Notes under the pieces: generated by a model
What the model was told of the DNA's origin: nothing
Seen by the model: the letters and a program-made list of their open reading frames with translations, nothing else
Databases searched by the model: none
Part shown: positions 1-55,664 of the stretch, one piece after another
Layout: every line of letters starts with the position of its first letter
Position numbering within the stretch: the stretch's first letter is position 1
Translations under genes and position numbers: made by a program
IMG/VR virus record: IMGVR_UViG_3300019999_000002
Location: 1 to 55,664 of that record
From: a virus
Reading direction: 5' to 3' (one strand)
DNA: 55,664 bases

Positions 1-141
1 TCAGCGGTACAAACGCAGCGGTGTCTGGCGATATTCTCGCGGGCCTAAACGGCCAACTATCTCCCGGAACACTCAGACAATTACAGGATTACAACGCACA
101 GTACGCTACAGCTTCGGGGATGCCTGGAACCAACGCCATCT
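1..141. repeat. Left copy of 141-bp terminal direct repeat
   Basis: Bases 1-141 match 55524-55664 with one difference (G at 15, T at 55538), which changes Ala to Ser in the encoded protein. The reading frame runs through the joint, so this is the overlap of a circular or circularly permuted molecule, not a pair of element ends. Confidence 0.95.
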
Positions 142-746
142 CTGGAACCCTGGCCAATAATCGTGGCGCCCGTGATCTCGGATCGTTCACCGAAAACCTC
201 AAAAACAAGGCGATTGACCAATATAACGCCACGATTCCAACCGTATCCCGAACTCAGACCGTCACACCTGAGTTACAAACGCAGATTGCTGATCGCAACT
301 CCGTCTATGGCGCGGCGCCGGACCCCACGCAGGCGCAGAACTATGCCCGCCAGCTTTTCAACCAGTATTATCAGGGCTTGCGAAATCCGGCAGGTGGGAC
401 TGGCAATTATAGTGGTGGTGGCGGAGCTGGCATTCCAGCGGGAGGAAGTGGCAACCGTGGCGACTCAAACCCAGCCGATGCGCTAAACCAACCAAACCGT
501 TTCGCTGGCTATCCGCCCAATCCATCGACGCCTCCCGGCCAGGCACCTTCCAGTCTGAATGCCGTTTGGGATGATTATTTTGGCGCTTACGTAAACCCAA
601 CCACGGGCGCGGTTGTTGACCAACCGGGCGGCACGCCATGGGACGAAACTCGCTACAACATTTGGGATGCGGCCAATCCGCAGACCAATCAGGGCGTAGG
701 CGACTTCAATTACGATCCCTACTCCGAGGATATGGCCTACGCATGA
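1..746 (+). CDS. Gly/Pro/Asn-rich virion-associated protein, 3' part
   Basis: This is the 3' part of a gene that starts at 55352. Joining 55352-55523 to position 1 gives a 305-residue product in one frame. It is rich in Gly, Pro, Asn, Gln and Tyr, with Gly runs near the middle (GGGGAGIPAGG) and no cysteine or membrane segment visible. The stop overlaps the start of the next gene (ATGA at 743-746). Its place between tail genes and a large internal-type virion protein suggests a minor virion component. I do not recognise the family. Confidence 0.75.
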   Translation, partial: SGTNAAVSGDILAGLNGQLSPGTLRQLQDYNAQYATASGMPGTNAISGTLANNRGARDLGSFTENLKNKAIDQYNATIPTVSRTQTVTPELQTQIADRNSVYGAAPDPTQAQNYARQLFNQYYQGLRNPAGGTGNYSGGGGAGIPAGGSGNRGDSNPADALNQPNRFAGYPPNPSTPPGQAPSSLNAVWDDYFGAYVNPTTGAVVDQPGGTPWDETRYNIWDAANPQTNQGVGDFNYDPYSEDMAYA

Positions 747-1519
747 GCTTGTCGCCCGATGCCAGTTGGCTGCACCCGCCGAACTTCCTTCAAGCGATGG
801 AAGGCGGCGCTGGCTTGGCCCTCAAAGCTCGTGCTACCGATCTGGAGGAACGATCTACCGCCGACCGGCTCCAGCTTGCCTACGACCAATTGGCACAGAA
901 CGAGCGGCATCAGGCGATGGCTTTGCAGCAGCAATTAGAACTCAAAAAGGAAGCTGATGATCTGCGTCGGCAGGATTTACTGGAACAAAAGGATTATCAC
1001 GAATCCACGATTGACAGATACGCCAACGATTTAGGAGAGAGGACAAGGCACAATACAGCGATGGAGGGTAAAAACGTGCTCGCCGGTCCTGAGATAGTTA
1101 CTGGGCCGGACGGCAAGCAATACGTGAAAGTCTCTCCGAATACCTTTCGGCCTGTTACTCACCCGATGGAAACGCTCAAATACGACGAAACCATTCCGGG
1201 GACTCCAGAGATTCCAGAGAAGCGGGAAGGCGGATTCCTTGGATTTGGTTCGCATGTCGTTTCCGCCGCCGTCCCTGAGATTCCATCAAGGGTTGTACAT
1301 CACACGCGACGGGTTCCAGTCGGTGAGGATTTAGGAGCGAGTGATTTGCTTACCCAACCTTCCGCCGGCATATCTCCATTCACCGAAGGCCAAACCGTTC
1401 GCAATAAAAAGACCGGCGCTGTAGCCGTATGGCGCGGCGGGCGATTGGTTCCATTATCCGGCGCATCCGAGCAATCGGATGCCATTGACGAAACCGATTC
1501 TGGCGAGGAAGATCAATGA
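743..1519 (+). CDS. Virion-associated protein with N-terminal coiled coil
   Basis: 258 aa. The start was chosen at 743 because it overlaps the preceding stop as ATGA. Residues about 20-95 are rich in Glu, Gln, Leu, Arg and Ala with heptad-like spacing (ELKKEADDLRRQ), consistent with a coiled coil. The rest is extended, Pro-rich, and has a short acidic C-terminus (DETDSGEEDQ). It lies directly before the giant virion protein, a position where podophages often carry internal or ejection proteins. Function is inferred only from context. Confidence 0.75.
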   Translation: MSLSPDASWLHPPNFLQAMEGGAGLALKARATDLEERSTADRLQLAYDQLAQNERHQAMALQQQLELKKEADDLRRQDLLEQKDYHESTIDRYANDLGERTRHNTAMEGKNVLAGPEIVTGPDGKQYVKVSPNTFRPVTHPMETLKYDETIPGTPEIPEKREGGFLGFGSHVVSAAVPEIPSRVVHHTRRVPVGEDLGASDLLTQPSAGISPFTEGQTVRNKKTGAVAVWRGGRLVPLSGASEQSDAIDETDSGEEDQ

Positions 1520-1520
1520 C

Positions 1521-4500
1521 ATGCCAGTGGACCTATCGGATTGGGAACCAGTAGCAGCGCCGAGCAAATCAAAAGCTGATTTTTCAGATTGGGAACCAGT
1601 TCCCGATACCGCAGGACCCTTCGAGCCATCGGGCGTCATTGACAAAACAAAACAGACCCTCCCCAGTCTCGAAATTCCAGAGTGGCAGACGCGCGAGATG
1701 ACACTGCATCCAACGGTGATGCCCGATGTCAAGCCTGCGCTAAATTTATACCAGCAGCTTACCAAACCTTTAGCCGAGACTAGGCAACAGGTATTCGAGC
1801 CGTTACGAGAAATGGAAGGCATCAAGCCGCAACCGGAATGGATGCAGGTTCCCGAACCCCCAAGGCAGCCAAGCACAGGGTTGGAAAAGGGCGAGGACAT
1901 TTTAGAAGGTGTCCTGAAAACAGGATCATCATTTGCCGATTTCTTCACTTCCCCTTTGGGCGTTGGAACATTGGGAATCGGCTCATTGCCTGCCGCACTT
2001 CAAAAAGTTGTCGCTCTCGGTTTCGCCACGACGATGGCCAAAGAAGTCCCGCATATCGCAACCGAACTTGGAACAGAACTCGGAAAGCCAAAAGAGGAAC
2101 AAGACCTGGCCAGGATTTCCGAGTTGGTGAGTCAGGCTGTTGCCAACACGGGCTTTGCCGCATTGGGTGCGGCACATGGCGCAGGCCGTCCACTCGCTGA
2201 AAAGTTGGGGGCTTATCCCGCAACCGATATTTCGGAACCCGCAGCAACTCAACCTCCAGACTTCAACCAAGGAGAACCAAATGCCAATCCGCAGCCAAGC
2301 CCAGTGGAGATACCTCGCAATCCACCACCCGAACCTGCTGCACAAGTGGCAGCAAGAGAGCCCGGTGCTGTTCAACAGCCTGCCGAAGCACCACCCAAAG
2401 GAGAAGATCAGGGCGAAACTCAAAGCCAAGCGCCGGAAGAAGTAGCTTCTCCAATTGCAGATAACCTCTATGTAACTGACGATCTGAGTCTCAGAAACGC
2501 TCCGGTTAAACTCTCCGACGTAATTGGTGTAAAAAAAACCACCAACGATTCTGTACAAACCGTTTACGCAATCCGATACCGCTTTCTGGAACGAGATGGT
2601 AAGCTATCAGAAGGACTGGCCTACAGTGATGATCCGGTTTGGGAACTGCATGAAAAGTTCGGAAAGGGGTTTGGAGAGACAAAATCAACAGAAAAAGCAG
2701 CGGCTCAACCATCCCCGCCAGTTGAGGCAAGTCCTGCCGCAGCAACTCCTGCCCAAGAGCAAGGTCCGGGGATTGTGGGGAATCCTGACATCACAACCGG
2801 GGCATTGGGCAAGAAAGGAATGGGCGCAGCGAATTACAGCGAGGTTGAAGGCCAAGGCGATCCTGATATTTACGGCGTAGCGGAACGTGTCAGGGAACAA
2901 CGTGCCAAGGCCGGTCAGACCATTCCCATTGACCCCGGCAAAGGTGTGAGCGCACTTGAAGCCGTGGTTCACGGCCAGGACTTATTGGCCAAAGACCCCA
3001 ATTCGGCGAGAGTTGCGGTTGATGAATTCTCAAAGAATAAGGCCATCTCGTTTGACGGAATGGCCGCTACCCGAGCAATGGGAGAAAAAGCTTTTCGTGA
3101 TGCGCGACGAATCGAAGAAAAGTTCGGCACGGATTCGCCCGAATACAAAGCCGCGTTCCTGGATGCTGTCCAGTGGGACAAAGCCAGCAAAGAGATGCAG
3201 ACCGAGTGGCACAAGCAAGGCCGAGCGCAACAGGGCCAAACCGACATAGACACCGGCTCATTCACCGGACTCCAAAGAGCGTTCAAGTCAGACACCGAAA
3301 AAGATTTTACCCCCAATCAGGCAGGCACAGCCAAGAAAAAGGCTTCCAAGGTCAAGCAGGCTTCCGATGCTGCGACCGAAGCCAAAGGAAAACTATTAGA
3401 TCATCTCGACAAAGAATCCAAGGGGACGGATGCGGAGAAACGCGCTCTCGACGCCGCAAATAAAACCGTTCGAGAAAACGCCATTCGGATTGCTGAACTG
3501 GAAAATAAAGTCCGCATTGCCCGCACAGTCCGGGAAGGTGAGATAGCCAGGATTCAACTTGAGCGCGAGAACGTCAATCAGCGGGCCGCGCAACAGGGGG
3601 CCCGATCAGCCGCGGTTAAGCTGGCCGAAGCTGAAAACAAGAAGCGTATTGCAGAATCTTCTCGCAAGGCTCTGGACGATCAGGTTAAGGCCACACAGAA
3701 GGCTTTGGATTCCGCTCGCAAGGTAGCCACGGACGCAGCAACCAAGTTGGCCGATGCTGAGACAAAACAGCGTGTCTCAAAATCCTCCTCGGATCGAAAG
3801 GCTGCGAATGCTGAACGTCTTAAAATCCAAAAGGTTCTCGACGCCGCAAATAAACAAGTGAGAGACGCCGCAGTTGCTCTTGCAAAGGCTGAACGCGATG
3901 CCAGAGCCAACCCCGAACAAGCCGTTTGGAAAAAGGTCCGGGAGTATCTCGACAAAGGCGAGGATGATTTTGACGAAATCCGAAACAAGGTCGCTACCGA
4001 CCTGGGGATGAAGGTTGAGAAAGTCACCCGCCTTTTGAACGAAACAAAGCGTGCAAAGTTTTTGGCCGATGACGTTTGGCGCAAGCAGCAAACCGAACGC
4101 CGAATGAAGGAAGATGCGAAACGATGGCTGACAAGTATTGAAACGCCATTCTACCACAAGGCGCTTGCCAACATTCCAAAGATTTTGTTTGGGTTGAAAG
4201 TCGGTTTTCACGGCACGGTTGCGCTCGGCACTCACGCCCCAATGGTAGCTTTCCAGCCCCGCTTTTGGAACAGCTACATTCGGGACTTCGGCAAAATGTA
4301 TCGGATGGTCAATCCAAAGGGCGGGAAGGCTTATTACGAAATGCAGGTCCAGGATCTGCTTCGCCGAAAGAATTATGTCACTGCTCGCCGTGCCGGCCTG
4401 GTAAACGATCCGTTCGTTTTCGAGGATTACAACAGCCCCGACACAGCCAAATATTTCGGGGGATTAACCGGCATGGGAAACCGCGGCTATTCCGTTCTCA

Positions 4501-5402
4501 AGATTCTCCGTCAGGACATGTTCGATCAGCACTGGAACAAACTGCCTAAGACTTCACAAATTCCAGAAGTCGCCGCCGCAATCGCAGACGGCATCAATCA
4601 CGCAACTGGTGTCGTAAAAGGAAAAGCTCCAAGCGGGGCCAACATCGCCCTGTTTGCCCCCCGGCTCGAAGCCTCTCGCGCAATGTGGCTGTTAGGCGAT
4701 CCGATTCGTGCCGCCGATACCTTCATCAATTGGAAGGATTCATCTCTTGGTGAGAAGCAATTCGCTATAAATCAGGTCAAAGAAAAGGCGTGGGTTGCTG
4801 GAACATTTTTTGGATTGCTCGCTCTCAACCAGGGTTTTCTTTCTGCAACCGGCAGCAATCAGAAGGTCAATATGACCGACCCAATGAAAAGCGATTTTAT
4901 GAAATTCAAAGTCGCCGGAATGCAGGTCTCCTACGGCAATGCCATGCTCTCGATGGCTCGTCTCCCATTACGCCTCTGGGTTGGGATAAAAAACGAAGGG
5001 AAACTCAACAAGATCATCTACGAGGATGAAAATACCGCCAAGACCCTGTTCGATTATGCCCGCAGTCAATCCAGCCCATTCATGGGTTTAATCCTGGACC
5101 TCGCTTTCGGCAGGGACTTTCAGGGGCGCCCGCTGCCGCGCGCTGGCTTCGGATTACTTCCAGCAAGAACCGCGATGCCCAAACGATTACGGGCTCTCGG
5201 AGCAAAACCTTATACCTGGCCGGAGTACGCCGCCGAAACGCTCTCTATGATCCCCGTTTCCGAAGCCTTGAAAGAAGTCTGGGGCAAAGGCATGGGCATG
5301 AGTGATGAGCAGATGAGGCACGCGCTAAAGGCTCTTGCTGAAATTTCCTTCATCGGAGGAACTGGAGGCAGGCTCACAGACGACATTCAGCCAAAACCAT
5401 AA
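1521..5402 (+). CDS. Giant internal virion / ejection-type protein
   Basis: About 1,293 aa, the largest product of the genome. The start at 1521 follows the previous stop by one base; an earlier in-frame start at 1479 is possible. The N-terminus carries two SDWEPV repeats. A Pro/Gln/Ala-rich low-complexity stretch follows, and a long Ala/Lys/Glu coiled coil lies at roughly residues 600-820. The C-terminal third has hydrophobic segments (VAGTFFGLLALNQGF) and motifs such as FAPRLEASR. Size, coiled coil and position at the end of the tail block fit a podovirus internal or ejection protein, or a large polyvalent-type protein. No catalytic motif was identified. Confidence 0.8.
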   Translation: MPVDLSDWEPVAAPSKSKADFSDWEPVPDTAGPFEPSGVIDKTKQTLPSLEIPEWQTREMTLHPTVMPDVKPALNLYQQLTKPLAETRQQVFEPLREMEGIKPQPEWMQVPEPPRQPSTGLEKGEDILEGVLKTGSSFADFFTSPLGVGTLGIGSLPAALQKVVALGFATTMAKEVPHIATELGTELGKPKEEQDLARISELVSQAVANTGFAALGAAHGAGRPLAEKLGAYPATDISEPAATQPPDFNQGEPNANPQPSPVEIPRNPPPEPAAQVAAREPGAVQQPAEAPPKGEDQGETQSQAPEEVASPIADNLYVTDDLSLRNAPVKLSDVIGVKKTTNDSVQTVYAIRYRFLERDGKLSEGLAYSDDPVWELHEKFGKGFGETKSTEKAAAQPSPPVEASPAAATPAQEQGPGIVGNPDITTGALGKKGMGAANYSEVEGQGDPDIYGVAERVREQRAKAGQTIPIDPGKGVSALEAVVHGQDLLAKDPNSARVAVDEFSKNKAISFDGMAATRAMGEKAFRDARRIEEKFGTDSPEYKAAFLDAVQWDKASKEMQTEWHKQGRAQQGQTDIDTGSFTGLQRAFKSDTEKDFTPNQAGTAKKKASKVKQASDAATEAKGKLLDHLDKESKGTDAEKRALDAANKTVRENAIRIAELENKVRIARTVREGEIARIQLERENVNQRAAQQGARSAAVKLAEAENKKRIAESSRKALDDQVKATQKALDSARKVATDAATKLADAETKQRVSKSSSDRKAANAERLKIQKVLDAANKQVRDAAVALAKAERDARANPEQAVWKKVREYLDKGEDDFDEIRNKVATDLGMKVEKVTRLLNETKRAKFLADDVWRKQQTERRMKEDAKRWLTSIETPFYHKALANIPKILFGLKVGFHGTVALGTHAPMVAFQPRFWNSYIRDFGKMYRMVNPKGGKAYYEMQVQDLLRRKNYVTARRAGLVNDPFVFEDYNSPDTAKYFGGLTGMGNRGYSVLKILRQDMFDQHWNKLPKTSQIPEVAAAIADGINHATGVVKGKAPSGANIALFAPRLEASRAMWLLGDPIRAADTFINWKDSSLGEKQFAINQVKEKAWVAGTFFGLLALNQGFLSATGSNQKVNMTDPMKSDFMKFKVAGMQVSYGNAMLSMARLPLRLWVGIKNEGKLNKIIYEDENTAKTLFDYARSQSSPFMGLILDLAFGRDFQGRPLPRAGFGLLPARTAMPKRLRALGAKPYTWPEYAAETLSMIPVSEALKEVWGKGMGMSDEQMRHALKALAEISFIGGTGGRLTDDIQPKP

Positions 5403-5406
5403 CTTT

Positions 5407-5478
5407 CCACCCTCCCGCCCGAGCGATAATCTGTGAACTCTCCTCGAGGCCACCGACGCGATGACGGCGGGAGGGTGG
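5407..5478. terminator. 13-bp inverted repeat after virion operon
   Basis: CCACCCTCCCGCC at 5407-5419 is perfectly complementary to GGCGGGAGGGTGG at 5466-5478, with a 46-base loop. It begins 4 bases after the stop of the giant virion gene. A T-run does not follow, so it may be an RNA end-stabilising hairpin rather than a classical intrinsic terminator. A related TCCCGCC / GGCGGGA hairpin separates the scaffold and portal genes. Confidence 0.6.
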
Positions 5479-5553
5479 GATCCATGAAAATAATGCTTGC
5501 CACCCTTTCGCAAACGTGCGATTCGTATCCCAAGATGACTTGGACCATCATAG

Positions 5554-5622
5554 AAACGCCCGTGCAGGGCGGGAGGGGAGCGCCGCTTCTCTCGTCCAAG
5601 CCGCCTTGCACAGGCGTTTTTG
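5554..5622 (+). terminator. 19-bp hairpin with T-tract, terminator-like
   Basis: AAACGCCCGTGCAGGGCGG at 5554-5572 pairs with CCGCCTTGCACAGGCGTTT at 5601-5619. There are 17 Watson-Crick pairs, one G-U pair and one mismatch, and T residues follow. It lies 8 bases before the tRNA-like sequence. It could terminate the long virion transcript or serve as a processing structure for the RNA downstream. Confidence 0.6.
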
Positions 5623-5629
5623 ATTTAAT

Positions 5630-5709
5630 GGAGCCTATAGCTCAACGGACAGAGCGCAGGGAGAACGCCTCTCTGCGGTCATCGGTTCAACTCCGACACG
5701 GCTCCACCA
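5630..5709 (+). tRNA. tRNA-like RNA with aberrant anticodon arm
   Basis: Seen: a 6-bp acceptor stem (GGAGCC / GGCTCC) followed by an encoded ACCA, a D-arm (GCTC / GAGC with GG in the loop), and a T-arm with the exact GGTTCAACTCC core. The middle arm is odd: GCAGGGAG pairs with CTCTCTGC, giving about 8 bp with one G-U and a 5-base loop AACGC, instead of 5 bp and a 7-base loop. No U33 is available. Two pairs at the base of the acceptor stem are mismatched. It could be a degenerate tRNA or a tRNA mimic. If forced into a 7-base loop the anticodon reads ACG (Arg). Confidence 0.55.
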
Positions 5710-5866
5710 ATTCCATAGATTCCTGCCCCTCCTGTGGCTACCCTCCCTCCGATTGCACCTGCCACCCTCAATGGATGGCCTCCCTTTGCTCCGTAACAAG
5801 TCCCGCTAGAACCGCCGCAACTACCCGGGCGCGGTTGAGCGGAGCAGCCAATTTGCACCATTCAAA
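5710..5866. other. Short non-coding gap between tRNA-like RNA and HNH gene
   Basis: I see no convincing gene here. The sequence is C-rich, with repeated CCTCC and CTCC motifs on the + strand. An open frame crosses it, but that frame also covers the tRNA-like sequence and both hairpins, so I do not treat it as coding. Confidence 0.4.
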
Positions 5867-6712
5867 ATGCCCTATTCAGATCCAGAAATAGGCAGACAGA
5901 GGAAGCGGTTGTGGTTAAAAAATAACGCCGCAAAGGCCGCTCAATATGCCAGGAATTTCCGTCAAAGGCACAGGGATAGAATCAATAAAGAGGCTTACGA
6001 CAAGATACTCGCCACAAGACCTCCCAAACCAGAAAAATGCACCGCTTGTGACTCGAATCGAATTAGATGGTCCAATGGTGCCTGGGAATGCGCGGATTGC
6101 TGCCGTATATCCGCCGAAAAGAGATCGGTTGAGAGAAATAGGATTGAGCAGATAAACGAACGTTACCAATGCCTTATCCCTCTTTACGGACAGAAAGCAG
6201 CCGATATTTACCGAGGTCACGCCATAAAGCATCCTTACAAGCTCAGATATGGCCCACAAACCATCCACCGGCTCTGTCTGCCACGAGACTACCAGAAACT
6301 CTCAGAAGCCAATCTGGAACGTATTTATACTCTCAACGTCCTTCTCAAACTTCCATTCGGAAACATAGGCTGGACGTGTCAGAAATGCGGTGTTTATTCC
6401 GGAGAGTTCGCCTTCTTCGACATAGATCATATATCTCCAAGACTTAAAGGCGGTCACGGCAAAAAAGATAACCTCCAAGTTCTGTGCCCGAACTGCCACC
6501 GAAAGAAAACCTTGCTGGACGTTTTTAATCGAACAATTTGCCACACCGAATTACTTTCAATACATACACCGGAGCCTCGCGCTACCTACCCCGCTCCCAC
6601 GGTTAGACCCCTGTCCCATACGTCACGGGAACCGTCGCAACAACACCCTATAAGTGGCCAGAATCATGTACCGCCACGACCGCCCTCTGTGTCCCTAGAA
6701 GCCATAGCCTGA
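5867..6712 (+). CDS. HNH homing-type endonuclease
   Basis: 281 aa. It contains two zinc-binding half sites and a classical HNH core. An N-terminal CTAC...CADCC pair lies near residues 58-79. The core follows: CQKC at 171-174, DIDHISPR at 185-192 (D/H of the first strand), N202, and CPNCH at 207-211. HNH enzymes of this kind nick or cut DNA with one metal ion and often behave as free-standing homing genes. The C-terminal 60 residues are Pro/Ser/Thr-rich and look unstructured. It stands alone between the end of the virion block and the regulatory region, with no intron boundary visible. Confidence 0.9.
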   Translation: MPYSDPEIGRQRKRLWLKNNAAKAAQYARNFRQRHRDRINKEAYDKILATRPPKPEKCTACDSNRIRWSNGAWECADCCRISAEKRSVERNRIEQINERYQCLIPLYGQKAADIYRGHAIKHPYKLRYGPQTIHRLCLPRDYQKLSEANLERIYTLNVLLKLPFGNIGWTCQKCGVYSGEFAFFDIDHISPRLKGGHGKKDNLQVLCPNCHRKKTLLDVFNRTICHTELLSIHTPEPRATYPAPTVRPLSHTSREPSQQHPISGQNHVPPRPPSVSLEAIA

Positions 6713-7064
6713 CCGCAGGACAGCAGGCTAAACCCGCGAATAGAGCTTCTCAGGACCGCCCACACGGGGGAGTGCTCTGCCTCCATACTGACCGAATCCA
6801 CCCCAAACCCAAAATAATCGCCTTACAGGTCTTTGGCATTGGAAAAGTTTCCAAATTTGGCTTGTTGCAAAAGACGGGGCATGGGCATGAGCGAGCCAGA
6901 TCGAGCCCCCTCCCGGCCTAGTATGGCGGGGACGGATCCAGGAAAAAGAATGCTTGGGATCGGGTCGCGTCCAGGCTGTCTTGCGGTGTCTGCCCTGAAG
7001 GATTTCGCACAATGTGTCTTGTGTTCAATCGCACTTGTGCGAACACACAGCGGGCGTGAGCGGA
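6713..7064. other. Region of about 350 bases with no recognised gene
   Basis: Open frames occur on both strands but are rich in Arg, Pro and Trp, overlap each other, and lack family resemblance or a ribosome-binding site. No long inverted or tandem repeat is evident. It lies between convergent genes, so it may only hold transcript ends. Confidence 0.4.
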
Positions 7065-7529
7065 TTAGCCTTGTGGTTTGGATGGATCTGGCGGGATCGT
7101 CCGCACACCACCTGTTGGGGTCTCGACACCACAAGCGGGCGCTGGAGCTGGCTCGAACTGGGGAACGAAGGATTGCCGGCGCTGCTTCGGGCCGGGATCG
7201 AGGACGGCCTTGCGGACGGCTGGCAAGCTGCGGTCAGACAGCCGGCGCTCTTGTTCTTCGAGCTTCGAGGATGCGGCGGCCAGGCGGTCGAGCTTGGCAG
7301 GGTCGTCCTCGGTAAGCAGCATCTCATCAATCCGTTTCAACTGTTTTCGCACACGCGCCAATCTCAGGGCTGAGAATGTCCGGTCAGGCTTCGGCTCTGG
7401 TAAAGGCTCAGGTTGAACGAGCTTTTTTGAGGCAATCGCAGCATGACCTTTCAGGCTAAAGGCTCTGGCTTCTTCAGGCGTCCAACGATGTTTTGGGCGG
7501 ATGGCTGGGATCGGCTCGGAAGCGGTCAT
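7065..7529 (-). CDS. Basic coiled-coil protein with Pro-rich ends
   Basis: 154 aa. The N-terminus reads RWTPEEARAFSLKGHAAI, followed by a Pro-rich linker. A charged helical segment (LARVRKQLKRIDEMLL... LAAASSKLEEQERRL) spans about residues 55-97, and the tail is Pro-rich. The TPEEARA...KG start and the helix resemble small DNA-packaging or KGG-type proteins that I recall from other phages. A small-terminase role is possible but unproven, and the gene lies far from the large terminase. It is divergent from the ribbon-helix-helix gene at 7715, and the operator region could control both. Confidence 0.65.
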   Translation of the reverse strand: MTASEPIPAIRPKHRWTPEEARAFSLKGHAAIASKKLVQPEPLPEPKPDRTFSALRLARVRKQLKRIDEMLLTEDDPAKLDRLAAASSKLEEQERRLSDRSLPAVRKAVLDPGPKQRRQSFVPQFEPAPAPACGVETPTGGVRTIPPDPSKPQG

Positions 7530-7648
7530 TCATGGTAAATCGGTGTTTTGGGTGAGTTTGGCAAGGAAAAAACGGTAGTGTCCTAATATTGAGATTGCGG
7601 TGATTTTCTTTTCGGTTGGTAAGTTGTTTGCCATAACGTTATTTATTG

Positions 7649-7677
7649 TTGACTTATCGTAATACGAAATATACATT
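7649..7677 (+). promoter_or_regulatory. Candidate promoter of the RHH gene
   Basis: TTGACT at 7649-7654 lies 17 bases before TACATT at 7672-7677, a plausible sigma70-type pair. The left operator half (7659-7669) occupies the spacer, so a bound repressor would block polymerase. A 10-base palindrome ATAACGTTAT lies just upstream at 7633-7642. Confidence 0.45.
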
Positions 7678-7702
7678 TAGTCAACATTTATTTTCGTATT
7701 AC
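7659..7702. promoter_or_regulatory. Inverted-repeat operator upstream of RHH gene
   Basis: GTAATACGAAA at 7659-7669 and its exact reverse complement TTTCGTATTAC at 7692-7702 face each other across 22 bases. They lie in the promoter and 12 bases before the start codon. A third copy, TTCGTATTACG, overlaps the end of the gene at 7887-7897. Three copies of a 10-11-base site around one small DNA-binding gene strongly suggest autoregulation. Confidence 0.65.
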
Positions 7703-7714
7703 TTAAAGTATTTT

Positions 7715-7900
7715 ATGAGCAATAAAATGGGCAGACCAACGATTCCAAAGGGCCAGATCAAATATCCGCTCTGTGTTCGGGTGACCCCCACCGAAAGGAT
7801 AGCCATACAGAAGGCCGCAACTGCTTGTGGATTGACCACGTCAGTTTTTTGTAGAAACGGCTTGCTTTATCTGGCGCAGAGTGGTATTCGTATTACGTAA
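7715..7900 (+). CDS. Ribbon-helix-helix-like small regulator
   Basis: 61 aa from the ATG at 7715. An upstream in-frame start at 7646 is less likely because the operator lies between the two. The order is MGRPTIPKG, a short strand (YPLCVRVTPTE), and helices (RIAIQKAATACG, TSVFCRNGLLYLA). This fits MobC/Arc-type ribbon-helix-helix proteins, in which dimer strands enter the major groove of inverted repeats. The flanking operator copies support a repressor role. It sits between a divergent coiled-coil gene and the tRNA-like element at 7907. Confidence 0.75.
   Translation: MSNKMGRPTIPKGQIKYPLCVRVTPTERIAIQKAATACGLTTSVFCRNGLLYLAQSGIRIT
7887..7897. promoter_or_regulatory. Third operator copy inside the RHH gene end
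   Basis: TTCGTATTACG overlaps the last codons of the RHH gene and repeats the half site of the upstream operator. Binding at both ends could allow DNA looping. Confidence 0.5.
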
Positions 7901-7906
7901 ATTAGA

Positions 7907-7977
7907 TGGAGCACATGGGGATCGAGCCCCGTTGCTATCAACAACGTCCTAGAGGTGTATGCCTCTTTACTGGCTCC
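7907..7977 (-). tRNA. Degenerate tRNA-like element, possible Ile(GAT)
   Basis: Read on the minus strand, GGAGC / GCTCC make a short acceptor stem. AGAGG / CCTCT forms a D-like hairpin. CGTTG-TTGATAG-CAACG is a perfect 5-bp, 7-base anticodon arm with U33 and anticodon GAT. GGGGCTCGATCCCC resembles a T-arm. Oddities are a missing variable loop, long linkers around the D-like arm, mismatches low in the acceptor stem, and no encoded CCA. The four-hairpin layout is real in the sequence; whether it is charged is doubtful. The plus-strand reading also folds, with loop CTATCAA. Confidence 0.4.
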
Positions 7978-8133
7978 AGCCGGTGGAATGTGCCCCGCTA
8001 ATTTGCCTTCGGGCCAGATGGCACTCTGCAACGAGTTTATCGCCACTTGGCCCGTGCCTTTTACGCTCTGGATTGAGTTATAGCACGTTTTGATTGATGG
8101 GGCTGGTAGATTTTGGACGTGGGTAAAGAGAAA

Positions 8134-8156
8134 GCCCCGCGTGGTTAGTGCGGGGC
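8134..8156 (-). terminator. Intrinsic terminator of the gene at 8185
   Basis: GCCCCGC at 8134-8140 and GCGGGGC at 8150-8156 form a 7-bp G/C stem with a 9-base loop. Read on the minus strand it is followed by TTTCTCTTT, and it lies about 30 bases after the stop of the 177-aa gene. Confidence 0.7.
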
Positions 8157-8184
8157 GTGGGGGAAGGGAGGATTGTGGGCTAGT

Positions 8185-8718
8185 TCAGCCGAACCGTTTG
8201 CCTGATTCGGTGAAGGTGTATTCATTGGCTTTGATACTCTCGTCAACCTGCTCGTCTGACATGAGGTATTCCATTTCCTTCTGGAGCATGGTGGAATAGT
8301 CTTCGAGCAGGGATTTGAGGAAGCCTTCGTCCAGTTCCCCGCGTTTGTCTTGCCATGAATCGTACTCGCAATTGGTTTCATCGTCGCCGTCAACGGCTTT
8401 AATCTTAGCGTTAAGCTTGGCAAGGTCCGCGAGGAATGAGGTTGCGGTTTTGAACGACTCGCAGTCTTTGCCGTGCTCGGCAAGAATCAGATTGGCGCAT
8501 TGGGTTGCACCGCCGAAAACGCTAAACTCGCCGGTTGCATGGCGGTTGCGGTCCAAGTCAAACCCAGTGATTTTCAGACCGATGTTCTTGGCATCCTCGC
8601 AAGTGCTTTCCCACCATTCATAGTCGAGGGCGTGTTCTCTGTACCAGTTGCGGGCTTTCTCTTTGGCTGAGTCGGACAGTTCCTCGAATGAGTAAACGGC
8701 TGTAGTGATTGTCTTCAT
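8185..8718 (-). CDS. Conserved phage protein of the DELSExAKEKAR family
   Basis: 177 aa, acidic. The N-terminus (YSFEELSDSAKEKARNWY) followed by WWESTCEDAKNIGLKI is a pattern I recognise from many phage and bacterial hypothetical proteins. No function is established for the family. It is transcribed alone, leftward, from the divergent region at 8719-9109, and ends at a clear terminator. Codon use looks like that of the neighbouring genes. Confidence 0.85.
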   Translation of the reverse strand: MKTITTAVYSFEELSDSAKEKARNWYREHALDYEWWESTCEDAKNIGLKITGFDLDRNRHATGEFSVFGGATQCANLILAEHGKDCESFKTATSFLADLAKLNAKIKAVDGDDETNCEYDSWQDKRGELDEGFLKSLLEDYSTMLQKEMEYLMSDEQVDESIKANEYTFTESGKRFG

Positions 8719-9001
8719 AGCTTCATTCCATTAAAGCGCGGCGCCGGGACGGTGGAATGAAGCGAGGGCTTCCCGCCCCGGGCCGCAAATTGGTTTGAGT
8801 TAAGCTTCATTCCGTGGACAGTGTGCGCTTTTATCGGAGATCTGTAAACCCGGGGCGAACCCGCGTCGTGGGGCAGGGGAAACCACTGGGTTTTGGTTAA
8901 AGTCCCGGGGAACGCCCGGGGTCGTTTCCAGCGTTTCCCCTGGGCCACGATTAGTAATCGCCCCGGTTGTGAGATTTTCGGGATTGTGAGAGACTTTGAT
9001 C
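8719..9001. promoter_or_regulatory. Divergent control region with nested G/C palindromes
   Basis: This gap separates the leftward 8718 gene from the rightward operon. It contains aacccggggcgaacccgcgt at 8847-8866, repeated exactly at 24678-24697. It also holds a perfect 10-bp inverted repeat CAGGGGAAAC (8874-8883) / GTTTCCCCTG (8933-8942), with CCCGGG...CCCGGG nested at 8904-8920. No confident -10/-35 pair was chosen. Confidence 0.45.
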
Positions 9002-9091
9002 GTGAAGCTCGAAAATCAAATCCGTCCTCCCTCTGGGCAACTCGCTGGATCGAGCTTCACAACTTCAACTGGCGAGACTCGGAGGGAGGAC
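9002..9091 (+). promoter_or_regulatory. Leader with two interlocking inverted repeats
   Basis: GTGAAGCTCG (9002-9011) pairs perfectly with CGAGCTTCAC (9051-9060). GTCCTCCCTC (9024-9033) pairs perfectly with GAGGGAGGAC (9082-9091). The order A-B-A'-B' means the stems interlock, giving a pseudoknot or two alternative hairpins. The last arm is purine-rich and lies just before the first gene of the operon at 9110, so it could control ribosome access or termination. Confidence 0.5.
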
Positions 9092-9109
9092 AGAGAGGAT
9101 AAAGAAAAT

Positions 9110-9463
9110 ATGACCACACAAACCAAAGAGCGGGCGAGGCACACTCCGACGCCGTGGGAAGTGGACAACAACAACGGGGCGCACGGCACTTGCACGATTA
9201 GACATTTCAGGACATCAGCTGACGGTAGCTTTAAGGCTCCGTTTGGCGAGGCTATTGCCGATTTGATGGGCAGTTCTCCAGAGCGGGAAGCGAACGCCGA
9301 CTTCATCGTCCGCGCGGTCAACTCTCACGAGGCGATGGTCGAGGCGCTTAAAACGCTGGTGGACATCGTTGCCGAAATCCATCCCGAAGCTGATAGCTTG
9401 GGCGGATTGGACCAAGCCCGCGCAGCCCTCGCCGCAACCGCAGAAGAACCTTGCAATCTCTGA
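9110..9463 (+). CDS. Conserved phage protein of the HTPTPWEV type
   Basis: 117 aa. The start was set at 9110, where RHTPTPWEV appears near the N-terminus. An earlier start at 8996 would run through the structured leader. The C-terminal half contains EANADFIVRAVNSHEAMVEAL, which is typical of a widespread phage protein family of unknown function. It is the first gene of the rightward operon, preceded by purine-rich sequence (GAGAGGATAAAG). Confidence 0.85.
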   Translation: MTTQTKERARHTPTPWEVDNNNGAHGTCTIRHFRTSADGSFKAPFGEAIADLMGSSPEREANADFIVRAVNSHEAMVEALKTLVDIVAEIHPEADSLGGLDQARAALAATAEEPCNL

Positions 9464-9468
9464 AGTAA

Positions 9469-9669
9469 ATGAAAACCAAAACACGAGACTTCGAGGGAGA
9501 GATTCTGGCCTTGGGTTGGGATTGCGAGAGCAAAAGCGGGGCAAGTGGGGCGTTTGGCCGCAGCCCATACCTTTGCCAGGCATCACAAGGCAGCTTCAAG
9601 ACTCCTTGGCTGGACTCGTGGGAAGCGGTTCTCGCGTGGATCCTCAAAGGCCGGAAGGAGGCTGCATGA
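9469..9669 (+). CDS. Small hypothetical protein
   Basis: 66 aa, with a Trp-rich C-terminal half (TPWLDSWEAVLAWILKG). It starts 5 bases after the previous stop and overlaps the next start as ATGA (9666-9669), so it fits the coupled operon. I do not recognise the family. Confidence 0.7.
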   Translation: MKTKTRDFEGEILALGWDCESKSGASGAFGRSPYLCQASQGSFKTPWLDSWEAVLAWILKGRKEAA

Positions 9670-9902
9670 ATCTGCAATGCGCTTGCTGCGGAGGCTTGGC
9701 GCCGTCCCGCGCCCAATGGTGGAACCGGGACACCGGCTACGGAGTTTGCGAACGGTGCTTCAAGGCTGCGGTCGAACGGGACGGCGAGGCAGAGGCTATC
9801 AGGACGTACGGCCACCCTGGCAGGCATCATTCGATCACCAAACCAGGGCCAGAGGCCGAGGAACTGCTGGCCGCGATTAAGAGGGAGGAGTCGGGGGTAT
9901 GA
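9666..9902 (+). CDS. Small zinc-ribbon-like protein
   Basis: 78 aa, started at 9666 by ATGA overlap. It has CACCGG near residues 5-10 and CERCF near residue 30, a likely four-cysteine zinc site, then an acidic helical tail (EAEELLAAIKREE). A small zinc protein of this kind could bind nucleic acid or protein. The next gene starts inside its stop (9899). Confidence 0.75.
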   Translation: MNLQCACCGGLAPSRAQWWNRDTGYGVCERCFKAAVERDGEAEAIRTYGHPGRHHSITKPGPEAEELLAAIKREESGV

Positions 9903-10222
9903 CGACCAGCAAAGTAAAACGGCTGACCTTAGGAACCCTTGACGGGTCCTTCGGTCCGGATCGAGGAAAGCGGATCGTGGTGTCATTCGTGCCCGGTGAT
10001 GGCCGGGGCATTCCCGACACCCTAAGCTTGCGTCCATTGAGAACACGACGCGCTGAGGTCGTGGCGGTAGTGGACGTTTACCGTTTCGCTATGCGCTGCC
10101 GGGTGAATAAAACCGTGCTGGAAAAAGCGAGAGAGAAAAAGGCGAGAAAGTCTATCAGGCTGGCACAGCAACGGCAGGACCGCGCAGAGAAACGGCTGTT
10201 GAGACCGATTGAGGAAACATGA
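9899..10222 (+). CDS. Hypothetical basic protein
   Basis: 107 aa. The N-terminal half has beta-like alternation (GKRIVVSFVPGDG). The C-terminal third is strongly basic and helical (LEKAREKKARKSIRLAQQRQ). It overlaps both neighbours by four bases. The basic helix suggests nucleic-acid contact, but no family is recognised. Confidence 0.75.
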   Translation: MTTSKVKRLTLGTLDGSFGPDRGKRIVVSFVPGDGRGIPDTLSLRPLRTRRAEVVAVVDVYRFAMRCRVNKTVLEKAREKKARKSIRLAQQRQDRAEKRLLRPIEET

Positions 10223-10512
10223 ACACCCAAACACCCCCAAAACCTCAAAATGACGGCCAAGAGGCTCAATTTGCCACAAACTACCCCTCTGGCTTGCCCC
10301 GCAGCGAGCCGGAACGAGTCGAGGACGGTGATATAGTGGCCTTCTATCTTTGCGCATGGTGCAGCCGGTTCTTCAGCCGGGATGCCGCTGGCCAGTCATT
10401 CTATGTCCCAGCCCGGGACGGCATTGTCAGCCACGGGATTTGCCGGCCTTGCCTCGCCGTCGAGCGCGCTAAATTTCAGGCAAACCAACCCTTAACGATA
10501 AAAAAACTATGA
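10219..10512 (+). CDS. Zinc-ribbon hypothetical protein
   Basis: 97 aa. A CAWC...CRPC zinc ribbon spans about residues 45-80 (YLCAWCSRFF and HGICRPCLA), preceded by a Pro/Gln-rich N-terminus. It is coupled to both neighbours by 4-base overlaps. It is the second zinc protein of this short operon. Confidence 0.75.
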   Translation: MNTQTPPKPQNDGQEAQFATNYPSGLPRSEPERVEDGDIVAFYLCAWCSRFFSRDAAGQSFYVPARDGIVSHGICRPCLAVERAKFQANQPLTIKKL

Positions 10513-10850
10513 AACTAACCAATGAGCAGTTGCAGGACATCGGCGCAGCGTTTGAGAAGCTGACAGAAGCGTTTCCAGGCTATCGCGCCGACTTCTGGAT
10601 AAAATTAAACGATATTGGCGCTCCCGGACTTTCGTTTACGGCCTACGTGCAGGAAGGGATGGGGTTACCAAGCTATAGTCGGAGCGCAACCATCCCAATG
10701 AAAGCGGTCGAAGGCGTCATTGCGTCCGCAGGGACATCAGAGGCCCGAAAGGCTCAGAGGATCGCTTCCCTATCCGAAACGATCAACAAATCGAACGCAG
10801 AACTGCGGGCGCTCTGTGTCGAAGCGACGACCGAACCAGATGAAACGTGA
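10509..10850 (+). CDS. Hypothetical protein, end of rightward operon
   Basis: 113 aa, acidic overall. The N-terminus is helical (NEQLQDIGAAFEKLTEAF), the middle is beta-rich with GLSFTAYVQEGMG, and the C-terminus is helical. It is coupled by ATGA at 10509 and is the last clear gene of the operon. I do not recognise it. Confidence 0.75.
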   Translation: MKLTNEQLQDIGAAFEKLTEAFPGYRADFWIKLNDIGAPGLSFTAYVQEGMGLPSYSRSATIPMKAVEGVIASAGTSEARKAQRIASLSETINKSNAELRALCVEATTEPDET

Positions 10851-10865
10851 ACCTCGAAAACTCCT

Positions 10866-11198
10866 GTGAAATTATACCCCTTTCGCCAGTCGAACACCTC
10901 GAAGGTCCTGTCTGCCATGGGTTTTTTATCTAATCTTCCCGTGGCTGGCTTCCGTTCCTTGGTCTTCGCGAGTCGGAGGCCGCTGGCGTTTCTCATTCTC
11001 GTCCTGTGCCTCTGCGGGTGCTCGAATGATCCACGGTGCCAACAGCCACTTGCCGCCGTGGTATCGAAGGATTGGGCGCTCAACAGTCATTTCAAATCAT
11101 CGCGCCGGAAAGCGCCGGCGCTCGCTGGGGCGGTTGGGATCTGTCGAACCAGTTGCCCCGAATTGGTTAATCTTTTCAGCCGTTTTCACGATGGTTAA
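10866..11198 (+). CDS. Possible small lipoprotein
   Basis: Weak call. From GTG 10866 (or ATG 10917) the frame encodes a basic start, a hydrophobic stretch LAFLILVLCLCGC that ends like a lipobox, and an uncharacteristic tail. Another frame, 11026-11208, overlaps its end. The gap between the operon end and the leftward genes would otherwise be about 400 bases. It also contains a hairpin GCGCCGG / CCGGCGC at 11102-11121, which could simply mark transcript ends. Confidence 0.3.
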   Translation: MKLYPFRQSNTSKVLSAMGFLSNLPVAGFRSLVFASRRPLAFLILVLCLCGCSNDPRCQQPLAAVVSKDWALNSHFKSSRRKAPALAGAVGICRTSCPELVNLFSRFHDG

Positions 11199-11245
11199 GT
11201 CACTCTAGTTTAACCTGCGGGTGGATTGTTGTTCAGGCCCATTGG

Positions 11246-11452
11246 TCAATTCCCTTTCGAAATTATCGCGGCAATCTCGCTAAAGAATTCTGCCTGTGCA
11301 GCAGGGCTAAGTTCCATCCCGGTGCATTTGTAGCGGAACGGCGGCGAGTCGTTGATCGCTGTTTTGAAATCCGGACAGGTCCACAGTCCCAGCCATTTTG
11401 ATTGCTCGGTCATCGGTTTGCCACACAGGGGACACGGTCGGTTTATTTTCAT
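11246..11452 (-). CDS. Small zinc-finger protein
   Basis: 68 aa. CPLCGKPM near the start and WTCPDF about 20 residues later suggest a zinc site with an unusual second half; a further cysteine lies at KCTG. It is the last gene of the leftward array that begins near 24.6 kb. Function unknown. Confidence 0.75.
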   Translation of the reverse strand: MKINRPCPLCGKPMTEQSKWLGLWTCPDFKTAINDSPPFRYKCTGMELSPAAQAEFFSEIAAIISKGN

Positions 11453-11455
11453 CGT

Positions 11456-11755
11456 TCAAGCCTTGGCCCTTTCCTTTTCGATAATCGCGTCAGCTTCCGG
11501 ACCGACGATTTCCGTTATGGGGATTCCCATGACGAGCACGATATTGCCTTTAATCGGATGATGGGTAAACGGAACCTGCTCGCCTTCGGTGTGCCAGGAT
11601 TCAATCCTGTCCAGGTGACCCCCGCGTGCTTCACGGCCTTTGAACATTCCATAGACGTAATCCACATAGCCGCGAGTTCGGATTACGACAAAGGTGTTGC
11701 CGAAAAGGTCGTGGCCGATTCCGAAGATATGATTGGGGGTTGGTGGTTTTTTCAT
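11456..11755 (-). CDS. Hypothetical protein
   Basis: 99 aa. It is beta-rich in the first half (IFGIGHDLFGNTFVVIRTRGY) and has a helical C-terminus. It lies 3 bases from each neighbour, so it is part of the same leftward transcript. No family is recognised. Confidence 0.7.
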   Translation of the reverse strand: MKKPPTPNHIFGIGHDLFGNTFVVIRTRGYVDYVYGMFKGREARGGHLDRIESWHTEGEQVPFTHHPIKGNIVLVMGIPITEIVGPEADAIIEKERAKA

Positions 11756-11758
11756 AGT

Positions 11759-11962
11759 TCAGCAGGGGTGGAATTCTACTTTGGGTGGGAACATGCTCGC
11801 GTCGAATGTGTCTTTGTGCGTGCCACAGAGCGGATCAGATACTTGCCATTGCAGGCTAGGAGGGAATACCCATGAGACGAATGCCACCCATCGCCCCCTC
11901 GCGTTGCAGCCCTCGACCGAGCAGATGCGGCGGGGTGGGTCTTGAGTTTCTTCGGCGATCAT
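11759..11962 (-). CDS. Hypothetical Cys/Trp-rich protein
   Basis: 67 aa from the ATG at 11962, chosen because it overlaps the preceding stop (ATGA). The start MIAEETQDPPRRI closely resembles the 16-residue micro-ORF at 14583-14633 (MSAEEIKDPPRRW). CSVEGC and LCGTH are possible metal ligands (CxxxxC...CxxH). Confidence 0.65.
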   Translation of the reverse strand: MIAEETQDPPRRICSVEGCNARGRWVAFVSWVFPPSLQWQVSDPLCGTHKDTFDASMFPPKVEFHPC

Positions 11963-12174
11963 AATAACCTGCACACTTCCGGGCGAGACAATACAGTTTT
12001 CAAAACAACCGGCTCAGTGGTAGATGGGATTCTGCTGACGACATCTATTTTCGATGATTCGCGCATCACTACGCAGTTTCTACGCACGTCTCTTTCCCCG
12101 CAGTCAGCGTGAATCTCCACGACCCGGCATGGATCAAACCGCTGAAGTTCGGCGATTAAGTCCCTGACTTGCAT
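11959..12174 (-). CDS. Hypothetical protein
   Basis: 71 aa. The start MQVRDLIAELQRFDPCRVVEI resembles short phage proteins of the form 'LIxxLxxxDPDxxV' seen in many genomes. It starts within the 20-codon micro-ORF at 12156-12218, which overlaps its first 19 bases in another frame. Confidence 0.75.
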   Translation of the reverse strand: MQVRDLIAELQRFDPCRVVEIHADCGERDVRRNCVVMRESSKIDVVSRIPSTTEPVVLKTVLSRPEVCRLL

Positions 12175-12218
12175 AGTGTGAATTTATCGAGGTCGAAGTC
12201 GAGAGTTACGGTTTTCAT
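12156..12218 (-). CDS. Bridging micro-ORF, MKTVTLDFDL copy 1
   Basis: 20 codons, beginning MKTVTLDFDLDKF. Its ATG overlaps the stop of the upstream gene (ATGA, 12215-12218), and the next gene's ATG (12174) lies inside it. The first ten residues are identical to part of the micro-ORF at 14995-15057. It could be a translational relay rather than a functional peptide. Confidence 0.45.
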   Translation of the reverse strand: MKTVTLDFDLDKFTLCKSGT

Positions 12219-12598
12219 TTCTCTCCTTTTAGTGCGGTGAGCAGGGCGAGGGCTTCTGTAGCTGTGCTTTCTCTCGCTGTGTGCTTGAAGTATTCTGCAA
12301 ACTCTTTAAGTGCACGTTCAATCGGCTCTAGCTTCGCTTTCTCCACGTAAGCGGAGAGAGTGGTGGATGGGGGTTCAGAGATAACGTGATTAACCCTAAC
12401 GCCAAGCGGGTCATAACGCATGTGGTTCATTGATGGTTCAAGTTTGCACGCATCTCTTAACTCAGTTAAAATGGATTTCAACCTTTCCACCTGCGCCGCC
12501 AGAGCCGCGTTTTCCTTCTGTGCGGCGGCAAGTTGCTGACGAAGCTGCACGCTCTCGTTCTCAATTCCAATTATTCGTTTGTGGACCGGATGTATCAT
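12215..12598 (-). CDS. Coiled-coil protein
   Basis: 127 aa from the ATG at 12598 (ATGA overlap with the HTH gene). Residues about 15-50 form a strong coiled coil (ESVQLRQQLAAAQKENAAL), followed by a polar linker and an amphipathic C-terminal helix. Function unknown. It lies directly downstream of a Cro-like gene in the same transcript. Confidence 0.75.
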   Translation of the reverse strand: MIHPVHKRIIGIENESVQLRQQLAAAQKENAALAAQVERLKSILTELRDACKLEPSMNHMRYDPLGVRVNHVISEPPSTTLSAYVEKAKLEPIERALKEFAEYFKHTARESTATEALALLTALKGEK

Positions 12599-12807
12599 CG
12601 TGTGAGTCCTGATGGTTCGACTTCCAAAGCTGTAGCAAGCCGGTAAAGAGTTATGACGGTGAAGTTTCCTCCGTTTTCGATCTTGCTCAAAGCGCCTTTC
12701 GAGACTTTGGCTTTGGTGGCCAGTTGAGGGAGTGTAAGGCAACGGCACTTACGAACACGGCGAATGGTGGCTCCAACTTCGGAGACTCGTTCAAGCAGTT
12801 TACTCAT
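12595..12807 (-). CDS. Cro/XRE-type helix-turn-helix regulator
   Basis: 70 aa from the ATG at 12807, overlapping the upstream stop. GATIRRVRKCRCLTLPQLA and TKAKVSKGALSKIENGGNF form the HTH_3 fold with the recognition helix KGALSKIE, followed by TLYRLATALEVEPSGL. There is no peptidase or dimerisation domain, so it is Cro-like rather than CI-like. It lies inside the array rather than at a promoter, so its targets are not obvious. Confidence 0.9.
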   Translation of the reverse strand: MSKLLERVSEVGATIRRVRKCRCLTLPQLATKAKVSKGALSKIENGGNFTVITLYRLATALEVEPSGLTR

Positions 12808-12953
12808 AATCGTTTTCGCTTTGGTTTTGGATGACAAGAGCAATTTGGTCCGCCTGCAACTGCACCCTTGATGGATTTTCGACTGGCCTTTTCAAACTTG
12901 TAAAGTGCTTCTAGTTGGTCGAGCAACAAAGGTTTTCGCTTTGGGGGTTTCAT
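12804..12953 (-). CDS. Small basic protein
   Basis: 49 aa: [17 protein letters not shown] at the start and [10 protein letters not shown] at the end, with a CSCH motif. Both ends overlap neighbours as ATGA. Highly basic tails suggest nucleic-acid contact; no family is recognised. Confidence 0.6.
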
Positions 12954-13318
12954 TTTTCCACCTTTTCGTAAGTGGCCTCAAAGATGTCAGGCTTGCAAGG
13001 ATAGTGTTCGCCTTTTATGCCAGTGATTATGAAGTCTCCGGGACAAACGGTGTGGCCACCTTCAAGCGTGTCAATCCAACCGTGAAGGTGCATTATCATT
13101 CCGCAGTTTTGGCACGGTCGCTGCCCGTCGCATTCCGGCTTTCGGTAGTAGCGCACGATTTGACCTTCCCAGCCGTTGGCTTTTACCTCCTCTCCGGTCC
13201 ACGTCTTAAGTTCGCCTTTCTCGTATCCTACTTCCTCTTTAGAAAAGTCTTGGGAATGATCTCCATTCTTGAACCACTGAGTTGCTTCTACAATTACTGG
13301 TTTTTTACGATATTTCAT
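12950..13318 (-). CDS. Conserved phage protein of the [12 protein letters not shown] family
   Basis: 122 aa from the ATG at 13318. [16 protein letters not shown] and the C-terminal [26 protein letters not shown] are hallmarks of a widespread phage and prophage family of unknown function. The Cys/His cluster ([13 protein letters not shown]) in the middle may bind metal. It is coupled to both neighbours. Confidence 0.85.
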
Positions 13319-13662
13319 TCTTTCCATAGTCCTTTTATTCGAAGGTAAGCTTCGGCACGTTGCAAGGCAGTGGCATGAGCAAAGTCTTTCCACGCACTAG
13401 CAGGGACAGACTCACCATAAAGGTTAAAATCATAATGTGTAAGTGTAAGTATAGCTAGTTGCTCCCAATATTCATTGGTAGTGTTTTTCTCAATCTCGTG
13501 CATTGCATTAAGGTTATTAAGGTAGTCGGGAACATTATCATAATAAAAGTCGTCTTTTCTAATTGGGTTTTCCCCAAGAACTATCCTAGTTTGTTTATGG
13601 GTGTGAACACTTCTCCACCCCACACTCTCCGCAATCGCCACGCGCATTTGTTCAGGAGTCAC
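13315..13662 (-). CDS. Conserved phage protein, [12 protein letters not shown] type
   Basis: 115 aa. [26 protein letters not shown] and the C-terminal [13 protein letters not shown] are shared with small phage proteins known from metagenomes, where the middle motif is usually 'PxYxxDLNAMxEAE'. Function is unknown. It overlaps the next start. Confidence 0.8.
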
Positions 13663-14090
13663 GAGGCACCGGCCTTTCTGGCGGCTAGAAACTCACTGGC
13701 AAACTCTTGCATGGCGGCTGACTCAGTTAAGTGCAATCCGCGTGGCACTCCTTCACTTAATGTCTGCAACGCATTCCTCGCCTCGTCTAACTGCGCTTGC
13801 AGGGTGGAGAGTTGGTTTCGCAATTGGTTCTCGACCCCTCTTTGCTGGATAACAGCCTCTAGCACAGAAAGATGTTGGTTGTCTGGATTTGTGCTCACCA
13901 AGTAGTCGTGAACCTCTTGTCCTTTATTTTGCTCTGCTTCCAACTCGCGCTGCAAGGCGGAGAGTTTGGCCTGCGCCTCAAGTCCAGCGCGGGCGCCGGC
14001 GATCAACTCTGCCGCTAGGTCCCGCACTTCGCTACCTTGTAGTAAGGTGCAGAGAACGGATTGGATTTTGTCTATTTCTTCTTTAGTCAT
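13659..14090 (-). CDS. Coiled-coil protein
   Basis: 143 aa, almost wholly helical. Residues about 25-60 and 85-115 have heptad patterns (LSALQRELEAEQNK; LSTLQAQLDEARNAL). It ends FASEFLAARKAG. The length and pattern resemble small phage proteins of unknown function. It overlaps both neighbours. Confidence 0.75.
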   Translation of the reverse strand: MTKEEIDKIQSVLCTLLQGSEVRDLAAELIAGARAGLEAQAKLSALQRELEAEQNKGQEVHDYLVSTNPDNQHLSVLEAVIQQRGVENQLRNQLSTLQAQLDEARNALQTLSEGVPRGLHLTESAAMQEFASEFLAARKAGAS

Positions 14091-14407
14091 TTTTTTCCTT
14101 TCTCGTTTTCAAACAGGACTTTGGCGAACAGGCAAATGGCCAGTTCTAGGGTTTTAGCTTCGGCCTCGATGGCATCTTTGTTATTCCCATCACCCTCACA
14201 GACAGCCCAAGTGCCGCAAACAGTTATTGAGATTTGGTCAACCTTCTCCGCGCATTTCTTGAGCACTTCCATCGCAGCGGCGGGGCTGGTCGTGTAGTGG
14301 CTTAAAAATGAAATGTCGGGATCTCGAATTTGCACTAATCCCACCGTCTCTTTCGTGACGCGAAACGCAATCCACGCATCCAACTCTCTCAGTTCTGAAT
14401 CAGTCAT
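14087..14407 (-). CDS. Conserved phage protein, MTDSELRELDAWIA type
   Basis: 106 aa from the ATG at 14407. The start TDSELRELDAWIAFRV is typical of phage proteins that pair an N-terminal 'LRELDAWIAEHVMG' segment with a C-terminal region containing 'HYTTSPAAAMEVLKKCAEK', as here. The biochemical role is unknown. A longer in-frame start exists but lies in the upstream gene. Confidence 0.85.
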   Translation of the reverse strand: MTDSELRELDAWIAFRVTKETVGLVQIRDPDISFLSHYTTSPAAAMEVLKKCAEKVDQISITVCGTWAVCEGDGNNKDAIEAEAKTLELAICLFAKVLFENEKGKK

Positions 14408-14586
14408 TTTCTCACTCGCTTTCGTTTTTCGATTCGCGACTGCGTGGCGGCTATCTTTACAAGCCTGGCTTTGATGGCATTCAAAAGCCTTTCGACTTGT
14501 GGGCAGCCCCACGGATGCGGACCCATCACTTCATCTTTTCCAGAAAGCAGCGGGTCGAGCCAGCTTGTTGGAATGGCCGCAATCAT
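14404..14586 (-). CDS. Small basic protein
   Basis: 60 aa. It has a Pro/Trp-rich N-terminus (AAIPTSWLDPLLSGKDEV) and a Lys/Arg-rich C-terminal helix. Its start overlaps the stop of the 16-codon micro-ORF upstream, and its stop overlaps the next start. Confidence 0.65.
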   Translation of the reverse strand: MIAAIPTSWLDPLLSGKDEVMGPHPWGCPQVERLLNAIKARLVKIAATQSRIEKRKRVRK

Positions 14587-14633
14587 CGCTTCAGCCAGCG
14601 GCGGGGTGGGTCTTTGATTTCTTCGGCGCTCAT
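14583..14633 (-). CDS. Bridging micro-ORF MSAEEIKDPPRRW
   Basis: 16 codons. The start ATG at 14633 overlaps the TAA of the DUF3307 gene (TAATG), and its stop overlaps the next ATG (ATGA). The peptide resembles the N-terminus of the protein at 11759-11962, so it may be a remnant of a paralogue kept for coupling. Confidence 0.45.
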   Translation of the reverse strand: MSAEEIKDPPRRWLKR

Positions 14634-14998
14634 TAAATTATAAACCTCCAAACTGCCCAAATGGTTACGATATGCCAAACGTTATCCACGACGATTGTTG
14701 ACCAAGGAGAGCACGATCCGGTGCGGAATTGTCTCTGCCCTATCAAGTCCATCCACTGAGCAACGATGTCTGTGTGATCTTGTGCCATGTGCAAGAGGAA
14801 AAGGATCGCCCAAACAACTCCGTATTTTGCTGATCCAATCCATCCAGCAAACAAACAGACGCTCCAAGCCCAAATAATGCAATGTGCCGAACAGCGCATC
14901 AGGCTTTTCTTTTTATGCAGAGCCATCCAGTCGTTTTGAAGAAGGTAGTCACCGACCAAGTGCCCGATGATGGCTAGGAGTAGTGGTGTTCCATTCAT
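14633..14998 (-). CDS. DUF3307-type membrane protein
   Basis: 121 aa. LLLAIIGHLVGDYLLQNDWM at the start is the signature of DUF3307, a small integral membrane family found in phages and bacteria. Hydrophobic segments follow at about residues 38-55, 58-72 and 103-119. A conserved AHCIIW and QDHTD flank the segments. Role unknown. Confidence 0.85.
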   Translation of the reverse strand: MNGTPLLLAIIGHLVGDYLLQNDWMALHKKKSLMRCSAHCIIWAWSVCLFAGWIGSAKYGVVWAILFLLHMAQDHTDIVAQWMDLIGQRQFRTGSCSPWSTIVVDNVWHIVTIWAVWRFII

Positions 14999-15057
14999 AG
15001 TATCACGCGCTGGCCGAGGTCGAAGTCGAGAGTTACAGTTTTCATTGGTTGGTTCAT
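14995..15057 (-). CDS. Bridging micro-ORF, MKTVTLDFDL copy 2
   Basis: 20 codons, reading MNQPMKTVTLDFDLGQRVIL. Its ATG overlaps the upstream TAA (TAATG), and its stop overlaps the DUF3307 ATG (ATGA, 14995-14998). The sequence gaggtcgaagtcgagagtta is shared with the micro-ORF at 12156-12218. Confidence 0.45.
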   Translation of the reverse strand: MNQPMKTVTLDFDLGQRVIL

Positions 15058-15248
15058 TAAGGTTCGTTGGTTTTCAGCAGCGCAACCATTTGCTCTCTGG
15101 TTATCTCGGGCGCTCGTTGGTGAAAGTGCTGCCAGAATCTATCCGGGTCCGTTTCGTGGGCCTCGTGCGGATGCGCGTGCGCGAAAGATTCCCAAACGAA
15201 TTGCTCGATCCGGGCATCCTCGGTCGAGGTTGTATCGAGCGTTTTCAT
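15057..15248 (-). CDS. Small acidic His-rich protein
   Basis: 63 aa from the ATG at 15248, overlapping the nuclease stop (ATGA). ESFAHAHPHEAHETDPDRF is rich in His and acidic residues, and the C-terminus (RAPEITREQMVALLKTNE) is helical. No family is recognised. Confidence 0.65.
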   Translation of the reverse strand: MKTLDTTSTEDARIEQFVWESFAHAHPHEAHETDPDRFWQHFHQRAPEITREQMVALLKTNEP

Positions 15249-15625
15249 TTCACTATTTCCAAAAATTGTTGGAACGAGTAAACGAGGCCGTAGTTCGCCT
15301 TGAGCTTTTCCAGCATCATAGCCACGCCGATTTGAGCGGGCTTGCGCTTCTCGCCGGGACGCTTGCACTCAATCCAGAAAGTCTTTCCATCATTGGCAGC
15401 TATGACGAAATCGGGAGAGCCGAGCGGCAGCGTTGTCGGCAGGTCCATCCTCGAGTACAGCACGAACCAGCCCTTTGACCGGCAATACGTGATGATGGCT
15501 TCTTGCAGGTCGGCTTCGACTTCCAACGCATTCACTCCCTCCACAGTCTTGCGGACCTCCCTCAAGTCGCCCCTGGCCCTGGCCAGCCTTGCCTGCATCT
15601 CGATTTCCTGCGCGGGGGTTATCAT
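15245..15625 (-). CDS. VRR-NUC domain nuclease
   Basis: 126 aa. The VRR-NUC (PD-(D/E)xK) core is visible: E38 in VEADLQEAIITYC, GSPD at 69-72, IECK at 85-88, and KRKPAQ at 93-98. VRR-NUC proteins act on structured DNA; phage versions are often Holliday-junction or flap type nucleases used in replication or packaging. A short helical N-terminus precedes the domain. It is coupled to the micro-ORF upstream and to the next gene. Confidence 0.9.
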   Translation of the reverse strand: MITPAQEIEMQARLARARGDLREVRKTVEGVNALEVEADLQEAIITYCRSKGWFVLYSRMDLPTTLPLGSPDFVIAANDGKTFWIECKRPGEKRKPAQIGVAMMLEKLKANYGLVYSFQQFLEIVK

Positions 15626-15666
15626 TTGAAAGCCGCCTCGGTCAGTTTGATTTCGTTCTGGATCAC
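15622..15666 (-). CDS. Bridging micro-ORF of 14 codons
   Basis: GTG start at 15666 overlaps the upstream stop (GTGA), and its stop overlaps the nuclease ATG (ATGA, 15622-15625). The peptide would be MIQNEIKLTEAAFK. Without it the nuclease start would lie 37 bases from the previous stop and be uncoupled. Confidence 0.35.
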   Translation of the reverse strand: MIQNEIKLTEAAFK

Positions 15667-15866
15667 AGGTAGGCGCTCGACTCCTTCCTTTTCCCGATGA
15701 GCACGGATCCCATCGCTGAGCCGTTTTGGTTGAACATTGCAGCAGCCGAACGAAGTTCTTTGGTTTTGTTTATCCCAAATCTTGCCAGAGCTACAGCTTC
15801 CTCTTTGGTCTCTGCTTCAAAAGAGATTTCAAAGCAGCTTTCATGCTCGATGAATTCACATTTCAT
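15663..15866 (-). CDS. Small hypothetical protein
   Basis: 67 aa. A beta-strand start (MKCEFIEHESCFEISFEAE) is followed by a helix (TKEEAVALARFGIN). It begins 3 bases after the previous stop. Function unknown. Confidence 0.7.
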   Translation of the reverse strand: MKCEFIEHESCFEISFEAETKEEAVALARFGINKTKELRSAAAMFNQNGSAMGSVLIGKRKESSAYL

Positions 15867-15869
15867 ATT

Positions 15870-15977
15870 TCAATTTCCCGGTTTGGCCGGCGCTGGCTGT
15901 TCGGCCTCAATGTCTATCTTGCCCGCCTCTCTAAAAACATTCCACGCGGCCTGTTGCGCGGCGTAAAGCTGGTTCAT
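15870..15977 (-). CDS. Very small helical protein
   Basis: 35 aa: MNQLYAAQQAAWNVFREAGK then a Pro-rich acidic tail. The start overlaps the upstream stop as ATGA, which is the main support. Confidence 0.5.
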   Translation of the reverse strand: MNQLYAAQQAAWNVFREAGKIDIEAEQPAPAKPGN

Positions 15978-16171
15978 TGGTCCTTTGATTGTATGGTTTG
16001 GATTGGCACGATGTTCTCGATGACTTCCTGTGCTTTGTGATCCACGCACCGTATCAGAGCCTTCTGAACATGCTCGACAGGGCACTCGAAAACATGGTCC
16101 ACGCGCCATTTCTCGACGCGCTTGGTGCGCGGGCAGTAAAGCGACACGAATGATCTGGTTATCACATTCAT
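15974..16171 (-). CDS. Small hypothetical protein
   Basis: 65 aa from the ATG at 16171 (ATGA overlap). Beta-rich start (VITRSFVSLYCPRTKRVEKW) with a DHVFECPVEH segment containing possible metal ligands. Not recognised. Confidence 0.65.
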   Translation of the reverse strand: MNVITRSFVSLYCPRTKRVEKWRVDHVFECPVEHVQKALIRCVDHKAQEVIENIVPIQTIQSKDQ

Positions 16172-16608
16172 AGTCCTGCCTCGGCCCGACACTTTGCAAA
16201 GAATGCCTTCATTTCCTCAGGGGTCTTTGTTGGCGCAATTATTTCAGATACATGCCGCGCTTTCGAGGTATGCTCCTCATTCCTTCCTGTCGCTCTCAAC
16301 ACCGAGGCTCTTGCATGGTTTACGAGCGGCTTGCGCGACTCAGCTCGGGCCTCCTGCAAATCCTCAATGGCAAAATCTATCGAAGCCGGACCCGCTATCA
16401 GGCTGCGGAAGATCAAAGACCGGCCTCGCTTGCCTTTGGACCTGACGTGGTGAATGAGCGCGATCAAATCAGCCTCGGTGAAGTTAAGGCAAAACAATTC
16501 CCAAGCGTAAAGCCTGCTGACAGACCACGGAATCTTGTAATTGCACAGCCGACAGTAAAGGGCGTGCATTGACTCAGGATCGGATTTTAAGCTGGTAGGT
16601 TCATTCAT
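16168..16608 (-). CDS. Hypothetical protein, possible replication accessory
   Basis: 146 aa. CRLCNYKIPWSVSRLYAWEL may be part of a metal site, and the middle is helical (FTEADLIALIHHVRSKGKRG), followed by a charged linker and a C-terminal helix ending TPEEMKAFFAKCRAEAG. The helix-rich middle with HHVRSK resembles parts of phage helix-loader-like proteins, but this is a weak impression. It lies 3 bases after the 236-aa gene. Confidence 0.65.
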   Translation of the reverse strand: MNEPTSLKSDPESMHALYCRLCNYKIPWSVSRLYAWELFCLNFTEADLIALIHHVRSKGKRGRSLIFRSLIAGPASIDFAIEDLQEARAESRKPLVNHARASVLRATGRNEEHTSKARHVSEIIAPTKTPEEMKAFFAKCRAEAGL

Positions 16609-16611
16609 GCC

Positions 16612-17322
16612 TTACGCCCCCCCCCATTCGCATAATTCGATAACCGCCTGACCGGATTCGAGCATCACTCGTTGCGTGTTATAGGGAGTGGCCATCGTCT
16701 TTTCAAAAATGAATTGTCCGCCCGTGCCACGGCGCACGACAAATTTGCCTTTGGATACCGGCAATCGTTGCGCCTCTTTTTCGGTCAACTTCGGAGCGGC
16801 TCGAGTCAATGCTTTGGTGATCTTATCGTTCATCTTTCGTACCTGTGTTTCCACGCTCAGATTGCCTTTAGGCCAGAGACAGCGCCGTGCCTCATCTGCG
16901 CTCAACTTCGCCACGGGCTTTCGGACGATAACCGGCGCACCGCCAATCATGCGCGAAACGAGCTGCACGGGGTTCTCTGTGACTTGCTTCTGCGCATCGT
17001 AGCGCATCCTGCGGACCATCGGCAGGACTGTGCGCGGAAGGAACATGGTGAGCGGATACAGCGCCCGCAAGCCGATGCTGTGAAAGACTTCCAGAGTGTC
17101 AATCGTGATGAACGGGTAGAGCGTGACAATATCTGTGAACACGCGCTTGTTAGCTTCCAGCATCTTCACCAGCATCGCCCCGGCTGTTTCCCATGCGGCA
17201 ACGCCCGCGTGGACTGCCGCGATAAAGTCCTCGATCTTCGGCGCTATGTTGACTTCGATGACTGGCCGCGTAGTAATTGGCTCGCCGCCGCCATTGTTTT
17301 GAATAAAGGTTTGGTTCTCCAT
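16612..17322 (-). CDS. Hypothetical protein with hydrophobic middle
   Basis: 236 aa. Residues about 30-100 are helical and hydrophobic (TDIVTLYPFITIDTLEVF; LRALYPLTMFLPRTVLPM). The C-terminal half is basic (KMNDKITKALTRAAPKLTEK) and ends in beta-like RRGTGGQFIFEKTM. It is one of the larger products of the early array, with no family match I can name. The first 79 bases overlap the end of the gene upstream. Confidence 0.7.
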   Translation of the reverse strand: MENQTFIQNNGGGEPITTRPVIEVNIAPKIEDFIAAVHAGVAAWETAGAMLVKMLEANKRVFTDIVTLYPFITIDTLEVFHSIGLRALYPLTMFLPRTVLPMVRRMRYDAQKQVTENPVQLVSRMIGGAPVIVRKPVAKLSADEARRCLWPKGNLSVETQVRKMNDKITKALTRAAPKLTEKEAQRLPVSKGKFVVRRGTGGQFIFEKTMATPYNTQRVMLESGQAVIELCEWGGA

Positions 17323-17672
17323 AATTGTATTGATTGTTTGAGTTGCTGCATGTTTTCGGTCGTCGGTAGGACAGATGCCTTACGACACTCTGCCCGTAAA
17401 TACCACTCGGTTAGTTGCGTGATGCCTTTCTGTAGTGCTCTTTTCCGTTGCTCTTTCACAAGCTCTGGATTCTTTCGCTGCCAGCGTTTTATCCAGCCCA
17501 CGACGCGCTCGGGTTGTTCCTGGTAAAATAACTTCCGGCGCTGGCGCACAAGTGGTTGGTGGCTGTGATAATACTTTCGGCTACTGCGCCGCTTCACCAA
17601 TCGCCTTTTGGCCTTCGCTTCCTCTGGCGTGAACATCTCCACGAAACGGCCTTGTCTATCCCGTTTTCTCAT
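17244..17672 (-). CDS. Highly basic protein
   Basis: 142 aa, about one quarter Lys plus Arg. TPEEAKAKRRLVKRRSSRKY and VRQRRKLFYQEQPERVV suggest DNA binding. The order RKRDRQGRFV...YYHSHQP...WQRKNPE resembles 'NRAYYQRNPEKVRARKRRWREKNPE' repeats found near HNH genes. The last 26 residues lie inside the downstream gene in another frame, so a shorter functional product is possible. Confidence 0.65.
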   Translation of the reverse strand: MRKRDRQGRFVEMFTPEEAKAKRRLVKRRSSRKYYHSHQPLVRQRRKLFYQEQPERVVGWIKRWQRKNPELVKEQRKRALQKGITQLTEWYLRAECRKASVLPTTENMQQLKQSIQLWRTKPLFKTMAAASQLLRGQSSKST

Positions 17673-17893
17673 CTTAGCACCGAAGCCCTTATCTCTCTGT
17701 TGGTGATACCGAATTCCTTCGCATAACGAGCGTTCATCCTCTTTCGAGTCTTGCGGCCTTCTTCATAAGCCTTGTTGTAAGCCCCGTATTCCAGTCTGTA
17801 GGCATCCATGCCGCGCCCACTCGCGCCGTCGCCATGGCCATAGCAGGACAGCATGAAATTATCCCACGGAGTAAGTTTTTGGGGTCTTTTCAT
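17669..17893 (-). CDS. Small hypothetical protein
   Basis: 74 aa from the ATG at 17893 (ATGA overlap). MKRPQKLTPWDNFMLSCYG at the start; a Gly/Tyr-rich middle and a basic helical tail (RKTRKRMNARYAKEFG). Not recognised. Confidence 0.65.
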   Translation of the reverse strand: MKRPQKLTPWDNFMLSCYGHGDGASGRGMDAYRLEYGAYNKAYEEGRKTRKRMNARYAKEFGITNREIRASVLR

Positions 17894-18048
17894 CGTTTCG
17901 AAAGACTGCAATCGCATGGCGTTGAATACTGCCAGCAACCACAATTAGGGCTGTGTTCAGGCTTCCTCGTATCGCCCTTCCTTCCCTCTGCCAGGCGCAT
18001 TGCCGAAAGGACTTTCCCGCGATGGCGTTTAAGTTGCTTTGGTTTCAT
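17890..18048 (-). CDS. Small basic Cys-rich protein
   Basis: 52 aa from the ATG at 18048. MKPKQLKRHRGKVLSAMRL gives a basic N-terminus. CGCWQYSTPCDC near the end could bind zinc. It overlaps the upstream gene by 20 bases and the downstream start by four. Confidence 0.55.
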   Translation of the reverse strand: MKPKQLKRHRGKVLSAMRLAEGRKGDTRKPEHSPNCGCWQYSTPCDCSLSKR

Positions 18049-18421
18049 CAGGTTTCGGGCATGGTTTGCCGTATCGGTTGATTGTGATCGTGAGGCACCC
18101 GTCGTCATCAAGGCCGCGCAATCCCTGCATCATCTCATCGAAAGTCTGAAACGTCCTAAAGTGTGCCTGCGTCCAGTGATCCCGGTAGTAAGTCAATTCC
18201 CAACGTCCAGCGTGAGCATAGTCCTGAATACATGCGGCCTTGGCTTTGAACAGCAAATGATATGCGCTTTCACACGCCGCCTTTACCTCATCCACTTTCA
18301 TCAAACGCGGTCTAATCCAGGACGGATCATATTCCTTTCCTGATGCGCCTCGGTCCAGGCATTGAAGGGCCGCTTCGATGAATCCAAGGACTTCGGAAAG
18401 CTGTGTGAATTTTGCGATCAT
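18029..18421 (-). CDS. Hypothetical helical protein
   Basis: 130 aa, helical through most of its length (TQLSEVLGFIEAALQCLDRG; VKAACESAYHLLFKAK), ending in a beta-like GCLTITINRYGKP. It is coupled to the Lar-like gene by ATGA. Function unknown. Confidence 0.7.
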   Translation of the reverse strand: MIAKFTQLSEVLGFIEAALQCLDRGASGKEYDPSWIRPRLMKVDEVKAACESAYHLLFKAKAACIQDYAHAGRWELTYYRDHWTQAHFRTFQTFDEMMQGLRGLDDDGCLTITINRYGKPCPKPDETKAT

Positions 18422-18669
18422 AATCCAGTCCCCGTTCGAACCGAGTCGAACCTGACGCCAGTGGGCTTAGTCGCCACACGCTTTCCAGCCCGCTCATTCC
18501 AATAAACCCGCGCATCGAAAGTGTTTCCCGCCGTTGGTCCTCTGGCTCCGCAGTAGTCGCAGCGAACCTGAACCCCATAAACCCTACCGCCTTTTCGCTT
18601 TTGCTCTGACGCTCCGCAGAACGGGCAGGGGAGTAATGAGGGTGAGACGTGCCAGCTTTTCTTTTTCAT
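18418..18669 (-). CDS. Lar-like zinc-ribbon protein
   Basis: 83 aa. LLPCPFCGASE, VQVRCDYCGARGP and YWNERAG match the Lar family pattern (LxPCPFCG...VxCxxCGAxGP...WNxR). Rac prophage RalR/Lar alleviates type I restriction; most phage members are untested. The C-terminal 20 residues are an extension. It follows RNase H with a one-base overlap (TGATG). Confidence 0.8.
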   Translation of the reverse strand: MKKKSWHVSPSLLPCPFCGASEQKRKGGRVYGVQVRCDYCGARGPTAGNTFDARVYWNERAGKRVATKPTGVRFDSVRTGTGL

Positions 18670-19064
18670 CAGTGTCCAAATCGTTTAACATTGTTCTCTC
18701 TGCCGTGCCATTGAATTTGAAACTCTGCATACGATCGCAGTAACTCCAATGTCTGATCTCGAAGCTCTCGAAGGTGCAACACCCGGCATTTCCATTTGCC
18801 ATGGACCTGCTCCTTTACAAGCTTCGAGTCAGTCCAGATATGCAGTCTAAAGGCAGTCGGCTCTTTGATATGGTGAGAAAGCCATTTGAGAGCGGCTATG
18901 AGCGAAAGATACTCAGCCTGGTTGCAGGTCGAAGGTGGCTCAAAGTCCATCCTCTCAACCCGATGCTTCCAAGATTCGGATTCGATCTCGTAGGAGCCAT
19001 AGCCTTGAAGCTGGTATCCGTTTCCAACCGATCCGCCATCGAACCAGATTTTAATTGTGTCCAT
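18669..19064 (-). CDS. RNase HI-like protein
   Basis: 131 aa. RNase H fold residues: D9 in IWFDGGSVGNG, E51 in NQAEYLSLIAAL, D79 in HIWTDSKLV, then WHGRENN at the end. Type I RNases H cut the RNA strand of RNA-DNA hybrids, e.g. replication primers. Oddity: the chain ends NNVKRFGH just where the fourth carboxylate (NxxAD) is expected, so that residue appears to be absent. Activity may be weak or depend on the His. Confidence 0.85.
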   Translation of the reverse strand: MDTIKIWFDGGSVGNGYQLQGYGSYEIESESWKHRVERMDFEPPSTCNQAEYLSLIAALKWLSHHIKEPTAFRLHIWTDSKLVKEQVHGKWKCRVLHLRELRDQTLELLRSYAEFQIQWHGRENNVKRFGH

Positions 19065-19548
19065 TGAATTGATCTTCGTTGTTAATCAAGATGACGTTGG
19101 GAGGGAGTGAGCGAGCCAAAGCCCCCGTAAAGGGGCAAGGATTAACGCCGGTCGGTCGGTCGCTTCGCTTTTTCTTAGTCTTTGGCACATCTTTCCCATC
19201 GGAAGCCGCACAGCTTAACGCGCTGTCACTAAGAGCCTGTTGAGCGTGATGCAATAAGAGCCAGCTCAACTTCTTTAAGACGGTCGGGTCATTCTCAGCC
19301 GTCCATGTTTGATATTCCCGTTTCCTGTATCCGCCTTTGCGGAGCTTCCGAAGAAGCCGGGGAACCACGGTAGCCATACCCTCAAAAAAAGAAGGTGCTC
19401 GGTTTGAAAGAGGCTGGAGATCGCTGTAGAAGCCTGCTCCAAACGGAGCACCGAGCACGGAAATTAACTTACCATAGCGATCTCGCAGCGTCCAGCTTTC
19501 AAACTGGCCGACTACACCAACACTTTTACACCCTCGGGCCGCTTTCAT
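19051..19548 (-). CDS. Hypothetical basic protein
   Basis: 165 aa. FYSDLQPLSNRAPSFFEGM, a basic middle (RLLRKLRKGGYRKREYQTW) and a polar tail (KTKKKRSDRPTG). It overlaps the RNase H start by 14 bases. No family is recognised; the basic middle suggests nucleic-acid contact. Confidence 0.6.
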   Translation of the reverse strand: MKAARGCKSVGVVGQFESWTLRDRYGKLISVLGAPFGAGFYSDLQPLSNRAPSFFEGMATVVPRLLRKLRKGGYRKREYQTWTAENDPTVLKKLSWLLLHHAQQALSDSALSCAASDGKDVPKTKKKRSDRPTGVNPCPFTGALARSLPPNVILINNEDQFNGHN

Positions 19549-19565
19549 GCAAACACTTTCGTAAT

Positions 19566-19868
19566 TTATTTTTTCTGGTAAATCCCTCTGCTAACTCGTG
19601 TAATCTCGCCTTTTTTTACAAACCTGTGAAGTATTGAGGCAACTCGCTGGCGAAAAACCATTTTCCCAAATGCTTCAATCGGGTCCATGACGGTTTGGAC
19701 ATTATCCTTTTGGCGATAGCAAGGGTTACACCGCTTTCCAGAGAACGGGCTTATCGGATTTCCGCAGTCAGCGCATAGCGATGGATAGCCTTTAGAGATG
19801 AGATCATCGCAGGACAAATTGCCCGTTGAAAACAGGTTCCAGAGAAGTATTTCGCGGCCTCTTGTCAT
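19566..19868 (-). CDS. Zinc-ribbon plus winged-helix-like protein
   Basis: 100 aa. CADCGNPISPFSGKRCNPC is a four-Cys zinc ribbon. The C-terminal RQRVASILHRFVKKGEITRVSRGIYQ looks like the wing of a winged helix ('GxIxRxxRGxYxx'). This suggests a small DNA-binding protein. It is coupled to the small membrane gene downstream. Confidence 0.75.
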   Translation of the reverse strand: MTRGREILLWNLFSTGNLSCDDLISKGYPSLCADCGNPISPFSGKRCNPCYRQKDNVQTVMDPIEAFGKMVFRQRVASILHRFVKKGEITRVSRGIYQKK

Positions 19869-20017
19869 TTTGTTTTAAACACCCTCCTAACCGCGCTGCA
19901 AATCGCGCCCCAGGCCGTGCCAGCGAATAGCAGCAACGCCACGAGGCCGAGCATGAACATGCCCGCGCCTTCCAACTCGCCCCGGTTGGCCTCGGATTCG
20001 GGGTCTGAATCGTTCAT
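19865..20017 (-). CDS. Single-span membrane protein
   Basis: 50 aa from the ATG at 20017. Acidic N-terminus (NDSDPESEANRGELEG), one hydrophobic segment (MFMLGLVALLLFAGTAWG), basic end (RRVFKTK). The charge pattern predicts N-out, C-in. Coupled on both sides. Confidence 0.65.
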   Translation of the reverse strand: MNDSDPESEANRGELEGAGMFMLGLVALLLFAGTAWGAICSAVRRVFKTK

Positions 20018-20262
20018 ATCGGATGGTGTCCTTCCAGTTTTCCAATGCGCTCTTTCTTCTCTATGAACTCCCGCATCAATTTCAAAATGTCCGCCTGCTG
20101 GCCGTTGGCGACGTAGTTCATGCGCCCCGGAGCATCGTTGAAAGGAAAAGCCATAATGAAGAAGCCCCAGCCCTGCGGCAGTTCCTCGTCCACGAGGCGG
20201 CCAAGCTTCTGCATTTGGTCGCGGGTCCATGCGTCTTTGCCGTCTTCGGGTTTGATGTCCAT
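20014..20262 (-). CDS. Hypothetical protein, GWGFFIMAFPFN type
   Basis: 82 aa. RLVDEELPQGWGFFIMAFPF followed by MNYVANGQQADILKLMREFIEK resembles a small phage protein family ('GFxLLVFPFG...YxSNAxRxDxxxxLxE'), which I recall as common in Caudoviricetes. Function unknown. Confidence 0.8.
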   Translation of the reverse strand: MDIKPEDGKDAWTRDQMQKLGRLVDEELPQGWGFFIMAFPFNDAPGRMNYVANGQQADILKLMREFIEKKERIGKLEGHHPI

Positions 20263-20264
20263 TG

Positions 20265-20558
20265 TCAGCTCCAGAATCGGCCTGCCCGCAGAACAGAGTT
20301 TGTCCGTATCGAGCCGACAACGTGTTCGGTCACGATGCGAACCTCAACTTCCACCTTGCCGGTCAGAAGAATCCGCAGGCGGTCGGTGAAGGATAGAACG
20401 CTCTTGCTCTTGGTTACGATGCAATCCTGGAATGACGGCGGCGCTTCGGGTACGTGGCAGATGACGAATGGAAAGAGTTTGGATCTCAATCGGTCTCGCC
20501 AAGTCCAAGTACAAGGCTGGTCAGGCGCACAGCAGTTATCGGTTTCAGTCGTTTTCAT
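20265..20558 (-). CDS. Hypothetical protein, TWTWRDRLRSKLFP type
   Basis: 97 aa. CTWTWRDRLRSKLFPF, then SVLSFTDRLRILLTGKVEVEV: the segment 'SxxDRLRxLLTGKxxVE' appears in small phage proteins near early genes. The N-terminus has a CCAPDQPC cluster. Role unknown. Coupled upstream by ATGA (20555-20558). Confidence 0.75.
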   Translation of the reverse strand: MKTTETDNCCAPDQPCTWTWRDRLRSKLFPFVICHVPEAPPSFQDCIVTKSKSVLSFTDRLRILLTGKVEVEVRIVTEHVVGSIRTNSVLRAGRFWS

Positions 20559-20731
20559 GGTTTGTAATCCACTGGGTCAACGTCCTCTTTTTGCAATTGG
20601 TCCTCGATTCGAGCGATGGTCCGCTCGTAGCTGTTGGCCAGCCTCACCTGGTCCCGGTTCCGTGCCTTGCCCATCTCGGCTTGTAGCCGGTGCCATTCGG
20701 CGCACAGCGTTTTCTTTTGGGCTTCGGTCAT
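20555..20731 (-). CDS. Small coiled-coil protein
   Basis: 58 aa, MTEAQKKTLCAEWHRLQAEM... ending DVDPVDYKP. Highly helical and charged. Both ends overlap neighbours by four bases. Function unknown. Confidence 0.7.
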   Translation of the reverse strand: MTEAQKKTLCAEWHRLQAEMGKARNRDQVRLANSYERTIARIEDQLQKEDVDPVDYKP

Positions 20732-21318
20732 AGGCTTTTACTTTCTATCGCGGCGCGGATTGATTGCTCCCATCGCATCCTTGGGGCTACGGCTTGATTG
20801 GTTCTGCCTTTGCGCGGTCGGTTTCCCCATCCAGTCCATCCACGGGCTCGGGGTTTGAAATTTTCAGCATGTTTCCATCCAGCCGCCTTGTAAATTGTTC
20901 CTGAGTGCGCGGATAAATCCTGATAGGAAATCAGCCGATTTACTTCCGAGAATCGTTTGAGAATGTCCCGGCGCATCCATCCAAGCATTCGGCTCGCGGT
21001 GAACTTGGGAGAATCATCACAAATTGCGAACCGACGCAACTCTAGCCACTCCCTTTGCGGCAGAAGCCGCGCAACCGGATTTGACCATGTAGCAACCGCG
21101 TAGATGAGGTTGCCGCACTCGGCCAGATAGCACACTCGGAAGTGGCTGTTTCCGATTTTAGGAAGCCGCGAATGCCATCGGGTGTTCAGCGCCCTGAACA
21201 CGGACTCATTGCACGCTGAGAATCGAAGTTGGAGCGCAGAGGTCGGAGTTGAACCGCCATATTCCGCTTGGAAAAGCGGACACCCTACCCTTGGATCATC
21301 TGCGCAAAATTCATTCAC
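20728..21318 (-). CDS. Mom-like DNA adenine modification protein
   Basis: 196 aa. The pattern LRRFAICDDSPKFTASRMLGW (approximately 95-114) and RLISYQDLSAHSGTIYKAAGW (128-148) matches Mom-family proteins, acetyltransferase-fold enzymes that in phage Mu add a methylcarbamoyl group to adenine and so block many restriction enzymes. The acetyltransferase-like core starts near residue 35. The tail is basic (GNRPRKGRTNQ). Start at 21318 overlaps the upstream stop. Function is assigned from recalled family motifs; the substrate here is inferred. Confidence 0.8.
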   Translation of the reverse strand: MNEFCADDPRVGCPLFQAEYGGSTPTSALQLRFSACNESVFRALNTRWHSRLPKIGNSHFRVCYLAECGNLIYAVATWSNPVARLLPQREWLELRRFAICDDSPKFTASRMLGWMRRDILKRFSEVNRLISYQDLSAHSGTIYKAAGWKHAENFKPRARGWTGWGNRPRKGRTNQAVAPRMRWEQSIRAAIESKSL

Positions 21319-21503
21319 CGTTCGCCCTTCTTCCTTCTGGCCTTGGTTCTCACCGACGCGCGACCGGCGAGAAAGGCTTGTTTGAGTCGGACTTCACTCA
21401 ATGCCCATGACGGGTCTGGAACATCTCTCAGCGCGAGGTAATTCGAGCACACACATCCGACCGGGCTATCAATCCACTTCTCGAACGCTTTGGCGGCACT
21501 CAT
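21315..21503 (-). CDS. Small hypothetical protein
   Basis: 62 aa. KAFEKWIDSPVGCVCSNYL then SEVRLKQAFLAGRAS, ending in a basic KARRKKGER. 'LKxAFxAGRAS' is a common ending of small phage proteins. Coupled to both neighbours. Confidence 0.7.
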   Translation of the reverse strand: MSAAKAFEKWIDSPVGCVCSNYLALRDVPDPSWALSEVRLKQAFLAGRASVRTKARRKKGER

Positions 21504-21682
21504 TTCGGCTCCTTATTTGGAAAGGTTTGCTCAAAACTTTTTCCGGTAGTGATCTTCAATGCGAAGCAGTAAAGAATCGCCATCACCAACCCGCGAGGCA
21601 TCACGCTACCCCGTTTATTCCATGCGTTGACTTCCTCGCGGGCGATCTTCCAAACGTCGTAGCGGGGATTTTTCACGCGCAT
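21500..21682 (-). CDS. Small hypothetical protein
   Basis: 60 aa from the ATG at 21682. YDVWKIAREEVNAWNKRG, then a hydrophobic stretch (VMPRGLVMAILYCFAL). It overlaps the end of the small membrane gene by 10 bases. Confidence 0.6.
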   Translation of the reverse strand: MRVKNPRYDVWKIAREEVNAWNKRGSVMPRGLVMAILYCFALKITTGKSFEQTFPNKEPK

Positions 21683-21789
21683 CCTTTCCCCGAGCCAAGT
21701 GACCAGCGAGCGATGAACCACACCGCAGCGATGCAGATTGCGGCCAGCATCACGCGGAGAAGCAGGAGGATGATGGACCCGAGGATCAT
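21673..21789 (-). CDS. Tiny single-span membrane protein
   Basis: 38 aa: hydrophobic from residue 4 to about 27 (SIILLLLRVMLAAICIAAVW), then basic. Its start overlaps the upstream stop as ATGA. A membrane peptide of this size could be a lysis or superinfection factor, but there is no direct evidence. Confidence 0.55.
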   Translation of the reverse strand: MILGSIILLLLRVMLAAICIAAVWFIARWSLGSGKGCA

Positions 21790-21974
21790 CGCTCTGGCCC
21801 CTCGTTGTCATCGCTGTCACACGCACGGCATAGTCCCATGCGAATCTCCGAACCGCGCAGCAGCTTGTCGCAACGCTCGCAACGGGCTTCCTCTGGCCCG
21901 TTCACTTGGTCCAAGGTTACGCCAGGTGGTAAATTGTAACCAGCCGGGGGCGGGAGTCGGGTCGGGTCGCTCAT
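21786..21974 (-). CDS. Small zinc-binding protein
   Basis: 62 aa. Pro-rich N-terminus, then CERCDKLL...GLCRACDS, a four-Cys zinc ribbon, and an acidic tail. Coupled to the tiny membrane gene. Confidence 0.7.
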   Translation of the reverse strand: MSDPTRLPPPAGYNLPPGVTLDQVNGPEEARCERCDKLLRGSEIRMGLCRACDSDDNEGPER

Positions 21975-22000
21975 TTTCGTTTGATTGGTTTACTGCGTGA

Positions 22001-22282
22001 TTAACCCGCCGTTGGAGCCAGCAGCACTTCTTTGGACTTTTTCTTTCTCGTGGCTCCGTTTGCTGTGCGAGCCTTTGGCCGGCTGCTGCCTTTGGTCGTC
22101 AGCACGTCAACGATCTTCTCTGAGTTAGAGAGGATTGCGTCGAGGATTGCAGCCACACTGGCAGGCGTGATGCTGGACAGTGGCTCTTGCAGGATGAGCG
22201 CGACTTCCTCTTTCTGCGCCTCGGCGATGCTGCCGAAGATTTTACCGTTGCTGCTCTGGAATGACTGCGTTTTGACTATCAC
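22001..22282 (-). CDS. Hypothetical protein
   Basis: 93 aa from GTG 22282. FQSSNGKIFGSIAEAQKEEVA resembles 'F.. .DGK.F.t.eEA...E' segments of small phage proteins. A helical middle follows (ASVAAILDAILSNSEKIVDV) and a Lys-rich tail. Function unknown. Confidence 0.7.
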   Translation of the reverse strand: MIVKTQSFQSSNGKIFGSIAEAQKEEVALILQEPLSSITPASVAAILDAILSNSEKIVDVLTTKGSSRPKARTANGATRKKKSKEVLLAPTAG

Positions 22283-22321
22283 TGTTTTCCTTTCGTTTGA
22301 GTTGTGGTTTGTGTGAGGGGG

Positions 22322-23050
22322 TTAGACATCAATCGCAGTTGGATAACGACCGGCCCTGACCCCGGCCTTGACGATCGGCGTGGCTATAACCCCTTTTGGC
22401 GTGACGCCCATTTTAAGCAGGTTCTTAATCTCGCCCATCAAAGGTTCAAGCTTCACACAATTGGAATGGCACCGATAGAGCAGGTGAACATCTTGGACGA
22501 CCACATCCCAGTCGTTCGTGATCCTCTGGCCTTCGGCTCGGACCGGCTCGGGCGGTGGCGCAACCGCAGCAGCAATGGCGCTGAAATGTTCCGCAACCTC
22601 ATCGAGCTGTTCGTGGGTTTGGGCCTGGGCCATTGCTGTGGCCCTGTCCCGTTCTATTTGTAGCAATTCCTGATTGCGAGCCTGTTCGGCAGCGCGGACC
22701 TTGGCTTGCTCCAAAGCAGCAAAATCCCCAGTCATCTGCGACACCCTCGTTATCGCGGTCTTGAGATGCTCGATGAATATCTTAGCTGCCTCATCAATTT
22801 TCCGACCGTACTCCAGCACGGGCTCCTTGCAAGCCTTGCGCGATTTCTCGGTTAGGCTGATAGCCGTCTGGAGCGCGGTCTGTGCCTGGACCGCAATTTG
22901 GTTTTCCTCTGGCGTGGTCACTTGTTCGACAGCATCGGCCAGGGCCAATGCGTCGGCCTTCATGGTCTTGGCCTCGGCTGTGAATGTGATGGTTAACTTG
23001 GTGTCGTTGCGCACCATCAAAGTTTTATCCTTCAATTTCTCGATATTCAT
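22322..23050 (-). CDS. Coiled-coil protein, recombination-accessory type
   Basis: 242 aa. Long helices through residues 25-155 (EKSRKACKEPVLEYGRKIDE; LEQAKVRAAEQARNQELL), then a C-terminal globular segment with DWDVVVQDVHLLYR. This architecture is common next to single-strand annealing and SSB genes in phages, where a DUF1351-like or 'host nuclease inhibitor' role is often proposed but unproven. It overlaps the 123-aa gene upstream. Confidence 0.75.
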   Translation of the reverse strand: MNIEKLKDKTLMVRNDTKLTITFTAEAKTMKADALALADAVEQVTTPEENQIAVQAQTALQTAISLTEKSRKACKEPVLEYGRKIDEAAKIFIEHLKTAITRVSQMTGDFAALEQAKVRAAEQARNQELLQIERDRATAMAQAQTHEQLDEVAEHFSAIAAAVAPPPEPVRAEGQRITNDWDVVVQDVHLLYRCHSNCVKLEPLMGEIKNLLKMGVTPKGVIATPIVKAGVRAGRYPTAIDV

Positions 23051-23418
23051 GCGTGTTCGGGTTCTAACTGTCCTTTTATGTCATCTATCATCCGGTTCAT
23101 TTGTTCCACGTAGAACAAATCAAACCCCTTGCCGTCCATTTTCTTCGCCTCAGTCTGTTGTTTCCACCACACGAACAGAACCGCTCTGAGACGAACCGAA
23201 GGGGTCTTAGCATCTAAATCACCCTTAACCTCAATCAAAGCCTCAGCCGGGGTGTCAGTAGGCTGAATCAGGAGCCTTACATTGAGGTTGTGAAGCTCAA
23301 TTAAGGCAACCTTCTCGGCTGCGCTGAGTTCCGGGGTTACTCCCCGGAACCCAAGCGAGCCATCTGCCCGACTGGAAAATCCAGTCAGGATTGCGCTGGT
23401 AGTGAGAGCTTTTGGCAC
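23047..23418 (-). CDS. Conserved phage protein near recombination genes
   Basis: 123 aa. ILTGFSSRADGSLGFRGVTPELS, then VKGDLDAKTPSVRLRAVLFVWW and FYVEQMNRMIDDIKGQLEPE. I recognise this combination from phage early regions, often beside ssb-like and coiled-coil genes as here. No established function. Lies 3 bases downstream of the SSB-like gene. Confidence 0.85.
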   Translation of the reverse strand: MPKALTTSAILTGFSSRADGSLGFRGVTPELSAAEKVALIELHNLNVRLLIQPTDTPAEALIEVKGDLDAKTPSVRLRAVLFVWWKQQTEAKKMDGKGFDLFYVEQMNRMIDDIKGQLEPEHA

Positions 23419-23421
23419 AGG

Positions 23422-23877
23422 TCAGAATGGAACATCGTCTTCTTCCAGTGGCGCATCAAAAGCCGTGTCCACAACTTGCACCGGCGCTGGCGCTGGCGCA
23501 GGCTTCGGCTGAACTGGCGCAAGGCCACGCGCTGCTTGCGGGCTTGCCGCAGCCCTGCCTCTTGGTGCCCGCACCCTGATACCGCCCACGAGTTTCCCGC
23601 CAAAGCTCACACTCGGATCGTCGTATAGCACAATCTTTGCCCCGGTCCAATTGTCAGTTTCCTCTGACTTCACTATCTGGGCTATTAACTGGCCATTGGT
23701 GGAATTGAGCACCATCGGCTTTTCATATTCCGCGAAGGACAGGCACCAGCGTAATTCTTCCGGTGCGCCTTGCTTGGCCACGTTTTCCTGATGCACTTCC
23801 TTGATCGTTACCAACACACCGGCACCGACATCGGCCCTGGTCAAGAAGTTGGATTGTTTGAGTCCTGATATGTTCAT
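23422..23877 (-). CDS. SSB-like protein with acidic C-terminal tip
   Basis: 151 aa. The first 100 residues are beta-rich with WTGAKIVLYDDPSVSFGGKL and GGIRVRAPRG, shared with phage single-strand-binding-like proteins. A Pro/Ala/Gln linker follows, and the chain ends PLEEDDVPF, the acidic-plus-Phe tip by which bacterial SSBs dock partner enzymes. It probably binds ssDNA during replication or recombination. The OB fold is inferred. Confidence 0.75.
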   Translation of the reverse strand: MNISGLKQSNFLTRADVGAGVLVTIKEVHQENVAKQGAPEELRWCLSFAEYEKPMVLNSTNGQLIAQIVKSEETDNWTGAKIVLYDDPSVSFGGKLVGGIRVRAPRGRAAASPQAARGLAPVQPKPAPAPAPVQVVDTAFDAPLEEDDVPF

Positions 23878-23880
23878 GTT

Positions 23881-24156
23881 TTAGCTTTCTGTTACTGGTT
23901 TTTGGTTGATTTCTTTTCGTTGGTTTTGTTTTGCTGCGGTGGAAGATTGCTCGGACAGCCTGAGTATTTTCTCGGCGAGCCATTGCAATTCACGACCCAG
24001 CTTGTCGTATCGAGCGCGAAGCACGGCGAGACGACCACGGGGATGGTGGTGACGACAGAAACCGTCACAGACTGGTGGGTTCCAGCATCGGATCGGTCTT
24101 TCAGCGGTTGACCATTTAGTGAAGCCTTTGCATTCCGCATGTTTGGAATAGTTCAT
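23881..24156 (-). CDS. Hypothetical Cys/His-rich protein
   Basis: 91 aa. CKGFTKW...RCWNPPVCDGFCRHHHPRG carries several possible zinc ligands; a helix follows (LRARYDKLGRELQWLAEKIL). It lies 3 bases from each neighbour. Not recognised. Confidence 0.65.
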   Translation of the reverse strand: MNYSKHAECKGFTKWSTAERPIRCWNPPVCDGFCRHHHPRGRLAVLRARYDKLGRELQWLAEKILRLSEQSSTAAKQNQRKEINQKPVTES

Positions 24157-24158
24157 TT

Positions 24159-24641
24159 TTATTTGACTTCCTCAGCGGCCCGCGCCTCGATGAAAGCCAT
24201 CGCGGCCTCGTTACTTGCGGTGAAATTCGGCAGAGGCGCATCCGGCCTGCTCGCTCGAAGAATCAATTCGGCGGCGAGGCGTGTATCGAATTTCTTTTCC
24301 AACTCTTTACCTCCCGGAGTCAGAAACACCGTCCAGCCGCCTACGCAATGAGTCGTTTCGCAGGTGTGCCATGTTCCCATTTCCAGACCACCACGGAGAA
24401 CGGACTCAAGGATTTTTGTGTAAGGTGTTTTTAATAGAGGGACATCGGCCATGAGGTCAGAAGGCGTCCAGCCTGCGGCCATGAGGTCAGAAGGCGTCCA
24501 GCCTGCGGCTATGAGGGCAGAAAGCGTCCAGCCTGCGGCCTTGAGGGCAGAAAGCGTCCAGCCTGCGGCTATGAGGGCAGAAGGCGTGAGCCAGCGAATG
24601 TCAGTCCCTTGAATTTCCAGAATTTGCTTTGGTGTTGTCAT
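24159..24641 (-). CDS. Repeat protein with CVGGW domain
   Basis: 160 aa from the ATG at 24641. An upstream TTG start would run through structured DNA. Residues 15-65 are tandem decapeptides (LxAAGWTxSD/A) coded by 30-bp DNA repeats. The C-terminal domain (GTWHTCETTHCVGGWTVFL... AAELILRAS... AAMAFIEARA) matches a family found in many bacteria and phages ('CGTxHCRAGW...'). The DNA repeat can change copy number and so change the length of the N-terminal spacer. Confidence 0.75.
   Translation of the reverse strand: MTTPKQILEIQGTDIRWLTPSALIAAGWTLSALKAAGWTLSALIAAGWTPSDLMAAGWTPSDLMADVPLLKTPYTKILESVLRGGLEMGTWHTCETTHCVGGWTVFLTPGGKELEKKFDTRLAAELILRASRPDAPLPNFTASNEAAMAFIEARAAEEVK
24451..24587 (-). repeat. 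30-bp tandem repeat, 4.6 copies
   Basis: Units begin at 24451, 24481, 24511, 24541 and 24571 (the last partial). Each reads ATGAGGKCAGAARGCGTCCA then GCCTGCGGCY, with few substitutions, and each codes one decapeptide on the minus strand. There are no spacers, so it is not a CRISPR. Confidence 0.9.
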
Positions 24642-24677
24642 TTCGCCGAAACCATGACAGAGGAGCAAAACTCTTAC

Positions 24678-24742
24678 AACCCGGGGCGAACCCGCGTTGT
24701 AGCCCCGGTGTTTCCCCGGGACTGTTTCTGTCACGACAGAAA
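24678..24742. promoter_or_regulatory. Structured control element upstream of early array
   Basis: aacccggggcgaacccgcgt (24678-24697) repeats 8847-8866 exactly. CCCGGGG (24680-24686) pairs with CCCCGGG (24714-24720). A separate palindrome, TTTCTGTCACGACAGAAA, fills 24725-24742. Both occurrences of the 20-mer sit beside the first gene of a transcription unit, so this is probably a promoter or operator region. Confidence 0.5.
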
Positions 24743-24745
24743 TGG

Positions 24746-25429
24746 TCAATCCGGCTTCTGCATCTCAAGATTGCTCCACTTCGACCATCGTAGCACATAA
24801 GGAGGCTGAATCAGGTTCAGCGTCGGCACGGTATGGATCGCCTTCCAGCTTTTGAGATCGGGCGATTGCTGGAAAGCGTAGCTGTCGGGATCGCGTTTGA
24901 TCCGGTAGAACGATGGTGAAGTCGGGTTAGTCACAATCCAGTTGGTTGACCATGCCGTACTCGAGGGGCTGCTAATCCCGAGCGCGAGGTAATTCGTCTG
25001 GGGCACGGGCCAGAATAGCCCTGGCGATGCTTGCAGGCTGTTAAGACCATTCGTCCCTACCTGAGTGACGCAGAACTCGTAGCGCACACCCGGCCAGAGG
25101 TTTGAGACGGTAAGCCAGTTGTTTGTGGTGAAGCGTGCAGGCGGGCCGACGTTCCCATTGGCCCCCATCCAAAGGTTGTAACCGGCTATCCCCGGCGCGG
25201 CATCCCATTGGACGGTGATGTGGAAGCTGCTGGGCAGCCTTGGGGCGGGCGCAGGAGGAGTCGGAAGCACAAACATAGCCCTGGGCGCTAAACGCTTCAC
25301 CGGGGCAGGCTGGGCTACAATGGCCTTACGCGCCAGAGGCTTGCCTGAGATGCTGGCCGCGTGTTTAGGTGAGCGAATAGGCGAGGCGGCGACTGTCAGG
25401 ATGAGGGAGGCGAGGAGGAAGGCTTTCAC
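24746..25429 (-). CDS. Secreted fibronectin type III protein
   Basis: 227 aa from GTG 25429. Signal peptide KAFLLASLILTVAASP, then a Lys/Pro-rich linker. One Fn3 domain at about residues 72-150 (SFHITVQWDAAPGIAGYNLW; PGVRYEFCVTQVGTNG). A second beta domain ends with TNWIVTNPTSPSFYRIKRDP. That ending strongly resembles secreted proteins of Verrucomicrobiota. A phage protein exported by the host could coat the cell or take part in exclusion; it may also be a captured host gene. Confidence 0.75.
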   Translation of the reverse strand: MKAFLLASLILTVAASPIRSPKHAASISGKPLARKAIVAQPAPVKRLAPRAMFVLPTPPAPAPRLPSSFHITVQWDAAPGIAGYNLWMGANGNVGPPARFTTNNWLTVSNLWPGVRYEFCVTQVGTNGLNSLQASPGLFWPVPQTNYLALGISSPSSTAWSTNWIVTNPTSPSFYRIKRDPDSYAFQQSPDLKSWKAIHTVPTLNLIQPPYVLRWSKWSNLEMQKPD

Positions 25430-25431
25430 CG

Positions 25432-25566
25432 TCAGCCGTTTGGATACTTGCGGTTCTCTCGAATGTGCCGTTGCCTCGCTCGCTCGTTCTGCCAGCAAAT
25501 ATATCGCAGAATCTTGAGCGCTTCCTTGAGGCTCTTTTCAGTGGCGAGCTTGGGTTTGCGCTTCAT
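25432..25566 (-). CDS. Small basic helical protein
   Basis: 44 aa: MKRKPKLATEKSLKEALKIL then NERARQRHIRENRKYPNG. Its start overlaps the upstream stop (ATGA), and it ends 2 bases before the Fn3 gene GTG. Not recognised. Confidence 0.6.
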   Translation of the reverse strand: MKRKPKLATEKSLKEALKILRYICWQNERARQRHIRENRKYPNG

Positions 25567-26411
25567 CGCGTCGAAACCATCCATTGACTGCGGGGAGTTC
25601 TGCGGCGGTCGCGACGGGAACCGATTGGAGCACGCGCTTTTCTAGCAGTCGCCGGAGATTTATCTGCCGTCAATTGCTGCCAACCCGCCCCACTTTTGAT
25701 CTGGTAGTAACCGATATAACCCCCAGGCAATAACTGGAACGGCGCAGTCACTTTGTTCTGCTGGTCAAATCGCGTGCCGCTCTTTCGGAACCCCTCAAAC
25801 CAGCTTGGAAAAACGAAGTCACTTACCAGCACTCCGTCAATGAGGTAGCCAAGAGAATCTGCCTCGACCGCATCTCCGACTTCGTACGCCCATAGCTGCC
25901 CGATGTCCTCGCGAAAGCACGTCAGGTTAATGTCGGGATCGGCTAGAATTTCGAGCAGTTCGTGGCTCGCTGTCACGGTCCAACTTGTGCCAGCTTCGAT
26001 GTCAGACTTCGCAAATATCTTTCCAATGGGCAATCCATCGGCGGTGATGTCGTGATAGCCAAGGGCGTCAGCTTGATCGGAATTGTCCAGAATCACAAGC
26101 TGCCAAGCACCAGTGGTTGGCTGAGGGCCTAATCCAGACCCGGCACTGCCATCTCCTTTCGGAACAAAGAAAAGTGTCGCATCAATTCCCCACGCGGCGG
26201 CGAAGTCCCGGCTTACTTGGATTTGCAGCGCTGCGACTGCCTTTCGTGCTTCGTCATCCGTGACGACCGTAGAAGCGTTGATGATAGCGATTGTCGGCCC
26301 GCTGTGCCGGTTCTCCAACTCGACAATTTTCGCGCCCGCCGCCGCCTCAATCCGCACTGTGTCGTCAATTTCGGTTTTGAGATCGGCCAGGGCTGTGTCG
26401 AGCGGGTTCAT
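25563..26411 (-). CDS. Putative zincin-like metallopeptidase
   Basis: 282 aa from the ATG at 26411 (ATGA overlap). Residues 1-35 are coiled-coil-like. VTASHELLEILADPD at 146-160 carries an HE..E pattern (H150, E151, E154) on a predicted helix, and a conserved-looking WAYEVGDAVEADSLGY follows. I recall bacterial proteins with 'SHExLExLxDP' segments of unknown function. A true HExxH is missing, so peptidase activity is uncertain. No other endolysin candidate was found nearby, but a lytic role is speculation. Confidence 0.6.
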   Translation of the reverse strand: MNPLDTALADLKTEIDDTVRIEAAAGAKIVELENRHSGPTIAIINASTVVTDDEARKAVAALQIQVSRDFAAAWGIDATLFFVPKGDGSAGSGLGPQPTTGAWQLVILDNSDQADALGYHDITADGLPIGKIFAKSDIEAGTSWTVTASHELLEILADPDINLTCFREDIGQLWAYEVGDAVEADSLGYLIDGVLVSDFVFPSWFEGFRKSGTRFDQQNKVTAPFQLLPGGYIGYYQIKSGAGWQQLTADKSPATARKARAPIGSRRDRRRTPRSQWMVSTR

Positions 26412-26596
26412 GGTTTGGTTTCTTCTATGCCGCAACGAGAGCAGCGCCTATTGAATTTCGAGTTTACCCAGATATGTCTGATCTTGCAAAAGTGTTTTAG
26501 CCACGGTGCCTTTTGTGGATGCTGCATTTCTCCAAGTGAGTTTGCAATAAACTCTCTCGCTGCAAAGTTTTTACGGGAACGATATGGTGCGTTCAC
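26408..26596 (-). CDS. Small basic protein with CxxC
   Basis: 62 aa from GTG 26596. NRRCSRCGIEE near the end and an additional Cys/His pair (LKHFCKIRH) suggest a zinc site. It overlaps the upstream gene's end by 26 bases and the peptidase-like gene by four. Confidence 0.6.
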   Translation of the reverse strand: MNAPYRSRKNFAAREFIANSLGEMQHPQKAPWLKHFCKIRHIWVNSKFNRRCSRCGIEETKP

Positions 26597-26750
26597 TCTT
26601 TGTGCCTCGATGGCCCGGGCGAACCGATTTGCATGTTGGGCAGCGTCGGCGCTCAGGTGGTTGCAGTTTTATATGCGTCATTTTTCCTGCCTTGTCGCGC
26701 TTCACGCAGGCGCATGGCCAGTAACCCTCTCTTAGAGCCTTCTCACTCAT
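26571..26750 (-). CDS. Small zinc-binding protein
   Basis: 59 aa, MSEKALREGYWPCACVKRDK ... RCPTCKSVRPGHRG. Two CxC/CxxC halves point to a zinc ribbon. The ATG overlaps the upstream lipoprotein stop (ATGA). Confidence 0.65.
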   Translation of the reverse strand: MSEKALREGYWPCACVKRDKAGKMTHIKLQPPERRRCPTCKSVRPGHRGTKSERTISFP

Positions 26751-27145
26751 GGCGCGTTGGTCGAAGCTGGTTTGAGTTTCACAGTGGGGTCGAACAGGCG
26801 GGGGAATCGCGGCGGTGGTGGAGAACCCGTCCAGCCGGTCGTAAGACTCTCCGTAATTTTTGTAGAGGGGGACAAGGACAGGGAATTATCCAAATGGAAA
26901 TCGTCATTTATCGCCGCCGTGCTCACGTTCCCTTGGGCGTTTGTGCAATAAGGAATCAATTCGGTCGTCTCCGAGAGCCATCCAAACCACATTTCAGCCA
27001 TGCTTCCGCCAGCCTGATTCGGAACATGCACCCGGAAACCAACGCCGCGAGAATGATGGATCAGGCCGTAGCCGGTGTTTGGAGCTTTCAATTCATGGAT
27101 GATTCCGGCGCAACCGCAGAGCGGGAGGAGAAGTAACGAGAGCAT
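26747..27145 (-). CDS. Small lipoprotein
   Basis: 132 aa from the ATG at 27145; GTG 27151 is also possible. Lipobox MLSLLLLPLCGC predicts cleavage before Cys12, so the mature protein would be lipid-anchored. The mature part is polar with GVGFRVHVPNQAGGSMAEMW. The candidate promoter at 27161-27187 would give a very short or absent leader. Phage lipoproteins often act in superinfection exclusion or lysis. Confidence 0.75.
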   Translation of the reverse strand: MLSLLLLPLCGCAGIIHELKAPNTGYGLIHHSRGVGFRVHVPNQAGGSMAEMWFGWLSETTELIPYCTNAQGNVSTAAINDDFHLDNSLSLSPSTKITESLTTGWTGSPPPPRFPRLFDPTVKLKPASTNAP

Positions 27146-27160
27146 CTTCACATTCGATTT

Positions 27161-27187
27161 ACTATACCCGTAGAAGTCTGTTGACAA
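27161..27187 (-). promoter_or_regulatory. Candidate leftward promoter of lipoprotein gene
   Basis: On the minus strand, TTGTCA (27187-27182) and TATAGT (27166-27161) are each one base from consensus, with a short 15-base spacer. The -35 box shares the TTGACAA block with the rightward promoter. Confidence 0.45.
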
Positions 27188-27208
27188 CATAAATATTCAC
27201 CTCATAAT
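27181..27208 (+). promoter_or_regulatory. Candidate rightward promoter of HNH gene
   Basis: TTGACA at 27181-27186 is a perfect -35 box. CATAAT at 27203-27208 is a near-consensus -10, with 16 bases between. Transcription would start near 27215, about 110 bases before the HNH start. Confidence 0.5.
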
Positions 27209-27324
27209 CGGGACGTGAAGATTGCCGGAAATTCCAAAACTGCTAGTGGCAACGAATGGTTCACTCCATCGGCTATCTTCACAAATGGTGTCACTGGCAG
27301 TTTTGGAGCTTCAAAGGGATCGTC

Positions 27325-27978
27325 ATGCTTCAAAAAGGTTGTGTGTGCTCGCGCACATTCGTTGATTTGATAGGGAAAATATTTGGCCGGCTCACTGTAA
27401 TATCCTACTTGGGGAAAAACAAAAAGGCGCAGAGGGAGTGGGTTTGCCAGTGTGTCTGTGGGCAGAAGCTAACACTCACTACCGCTTCTATTTTTGCAGG
27501 ACATACAAATTCCTGCGGCTGCTTACAAAAAGAGCTTCTAATCGCCAGAAGGCGCATTCACGGAGAATCCAGATCCAAAGAATTTAGGATTTGGAGCCGC
27601 ATGAAAGGACGGTGCGAATCTCCGGCATATCATCACTTCAAAGACTATGGCGGTCGTGGAATAACAGTTTGTGAAAGGTGGCAGCGTTTCCAGAACTTCC
27701 TTGATGATATGGGAAGATGCCCTCCAAAAATGAGCATCGAGCGCAAGGACGTGAATGGGAATTATGAGCCGAGTAATTGCAAATGGGCAACAGCAATAGA
27801 ACAAGCGAACAACCGAAGGAACTCGCTCATTTTAACATTTAACGGCAAGACTCAGACCGTCTCTCAATGGAGCAGAGAACTCGGATTTATAGCGGGCACA
27901 ATCGGAAGGCGACTTGCTCGCGGATGGGCTGCTGGAAAAGCATTAAGCACACCACTCAAACCATCTCGCTGGCATTAA
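27325..27978 (+). CDS. HNH homing-type endonuclease
   Basis: 217 aa from the ATG at 27325, which follows AAAGGGA by 6 bases. An upstream ATG at 27256 would add a poorly typed 23 residues. IGKIFGRLTVISYLG, a CVCG/SCGCLQ zinc pair, YGGRGITVCERW, SIERKDVNGNYEPSNCKWAT and EQANNRR are the standard sequence of a phage homing endonuclease family. The C-terminal KTQTVSQWSRELGFIAGTI is an AP2/NUMOD-like DNA-binding tail. It is antisense to the flanking leftward genes and has its own promoter. Confidence 0.9.
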   Translation: MLQKGCVCSRTFVDLIGKIFGRLTVISYLGKNKKAQREWVCQCVCGQKLTLTTASIFAGHTNSCGCLQKELLIARRRIHGESRSKEFRIWSRMKGRCESPAYHHFKDYGGRGITVCERWQRFQNFLDDMGRCPPKMSIERKDVNGNYEPSNCKWATAIEQANNRRNSLILTFNGKTQTVSQWSRELGFIAGTIGRRLARGWAAGKALSTPLKPSRWH

Positions 27979-28148
27979 ACAGCAAGAGCGGGAGAAGTTT
28001 CATTCAAAGAATCGAGAAAATAATCCACCGGGACGTTTTGATGAGAACTTACAACAATGGGCGCATTGCCATCCAATTACTTTTCCATCACGAGTGCGCC
28101 AGCATTCCCAAGTGTGGCCCGCGGAGGCGCAGAGAATTTGAAGGAATT
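27979..28148. other. Gap between convergent genes
   Basis: 170 bases between the HNH gene and the leftward lipoprotein gene end. I see no gene or strong hairpin. Confidence 0.4.
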
Positions 28149-28610
28149 TCACTGGACGTGCGGACTTAACGTCTTTGGATTTCTCTCCGCCCGTCGTGCG
28201 GCAGTCGGAGTCGAGAAGGCAAGTCCCTGAGTCAGACCGTCACACAATCCGCCAGCGTAGTTCTGCATCGTGGCGGAGTTGGTTCCAAACTGACTGACGA
28301 CCGCTGCGTAGATTCCGAGGGCACCATTGACAATAATCACGGCCTCGGGGGTCTTGAGATTCGCGGCCCCAGAGGCTTCAATGGCGGCGACAATCATCGC
28401 TGGCGACGGATTAGTCCCGGCAGCTTCGGCGCAGACAATGGGTGTCACGGCTTCGAGATATGGCCTGGCGGTTGGCGCTTTCAGCACGCCCAACTCAACA
28501 CCTGTGGCGACGGCTTGGGTTTCTATAATTCGCTGAGTGGCGGGTGTGATGTTTTTGCAGCCAGTGAAGGCGAGAACTACAGCGGCGAATAGACAGTAGA
28601 TAATTTTCAT
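28149..28610 (-). CDS. Lipoprotein
   Basis: 153 aa. MKIIYCLFAAVVLAFTGC is a lipoprotein signal with lipobox AFTGC. The mature domain is Ala/Val/Thr-rich and helical (IIETQAVATGVELGVL). It is the second of three clear lipoproteins in this 4-kb segment. Function unknown; superinfection immunity or an outer-spanin role are possibilities. Confidence 0.8.
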   Translation of the reverse strand: MKIIYCLFAAVVLAFTGCKNITPATQRIIETQAVATGVELGVLKAPTARPYLEAVTPIVCAEAAGTNPSPAMIVAAIEASGAANLKTPEAVIIVNGALGIYAAVVSQFGTNSATMQNYAGGLCDGLTQGLAFSTPTAARRAERNPKTLSPHVQ

Positions 28611-28622
28611 ATTGGTGTTGTT

Positions 28623-28763
28623 TTACTCCTTCGGCAAAAACCTTTCAACCCATTTCATTCGAGTGGCACGAGGCAGGGCTGAGAACGGAATCAGCCGATT
28701 GGTTTCCTCGTAAGCCGCCTTGGCGAACGGATAAGTCTGATAGACTTTAAGCCAGTGTCTCAT
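28623..28763 (-). CDS. Small basic protein
   Basis: 46 aa: MRHWLKVYQTYPFAKAAYEE ... RMKWVERFLPKE. It overlaps the end of the 63-aa gene by 17 bases. Confidence 0.6.
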   Translation of the reverse strand: MRHWLKVYQTYPFAKAAYEETNRLIPFSALPRATRMKWVERFLPKE

Positions 28764-28938
28764 TCATCTTCCTTTCGATTTGCTCTTTGGCCACGTCAAT
28801 ATACTCCGCATCGCTGTCGATTACCGCGTTTAGCCAACGCTCCATGTCCTCGACTGTCCATTCTCCCTTTCGGACTAATTTTGTAGCGCACAGACAGTTC
28901 CTGGCCATCGGAGTAACACCCGAGTCAAAGTCGTTCAT
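28747..28938 (-). CDS. Small hypothetical protein
   Basis: 63 aa. RNCLCATKLVRKGEWTVEDM, then EYIDVAKEQIERKMNE, a charged helix. It begins 3 bases after the upstream stop. Confidence 0.65.
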   Translation of the reverse strand: MNDFDSGVTPMARNCLCATKLVRKGEWTVEDMERWLNAVIDSDAEYIDVAKEQIERKMNETLA

Positions 28939-28941
28939 GGG

Positions 28942-29187
28942 TTACGTTTTGCTTTTCCATCGTGCAGCCCGCCAACACGGCTGATGGATGATGCCGTGAA
29001 GTTTGAGCGTGTTCACCGCCCGCATAAGAATCGGAAGCGGGTTTGGGTTCAGACAGCGAGGGAAAATCAGATTGAGGAAGCGTTGAAAGGTTCTGCTGTT
29101 TTCCGCTCGAAGCACGCAAAGGTCATAATCAAGGAAGAAACGATAGGTTGTTGAACCGAAAAACATACGAATTGGTGATATGGCCAT
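28942..29187 (-). CDS. Hypothetical basic aromatic protein
   Basis: 81 aa from the ATG at 29187. Rich in Phe, Arg and Asn (RMFFGSTTYRFFLDYDLCV). Its first 59 bases overlap the end of the upstream gene in another frame, so the start could be further in. Confidence 0.45.
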   Translation of the reverse strand: MAISPIRMFFGSTTYRFFLDYDLCVLRAENSRTFQRFLNLIFPRCLNPNPLPILMRAVNTLKLHGIIHQPCWRAARWKSKT

Positions 29188-29368
29188 AAATATCCACTTT
29201 CTTCGGCTCTTTGGTATCAGGCTCCGGCAGCAAGTCAATCCCCACGACGAAAGAGATCATGCAGGGTTCGGAGCAAACGAAGCGCCCGCGAGAGTGAGTG
29301 CTTATCCATCGCGGCTTTGGTTTGGTTGAGAGGCAGAGGCAGCATGTGGGTTTTAGCGGGCGGGTCAT
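29129..29368 (-). CDS. Zinc-ribbon hypothetical protein
   Basis: 79 aa from the ATG at 29368 (ATGA overlap). CCLCLSTKPKPRW...RFVCSEPC forms a plausible four-Cys site. The C-terminal third overlaps the next gene. Confidence 0.6.
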   Translation of the reverse strand: MTRPLKPTCCLCLSTKPKPRWISTHSRGRFVCSEPCMISFVVGIDLLPEPDTKEPKKVDIYGHITNSYVFRFNNLSFLP

Positions 29369-29496
29369 TTCACCTTGCGCCTGGTCCACCGCTGTTTGAA
29401 TTCGTCATAGACCGCGCCGCACTTTCCGCAGACCAAGCCGACGCCGTTCGTCATCATAAAATGACGGTGCGGGCAGGAGGGCTTGCGCTTCTTCAC
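29365..29496 (-). CDS. Small zinc-ribbon protein
   Basis: 43 aa from GTG 29496 (GTGA overlap). SCPHRH...VCGKCGAVYDEF carries CxxH and CxxC pairs. Ends basic. Confidence 0.6.
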   Translation of the reverse strand: MKKRKPSCPHRHFMMTNGVGLVCGKCGAVYDEFKQRWTRRKVK

Positions 29497-29654
29497 CGAT
29501 GAATCGCCGCGCCGAACACAGCCCAGCCAAGCAGCGCCAGCAATATCCACACGAGCAGAGCGGGGCTGTTCTGTTTATTCAACGGCCACGCGGACCAGAG
29601 ATTGAATAAGAGGGAGAGAATCATTATCACCCAAAATAACATCGCTAACGTCAT
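29493..29654 (-). CDS. Two-span membrane protein
   Basis: 53 aa from the ATG at 29654, preceded by AAAGGAA. Two hydrophobic segments (LAMLFWVIMILSLLF and ALLVWILLALLGWAVF) with a polar turn (NKQNSP). Size and topology fit a small holin-like protein, but the gene at 30838 is another candidate. Confidence 0.65.
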   Translation of the reverse strand: MTLAMLFWVIMILSLLFNLWSAWPLNKQNSPALLVWILLALLGWAVFGAAIHR

Positions 29655-29713
29655 AGATTTCCTTTCGTTGTTGGCCCGAGCGAGGGCCGAAGCCCCCGCC
29701 CAAGCCAAGTGCA

Positions 29714-29944
29714 TTATGTGTTCGCGACAATCGCGGCAGACAGGGCGTCAGAGCTGGCCTTGAGGGCGTTCACTTCGTCCTGCACCGGGGCGAGTTCGGC
29801 GGCGGTCGCGCCACCGGCAATAGCCGCGTCAACGGCGGTTTGGATTCTCGCGGCAATGCCGTTCAGAACGATGACGGCAGACGCTTCCGCATCCTCGTTC
29901 ACCTTCGCTTGGGCAGCGAGATCCTCCAGTACTTTAGCGGGCAT
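29714..29944 (-). CDS. Small helical coiled-coil protein
   Basis: 76 aa, Ala-rich, with ARIQTAVDAAIAGGATAAEL and a heptad-like end. Resembles short phage proteins found before lysis genes; function unknown. Confidence 0.7.
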   Translation of the reverse strand: MPAKVLEDLAAQAKVNEDAEASAVIVLNGIAARIQTAVDAAIAGGATAAELAPVQDEVNALKASSDALSAAIVANT

Positions 29945-30009
29945 GATTTTGACCTTTCGTTTCTTTTGTTTCGTCTTGCAAGACGGGCAGATAACAGTTC
30001 TACCCGAAA

Positions 30010-30234
30010 TTATTTGTTCGCCTCAACCGCAGCCTTTAGCGGCTCCGCAGAAGCTTTAAGGTCAGCCGTGATGGCGGCCGCTTCCTTCTGGACCGAGCCA
30101 GCAGTTCCAAACGCTTTGATAATCCTCGCCTCACTATCAGCCACGTCCTGCTTGGTTGCGAGTGGGCGCTGCTTCCGGTCCTCCCTCATCTCGTGGACGA
30201 GGGCGAAAATCGCTTCAACAAGCTTATCAATCAT
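30010..30234 (-). CDS. Small helical protein
   Basis: 74 aa. MIDKLVEAIFALVHEMRED, then charged and Ala-rich helices. It is paralogous in style, not clearly in sequence, to the 76-aa gene next to it. Coupled to the lipoprotein upstream. Confidence 0.7.
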   Translation of the reverse strand: MIDKLVEAIFALVHEMREDRKQRPLATKQDVADSEARIIKAFGTAGSVQKEAAAITADLKASAEPLKAAVEANK

Positions 30235-30662
30235 TTGGTCCTTTCAACAGGCATTGGCGGCATAGGAGCTTGAATGGTGGAAAGGATGTGCCTCATCTTC
30301 GGCCCAGGCAAGTGATTCGTCTGCCATTTCATCGCGTCCATGCCGTAGGTGCCAGCCGTCCCCTGGCCGCAGACCCATCCGCCTTGAGATTCGATGAGTT
30401 GTGCTGCGCCGAAAAACTCCTGCTTGCAGCATTTACAGTGAAAGTGCGCCGTGGCATTCACGACGATGCCGGCCAGCATGTAGTTGGTTCCTGTTGGCTC
30501 TAGCCGCACCACGACCTGCTCAGAGTTGTCGTGGCAGTAGGGGCAATGAGTCGAGAGTTTGAGCGCGGGTTGTGCAGGAGGGGCAACGGCCTTCGGAGCC
30601 TCGTGATAAACGGCTACACAGCCAGCGAACAGGAGGGGAATCAGGAAAATCAATCTCGGCAT
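30231..30662 (-). CDS. Lipoprotein with zinc ribbon
   Basis: 143 aa. Signal MPRLIFLIPLLFAGC with lipobox LFAGC. The mature part has a Pro-rich linker, then CPYCHDNSE...HCKCCKQEF, a zinc ribbon, and a polar C-terminus with GTYGMDAMKW. A lipid-anchored zinc ribbon is unusual. Third lipoprotein of the segment. Confidence 0.75.
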   Translation of the reverse strand: MPRLIFLIPLLFAGCVAVYHEAPKAVAPPAQPALKLSTHCPYCHDNSEQVVVRLEPTGTNYMLAGIVVNATAHFHCKCCKQEFFGAAQLIESQGGWVCGQGTAGTYGMDAMKWQTNHLPGPKMRHILSTIQAPMPPMPVERTK

Positions 30663-30841
30663 TGAGGAAGCTTAGATTTTGTGGCCTTTTTGTCAAGGGG
30701 GCGGTTCCAAAGGTAGGCTATGAGTTCGCGGGCTGCAATACGAGGGGGAGAATCTCGCCTGTCGGCATTCGAGAACGCCTCTGTGATAATCCCCATTAAC
30801 TGATACTCAGCGTCGGCTTGCGTTTGCGGCGGGTTGTTCAC
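30650..30841 (-). CDS. Small hypothetical protein
   Basis: 63 aa. GIITEAFSNADRRDSPPRIAARELIAYLWNR. Overlaps the lipoprotein start by 13 bases and the holin-like gene by four. Confidence 0.65.
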   Translation of the reverse strand: MNNPPQTQADAEYQLMGIITEAFSNADRRDSPPRIAARELIAYLWNRPLDKKATKSKLPQCRD

Positions 30842-31170
30842 GCATCCTTTTTTACCGTCCCGTCTGGGGCGACATCGGTTTTCTTCACGAACGCCGTCTT
30901 GATCTCCGCCTTGACCTGCTCGGCGGTCATTGCCGTGACATTGGCCAGATCGGCAGCGGTCTGCGCGGCGTCCTCTTTGCTCTGGCTCTTATTCGCATCG
31001 CCCGCAGCGAGCAGGCCGATTCCACCAAGGACCGTTGCGATGAAACTGCCCCATAGCATTTCATCAGCGGTTCCGTGTTTGATGGCAAACACCAGCTTAA
31101 CGATGCCAGTGCAGATCATCATCACGCCGGCGCTCGAAGTTTTCCAGTTAGCGAGTAGGTTTTTTATCAT
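30838..31170 (-). CDS. Holin-like membrane protein
   Basis: 110 aa from the ATG at 31170. MIKNLLANWKTSSAGVMMIC with two hydrophobic segments (AGVMMICTGIVKLVFAI and SFIATVLGGIGLLAAGDA) separated by a short polar loop, then a long Lys/Ala/Glu tail. The pattern 'NWKTTxxGxxxIxxG...GGIGLLxAxDA' is typical of phage holin families. It sits in a coupled chain with a spanin-like gene and a receiver-domain gene. Confidence 0.8.
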   Translation of the reverse strand: MIKNLLANWKTSSAGVMMICTGIVKLVFAIKHGTADEMLWGSFIATVLGGIGLLAAGDANKSQSKEDAAQTAADLANVTAMTAEQVKAEIKTAFVKKTDVAPDGTVKKDA

Positions 31171-31466
31171 TTCCAAAAGTGTTTGATTGCCATCCCCAGC
31201 GAAAAGAAAATCACCGCCCACGCGCCGCGCAAAACCCAAATGGCCCCCTTGGCTTGATCCTCTTTGCTGCGGATATTTTCCCTGATAGCGGTCATTTGCG
31301 GACGCAAACCATCGGGTGGAGTATAGATGTCGTTCATAATGCGAACGAGATTTTGCAGCATCCCAGGAGTGCCCCGCATGTCGCCGCGCATCGCCACTTC
31401 CATCTCTTTATATTGAGATTCGACGACGGCGATGCGTTCCTCAATGGCTTCCATTCGCTCAATCAT
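31167..31466 (-). CDS. Spanin-like coiled-coil membrane protein
   Basis: 99 aa from the ATG at 31466. An N-terminal coiled coil (MEAIEERIAVVESQYKEMEV) and a single C-terminal span (WVLRGAWAVIFFSLGMAI) ending KHFWK. Such tail-anchored coiled-coil proteins are common in phage lysis cassettes. Overlaps both neighbours. Confidence 0.7.
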   Translation of the reverse strand: MIERMEAIEERIAVVESQYKEMEVAMRGDMRGTPGMLQNLVRIMNDIYTPPDGLRPQMTAIRENIRSKEDQAKGAIWVLRGAWAVIFFSLGMAIKHFWK

Positions 31467-31890
31467 ATCGCGGCACAAGAAACAGCTTTAGTGTCTCGAA
31501 AGTAATTGGTTTTGGCACGATGACGACGGCCCCTTTGTCGAGCGCCCTGCTCACGCACGGGTTGCCTGGATAACCAGTCACCATGATGACGCGAGCGCCC
31601 TCGTGCATTCCAACGGTCTTGTCCAGAATTTCTCCCCCGGTCAATTTCGGCAGCATTTGATCGAGAAAAATTACGTCGTAGTTGTTGGCTTTGATTTTCT
31701 CCACGGCAATAGCTCCGTCTTGCACCAACTCAATCACGCATTGAAACTTGTCGAGCAGCCGCTTGAACAGATCCCAGTCAACCGCGTCATCTTCGACCAC
31801 GAGCACCTTCGGCAACGGCGAGAACTTGAATATGAGTCCTTGCAGGAACTCGATATGCTTTTTCAGTTGTTCGGCTTCGGTCATTTCCAT
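31459..31890 (-). CDS. CheY-like receiver domain protein
   Basis: 143 aa; ATG 31890 or 31884 (ATGA overlap). Complete receiver: acidic pocket E33-D34-D35 (LVVEDDAVDW), phospho-acceptor D77 (VIFLDQMLP), T105 (IMVTGYPG), K127 (IVPKPIT). A 25-residue N-terminal helix precedes it. There is no output domain. In bacteria such stand-alone receivers relay phosphate to partners. Here it lies between a fibre-like gene and the holin/spanin-like genes. Phage copies are rare; it may intercept host signalling. Confidence 0.9.
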   Translation of the reverse strand: MEMTEAEQLKKHIEFLQGLIFKFSPLPKVLVVEDDAVDWDLFKRLLDKFQCVIELVQDGAIAVEKIKANNYDVIFLDQMLPKLTGGEILDKTVGMHEGARVIMVTGYPGNPCVSRALDKGAVVIVPKPITFETLKLFLVPRYD

Positions 31891-33257
31891 TGCTCCAATT
31901 TCACCCGAAACGTTCCGCTCGCCGGGTCAATCGCGCTTACAAGTTGGTCGTTGTGGAAACGAACGTAAACGAAAGTATTCGACACCCAAGCTGAATACAT
32001 TGAGTTGGCCTGCATTGATCCGGCTGGCGGGGAGGCAAAAGCAAAATCCCCGACGTTCACGTTGGCAACATTTACAAGCAGGTCAGAGGTTGTCCCCGCC
32101 GCCGTGCTTGGAAAGTCGAGCGTGACATTTGTGACGACTACGTTGGTGAGTGTCACGAGAGTTGCTGCCGCCCAAGATACTCCCCCTATTGTGGTAGTCA
32201 CATTGCTGCATGACACAACCCCTCCTAGATTTCCATTCACGTCCTCTACTTTCAGCGTTGTCGCGCTTGAAGAAACGAGCGTAGGACCATTCGCAAACGC
32301 AAACCAGGTGGATTCTCCGTTCGCACCGTTATTAAGAAACTGTGTCGCTGTGACCCTTCCAGAAACATTTACCGCGCCGCCGAAAGTAGAGGCTCCTGTT
32401 ACATGCGCAGTCGCCATTTTCAGGTTGCCTGTATTGGTCCCACTTCCATTCGTGCTCCAAACAAATCCTAGTCCAGCAGCGGCATAATTGGTGAGCGTAA
32501 CTATCCCGCTTGAATTTATGTCAATTGAAACGCCGTTGTTTGTGAAGAGGCAAATCGCGTTCACGTTTTTGTTGGTTTCTATGAAGCCAGGAGTCGTACC
32601 TGTCAGCGTCACCGCCCCGCTTCCCGAAGATACCCATGTAACTCCAGCAGGACCGGATGCGCTGACGCTCGTGACTGTGCCGCTGCCTTTGGCATCTATC
32701 TGAGTCTGAATCGCGTTCGTGACGTTGTGAACGTAGCCAAGCTCGGTTGCGGTCGTGGTGCTCGAAACAATTTTAGGAGGGGATTCGCTGTCTGAAACCA
32801 GAGCAGTAGAAGCGCTAAGATTGGACCCGCGAATGCTGGGCGCAATTAGATTGCCAGAGGAGTCAATTTGAAATTGTCCAGCACCTCCAAATACCGCCGA
32901 TCCGCCTACAAAGATTTCTGCTGTGGTCGGATTCCCAAACGATAGGTTTCCAAAAAGAATGCCACCCGCGTTAAGAGAAAGATATGTCCCGCTTAAATCT
33001 GGAATGTCACTAAACGAGAGTGTCGTCCCGCTCGTCTCGCGCCCCTGCGCGTCGAAAGTAACTTTGGTGTACTCGCCTGCCGTGCCGGTGTTCTTGAGAG
33101 TTAAAACTCTAGTGCCGCTCGCCGTGGTTCCGTCCCCTGTGATCGTAGGGTTGGCGTTGGTGTCCCACACGTTGCGCTCCAGGGGCGGCGGCATCCCAGC
33201 CCACAGCGACGGCAAAACCAACAGAATCAGGAGATATGCAAGAGTGTAGCGAACCAT
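31881..33257 (-). CDS. Fibre-like protein with signal peptide
   Basis: 458 aa. The N-terminus MVRYTLAYLLILLVLPSLWA is a typical signal peptide. The mature part has low-complexity beta repeats (NPTITGDGTTASGTRVLTL; GTVTSVSASGPAGVTW; NVSGRVTATQF) known from tail fibres and adhesins. The C-terminus (SAWVSNTFVYVRFHNDQLV) is compact. Tail fibres normally are not exported, so the signal-like start is unusual. It may be an adhesin-like secreted protein. Confidence 0.75.
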   Translation of the reverse strand: MVRYTLAYLLILLVLPSLWAGMPPPLERNVWDTNANPTITGDGTTASGTRVLTLKNTGTAGEYTKVTFDAQGRETSGTTLSFSDIPDLSGTYLSLNAGGILFGNLSFGNPTTAEIFVGGSAVFGGAGQFQIDSSGNLIAPSIRGSNLSASTALVSDSESPPKIVSSTTTATELGYVHNVTNAIQTQIDAKGSGTVTSVSASGPAGVTWVSSGSGAVTLTGTTPGFIETNKNVNAICLFTNNGVSIDINSSGIVTLTNYAAAGLGFVWSTNGSGTNTGNLKMATAHVTGASTFGGAVNVSGRVTATQFLNNGANGESTWFAFANGPTLVSSSATTLKVEDVNGNLGGVVSCSNVTTTIGGVSWAAATLVTLTNVVVTNVTLDFPSTAAGTTSDLLVNVANVNVGDFAFASPPAGSMQANSMYSAWVSNTFVYVRFHNDQLVSAIDPASGTFRVKLEQWK

Positions 33258-33688
33258 AGCGTAACCTTGTTTAGAACTTTAGTCATTCGTGACCAGCGCG
33301 AGGACTTGGCCTCGGTTAAAATTGGTTGCGCTATCTCCGGAGATTGCGGCGGTTCCAGGATGGGAACGACCATCGGTGCGGCTGGCAGCGTGCGATTGGC
33401 AACGGCCATCACGGGATCAGGTGCATTGGCGGTTATCACCTTCTGCCAATCATGGGCACCAGACGGGTCAAGATCAACCCAAAGATTGCCAGCGTTGTCG
33501 TAGGCTGCCCCTCCCGAAATCGTCGCGCCAGTCGGATCGCCAAATAGCACATTGCCCGAACCGCCGCCACCGCCACCACCAGCGCACGCCGCTGCCAAAA
33601 GGCATTCGCGCAATTGCCGGTCGCTCAACCTCGCGTAGCCATTGGCATAAGCGAGATCAAGGAGAGTTTGGGAATCGCAGGCGGGCAT
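33227..33688 (-). CDS. LSDR-module protein 1
   Basis: 153 aa. N-terminal module CDSQTLLDLAYANGYARLSD...CLLAAAC (first 36 residues), then a Gly run, and a beta-like domain that reads like a virion appendage (NVLFGDPTGATISGG). C-terminus basic and hydrophobic. Overlaps the fibre-like gene by 31 bases. First of three tandem genes with the same N-terminal module. Confidence 0.75.
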   Translation of the reverse strand: MPACDSQTLLDLAYANGYARLSDRQLRECLLAAACAGGGGGGGSGNVLFGDPTGATISGGAAYDNAGNLWVDLDPSGAHDWQKVITANAPDPVMAVANRTLPAAPMVVPILEPPQSPEIAQPILTEAKSSRWSRMTKVLNKVTLWFATLLHIS

Positions 33689-33691
33689 AAG

Positions 33692-34159
33692 TCATGGGAA
33701 CACGATTATCTCGATTGAGGCTCCAATCATTTCGTTATCTTGGCCGGATAGTGCCGCATCTGCCACAATCACAGAAATGACATTGTCAGAAATTCTTTTC
33801 GACACAACTAACACACCAATACCACCCCAACCATTCACGGTTGAACCTGCATTTGCCATTAAAAATGTTTTGGAAGCGGGGAATGCTCCAATAAGCGTAC
33901 TACTATAATCTCCAACGGCGTTTCTAGTCCACGCCACAGTTCCTCCTAGCGTATTTTGCAAGACTGTAGCTACTGGAGCATTGGTTCCGGTTTGTGTGAG
34001 CAGCGCCCGATAGACTTTTGTTCCTGACGGATAGGAACCTCCCCCTCCCCCGCCAGCGCAAGCCGCCGCAACTAGACATTCCATCAATCCGCGTTTGGAT
34101 AACTTGCTGTAGCCGTTCGCCTGAGCGAGCGCGATTAGTGTTGCAGCGTCACAGGCCAA
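33692..34159 (-). CDS. LSDR-module protein 2
   Basis: 155 aa. Module CDAATLIALAQANGYSKLSK...CLVAAAC, the same Gly run, then a beta-rich domain (YRALLTQTGTNAPVATVLQN... VISVIVADAALSGQ). That C-terminal domain resembles small virion decoration or fibre-tip domains. It is 3 bases before gene 1. Confidence 0.75.
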   Translation of the reverse strand: MACDAATLIALAQANGYSKLSKRGLMECLVAAACAGGGGGGSYPSGTKVYRALLTQTGTNAPVATVLQNTLGGTVAWTRNAVGDYSSTLIGAFPASKTFLMANAGSTVNGWGGIGVLVVSKRISDNVISVIVADAALSGQDNEMIGASIEIIVFP

Positions 34160-34203
34160 CTGGAACCCCCTTCACTTGATTTAATCTTGCAAAATGCATG
34201 ACA

Positions 34204-34410
34204 TCAGCATATCGCAGCCAGGAAACAATTGTCCAGATCGCGGTCGCTCAGTTTGTGGTAATCCTTGGAGTTGTCGGTTGCAGTCTGCGCGTTCCACCCG
34301 AGCCCTACGCAATACACCGCCGCCAAACACAGAAGCAAATCCCGGTCGCTCAACTCGCCGTATTTATTGGCGGTTGCAGCGTTTAACAGAGTTGCAGCGT
34401 CACAAGCCAA
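34204..34410 (-). CDS. LSDR-module protein 3, module only
   Basis: 68 aa with two copies of the module: CDAATLLNAATANKYGELSD...CLAAVYC and a shorter DYHKLSDRDLDNCFLAAIC. It has no appended domain. Lies 44 bases upstream of gene 2. Confidence 0.7.
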   Translation of the reverse strand: MACDAATLLNAATANKYGELSDRDLLLCLAAVYCVGLGWNAQTATDNSKDYHKLSDRDLDNCFLAAIC

Positions 34411-34414
34411 GGCA

Positions 34415-34840
34415 TCACGCTATCTTGTAGTTCAGCAGCAGTCGAAGCCGGTTCAACGTCTCGACCGGCAACGCAAGAAAGTCCCGACCCTCTTTGAGCA
34501 GCGTTGGCACATCGGCTGACAGTGTGGCGTCTGCTGCGCGGCCATTGCTCCAGTCCTGTACCGCCTGAGCCAGATACACGTTCTCCGAAAGGCCGAGATC
34601 AGTGAGCATCTGAACGCCGCCGAACAAGGATGCCGCGTCCTGAATCAACTGAGGATGATTCGTCTTGTAGTTGGTTCCACCAGCCGCCGCCAACTTGTAA
34701 ATCTTGCCCAGGATGCCAATGGTCTTGATTCCAGCCGTGCCAACATTGTTGATTGCGGCCATGTCGCCCACGAAAGTTTTGCTCTGCGCCAACGTCACAG
34801 GTGACGTAAGCGCCGGTAATGCCGCCAAAGTTTGTGCCAT
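34415..34840 (-). CDS. Virion-region hypothetical protein
   Basis: 141 aa, helical and Leu-rich (AAINNVGTAGIKTIGILGKI; PTLLKEGRDFLALPVETL). It stands between the capsid-like gene and LSDR genes, so a head or neck role is possible. Not recognised. Confidence 0.7.
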   Translation of the reverse strand: MAQTLAALPALTSPVTLAQSKTFVGDMAAINNVGTAGIKTIGILGKIYKLAAAGGTNYKTNHPQLIQDAASLFGGVQMLTDLGLSENVYLAQAVQDWSNGRAADATLSADVPTLLKEGRDFLALPVETLNRLRLLLNYKIA

Positions 34841-34846
34841 GATCGT

Positions 34847-35140
34847 TTATTGTGCTGTTTCGTCGGGGTTGCGCGGAGACATGCTATCCCTGAAATCGCT
34901 TTCCCATGATTTGTCAGGTGGGTTATCCGAGGAACCATCGCCTTCGCCCTGTTCCTCTCCTTCCGCCGATTCCAAGGCAAAGGTGCAGCCGCTCGAATCC
35001 ATCCCTGTGCATCGCAGCATGTCGCCTTCCTTGATGCCTTTGGGCAAGTTCGCAGACGGAATGTGAATGTCCGATTCGCTGCCCATGTCGGAGCCGTATT
35101 CGGGTGGGGCTTCGGTCGGCGCTTGCATTTCAGGAGGCAT
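34847..35140 (-). CDS. Acidic protein next to capsid gene
   Basis: 97 aa, very acidic, with Pro-rich N-terminus and KEGDMLRCTGMDSSGCTFAL in the middle. The start is AAATTATG with no Shine-Dalgarno. Acidic small proteins beside the capsid gene are often decoration or assembly factors; unproven here. Confidence 0.65.
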   Translation of the reverse strand: MPPEMQAPTEAPPEYGSDMGSESDIHIPSANLPKGIKEGDMLRCTGMDSSGCTFALESAEGEEQGEGDGSSDNPPDKSWESDFRDSMSPRNPDETAQ

Positions 35141-35227
35141 AATTTTGTTGCGTCACACCGGCATTTTGGCAAAATTCAAAGGTGGTCCGGCGAATATCAC
35201 TTCCCGGACCCGGCACAGTAAAAACTT

Positions 35228-36046
35228 ATGAATGAAAATACCGCACGTCCCGAGATTACTCCCGAATACCTTGCCGAGCAAGGATTGTCGAAAACCTTTC
35301 CAGAACGATTTTGGAAACGAGTCTTTATCACGCCTACACACTGGCTTTGGGATGGAATGCGGCGAGCCCCGATGAATCACGGAAGCCTGTGGCGGGGCGT
35401 AAGGAATCCAAGAACAGGAAAGTGGCAATGGATGATTTATGCCCACGTCGCGTCTTGGCTTTTGAACCGAGGGCCAATTCCAGAAGGAAAATGGATTTTG
35501 CATAAATGTCCTGGGAAGCACATTCCTTGGTGCGTCAATCCAGAGCATCTTTATCTTGGCTCTGCAAAAGACAATAGCCGAGACCAACTTGCCCAAGGCA
35601 CGATGTATCTGATAAAAGGCCATAAGCACAACTCTCGCGGAGAACGATCTACAGTTTCCAAGCTTACTGAGGCTCAGGTTTTGGAGATTCGAAAAATTTA
35701 TTCCGGTCGTACCGGACAACAAAGCGAACTGGCAAAACAGTACGGAGTGGCACAGCCAACGATTGAAAACATTCTCGTTGGGAAAAACTGGAAGCACATG
35801 GGAGGGGCCGCTCCCGGACTCATTGCGAGACGCGAAAGAATAGCGCGAGATCATTCTCGAATTCGGCGTCCGTTTCCCATGACGGGAGAAAATGGACCAC
35901 TTCACAAACTGACTCGATTTCAGGTAAAGGAAATACGCGATAAATACACAGGTGAGCGCGGCCAACAGAGTAAACTCGCCCGAGAATACCGAGTTCGACA
36001 AGGAACTATTTGGTATATCGTTAATAATGTTACTTGGAAGGGGTGA
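35228..36046 (+). CDS. HNH endonuclease with two HTH repeats
   Basis: 272 aa. HNH_3-type core: H92 in WILHKCPGKHIPWCVNPEH, N104, H107 and LYLGSAKDN. Then two related DNA-binding repeats: LTEAQVLEIRKIYSGRTGQQ (about 144-188) and LTRFQVKEIRDKYTGERGQQ (about 229-272), each like a NUMOD/HTH module. It lies antisense between the capsid-like gene and its downstream genes, and its stop falls inside the hairpin at 36041-36068. Confidence 0.9.
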   Translation: MNENTARPEITPEYLAEQGLSKTFPERFWKRVFITPTHWLWDGMRRAPMNHGSLWRGVRNPRTGKWQWMIYAHVASWLLNRGPIPEGKWILHKCPGKHIPWCVNPEHLYLGSAKDNSRDQLAQGTMYLIKGHKHNSRGERSTVSKLTEAQVLEIRKIYSGRTGQQSELAKQYGVAQPTIENILVGKNWKHMGGAAPGLIARRERIARDHSRIRRPFPMTGENGPLHKLTRFQVKEIRDKYTGERGQQSKLAREYRVRQGTIWYIVNNVTWKG

Positions 36047-36068
36047 GCGGAGTTTGCTCCGCTCACCC
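36041..36068. terminator. Bidirectional terminator of capsid and HNH genes
   Basis: GGGTGAGCGGAG (36041-36052) and CTCCGCTCACCC (36057-36068) form a perfect 12-bp stem with loop tttg, between two convergent stop codons. The HNH stop codon lies inside the left arm. Confidence 0.8.
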
Positions 36069-36080
36069 AAACAAGATTGC

Positions 36081-37592
36081 TTAATCTTCGGGGGGGAGTT
36101 GGAAGGCTCCCGGGCCGTTGTACTCCCCGCATTCCTGGCAGTAGGCAAGCAGGGATTGGTAGTCACTTGCCGAGATCGGCGCGTTCGGCGCGGTGTTGGT
36201 CAGGGGTGTGCGCACATAAGGCTGCGGTTCGCCCAGGCCGAGGATGAGACGTTCGATTTCGGGATAGACAGTCTTTTCAGCGAAGTTATATTCGCCGAGC
36301 CAATAGCCCATGTTTTTCTTGTCGTTGTTCAGCGTGCATTGCTGGCCGGTGTTGGGGTCGGTGGTGATAATAACATCGGGCGATTTCCATCCCCATTTGC
36401 CCATGAAACTTCGGGCCATGCCGAACTTCATTTCATCGTTCACGCTCTGGATGTCGCCGACGAACACTTCGCGGGCATCGCGGTTGTAAACGTGATAAAG
36501 GCGAATCGGGGCCTTCTTCCACGCTTGGGAATAAATGGGTTTGATACCGAACGTTGCGGCCACGTTTTCGTACGGCCACACTTGCTGAATCCAGACTGCG
36601 CCAGCCAAAGTGCCCCCGGTCGGGGTTTTGCCGTCGAGATCGCCGCGAAAGCGGAATCGCATTTGCTGCTTGTCCTCTTTGAACAGCCAATCACCGCAGC
36701 CACCATTGAAACCGTAGCCGAAGAAGCTGCCGCCTTTGGCGAAGTCCGCGCTGGTGTACATGTGCGTGAGCGCCGGGTTGGCGACGAGCAATCGCCGGCG
36801 AGTCGTCGCATCCACCGTCATTGAAAACTTGCCTTCAACCAGCCAGTCGCGGTCGTGATAACCGTTCGCGGCCAGGTCCTCCTGCTGATTCTGGAGATAT
36901 TCCATCGTCAACTGGCCGAGCGCGGCAGCCAGCAAGGCGGTCGTACCGTAACCAAGCAGGCCGAGACCGTTGTTGGCATTCAGGTTGATGTAGAGCGAAT
37001 TCGCCGTGGTGCCAGGCGTGGCAGTCGAAGGCGCAACGAGAAACATGTTTTCCGTCACGTCAATTGCGACGGGGTTGCCCGAACTGTCGGCCACGCCCGA
37101 GAGCCATAGGCCGGCGCCCTGCGCCTGCGTGCCAGCTTTGCGGAGCGTGAGCAGCCTCAGGAAGTCCGAGGAAATGTCCTCGGGCATATCTTGGTAGCCT
37201 TGAGCAATCGCAGCCATCTTGGCAATGCCTTCCTCGATGGTGTTCAGTTGGTCCAAACAGAAAACGGGTGTTTGATATTCCCGGCTGTAACGGTCATATC
37301 GAAGCTGGTCCACGCCATGACAGACGTATTGCCGGACCTGGGTGCATGGAGCGCCGATACAAGGATCGGCGGTAAATTGGTTCCACAAGCTCGGATCATT
37401 GGGCCGACTGACATACACGCGCTCATGCAGGTGGGTCGTGCCTTCGAATGTCGGGAATGGCGAGGTCTTGTACATCGCCGTGTAAATGTACGAATGGGGC
37501 TTGCGATCCTTGGCGATGCGCTTGTCCCAGTCATAGGGGCGACGACCAAGGTAATCGTTGAACTTTCCGCAGTCTGCTGAACTTAGGGCCAT
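36081..37592 (-). CDS. Putative major capsid protein
   Basis: 503 aa. Not assigned by a motif but by position, length and composition: aromatic, beta-rich, with few charged runs, unlike the small genes around it (ANGYHDRDWLVEGKFSMTVD; MGYWLGEYNFAEKTVYPEIE). The genome has no other capsid-sized unassigned gene beside acidic and scaffold-like genes. The start is TAATTTATG and is uncoupled, with an intergenic region of about 195 bases upstream, as expected for a strongly expressed gene. Confidence 0.7.
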   Translation of the reverse strand: MALSSADCGKFNDYLGRRPYDWDKRIAKDRKPHSYIYTAMYKTSPFPTFEGTTHLHERVYVSRPNDPSLWNQFTADPCIGAPCTQVRQYVCHGVDQLRYDRYSREYQTPVFCLDQLNTIEEGIAKMAAIAQGYQDMPEDISSDFLRLLTLRKAGTQAQGAGLWLSGVADSSGNPVAIDVTENMFLVAPSTATPGTTANSLYINLNANNGLGLLGYGTTALLAAALGQLTMEYLQNQQEDLAANGYHDRDWLVEGKFSMTVDATTRRRLLVANPALTHMYTSADFAKGGSFFGYGFNGGCGDWLFKEDKQQMRFRFRGDLDGKTPTGGTLAGAVWIQQVWPYENVAATFGIKPIYSQAWKKAPIRLYHVYNRDAREVFVGDIQSVNDEMKFGMARSFMGKWGWKSPDVIITTDPNTGQQCTLNNDKKNMGYWLGEYNFAEKTVYPEIERLILGLGEPQPYVRTPLTNTAPNAPISASDYQSLLAYCQECGEYNGPGAFQLPPED

Positions 37593-37787
37593 AAATTAAA
37601 AGTGGTTGTGTGTTTCGTCGGGAACAATTCGAGGGGCGAATCTCGCTACGCTGCTATTCTCTGGCGGGGGACGAACCGCTTTACGTCCGCTGCGCTTGTG
37701 GGGCGCTTGATGACCAACAATGGACAACTACGCTTTATGCGTAATTTATGCTTGCTTTGTTTTGTGACGAATGGGAACAATCACAAA
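37593..37787. promoter_or_regulatory. Divergent region between capsid and HTH genes
   Basis: About 195 bases that must hold promoters for both directions. Short inverted segments occur (CGAATTGTTCCC-like on the minus strand), but I could not settle on a -10/-35 pair. Confidence 0.3.
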
Positions 37788-37967
37788 ATGTTGCTGGCTG
37801 AACGAATCAGAGTATGGAAAGGAAAACTCTCGTTGAAAGAGGCAGCATCAAAATTGGACATTGATTATCCAACACTGAGGAAGTACGCGAGCGGGAAACG
37901 GAATCCTTGTAAACTTGCCGCCGCCGAACTCGAACGCCGCATGTCTCAACACCAGAACGGGCAATGA
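37788..37967 (+). CDS. HTH-like small regulator
   Basis: 59 aa from the ATG at 37788. IRVWKGKLSLKEAASKLDID, then YPTLRKYASGKRNPCKLAAA, fits a compact HTH (the SLKEAASKL...TLRKYASGKR helices). First gene of the + strand cassette. Coupled by ATGA to the next gene. Confidence 0.7.
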   Translation: MLLAERIRVWKGKLSLKEAASKLDIDYPTLRKYASGKRNPCKLAAAELERRMSQHQNGQ

Positions 37968-38188
37968 AACCGCCGCTCGTAAAAGTCAAAATTCCCACTG
38001 CTCCGAAATCCATGCGGCGTAAATTTGAGAAGATTCTGGAGGATGAGTTCAGCAGATTCCTGCGAGAACGGCCCAAGCGATGGGTGCGGATTATTAGAAA
38101 AGAGAATCTTAGAATTCGCAAGCAGCGAGGGGAACATCCACACCATGCAACATGGCCAGTGGTTCGAGTTATTAAACGACTACCATGA
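37964..38188 (+). CDS. Small basic protein
   Basis: 74 aa, Lys/Arg-rich (RRKFEKILEDEFSRFLRERP). It links the HTH gene and the glycosyltransferase gene by 4-base overlaps on both sides. Role unknown. Confidence 0.65.
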   Translation: MKPPLVKVKIPTAPKSMRRKFEKILEDEFSRFLRERPKRWVRIIRKENLRIRKQRGEHPHHATWPVVRVIKRLP

Positions 38189-39489
38189 GCGACTACCTTC
38201 TGCTTGGCCGCAACGGTGATCTGATTTCCGCTCTACCCTTTCTCAAAGCAGAAGCCGATGCCGACACGAAGCCGAACCTCGTTTGCTCCAATCAGCACAG
38301 CCAGCTTTTTGATGGCGTGAGTTACGTCAATGCCGTGCCGTTCGACGGGGGTGTTCACATGCTGCGCGAAGGCTTCGAGTTTGCGAAGTCTAAATTCTCC
38401 GCAGTAAAATCCCTGCAAGTCATCGGTAACACGAAGGACGTTGAGGAAATCACTTATCGCCCCGCCGGCCAAACTTCGGCGCGGATGACTTCCTTTGTAA
38501 AGGAGATTTGGAAGCTGGCTGGTAAAATGCCGTTGTGGGATGACGTGCTGCCACTGGTATTTGACAGGCGAGATAAAGAACGTGAATCCAAGCTGATTCA
38601 ATCGGTCGAACTTGGCCGAGAAGGCAAATGGAAAAAGCCGCTCATGCTGGTTTCGATTGAAGGCCATACCAGCCCATTTTCTTACGCAAAAATACTTCGC
38701 AAAGTTTTGCAATTGGCCTTTGGCCATAAATTCACCGTACTGGAACTGCCGAAGGCTGAACGCATATATGATCTCCTGGGCCTTTACGAACTCGCGTCGG
38801 TGCTAATCGCAGTTGACAGCGCCCCACTGCATCTCGCCAGGGCGTGTCCCTCGCTGCCCGTGATCGCGCTCACAAATGACAAACCAATGCTCTGGAATGG
38901 CAGCAGCCCGCAGCCGAACCACATTTTTTATTGCCGCTATTCCGACTTCCCGAATCGCATTGATGAAATGCTGGCTGTGATTCAGAGCTATAAACACTGG
39001 CCGACTCAGGCATTGAATGGAGACGCTGTTTTAGTCTGGAACGCCTACGACGGAGGATTCCCAAAATTGTTGGGCAATCTGTTTGTGGCCACGCCGGTTT
39101 ATCCGGGGATGATGGGCAAGGACAGCGTGACCGTGCTGCGCGACGAAAAGCGCATTCCCTATCTCAAAGATTCTATCCGATTGGGGATGCAGCGGGCAAA
39201 GGATTCAACTCATGTCGCCATTTGCCGAAGTGACGTGGTTTTCTCTGAGGGAGCAGTTCAACGATCCAAGGCCCATCACGCTTCCTATGCTTATGCCATA
39301 AAGGATGGAATGTTCTTGCCGGTCTGTGACTTTTTTTGCGCCAGAAAATCATTTTGGAAGTCTGTGCTGGACCAAATTCCCGATTTACTTTTAGGCACAG
39401 ACATCTACTGGCCGCAGGCGCTCTGGAATATCTTTCATGGGCGCGGGGCATCGGATATAACCGGCATCGTCACGAGGGAAGCGAAATGA
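38185..39489 (+). CDS. GT9-like glycosyltransferase, two-domain
   Basis: 434 aa. Residues 1-260 have the heptosyltransferase (GT9/GT-B) pattern: YLLLGRNGDLISALPFL at the start and VLIAVDSAPLHLARA at 206-220. Residues 270-434 form a second domain (VATPVYPGMMGKDSV; ICRSDVVFSEG) of GT-A flavour. Such enzymes add heptose or related sugars to LPS or other glycans. First enzyme of the glycan cassette. A phage copy may modify the host surface, or decorate virion or DNA. Confidence 0.8.
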   Translation: MSDYLLLGRNGDLISALPFLKAEADADTKPNLVCSNQHSQLFDGVSYVNAVPFDGGVHMLREGFEFAKSKFSAVKSLQVIGNTKDVEEITYRPAGQTSARMTSFVKEIWKLAGKMPLWDDVLPLVFDRRDKERESKLIQSVELGREGKWKKPLMLVSIEGHTSPFSYAKILRKVLQLAFGHKFTVLELPKAERIYDLLGLYELASVLIAVDSAPLHLARACPSLPVIALTNDKPMLWNGSSPQPNHIFYCRYSDFPNRIDEMLAVIQSYKHWPTQALNGDAVLVWNAYDGGFPKLLGNLFVATPVYPGMMGKDSVTVLRDEKRIPYLKDSIRLGMQRAKDSTHVAICRSDVVFSEGAVQRSKAHHASYAYAIKDGMFLPVCDFFCARKSFWKSVLDQIPDLLLGTDIYWPQALWNIFHGRGASDITGIVTREAK

Positions 39490-39698
39490 ATTCTACTAAC
39501 GAGTTTAGAGATGCAGTCTGCTATAAAAAAAAGGATGGATCGTTCGCTATATTTGATTCATTAGACGCAATCTCAGAATCGCAAAGACAAACCCTTACTG
39601 GAGAATATCAACTTGTGAAAGTAAGTTGGAACAACGGCCAACCCCTCGTTAGTTACGGATATTCAAAAATCTCCATTGTTGATATTGATAAACGATGA
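39486..39698 (+). CDS. Small hypothetical protein
   Basis: 70 aa from the ATG at 39486 (ATGA). DAVCYKKKDGSFAIFDSLDA and KVSWNNGQPLVSYGYSKIS look beta-rich. Not recognised. Confidence 0.65.
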   Translation: MNSTNEFRDAVCYKKKDGSFAIFDSLDAISESQRQTLTGEYQLVKVSWNNGQPLVSYGYSKISIVDIDKR

Positions 39699-39748
39699 TC
39701 CCCGACCATCTTCCTCGGTTAATGCCTGTTTATCTTTTGCTGAAATGA
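39695..39748 (+). CDS. Bridging micro-ORF of 17 codons
   Basis: ATG at 39695 overlaps the previous stop (ATGA), and its stop overlaps the next ATG (ATGA, 39745-39748). The peptide is MIPDHLPRLMPVYLLLK. This places the micro-ORF in a perfect start/stop relay. Confidence 0.45.
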   Translation: MIPDHLPRLMPVYLLLK

Positions 39749-40692
39749 TTGACATCCCCGCAGAACCGCCGCGCCTGCGTCATAACCGGGAATTGCTTGC
39801 CGCGATGAAGCCGATGGAATCTCGCTATCCCCAGGCGGCAGATCAGGTCGAACGCATCCCGCTGGACACTTCCAAGCTTCCCCCCTTTGCCTACAATCCA
39901 TCCATCGCCCGCATCAATGGCAAAACATGGATGAGTTTCCGCTACCACTTCGGCGCCGATTACCGGACCCGAATTGCCATGTCTCAGATCGTTGACGGCA
40001 TAGCGCAATCGCCGCAAGACCTGCCGATGACCGGCTACAGCCTTGAAGATGCGCGGCTGTTCACCTTTCACGGAGAGACATGGATTTCGTGGGTTGAATC
40101 TAACTTTGAAGGCCAGGCTTCTCCGAAATCAATCGTCAAATATGCCCAGCTTGAGCATGGCTTCAAACTCGGCCGCATTTATCAAGTGAAAGCCGGGGAC
40201 AACGATTTCTCGGGAATGCAGAAAAACTGGTGCTTCTTCGAGTCCGACGAGAATCTTTTTTGTGTCTATCGCTCGGAACCCGATTACTGCGTGTTCCAGA
40301 TTCAGGGAGATACCGTCATCAACGAATACAAAACGCTTTCGAGGCGCTGGCCTTACGGCCCTATCCGAGGCGGTAACATCGTTGGGTATGGAGATAAGTT
40401 GCTGCGGTTTTTCCATTCGCGAACAGAATTCGGATCGACCAAGCGCGAGACCCGTTACTATGTCGGCGCGGCCTTGATGGAACGCGTACCGCCCTTCTCC
40501 GTTCTTAAAGTCAGTCAGAGACCAATCATCTACGGCTCGGAACTTCCGAAATACGACTGCTTCCATTTCAAGCCTGGAGTTGTGTTTCCAACTGGAGCAC
40601 TGAACGATGCGCGAGGATGGATTGTGTCTGTTGGGATTAACGATGCGGCATGTCATCTTATTCGAGCATGGGAAAATGATTTGAATTTGTGA
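39745..40692 (+). CDS. GH130-like glycoside phosphorylase
   Basis: 315 aa from the coupled ATG at 39745; an upstream in-frame start at 39676 is possible. NPSIARINGKTWMSFRYH, YSLEDARLFTFHGETW, MQKNWCFFESD, GPIRGGNIVGYGDKLLRFFH and FHFKPGVVFPTGAL match five-bladed-propeller glycosidases of the GH130 group, often mannoside phosphorylases. It may also be a non-catalytic propeller. Second enzyme of the cassette. Confidence 0.75.
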   Translation: MIDIPAEPPRLRHNRELLAAMKPMESRYPQAADQVERIPLDTSKLPPFAYNPSIARINGKTWMSFRYHFGADYRTRIAMSQIVDGIAQSPQDLPMTGYSLEDARLFTFHGETWISWVESNFEGQASPKSIVKYAQLEHGFKLGRIYQVKAGDNDFSGMQKNWCFFESDENLFCVYRSEPDYCVFQIQGDTVINEYKTLSRRWPYGPIRGGNIVGYGDKLLRFFHSRTEFGSTKRETRYYVGAALMERVPPFSVLKVSQRPIIYGSELPKYDCFHFKPGVVFPTGALNDARGWIVSVGINDAACHLIRAWENDLNL

Positions 40693-41372
40693 TCGAACAA
40701 TTCCTCAACTATGGGAATCTTCGGCTGCTGAATCTGCCTGGCGGAAAAGGGGTTTACGATGAAGTGCTGGTTGAGGACTGCTACCACAAAGACAGGATTC
40801 CCCAAGGCTCAATCGTCATTGATGTCGGCGGCTACTACGGCGAGTTTGGAATCTGGTGCGCCGTAAACAAAGGTTGCAGGGTCAGGATGTTTGAGCCGTC
40901 TCCTGTTTGGATCATAGCCCGGTTCAACGCTGAATTGAATAACGCTAAAATTGGAATCCATCACGTTGCCATTGCTAAAAACGAAGGGACGCGAGATTTC
41001 AGACATGTCCCCACCAGCCCGGTAAATTCAAGTTTGGACGTAGTTAGGGAGAGCACAACCTGCTTTGACTCACTTCACACGGTATTATCGAAAGTGGAGT
41101 GCTTTACTCTCGGAACTCAAATTTCAGGAATGCAAAGCGTCTTTGGAAACCATCTTCCTGTGTGCGTGAAGCTGGACTGCGAAGGCGGAGAGCAAGAGAT
41201 ATTCGATGACGAATCCTGGCTCGACAAAACGAGCATCGTTATGCTTGAGTTCCACTACAAAGACGGGCCTAGATACATGGACGCTTTGAAACGTCACGGA
41301 TTCAAGGTTGAGACCACCGACCCAAACCCGGAGGCGTGGCGGGCGATAATTTATGCAACCAAACTCGGTTAA
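40689..41372 (+). CDS. FkbM-family methyltransferase
   Basis: 227 aa from GTG 40689 (GTGA). SIVIDVGGYYGEFGIW (41-56) is the SAM-binding motif, and VCVKLDCEGGEQEIF plus MLEFHYKDG are FkbM-family motifs. FkbM enzymes O-methylate sugars and similar hydroxyls. This fits glycan capping. Confidence 0.85.
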   Translation: MIEQFLNYGNLRLLNLPGGKGVYDEVLVEDCYHKDRIPQGSIVIDVGGYYGEFGIWCAVNKGCRVRMFEPSPVWIIARFNAELNNAKIGIHHVAIAKNEGTRDFRHVPTSPVNSSLDVVRESTTCFDSLHTVLSKVECFTLGTQISGMQSVFGNHLPVCVKLDCEGGEQEIFDDESWLDKTSIVMLEFHYKDGPRYMDALKRHGFKVETTDPNPEAWRAIIYATKLG

Positions 41373-41375
41373 TTT

Positions 41376-41978
41376 ATGAACAATATCGTAAACGGCGTTG
41401 ACTACGCAAAGATTGGTCCGGACCCAGTCCGCGTAGGCGCGGGAGGAAACTCGCCATTGAAACGGATGCTGGACCATCCCGATCACGGGCAATCAATTAT
41501 TGCCGAGGTCATTCGCCGAGAACGCCCAAGAGTAATGATCGAAACTGGAGTCGAGAGCGGGTATAGTAGCGAGCATTACTTGGTGGCGATGGATAGCGTG
41601 GCAAATGGACATCTCTTTTCGTGCGACCCAACTCCCAGTGGATTCTACGAAGCTTACCCCATCGTTCATCCGCGATTCACGTTCATCAGGAAGCGCAGTC
41701 AGGATGCGCTGGACGATATATTCCGTCGGACGGGGCCGATTGATATTTTCTTACATGACAGTAATCACGATTGGGAGACACAGACCTGGGAATATCATTG
41801 GGCATGGGCTAACGTCCGTTCAGGTGGAATTATTGCCAGCGATGACACCAAATGGGGAATAACAATTCCTGGAGTTGGATCGCTTTCTCATGGTGCTTGG
41901 GACTTCTTCCTGCATAGGCACGGTATTTTTGGAAAGGATCAGCCAGCCAACAACTTCCGATGGGTGCGGAAACCATGA
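41376..41978 (+). CDS. Class I SAM methyltransferase
   Basis: 200 aa. VMIETGVESGYSSEHYLV (53-70) is the SAM loop. DIFLHDSNHDWETQTWEYHW and GGIIASDDTKWG match CmcI/Methyltransf_24-type enzymes. TAATTTATG start; not coupled. A second O-methyltransferase of the cassette. Confidence 0.8.
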   Translation: MNNIVNGVDYAKIGPDPVRVGAGGNSPLKRMLDHPDHGQSIIAEVIRRERPRVMIETGVESGYSSEHYLVAMDSVANGHLFSCDPTPSGFYEAYPIVHPRFTFIRKRSQDALDDIFRRTGPIDIFLHDSNHDWETQTWEYHWAWANVRSGGIIASDDTKWGITIPGVGSLSHGAWDFFLHRHGIFGKDQPANNFRWVRKP

Positions 41979-42625
41979 TCCAAATTGGCAAATACAAAAT
42001 CCGTGCCTTCGTGATGATCGTCCCGGAGTTCCCGGAGAAAACCGAGGCCATCCAGAAGCATCTTCGCAGCGTCGGCATCGAGGCTGAGGAATTCCCATGC
42101 ATCTGCGCTTACGACAAACTGGTTGCTCCTGCCGAGTTAGTGTCGGGCCTGACCACTCTCAATACTTACGAAGTGGACGCTCCGGGAAGCGGTTATAGGA
42201 TCGGGCCAAAGGGAACAGCCCTTTGCGTGAGCTTCCTGATGTTCTGGACAGCAGCAATGTTCATGGCGGAGGAGTATTTCTGGTTCATTGAATGGGATGC
42301 ATTATTTCATCCCGATTGGCGAAAGCGAACCGAGCAGGCACTAAAGGACGTTCCGCCCGATTTCGATTTCTTGTTTCTGGGATCGTGTTGCACCAAAGAT
42401 AAGCCGACAAAGCACATCAAAGGCGAAGTGTTCGAGGTAAAATATCCGATGTGCAATCATTCTCAGATCATCGCCAAGAAAGCCATGCCGACCCTCCTGC
42501 GGACCCAGCGCAAGATTTATGCGCCTGCCGATATCAGTTTGGCGGTTTGTGCATTTCCTCATCTTAAAATTTACACTATGCTCCCTAGATGTTGCGATCA
42601 GAGTAATACTATAATTCCTCCATGA
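41975..42625 (+). CDS. GT25-like glycosyltransferase
   Basis: 216 aa from the ATG at 41975 (ATGA). EEYFWFIEWDALFHPDWRKR suggests a metal-binding acidic pair, and LFLGSCCTKDKP, NHSQIIAKKAMPTLL follow the order of LPS-type GT25 or related enzymes. Closes the glycan cassette. Assignment is moderate. Confidence 0.6.
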   Translation: MIQIGKYKIRAFVMIVPEFPEKTEAIQKHLRSVGIEAEEFPCICAYDKLVAPAELVSGLTTLNTYEVDAPGSGYRIGPKGTALCVSFLMFWTAAMFMAEEYFWFIEWDALFHPDWRKRTEQALKDVPPDFDFLFLGSCCTKDKPTKHIKGEVFEVKYPMCNHSQIIAKKAMPTLLRTQRKIYAPADISLAVCAFPHLKIYTMLPRCCDQSNTIIPP

Positions 42626-43266
42626 ATATTAAACCCGGAGATAGATTCGTAAGGCTTGTTGCGCTGAAAGATGCTGGTGTACAGTCTCAAAAACGTTTAT
42701 GGCTTTGCAAATGTGATTGCGGGCAAGAAAAAGTTGTTCGTGCCGCAAGCCTCATTAGCAAAAACACCACTTCATGCGGATGCTATAGCCGCGAGATTTC
42801 CTCCAGGAATGGGAAAAGAAAAACGACACACGGCATTTCTAAAGAGCCTGTGTTTTCAAGTTGGAACAACATGCGTGAAAGATGCTACAATCCAAAGCAC
42901 GACCATTATAACCGCTATGGAGGAAGGGGAATTTCCATTTGTGCCTCTTTAAGATCGTCGCCACTAAACCTAAAGGCGTTGCTCGGAGATAGGCCGCCCG
43001 GTAACACGCTGGACAGAATTGACAACTCCTTAAATTATTGTTGTGGGAAATGTTCGGAATGTTTGGAACATAACTGGCCACTGAACGTTCGCTGGGCAAC
43101 GTGGACACAACAACAAAGAAACAAGAACAACAATCGGCAGGTTTGTATAAGCGGAATTTTCAAGACCGCTCCAGAATGGGCGGAGATGTACGGCATCAAC
43201 CAAAGCACAATCTATAGCAGGCTGCATCGAGGAAAAACGGGTGCCGCCCTGTTAACACACCCCTAA
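42622..43266 (+). CDS. HNH homing-type endonuclease, coupled
   Basis: 214 aa, same family as the gene at 27325: a CKCDCG...SCGC zinc pair, YGGRGISICASL, LDRIDNSLNY, NVRWATWTQQQRN. Its ATG overlaps the glycosyltransferase stop (ATGA), so it is co-translated with the cassette, unlike the other HNH genes. The segment after DRIDNS contains CCGKCSECLEHN, an extra zinc-like insertion. Confidence 0.9.
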   Translation: MNIKPGDRFVRLVALKDAGVQSQKRLWLCKCDCGQEKVVRAASLISKNTTSCGCYSREISSRNGKRKTTHGISKEPVFSSWNNMRERCYNPKHDHYNRYGGRGISICASLRSSPLNLKALLGDRPPGNTLDRIDNSLNYCCGKCSECLEHNWPLNVRWATWTQQQRNKNNNRQVCISGIFKTAPEWAEMYGINQSTIYSRLHRGKTGAALLTHP

Positions 43267-43268
43267 TT

Positions 43269-43532
43269 ATGAAAATAACAGATCGAGTAGCTGAAATCCT
43301 CACTCAAAGCGCCGGACCTCTTATCATTGGCCGGTCGCCCAAGTCCAATCTGCCATTCGTTCAGGTCGAGCAATGGGTGCCGACCGGCCCCGATGGCAAT
43401 TCAATGCTCTGCAAGCATCAGGCAGAGAACGAATCGCTATCCGCGTGCCTGGACCAAATCTCGCACCAGATGGCCCACGCGACTATCCTCAAATCCGAGA
43501 ACCTGATTGCACTGCCGAAGAACGGACGATGA
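43269..43532 (+). CDS. Hypothetical protein
   Basis: 87 aa. TAATTATG start. TQSAGPLIIGRSPKSNLPFV and a C-terminal helix. Coupled to the next gene by ATGA. Confidence 0.7.
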   Translation: MKITDRVAEILTQSAGPLIIGRSPKSNLPFVQVEQWVPTGPDGNSMLCKHQAENESLSACLDQISHQMAHATILKSENLIALPKNGR

Positions 43533-43789
43533 CCACACCCCGAGAACATTTCCTGCGCCAGAAAGAACTCGTCAAATGGTGGGTTTCGATTGTGAGCGAT
43601 CCGCGCTTTGATGACGTGACACTTCATGCTCGAAGCGAGTTCGCTGTAATGGAGCCTTCTTCTGCCGAACTTCACGGTGCTCACGGAATGCTCGCCATGC
43701 TGCACTCTTTGGCCGAAGCCGAAGAACAGCCAGCGTCATTCCCAACGCCAGGACTTCACCACGACCTTGACGACATCGGTAAACTTTAA
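43529..43789 (+). CDS. Conserved phage protein near head genes
   Basis: 86 aa from the ATG at 43529. REHFLRQKELVKWWVSIVSD, then PSSAELHGAHGMLAML. The ending LHHDLDDIGKL resembles small phage proteins near packaging genes. Function unknown. Confidence 0.7.
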   Translation: MTTPREHFLRQKELVKWWVSIVSDPRFDDVTLHARSEFAVMEPSSAELHGAHGMLAMLHSLAEAEEQPASFPTPGLHHDLDDIGKL

Positions 43790-43801
43790 CCACCCATAAT
43801 T

Positions 43802-45013
43802 ATGCCAGAAACAGCCATTGCACCAGCACCGCCCGCACCGCCAGCCCCTTCACCGGCCCCTGCGCCATCTGTGCCGCGGCCAGCACCGTCCCCAGCACCA
43901 TCACAGCCAGCCTCAGACCCATTCCGCGAGTTGCAGGGCAAGGTTAAGCTCCCTGATGCGCCACCGAAGGAGCCGGCCAAAGAGCCAGGCAAGGAACCTT
44001 CTAAGGATCCGGTTAAAGGCGCGGTGATACCTCCGAAGCCTGCCGCATCCGATCCCTACGCCGGCAAACCGCCCAAGGAATTGCGCCAGCGCCTTGAAAC
44101 TCTGGAAACGGAACTGGCCGGCAAGACCAAGGCTTACACCGATCTCGAAACCAAAATCGCGGAGTACGAGCGCAAGGGCGTGGATACATCAGTCCTGACC
44201 AAACGGCTTGAGGACATGGAAAAGGCGCTCGAAGAACGCGAAGCCAAGATTCGGATGCTCAATGTCGAGGAGACCGAGGATTTCAAGAAAGCGCACATCA
44301 AACCGTTCGAGGAAGCGATGGCCTATGCCAAGCAGGACTTGGCGCACCTGACCATTCTCGACTACGGCGAGGATGAGGGTGGGAACAAGGTCGTTACCGG
44401 ACAGCATCCGGCGACATGGGCGGATTTCGTCAAGCTCTATCGGATGCCGCTGAACCAGGCATTCAAAGAGTCCAAGGAAATGTTCGGAGACGCCTCCGGC
44501 GCTGTCATGGAACACATCCGCTCGATGCAGCGATTGGACAATATCCGCGCCAACGCATTGAACGAGGCAAAGGAGAATGTCGGGAAAGTCCGCGAGCAAG
44601 AGCGGGCGGAGGCGTTAAAGCAGCAGGAACAGGAAAAGACTCGCCGGCAGCAAGCCGGGGAGTTGTTTCGAAAGGTCAATCAAGACCTCGTTGAATCGGT
44701 GGAAGATTATCGTGATGCGCCCGATGAAAAGGAATTGGCCAACTTACGAAACGAGGGCTACAAGCTTTGGGATTGGCGTCCCGAGAGTTTGGACCAACGC
44801 ATCACAAAGGATGCTCACATTCGGCAGATCGTCGGTGCTCATGCCCCTCTGAAGATGAAAGTGCTGCGTCTTGAGAAGAAGCTTGCTGATGCAATGGGTG
44901 AACTCGACGGCTATAAAGAAAAGACCCCTTCACCGAAACGCCCTGGTGGCGGAGATCCACCTGCGGATGATGGTCTGGATTGGGAACAGCGGGCGATCAA
45001 GGATTTGAAATAA
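43802..45013 (+). CDS. Putative scaffold protein
   Basis: 403 aa; TAATTATG start. N-terminal 100 residues are an Ala/Pro/Lys-rich disordered arm. Residues 100-160 form a coiled coil (LRQRLETLETELAGKTKAYT), and 240-290 a second (VREQERAEALKQQEQEKTRR). C-terminus is Lys/Pro-rich. Such a helical, disordered layout fits a capsid scaffold. It lies convergent with the portal gene. Assignment from architecture and neighbourhood. Confidence 0.7.
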   Translation: MPETAIAPAPPAPPAPSPAPAPSVPRPAPSPAPSQPASDPFRELQGKVKLPDAPPKEPAKEPGKEPSKDPVKGAVIPPKPAASDPYAGKPPKELRQRLETLETELAGKTKAYTDLETKIAEYERKGVDTSVLTKRLEDMEKALEEREAKIRMLNVEETEDFKKAHIKPFEEAMAYAKQDLAHLTILDYGEDEGGNKVVTGQHPATWADFVKLYRMPLNQAFKESKEMFGDASGAVMEHIRSMQRLDNIRANALNEAKENVGKVREQERAEALKQQEQEKTRRQQAGELFRKVNQDLVESVEDYRDAPDEKELANLRNEGYKLWDWRPESLDQRITKDAHIRQIVGAHAPLKMKVLRLEKKLADAMGELDGYKEKTPSPKRPGGGDPPADDGLDWEQRAIKDLK

Positions 45014-45019
45014 CACTTT

Positions 45020-45083
45020 CTCCCGCCGCAACTATGAATGGCCGCGTCGTCTATAATGGATGACTGACGTGGCGCGGCGGGAG
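45020..45083. terminator. Hairpin between scaffold and portal genes
   Basis: CTCCCGCCGC (45020-45029) and GCGGCGGGAG (45074-45083) pair perfectly. An inner GCCGCGTC / GACGTGGC stem (one G-U) extends it, leaving an 11-base bulge. Both neighbouring genes end here, so it can serve both directions. Confidence 0.7.
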
Positions 45084-45085
45084 GA

Positions 45086-47458
45086 TTACTTTCCGACTGG
45101 ATCGGGCTCTGGCTTCGGCTTGGCGGCTGATTTTCGTTCTTCCATCTCCAGCTTGGTTTCTTCCTCCGTGGCGGGAACCATTCCGGCCTGTGCCTCCATC
45201 TGACGTTTGATAGACGGTGGCGCGTCCTTATAGGAAATGCTTTCGCTTGGAGAATGCTGGTTCAGATTGTCTCGCTGAATTTGCGCGTGAGTGGCGGCAT
45301 CCTTCCTGCGCTGGTCCAAGACGAAACCCTTTTCCTTCTCCGCCTGAGTTTGCTTTGCCTTCTCCGCAGCCAAATCCATTTTCATCTTGCCCATCATGTG
45401 AGTTGTCGAGGCTTTCGCTATCGCGTTCGGGTCCGGTTGGCCTTCCCCGTTCATGTTCTGTTGCTGCGCGTGTTCCTGGCCGCGTTGGGAGAGCCCTTTG
45501 ACCTGATTCATCAGCTTCCCGAGAGAATCTGAATACTGCTTCACCCGTTGTTTCTCCTGGGGGTTCTGAGCCAGCCGTTGCACGAGTTGTTCAAGGTAAT
45601 TGTTGACCTCGACCAATCCCGAAGCCTCATCTGGAGTTGCCATGTTGTCCCGATTTTCGAGCAGCACGATCTTCCCAGCAAATAGCGGCAGCATCGCCTC
45701 AATCTGATCTATCACCGACAAACCTTCCTTTATTGGCACCGGCACGCCCTGAATGAGCGTTCCAAAGACGTACTGCGAATCGCGCTGGCCATCGGTCACG
45801 CCGCGATCCTTGCCCAACGGAGCCCAGCGAGCGGCTTTGCGGGGGTCTTTGGTGATAACGAGTAATCGTTCATGCAGAATCTCGCGTTGCGCGGTCGGGT
45901 CACATTCGGGAGAAATTTCTCCAAGTTGTTGTGCCTCCGCTGTCGCCATTGTCGGATTTCCCATGCCAAGTGGAGTCACGGCTTCCACCCTCCAAAATTT
46001 GGGGTTCATTTGGCTTACTGGAATACCGGCATCCTTGCACAATTTCTGAAATTCTTTCACGTCCTCGTTCTGAGAATTTGGGCGGCAAAATCTTCGGCAT
46101 TTCTCTATGTAATCCTGATTCTCGTAAATAAACGCCCTACTCAAAAGGCCCGTCATCATCGCATTGACCTGTTGCAACTTCACTGAAGTCTCGAAAGCCG
46201 TCTGTTCCCGGCTGGTGCCGTTATCAATGCTTTGGGTGTAGCTACTCGAAGCTTCCTGTTGCAACTGTTTTAGCTGCGCCATTGCGGTTTCGACCAAGCG
46301 CCCGTCAATCTGATGCCTCTCGGTTTGGGGTATCACCGACACGCCGGTTTTGAGCACGCTGAAATTTGCGAACTCCTGGAGTTGCGCCCGAGCCTTGTCT
46401 ATCGGATCAGTGATGCGCAACCAGGGATTGAAATTGTCGAAGATGTGCTGCAAAAGTTTGCACCGTGCCAGATTTGTGTAGAAACACGGCTCCAATAGCG
46501 CGTAGCCCAGCGAGCGAATCGAATAGACGTGGAAAGGAGCTTTGGCGCTCAAATCGCCGAACTGACATTGCAGGATATGTTCTCGCTTTTTGGCAATCGG
46601 CTTTTCGGAAGTCCAAAGAAACTCATCCGGATCACCCCCATGAACCGCGCCCGTCTCAGGGAGAATCCGCATGAAAAAACCTTCATTATCCTTCTTCGTA
46701 TCATCCTTGAAGTAGAAGTGATAGAGCGGGATGCTTGGCATCGAATCTCCGGTAAAAAATCCTCCGTCCTCCCTCACGATCTCGGCAATCTTTTCGACAT
46801 CGGTTTCGAGATTGTAAGTCCTCCCATTGGAATCAAAATTCAGCTCCTTATAGTTCTTTAGGATTTCGGCTACCTTCTTTTTGCTCCAATGGTTATTCGG
46901 TTTGTCGCTAAATGCTTCTTTCAAAAGCTCTCCTGGCGTATAGGCGTGTCGAGCGCAAAACCAGTCCATCTGCTTGAAGCTGGTAAGCGTATTAGTCGGC
47001 ACTCGGAAATCTTCTACAGCCAAATAATCCCCACACCAATCATCTTCATTTCGATAAAGAGTAGGGCCAATCCCATGGCTGACTACACTCGCCCATTTCG
47101 AGTTATGCAAATCGTAGTATTCGAGTGATTCCCGCATGAACCGATTGATATTCTCCGTGATGAACGTCTCCCACTCACTTTGATGCTCTGCAGGAGCGAA
47201 TGGGAGTTTAACTCGGAAGAAATTATTGTTCCCCCAAAACGCGGTCATGTATTGGCGGCGAGCTTGGGAAATGAGGGTCAACAGTTCTCCCCAGTTGACA
47301 TTGATCTTTAATCCCTGTTTTTTGGCTTCTTCCTCTTTGAGCGGAGGATAACAGTTGATGGCGTTATTCACCTTCAAGCGGTTTTCCGCGCGGGATCGCG
47401 CAACACTGTCGCCCATTCGGATAGTGCTAAGAATTCGTTCAGGCGTGCTAAAATTCAT
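45086..47458 (-). CDS. Portal protein
   Basis: 790 aa, in the podovirus size range. Portal-type features: an N-terminal region with ISQARRQYMTAFWGNNNFFR, a core with KWASVVSHGIGPTLYRN and FRVPTNTLTSFKQMDWFCAR, a helical segment with QQEASSSYTQSIDNGTSREQ (the usual 'SxxxNGxTAYE'-like element), and a long Gln/Lys/Glu-rich C-terminal helix that may be a barrel. Twelve copies would form the DNA entry channel. Directly downstream of terminase and two small genes. Confidence 0.85.
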   Translation of the reverse strand: MNFSTPERILSTIRMGDSVARSRAENRLKVNNAINCYPPLKEEEAKKQGLKINVNWGELLTLISQARRQYMTAFWGNNNFFRVKLPFAPAEHQSEWETFITENINRFMRESLEYYDLHNSKWASVVSHGIGPTLYRNEDDWCGDYLAVEDFRVPTNTLTSFKQMDWFCARHAYTPGELLKEAFSDKPNNHWSKKKVAEILKNYKELNFDSNGRTYNLETDVEKIAEIVREDGGFFTGDSMPSIPLYHFYFKDDTKKDNEGFFMRILPETGAVHGGDPDEFLWTSEKPIAKKREHILQCQFGDLSAKAPFHVYSIRSLGYALLEPCFYTNLARCKLLQHIFDNFNPWLRITDPIDKARAQLQEFANFSVLKTGVSVIPQTERHQIDGRLVETAMAQLKQLQQEASSSYTQSIDNGTSREQTAFETSVKLQQVNAMMTGLLSRAFIYENQDYIEKCRRFCRPNSQNEDVKEFQKLCKDAGIPVSQMNPKFWRVEAVTPLGMGNPTMATAEAQQLGEISPECDPTAQREILHERLLVITKDPRKAARWAPLGKDRGVTDGQRDSQYVFGTLIQGVPVPIKEGLSVIDQIEAMLPLFAGKIVLLENRDNMATPDEASGLVEVNNYLEQLVQRLAQNPQEKQRVKQYSDSLGKLMNQVKGLSQRGQEHAQQQNMNGEGQPDPNAIAKASTTHMMGKMKMDLAAEKAKQTQAEKEKGFVLDQRRKDAATHAQIQRDNLNQHSPSESISYKDAPPSIKRQMEAQAGMVPATEEETKLEMEERKSAAKPKPEPDPVGK

Positions 47459-47871
47459 CGCGTCCTATCCTCCAACTCCGCACGTTTCCAGCACCAGTTG
47501 GGGAGCTTTTCAATCTCTTTGGCGTCGGTGTGCTCTCGGATTCGTTCAATAGGCGACCACACCAAAAGCTTCAAGCAACATCCGCAAACATCGCAAATCC
47601 CAAGTTCGTTCTCGCCGCTCAACCGCAGACTCATTCGATTTTTCAACTCCAACTGTTTCCGCATCCATTGAGCAACCGGGTCTTTGGTGTGACGATCCCA
47701 CCAACCTGGTTCTCGATTGTGCGGACATGGCTTGCCATTATCGCCGCTCAAACAATGCTGTGCTCGAAACTCTGCCTTAAAAGGTTCCACCGGAGCACCG
47801 CCGTCTCCGAGCCAATCGGCCAAAAGGAGCGCCCCGTTTGCATCAGCCAGGATTTCCTCAAAAACATTCAT
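47455..47871 (-). CDS. Cys-rich protein between terminase and portal
   Basis: 138 aa. HCLSGDNGKPCPHN and CDVCGCCLKL are likely metal sites, with WWDRHTKDPVAQWMRKQLEL between. Coupled by ATGA to portal and to the small gene upstream. Function unknown. Confidence 0.75.
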   Translation of the reverse strand: MNVFEEILADANGALLLADWLGDGGAPVEPFKAEFRAQHCLSGDNGKPCPHNREPGWWDRHTKDPVAQWMRKQLELKNRMSLRLSGENELGICDVCGCCLKLLVWSPIERIREHTDAKEIEKLPNWCWKRAELEDRTR

Positions 47872-48197
47872 GTGAACAGGGCCACGCCACAGCCTTTACA
47901 CGGCTTCTTGCCTTGCAGCACTGGGTTTGGTGCACCGGCATTGCTCCCATCCGTGTCATAGCACCATTCGATCATTCCGCCAAGCCGGTAGCAGGTGAAG
48001 TTTTCGATGTCGGCCAAGGACTCATCAAGACTGGCACGCGGAAGCCCGTTGGCTTTGCGAAACTGATAGACAGCCTGTGCCTGATCCTCGATGAGCGGCA
48101 CGCTGGCAAATTTTCGCGTAATCCCCTTCTGCTGAATATACACGTAACCGCCTGGTGGAGTGATTTCAAAGCTTCTCAATTTGTAACGAGTGGGCAT
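47868..48197 (-). CDS. Small protein between terminase and portal
   Basis: 109 aa. A beta-rich N-terminus (LRSFEITPPGGYVYIQQKG), then a helix and CYDTDGS...CKGCGVALF near the end. 'GGYxYxQ' and the Cys pair resemble small neck-region proteins of other phages. Unknown role. Confidence 0.75.
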   Translation of the reverse strand: MPTRYKLRSFEITPPGGYVYIQQKGITRKFASVPLIEDQAQAVYQFRKANGLPRASLDESLADIENFTCYRLGGMIEWCYDTDGSNAGAPNPVLQGKKPCKGCGVALFT

Positions 48198-50041
48198 TAA
48201 GAATGAACGAGCAAATTATCTTTGATGGCTTTATCCCATGCTTCGGCGTCCGCGTCAAAGGAATCTTCGCCGCTGTCTTGGCCGGCAACAGCATCTCCAA
48301 GCCTCGCAATCAGAAATCCTCTTTGCCTGGCCCCCTCAATGCCTATCGCTAGGGTATCGAACAAATCAGGACTTTTGCCCAGTCTCCGCTTCAAATCCTC
48401 CTTCTTTTTCGGGTCAGACTTCGGCTCGACCTGAATTTTGTTGCCAGCCACCATCTCATAGATACGGGCGCAGCCTTCCGCCATCACTTCCTCTGGCAAT
48501 TCTCGAAGCTGGTTTGCTTCGACACAGTAGCGGACTGAGAACCACATTTCCGAAACGAATTTAGAGTAGTGCTCATAACACATTTTTAGCCGTTTGGTCC
48601 CATTTTCTTCCTCAACAAAAAGGTCTTGCCGGACAGGTCTCTTTGTTGGCTGATCTCCGCTATCCACGGCAACAGGTGGCTTATTTCCAAACTTGATTGC
48701 GAATGGACCGCCGAGCGTTCCCTTGCCGACGGAGTCATAAAAGCAGTCCTCTGACGCTACGCCGTAATTGTTGAGTTCTTCAGCCAGAATATCTGCGATT
48801 TGAAGCTCAACGTCTCGGTCTGTAGAAAGGTCAAATTTGTAAACTCGGTAGCCGACAATTCGAATCAGGATTTCTCCTTCGACAGACTCGCCCCATTCGA
48901 GACACATGCCAACGCAACGGTCATCTCCGCCATAAGTCGGGTCCAGTGAGTAAACACGCTTCAATGGTGTTCCCTTCCAAACAGCTTTCTCCAAAGCATG
49001 ATGTTCCCGGCAAAGTTGCCGGGTAATAACTCTTGAATGAGCGAAGGCAACGCGCATCACGCCTTTAACGAGCCGATAATACTCGAAAGATTCAGGGCCG
49101 TGATCGTGCGCTATTCGGGCGGCAAACTTCCGGCCAACGAGCTTTGGATATGGTTCTGGAGAACCATCGGGGACATCAAAATTAGGAGAATCCGTACCCA
49201 CGAGATTGATGCACTTGGCCCCCATGAATTTCGTTTTCCAAACCTCAGTCTTTTGTGGTTCAGGATGCGAATTCCAACCATCCCCAGGTTCGGCGGTTTT
49301 GCCCAGTTCATCATCGGGATCGTGTTTTGGATTGCCGCTCCCGATGACTTTAACATTGCCGTTTGAGAACAGATGCGGCCACGAGGCAGAGAAAGCTTCT
49401 TGCATGAACTGGAGTTCGTCGGCGACGTAGAAGATATATTCCTGCTTCAAACCGGCTAGAATGCCAAGCCCGACCCAGCGCCCGCCAACATAACAAGGGC
49501 GCCCTATTACACCTTTCCTCATATCCCGAACCCCATCGTCCAATAGATTATCCGTTGAGAGCGCCCTTTTGTGGTCAATTAAGTTCCCTGGAATCCATGG
49601 GTATAGCTCTTTTGCCTGCTTCCAGAGCATTTTGACTTCGCCCCAAACTCCGATGTCCAGCTTGTCCATGTTCACCGTGGAAAGCACAACGAGCGTGTTA
49701 TCGGGGCGCGCAAAATAATTGAGCAGAACGTACTCACAGGCGTGAGAAGTTTTCTGAGTGCTGGCGGCCCCAAGCAAAACGGTTACGTCATTCTCTACGA
49801 AATTGCGGTACATCAGGTCGGTCCAGCGATGACGATAACGGTTCGGCCATGCAAGCTTTCGGGCATTCATCAAATGCTCGAACATACCGAGCCCGACCCG
49901 TGCGCCGTTTGGAGCGGTGAAATAGCCTCCGTTGGCTATGAATGCCAGTTCGATTTCGAGATCATCCTGATCATAGGGTATGCTGAGCCCGTATTTGATT
50001 CTTTTGGCAGTTGACATTAGCAGTGTTCCATGATTAGGCAT
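48197..50041 (-). CDS. terL: Large terminase subunit
   Basis: 614 aa (590 if ATG 50017 is used). ATPase: a Walker-A variant LLGAASTQKTS at 89-99, strand-DE Walker B YIFYVADEL at 202-210, and a coupling GSGNP at 234-238. Nuclease: SLDPTYGGDD at 365-374 and later FYDSVGKG and SPDLFDTLA. The Walker A has Ala-Ala-Ser-Thr-Gln-Lys-Thr instead of GxxxxGKT, common in terminases. It packages DNA into proheads with the portal. A matching small terminase was not found next to it. Confidence 0.9.
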   Translation of the reverse strand: MPNHGTLLMSTAKRIKYGLSIPYDQDDLEIELAFIANGGYFTAPNGARVGLGMFEHLMNARKLAWPNRYRHRWTDLMYRNFVENDVTVLLGAASTQKTSHACEYVLLNYFARPDNTLVVLSTVNMDKLDIGVWGEVKMLWKQAKELYPWIPGNLIDHKRALSTDNLLDDGVRDMRKGVIGRPCYVGGRWVGLGILAGLKQEYIFYVADELQFMQEAFSASWPHLFSNGNVKVIGSGNPKHDPDDELGKTAEPGDGWNSHPEPQKTEVWKTKFMGAKCINLVGTDSPNFDVPDGSPEPYPKLVGRKFAARIAHDHGPESFEYYRLVKGVMRVAFAHSRVITRQLCREHHALEKAVWKGTPLKRVYSLDPTYGGDDRCVGMCLEWGESVEGEILIRIVGYRVYKFDLSTDRDVELQIADILAEELNNYGVASEDCFYDSVGKGTLGGPFAIKFGNKPPVAVDSGDQPTKRPVRQDLFVEEENGTKRLKMCYEHYSKFVSEMWFSVRYCVEANQLRELPEEVMAEGCARIYEMVAGNKIQVEPKSDPKKKEDLKRRLGKSPDLFDTLAIGIEGARQRGFLIARLGDAVAGQDSGEDSFDADAEAWDKAIKDNLLVHS

Positions 50042-50069
50042 TGTGCGTGTCCGTTAGCAATTAAAATCT

Positions 50070-50855
50070 ATGTCCCCTACTCCTTGTGTTCCCTGTTGTT
50101 CGTCCCCTCAGATTACCGATATTCCTGGCATGGATGGGGAAGATGGATCTAATGGGTCACCTGGAGCAGCCGGAGCAGCCGGAGCAGCCGCCTTCACAAC
50201 TACCACAGCCGATTTCAATGTTCCTGCGGCTAAGGGCGGAACGGTCACAATATCCGTGGTGGACACATCTCAGATGGCAACCGGGCAAACTGTAGTGGCA
50301 GATGGCCCCGCCACTTTCTCGGTCACAACTATTGTTGGACCAACTAGCGTTACTTTAACGTGGCTGCAAGCTCCATCGGATGTTGCCGCCGGCGCGGCAA
50401 TTACTTCGGGCGCTACAGTGTCACCTTCCGGACCGTACCCGGCCCTGTTTGATTCAACAGTGAGCTACGGCACGGGAGGGCCTCAGGCGATGACGATAAC
50501 ATCATCTCAAATTCTTAGCGTAAGCGTGGTGATTCCCCGAACGGGAAAGTATCTTTTGTTTGCCAGAGTCCTGTGCAACTATGCCGCAGCCACATTTGCA
50601 GCGGTAAAGACGCTTACGTTCAAAGTCCGCCGGACCAATAACACGGCAGCGGACATTTCCAATGCGGCAACTACGGCAAAGATGCAGGTCATCACGACCG
50701 AGACATATACGGTTCCAATGCAACCGATTCCAACCGTGCTCTATTCCGCCACCGCTGGCGATATTTTGCAGATTTATGGAAGTCTGGAAACCGCCCCTGG
50801 CGCCGGCGCAGTCAACGCGCAAGAGGCTGAATTGCTCGCTCAACAAATCTCCTAG
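50070..50855 (+). CDS. Tail-region protein with short collagen-like segment
   Basis: 261 aa. Cys-rich start (PCVPCCSSP), then GMDGEDGSNGSPGAAGAAGA, a collagen-type Gly-X-Y run. A beta module at about 45-95 (TTADFNVPAAKGGTVTISVV) recurs in the next gene. C-terminus like a jelly roll. Probably an appendage or fibre. Confidence 0.7.
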   Translation: MSPTPCVPCCSSPQITDIPGMDGEDGSNGSPGAAGAAGAAAFTTTTADFNVPAAKGGTVTISVVDTSQMATGQTVVADGPATFSVTTIVGPTSVTLTWLQAPSDVAAGAAITSGATVSPSGPYPALFDSTVSYGTGGPQAMTITSSQILSVSVVIPRTGKYLLFARVLCNYAAATFAAVKTLTFKVRRTNNTAADISNAATTAKMQVITTETYTVPMQPIPTVLYSATAGDILQIYGSLETAPGAGAVNAQEAELLAQQIS

Positions 50856-52825
50856 TGGCCACTGATTTTAAGAGTCGGGAGCTTTACGACGCACTTGAAG
50901 ATTTCGATGGTGGCGTAAATGAGAATCGCTCGCCGCTAAAACTGCCGCGTAATGTAATGGCGCGGGCAACCAACGTCACCGTACGCGGCGACTTTGCCAC
51001 ACACCGGCCCCCAGTTAAAAAAGTAGCCACTCTCCCCGCTTCAACCATACAAGGAAAGTATCAGGGGGGATGTTACTACAAGCCAGATAATGCTGGCGGA
51101 TCACTTTGCTTCTCCTTGGCTGGAAATTTCGTAAAGTTTTACTTCAATGCCGGAGTTCCTACTTTCAATTTATTCTTTGGAACCAGTCAGGATGCAAACG
51201 CCGATCAACATTGGATGTGGCAATCTGAGAAATGGGTGATTTGGAATGATGGAATAAATTCTCCTGTTTTTTTCAATAACACCTTGGTTTTTAGGGATGC
51301 CGTAGTTCCTCCTGCCAGCTTTTCAACTACCAACACAGCCGACTTTCTAATTCCTGCGGTCGGGGCTTCCGTCGTGGCCGTGTTCGCCGCTGTTGCCAGT
51401 TTGAATATTGGAGACGTGGTTTCTATAAAGAATCAAGGAACCATGCAGGTGCTGGATATAACCGGATTGAATGTCACCCTGTTGAACATTGCCGCCACTC
51501 CAGAGGGTTTTAACGTTGTGTCTGCAACGGTGATTTCTTGGACTCACATTACTCGTGTTTTGCCTCCAGGAAGAATGGGCGCTTACGGGATGGGTAGGAA
51601 TTGGGTGTGCCTGCCAGATGGAAAACAGTTCATCGCCTCGGATATTGTTGGCGGCAGCAGTGGAAGCGTTGCTGAGAATTATCGTGATGCAGTATTAAAA
51701 GTTACCGAGAACCTTTATTTGTCTGGTGGGGGAAATTTTACCGTTCCCGGAAGTATAGGATCAATTCAGTCAATGGCGTTTTCCGCGACTCTCGACTCAT
51801 CATTGGGGCAAGGCCCGTTGCAGGTGTTTACTGATACGCACGTTTTTTCCTGCAATGCCCCAGTTGAACGAACGAAATGGCAGGACATTAACAACCCCAT
51901 TCTTACTGAATCCCTGATTTCTAATGGGGCCAAAGGGCAGAACTCAACCGTGCTCGCCAACGGAGATATTATTTTTCGTTCGATTGATGGGATACGTTCG
52001 CTGATATTGGCCCGACGAGAGTTTGACACTTGGGGGAACACTCCAATTTCAATTGAGGTTGATCCGATTCTCAGGGCTGATGATCCGGGACTGCTGCGAT
52101 TTGGCAGCGCCATCGTGTTCGACAACCGGCTATTGATGACGACTCATCCTGTCAAAGTTGCTTTTGGTGTTTATCACACCGGAATTATACCGCTCAATTT
52201 TGACCCGGTATCTTCACTGCGCGGCAAACTTCCGAGCGTTTATGATGCGGGTATCTGGACGGGGCTAAACGTGCTCCAATTGATTGTGGGCGATTTTGAT
52301 GGTGTGGAGCGTGCCTTTGCCATCGTCCTGAATACGTCCAATGAAATTGAGATTTGGGAGATTCTCAAGGATGGAAACCATGACGAGACAAACACCCCGA
52401 TTGTCTGGGATTTCGCTTCTGCATCGTTAAAGTTCGGTCAAGACGACCCGAGACAACGCGATTTGCTTCGACTGCAAGACGGGGAAATCTATGTGGATAA
52501 ATTGGTCGGAACAGTTCGGTTTGAAGCTTTTTACAAGCCCGATCAATATCCCTGCTGGGTGTCTTGGTTCTCGTGGACCGAATGCCAAACATCGGACGCA
52601 AGTGATTCAAAGCCTGGATTTAGGCCGCGCATGGGCTTGGGAGAACCCAGCGGTTATCCATGTGATGAAAATGTGAACCGGCCATTGCGCGAGTGTTACA
52701 CGATGCAGTTTCGTCTGGTTGTGCGAGGCCATTGCCGATTTCTTGGTGCCCGATTCAAGGCTTCAACTATCCCTCAGCCAGAATTTGCTCCCCAACAATG
52801 TGCTACCATCTGTGAACAAACATGA
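50855..52825 (+). CDS. Tail tube/nozzle-like protein
   Basis: 656 aa from GTG 50855 (TAGTG overlap). DFDGGVNENRSPLKLPRNVM and TNVTVRGDFATHRPPVKKVA are typical of T7 gp12- or P22 gp10-like nozzle/stabilisation proteins ('GGVNxxxSPxxLxxNxxxxxxN'). Residues about 150-215 hold a TADFLIPAVGASVVAVF module related to that in the preceding gene. The rest is beta-propeller-like. Confidence 0.75.
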   Translation: MATDFKSRELYDALEDFDGGVNENRSPLKLPRNVMARATNVTVRGDFATHRPPVKKVATLPASTIQGKYQGGCYYKPDNAGGSLCFSLAGNFVKFYFNAGVPTFNLFFGTSQDANADQHWMWQSEKWVIWNDGINSPVFFNNTLVFRDAVVPPASFSTTNTADFLIPAVGASVVAVFAAVASLNIGDVVSIKNQGTMQVLDITGLNVTLLNIAATPEGFNVVSATVISWTHITRVLPPGRMGAYGMGRNWVCLPDGKQFIASDIVGGSSGSVAENYRDAVLKVTENLYLSGGGNFTVPGSIGSIQSMAFSATLDSSLGQGPLQVFTDTHVFSCNAPVERTKWQDINNPILTESLISNGAKGQNSTVLANGDIIFRSIDGIRSLILARREFDTWGNTPISIEVDPILRADDPGLLRFGSAIVFDNRLLMTTHPVKVAFGVYHTGIIPLNFDPVSSLRGKLPSVYDAGIWTGLNVLQLIVGDFDGVERAFAIVLNTSNEIEIWEILKDGNHDETNTPIVWDFASASLKFGQDDPRQRDLLRLQDGEIYVDKLVGTVRFEAFYKPDQYPCWVSWFSWTECQTSDASDSKPGFRPRMGLGEPSGYPCDENVNRPLRECYTMQFRLVVRGHCRFLGARFKASTIPQPEFAPQQCATICEQT

Positions 52826-54309
52826 GCGACTGCCTTGGCTGCGGAGCGGAGATTGATTGTCCTGATGACACAGATTTTGAATCATCCCTCACCGGCCCCC
52901 CTTTGTTTCCATTCGTGGTCAACTGTCCTGCTGGTTTTTCTTGCAGCGGTGGCGCCGGCGGCTCTGGATCTGCGGATGGATGGACAGTCACGGCAGATTG
53001 CTGCGGCCACCACATTGAACGGAAAGGAACCGGAATTCTCACCGAGCAACAGGTTTCCGATCTCATCGCCGGCATTATCGAAGAATGCCGGCAATACGCG
53101 GCTGAGTGCCCAAATCCGCCAACCAATCCTGATCCCATTGTGCCTCAAGTGTGGTTTTTCAATGAACCTCAGACGTGTTCAGCTTCATGTCCAAATGGTC
53201 AGGGGGCATCTTTTACCGTTCCTGCTGCGCAATACATTGCTCCGACTCAATCTCAGGCAAACAGAATCGCGCATGAAGATGCCTGCAACAAAGCCCGGAT
53301 ATTACTCAATTGCCAACAACTAGGATTTGATATGCCACTCGACCAAGCTGTTTACGACCCGGTGAGAGACGTGATCTTCGGCGTGCGAGGGGGCTATATC
53401 TTTGAGTTCGATGCCAGCACGGGATTGCCAACCGCGAACCGAAGCCGGTTTGCCAGTAATGGATTCCGGTCTTTCGTATGCTACGAACCAATTACCGACC
53501 GAATTTTTGTTTCATTCGCCGCAGATGTGGGTGGGTGGGATTGCTCTCTTACAACCAAGCCCGCTTTGTGCATCTACAAAATAAACCCCGCAACTCTGGC
53601 AGTCGAAACGACCTACGACCTTGGAACAAATCTTCTGGTGCAAGGAGGATTTACTCTTTGCAACTCCGGCGGCGGATACTTTGGAGGAGGGATACGAAAC
53701 CTAGTTCAGTTCAATGGTTACATTTACGGGGTGGCCTCGTATGCTGGTGCCCATAGTGTGTTTTCTCCGTTCCGATTAAACGTAACTACCGGGGCACTGG
53801 AAGGGTTTAACGGGAACTGGAACGATGATGGGCATTGTCCCATTGCTGTTAATGCCAGCGGTTATTTTTTTGTATCATGGAGTAATACTTTCGTGCCGTT
53901 CAACCTGGGTCTTTTAATGGATGGAACTATAAACGCACAAGGGCCATTTCCTTCCATATTTGATCCGATTGCTCCGCCAGTCGGTGGTTTCGCACTGCTG
54001 CCCACCAACGAATTAGTGGTTGTATCCAAAACTCCCAACCTATACCGGGTAGCCGCCGACCTTCAATCCGCCGCTCACTTCACCTTATCGGATGCTTTGG
54101 CTACACCTTATTGGTGCCGACTTAGCCCTTACGACGGGCTGGTTTATATCCCCACTTTCCGTAGTAACAAAGTAATCGTCTGGAACCCGGGCACCAACTC
54201 GGAGGTTGCCACCAAAACCGGCTTCGACTCTCCCTTCGACATGGTTTTCACGCCTGCAAAGGCTTGGGCCGTGCAGCAAGGGCTGGTTTCGTTAAAGGAG
54301 ATAACTTGA
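52822..54309 (+). CDS. Tail appendage with beta-propeller
   Basis: 495 aa. Cys-rich start (CLGCGAEIDCPDD), then SCPNGQGASFTVPAAQYIAP with SQANRIAHEDACNKA (a motif frequent in surface proteins of environmental bacteria). Residues 165-490 repeat YDPVRDVIFGVRGGYIFEFD-like blades, i.e. an NHL/Kelch-type propeller. Could bind a host receptor. ATGA coupled. Confidence 0.75.
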   Translation: MSDCLGCGAEIDCPDDTDFESSLTGPPLFPFVVNCPAGFSCSGGAGGSGSADGWTVTADCCGHHIERKGTGILTEQQVSDLIAGIIEECRQYAAECPNPPTNPDPIVPQVWFFNEPQTCSASCPNGQGASFTVPAAQYIAPTQSQANRIAHEDACNKARILLNCQQLGFDMPLDQAVYDPVRDVIFGVRGGYIFEFDASTGLPTANRSRFASNGFRSFVCYEPITDRIFVSFAADVGGWDCSLTTKPALCIYKINPATLAVETTYDLGTNLLVQGGFTLCNSGGGYFGGGIRNLVQFNGYIYGVASYAGAHSVFSPFRLNVTTGALEGFNGNWNDDGHCPIAVNASGYFFVSWSNTFVPFNLGLLMDGTINAQGPFPSIFDPIAPPVGGFALLPTNELVVVSKTPNLYRVAADLQSAAHFTLSDALATPYWCRLSPYDGLVYIPTFRSNKVIVWNPGTNSEVATKTGFDSPFDMVFTPAKAWAVQQGLVSLKEIT

Positions 54310-54340
54310 CCGCGAACCACAAAATGAATAAGGAGGAACC

Positions 54341-55348
54341 GTGCTGACGCTTGCTGACTGCCGCGACCCGATGACGGGCATCGCTGATATTGCTGGGTGT
54401 TGTACTGATACCTTCAAGTTCAGCAGCCTGATAAATCAGGCCACCAGCAACCTTTTGCGGCGTGGAGATTGGTCTGGAACCGTTGTGCCGATTCAGGTCT
54501 GTGTAAAAAGAGGCTGCATCGTTTGGCCTCGCTACGTTTTGAATGTCAGAAAAATAAGTCTCTGCAGCAACGCTCTTCCCGTTCACAATCTTTGGTATCA
54601 ATTTCTGCCTCGTGATGTGTGCGGCACAGGCTGGAGAAAATGGGGGCACGGCGAATGCGCCTTGTTCGCCAATGGCCACGCACCGACATATTCCAGCGTC
54701 TATGGCGATGGAAGATTGATTCGTGCCTACCCTCGTACTTTGGATGACCTGGGGAAAACCATTCGCATCTTCGGAGTGGACAATGGTAATCAGCCGCTCA
54801 AGACCAACAACGGAGACGGCACCTGGAGCGAGGGTATTGTTATCACTTTGGGCCGGCCGTACGGCAGCACGTCAGTTTATGTTCGGCGCATTGATCGAGT
54901 CGTAAAGGAAGTTACCCAAGGCCAAGTGCTTCTTTATGCTTACGACGTGGTTAACGACATTTTGGAGGATTTGGCGATATACGATCCAGGCGAGACGACC
55001 CCAAGCTACGCCCGGTATCAGTTGGGAGAACCATCCAATCGGTGCGGAAATCAGCCACAAGGCTGTTGTGGCACTTCGTTAAGCGTGGTTGCGCTGGTGA
55101 AGCTACGATTTATACCTGCCAAATTCGACACGGATTTGATTCTCGTGGACAACGCCGATGCAATCAAGTTGGCGGTTCAGGCTATAAAATGTCAGGATGC
55201 AGGAGACAGAGAGGGCTACAAAGAGAACATGATTTTCGCTGTGAACACTCTGAATCGCCAACTCGAGGATGAATCTCCAGATGACCAATTCAGCTCGGAA
55301 AATGAAACCTTTGGTGGTGGGGTTTCCTATTCGCAAAAAATGTTCTGA
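54341..55348 (+). CDS. Virion protein, tail completion type
   Basis: 335 aa from GTG 54341, preceded by AAGGAGG, one of the few strong Shine-Dalgarno sites in the genome. KFSSLINQATSNLLRRGDWS, TWSEGIVITLGRP and VRRIDRVVKEVTQGQVLLYA. The last motif group resembles gp11-like adaptors or tail-tube gatekeepers of podophages. C-terminus acidic. Confidence 0.7.
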   Translation: MLTLADCRDPMTGIADIAGCCTDTFKFSSLINQATSNLLRRGDWSGTVVPIQVCVKRGCIVWPRYVLNVRKISLCSNALPVHNLWYQFLPRDVCGTGWRKWGHGECALFANGHAPTYSSVYGDGRLIRAYPRTLDDLGKTIRIFGVDNGNQPLKTNNGDGTWSEGIVITLGRPYGSTSVYVRRIDRVVKEVTQGQVLLYAYDVVNDILEDLAIYDPGETTPSYARYQLGEPSNRCGNQPQGCCGTSLSVVALVKLRFIPAKFDTDLILVDNADAIKLAVQAIKCQDAGDREGYKENMIFAVNTLNRQLEDESPDDQFSSENETFGGGVSYSQKMF

Positions 55349-55351
55349 CCT

Positions 55352-55664
55352 ATGGCAACCCTTCCTAGATTTTCGTTTGGATCAGGTGCAGCAATGCCTT
55401 CTGGTGGTGGGAACTATAATCCCAATCCCGCTCCACGCGGCGGAAATGGGCCATTCGGCGCGGTTCCTGGCCCTGTGGGTTTGCCAAACCCTTCCGGCGA
55501 CCTTTCCGCAGCCTATCCCAATCTCAGCGGTACAAACTCAGCGGTGTCTGGCGATATTCTCGCGGGCCTAAACGGCCAACTATCTCCCGGAACACTCAGA
55601 CAATTACAGGATTACAACGCACAGTACGCTACAGCTTCGGGGATGCCTGGAACCAACGCCATCT
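55352..55664 (+). CDS. Gly/Pro/Asn-rich virion protein, 5' part
   Basis: Begins 3 bases after the previous stop. MATLPRFSFGSGAAMPSGGG, then Asn/Pro/Gly-rich sequence. The frame reaches the end of the window; after removal of the 141-base repeat it continues at position 1 to the stop at 746. Confidence 0.75.
   Translation, partial: MATLPRFSFGSGAAMPSGGGNYNPNPAPRGGNGPFGAVPGPVGLPNPSGDLSAAYPNLSGTNSAVSGDILAGLNGQLSPGTLRQLQDYNAQYATASGMPGTNAI
55524..55664. repeat. Right copy of 141-bp terminal direct repeat
   Basis: Same as bases 1-141, except T at 55538 where base 15 is G. Confidence 0.95.

Follow-up and report, generated by a model that had tools for sequence, protein, structure and literature searches.

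The receiver gene and its neighbours

The DNA analysed here, called the window throughout, is an IMG/VR virus record of 55,664 bases and belongs to a large uncultured family of ~55-kb phages. For the core proteins of this family there are hardly any matches to Pfam or PHROG families, and the window capsid has no match among deposited phage records. On the minus strand a gene for a stand-alone receiver protein is located between a fibre-like gene and a series of small genes for predicted membrane proteins (Table 1).

Table 1. Features of the window, in order of position, and the basis of their assignment (TM, transmembrane).
Feature	Position	Strand	Basis
Second putative lipoprotein, lipobox-like LAFTGC	28149..28610	-	Weak PHROG match, E 0.0036
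Putative lipoprotein, CxxC pairs, lipobox-like LLFAGC	30231..30662	-	Sequence
Two-TM holin-like protein, NWKTSSAG motif	30838..31170	-	Hydropathy; homologues in G001 and G027
Small protein with coil and C-terminal TM (coil-TM)	31167..31466	-	Hydropathy; G023 homologue; junction sequence
Receiver, stand-alone, CheY/Spo0F-like	31459..31890	-	PF00072 profile; AlphaFold; PDB fold matches
Fibre-like gene	31881..33257	-	Weak PHROG tail-fibre match, E 3.9e-5
Terminase	48197-50041		

The open reading frame of the receiver is 143 aa long, but translation more likely begins with the ATG at 31884 (141 aa), because GGAG sits 8 nt upstream of it. Residues 29-135 match the Pfam Response_reg model PF00072 with an E-value of 3.3e-20 and 72.7 bits, the cut-off being 30.2 bits, and cover model positions 1-107 of 111. 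A six-frame search recovers the same match at this locus, and at E<=0.1 PF00072 was the only Pfam model to match the protein. It also matches PHROG 731 (E 1.3e-16) and, at E<=0.001, 141 distinct sequences of solved structures. An AlphaFold model built on a 21-sequence alignment has the alternating beta-alpha fold of receivers (pLDDT 89.4), and in a Foldseek search of the PDB with this model every top match is a receiver. The identity as a receiver is far beyond chance, and the profile match, the model and the fold matches bear out the complete, CheY-like, stand-alone domain claimed in an earlier note on this DNA. The residues named in that note are likewise intact and in their places: the acidic pair E33/D34 (plus D35), the phospho-acceptor D77, T105 and K127. 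The nearest homologue has E33/D34, D77, T105 and K127 as well, and in the alignment of 21 receivers there is no exception to D34, D77, G120 or K127.

The receiver shares its fold, catalytic residues and stand-alone architecture with CheY, Spo0F, CpdR and DivK (PF00072). Unlike these it is phage-encoded and lies in a late membrane-gene operon, and it has an extra N-terminal helix (residues 5-23 of the model), a short alpha5 of about 5 residues and no aromatic switch residue, the K-3 position (Tyr106 in CheY) being occupied by I124. Fold and architecture would allow a CheY mimic acting on the flagellar motor or the chemotaxis of the host, a model which we find barely credible. The aromatic Tyr106 and the full alpha4-beta5-alpha5 face of CheY have no counterpart here, so that the CheY output face is altered; furthermore the best matches come from a wide range of receiver types, no CheY equivalog scores above its cut-off, and the gene is grouped with membrane genes.

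Receiver domains are found in other tailed phages, e.g. the CheY-like protein A0A6J5RMP2 of an uncultured Caudovirales, A0A6C0R1B8 of Alteromonas phage PT11-V22, and PHROG 731. In the structure match the phage proteins of this kind are 17-20% identical to the window receiver. Close homologues outside the present phage family were found neither in IMG/VR, nor in phage or plasmid records, nor in genomes; non-family proteins reach an identity of about 35% at best (36% at most in genomes, in a partial match). Jumbo phages carry another receiver-like domain, cREC, a cyclic-phosphate-processing receiver whose links are with NAD/ADP-ribose enzymes and in no case with two-component systems (PMC7824862). 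This identity was rejected since the window receiver matches ordinary PF00072 only, and no NAD/ADP-ribose enzyme was seen among the window proteins scanned.

The genes around the receiver are tightly packed. The stop of the fibre-like gene (31881) overlaps the receiver start, the coil-TM gene overlaps the receiver stop or directly abuts it, depending on whether it starts at 31466 or at 31454, and the junction between the coil-TM and the holin-like gene is an ATGA overlap. These overlaps support co-expression of the receiver with the small membrane genes. The coil-TM protein consists of a hydrophilic, probably coiled stretch followed by a C-terminal TM segment at about residues 72-90 of the 95-aa form. 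The holin-like protein of 110 aa begins MIKNLLANWKTSSAG and has a basic N-terminus and hydrophobic segments from residues 12 and 38; it fits the size and topology of a holin, which is small with 1-3 TM segments and a charged end, and its homologues in G001 and G027 are 39-42% identical. The lipoprotein gene closest to it may encode an outer-membrane part of the module, and the product resembles in kind that of L077:9097-9369, with which it has no BLAST similarity. One segment of the fibre-like gene is 48% identical in G002.

Three tandem small genes on the same strand (33227-33688, 33692-34159 and 34204-34410) share a common head, e.g. ACDAxTLxxLAxANGYxKLSxRxLxxCLxAAxC, and two of the three have a poly-glycine hinge beyond which they diverge. 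Related heads occur in G001, G003 and G006 (by tblastn) and in G002 and G027 (by eye). They are possibly interchangeable fibre adaptors.

Receivers in related phages

Relatives were gathered by means of the major capsid protein (MCP) and then of portal, tail and terminase alignments. The MCP search gave six close relatives (64-75% identical), and of 373 terminase relatives in IMG/VR 80 were kept. PF00072 was searched in 86 family records, 34 of which are at least 49 kb long, and a receiver is present in four: the window, G023 (IMGVR_UViG_3300021289_000002), G013 (IMGVR_UViG_3300035092_000017) and G057 (IMGVR_UViG_3300036850_000029). A PF00072 match in G058 was not counted as a receiver, being sub-threshold and within a 699-aa ATPase-like protein. 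The receiver gene is entirely absent from the six close relatives and must therefore be regarded as accessory.

The earlier note proposed a search for the same synteny in other phages, and G023 has it: fibre, receiver, coil-TM and holin-like genes in identical order and with like overlaps. Its receiver is 53% identical to that of the window over 118 residues, with Thr at the position of I124, and its coil-TM protein, in the same place, is 36% identical (E 1e-11). The core proteins of the two phages are only 21% (MCP), 30% (portal) and 33% (terminase) identical. That the receiver/coil-TM pair is more alike than these proteins suggests either strong constraint or joint transfer between lineages. 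For the receiver codons we obtained dN 0.45 and dS about 1.9, a ratio of about 0.24, where dS is near saturation. With this ratio and the intact residues a decayed gene was rejected; nor was a decayed copy, which the earlier note had named as a counter-finding, seen in the relatives, the six close ones lacking the gene and G023 having an intact one. A cellular contaminant or a chimera was rejected as well, since G023 shares the four genes in the same order.

In G013 the receiver is part of a 198-aa protein composed of an intact receiver, a helix, the motif SWRTTLGG and a predicted TM helix. SWRTTLGG also opens the holin-like proteins of G013 itself and of G023. The likeness of the fused TM domain to the holin-like genes extends over about 11-15 residues only (E 0.01-0.04), and the domain was modelled poorly (pLDDT 50-64). 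The fusion gene directly follows a TM-coil gene and is overlapped at its end by a holin-like gene. The G057 receiver is much more divergent (14% identical), comes after fibre-like genes and overlaps a coil+TM gene. The active-site positions are retained in all four phage receivers, G013 having Ser for Thr.

All four receivers thus adjoin a membrane gene of the coil+TM type, and none is located elsewhere in the 86 records. If window and G023 are counted as one, there are probably three separate receivers, all beside such a gene. As a rough estimate, from ~70 genes per genome and a few such positions, the chance of this adjacency is about 1 in 1000.

A model in which the receiver works with the fibre, the two being coupled in translation, would have it affect fibre folding, receptor handling or superinfection. 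The overlap of fibre stop and receiver start in both the window and G023 speaks for this, as do the fibre-like genes upstream in G013 and G057. However, the window fibre has no detected similarity to its fibre-like counterparts in G023, G013 or G057, whereas homologues of the coil-TM partner occur in two of these three genomes, and we consider a fibre partner very unlikely.

Character of the membrane module

The earlier note placed the receiver in a lysis neighbourhood with spanin- and holin-like genes. The arrangement, a fibre-like gene upstream and small TM genes downstream, was confirmed, but the lysis genes as such were not: no endolysin, holin or spanin family match was obtained among the neighbours of the receiver. 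The holin-like protein has no holin family match in Pfam, PHROGs or NCBIfam, the coil-TM protein has no spanin match, and the Pfam XhlA and holin models do not match the module genes. The label spanin-like does not fit the coil-TM protein, because an i-spanin has an N-terminal TM segment followed by a periplasmic coil and here the TM segment is C-terminal. M15_3, Amidase_2 and SLT domains were searched for in the window and are not present (G057 has one SLT match, below threshold), and no endolysin was recognised, the main open reading frames of the window being unmatched in the profile scans. A scan for WKTT-type holin motifs gave only the copies already known, and its strict hydropathy threshold missed the G001 copy. 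Judged from the size, topology and order of the genes, the term lysis neighbourhood is still a reasonable inference.

Two known systems are of interest in this connection. The PBSX-type lysis pair XhlA/XhlB consists of a coil with a C-terminal TM segment followed by a small holin-like gene; the coil-TM and holin-like pair of the window shares this arrangement, but a receiver is added and any role in lysis is putative. The LytSR two-component system controls the holin-like genes cid/lrg, and LytR acts by DNA binding. Here, too, two-component signalling occurs together with holin-like proteins, but the window receiver, unlike LytR, lacks a DNA-binding domain and would have to exert any effect through contact with proteins.

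Models for the function of the receiver

The model which we tentatively favour is that the phage uses a phospho-receiver to regulate its own late membrane module, probably a holin with accessory lysis proteins, according to the signalling state of the host. The overlapping genes suggest that the receiver would be translated together with the coil-TM and the two-TM holin-like proteins from a single late message. D77 would then take a phosphate from a histidine kinase of the host, a phosphotransfer protein or acetyl phosphate. A host source is proposed on the grounds of the intact catalytic residues and the failure to find a viral kinase; if the receiver is phosphorylated, the phosphate would have to come from the host. 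In the four receiver-bearing genomes no histidine kinase ATPase domain (HATPase_c) was found and no credible Hpt, the one Hpt match being sub-threshold and stop-containing; a viral partner kinase or Hpt was accordingly rejected. The phosphorylation-dependent surface and the N-terminal helix may bind either the holin-like protein or the tail-anchored protein, the latter by its cytoplasmic coil, a contact suggested by the conserved pair and by the receiver-TM fusion in a relative. The binding would alter the timing of membrane opening, or keep the membrane shut.

A fuller version of this model is a lysis clock gated by phosphotransfer, in which a viral receiver, either free or joined to a TM protein of the holin-like kind, turns the state of the host kinases into holin triggering by direct protein contact and has been recruited repeatedly within one phage family. 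This version we hold to be unlikely.

Several points speak against regulation of a lysis module by the receiver. The neighbours have no lysis family match and no endolysin was recognised in the searches described above, and the likeness of the fused TM domain in G013 to the holin-like genes is short and its model poor. The position behind the fibre gene varies between relatives and might pick up genes of unrelated function. Moreover, relatives such as G027 have the coil-TM and holin-like genes as a pair but lack a receiver; the receiver would thus be an addition to an existing module and not needed for it. The receiver-free module of G027 (L094 4715-6270) has a protein with a coil and a C-terminal TM segment, a WKTT two-TM protein and then lipoprotein-like genes, and should be useful as the base state of the module.

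The main rival model postulates a decoy for host kinases. The receiver would act late as a phosphate sink or competitor on histidine kinases or phosphotransfer proteins of the host and shift host behaviour, i.e. envelope stress, motility or development, and its adjacency to membrane genes would reflect a variable late-gene slot only. The intact catalytic residues and the lack of a viral kinase agree with such a decoy, and the slot between fibre and membrane genes does hold other genes in relatives. There are precedents as well: alphaproteobacteria have lone receivers that restrain a kinase (PMC9430884), and PIT4, a phage protein, binds a large number of kinases of its host (PMC10714779). We find the model doubtful in that it predicts neither the TM fusion in G013, nor the coil-TM partner in G023, nor the overlapping coil+TM gene in G057.

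A third model dispenses with phosphorylation: the receiver would be a membrane scaffold and serve the coil-TM protein as an adaptor on the cytoplasmic side or as an antiholin-like partner. It would explain the short alpha5 and the added helix of the modelled receiver, the helix additions in G013 and probably G057, and the residues found at the Tyr106 position in the window and G023, neither of which has the usual aromatic switch. The active-site positions retained in the four phage receivers would be superfluous in a pure scaffold, and we regard this model as improbable.

By current understanding, holin sequence is the main determinant of lysis timing in tailed phages, and only a few external inputs are known, e.g. 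T4 lysis inhibition. With a receiver linked to the membrane module, as in the favoured regulation model, a phage could read the two-component network of the host without any phage-encoded sensor. Phage receivers were known before, and in the open-access literature we found none tied to a holin or a holin-like module, so the coupling to a membrane module appears to be new. The comparison of four genomes turns what was a curiosity of a single genome into a testable pair, a receiver and its coil-TM or holin-like partner.

Some other features of the window should be mentioned. A tRNA-like gene with a two-base anticodon reported by ARAGORN (21234-21306, minus strand) is probably spurious. An HNH endonuclease gene (5867-6712) is inserted among the structural genes, where 27256-27978 and 35228-36046 are possible homing-type genes, the latter with partial homologues in G001. 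Between the MCP and portal genes a block on the opposite strand (38185-43266, plus strand), partly conserved in G001 and G002, codes for FkbM and Methyltransf_24 methyltransferases and has a weak GH130-like match; it looks like a glycan-modification island.
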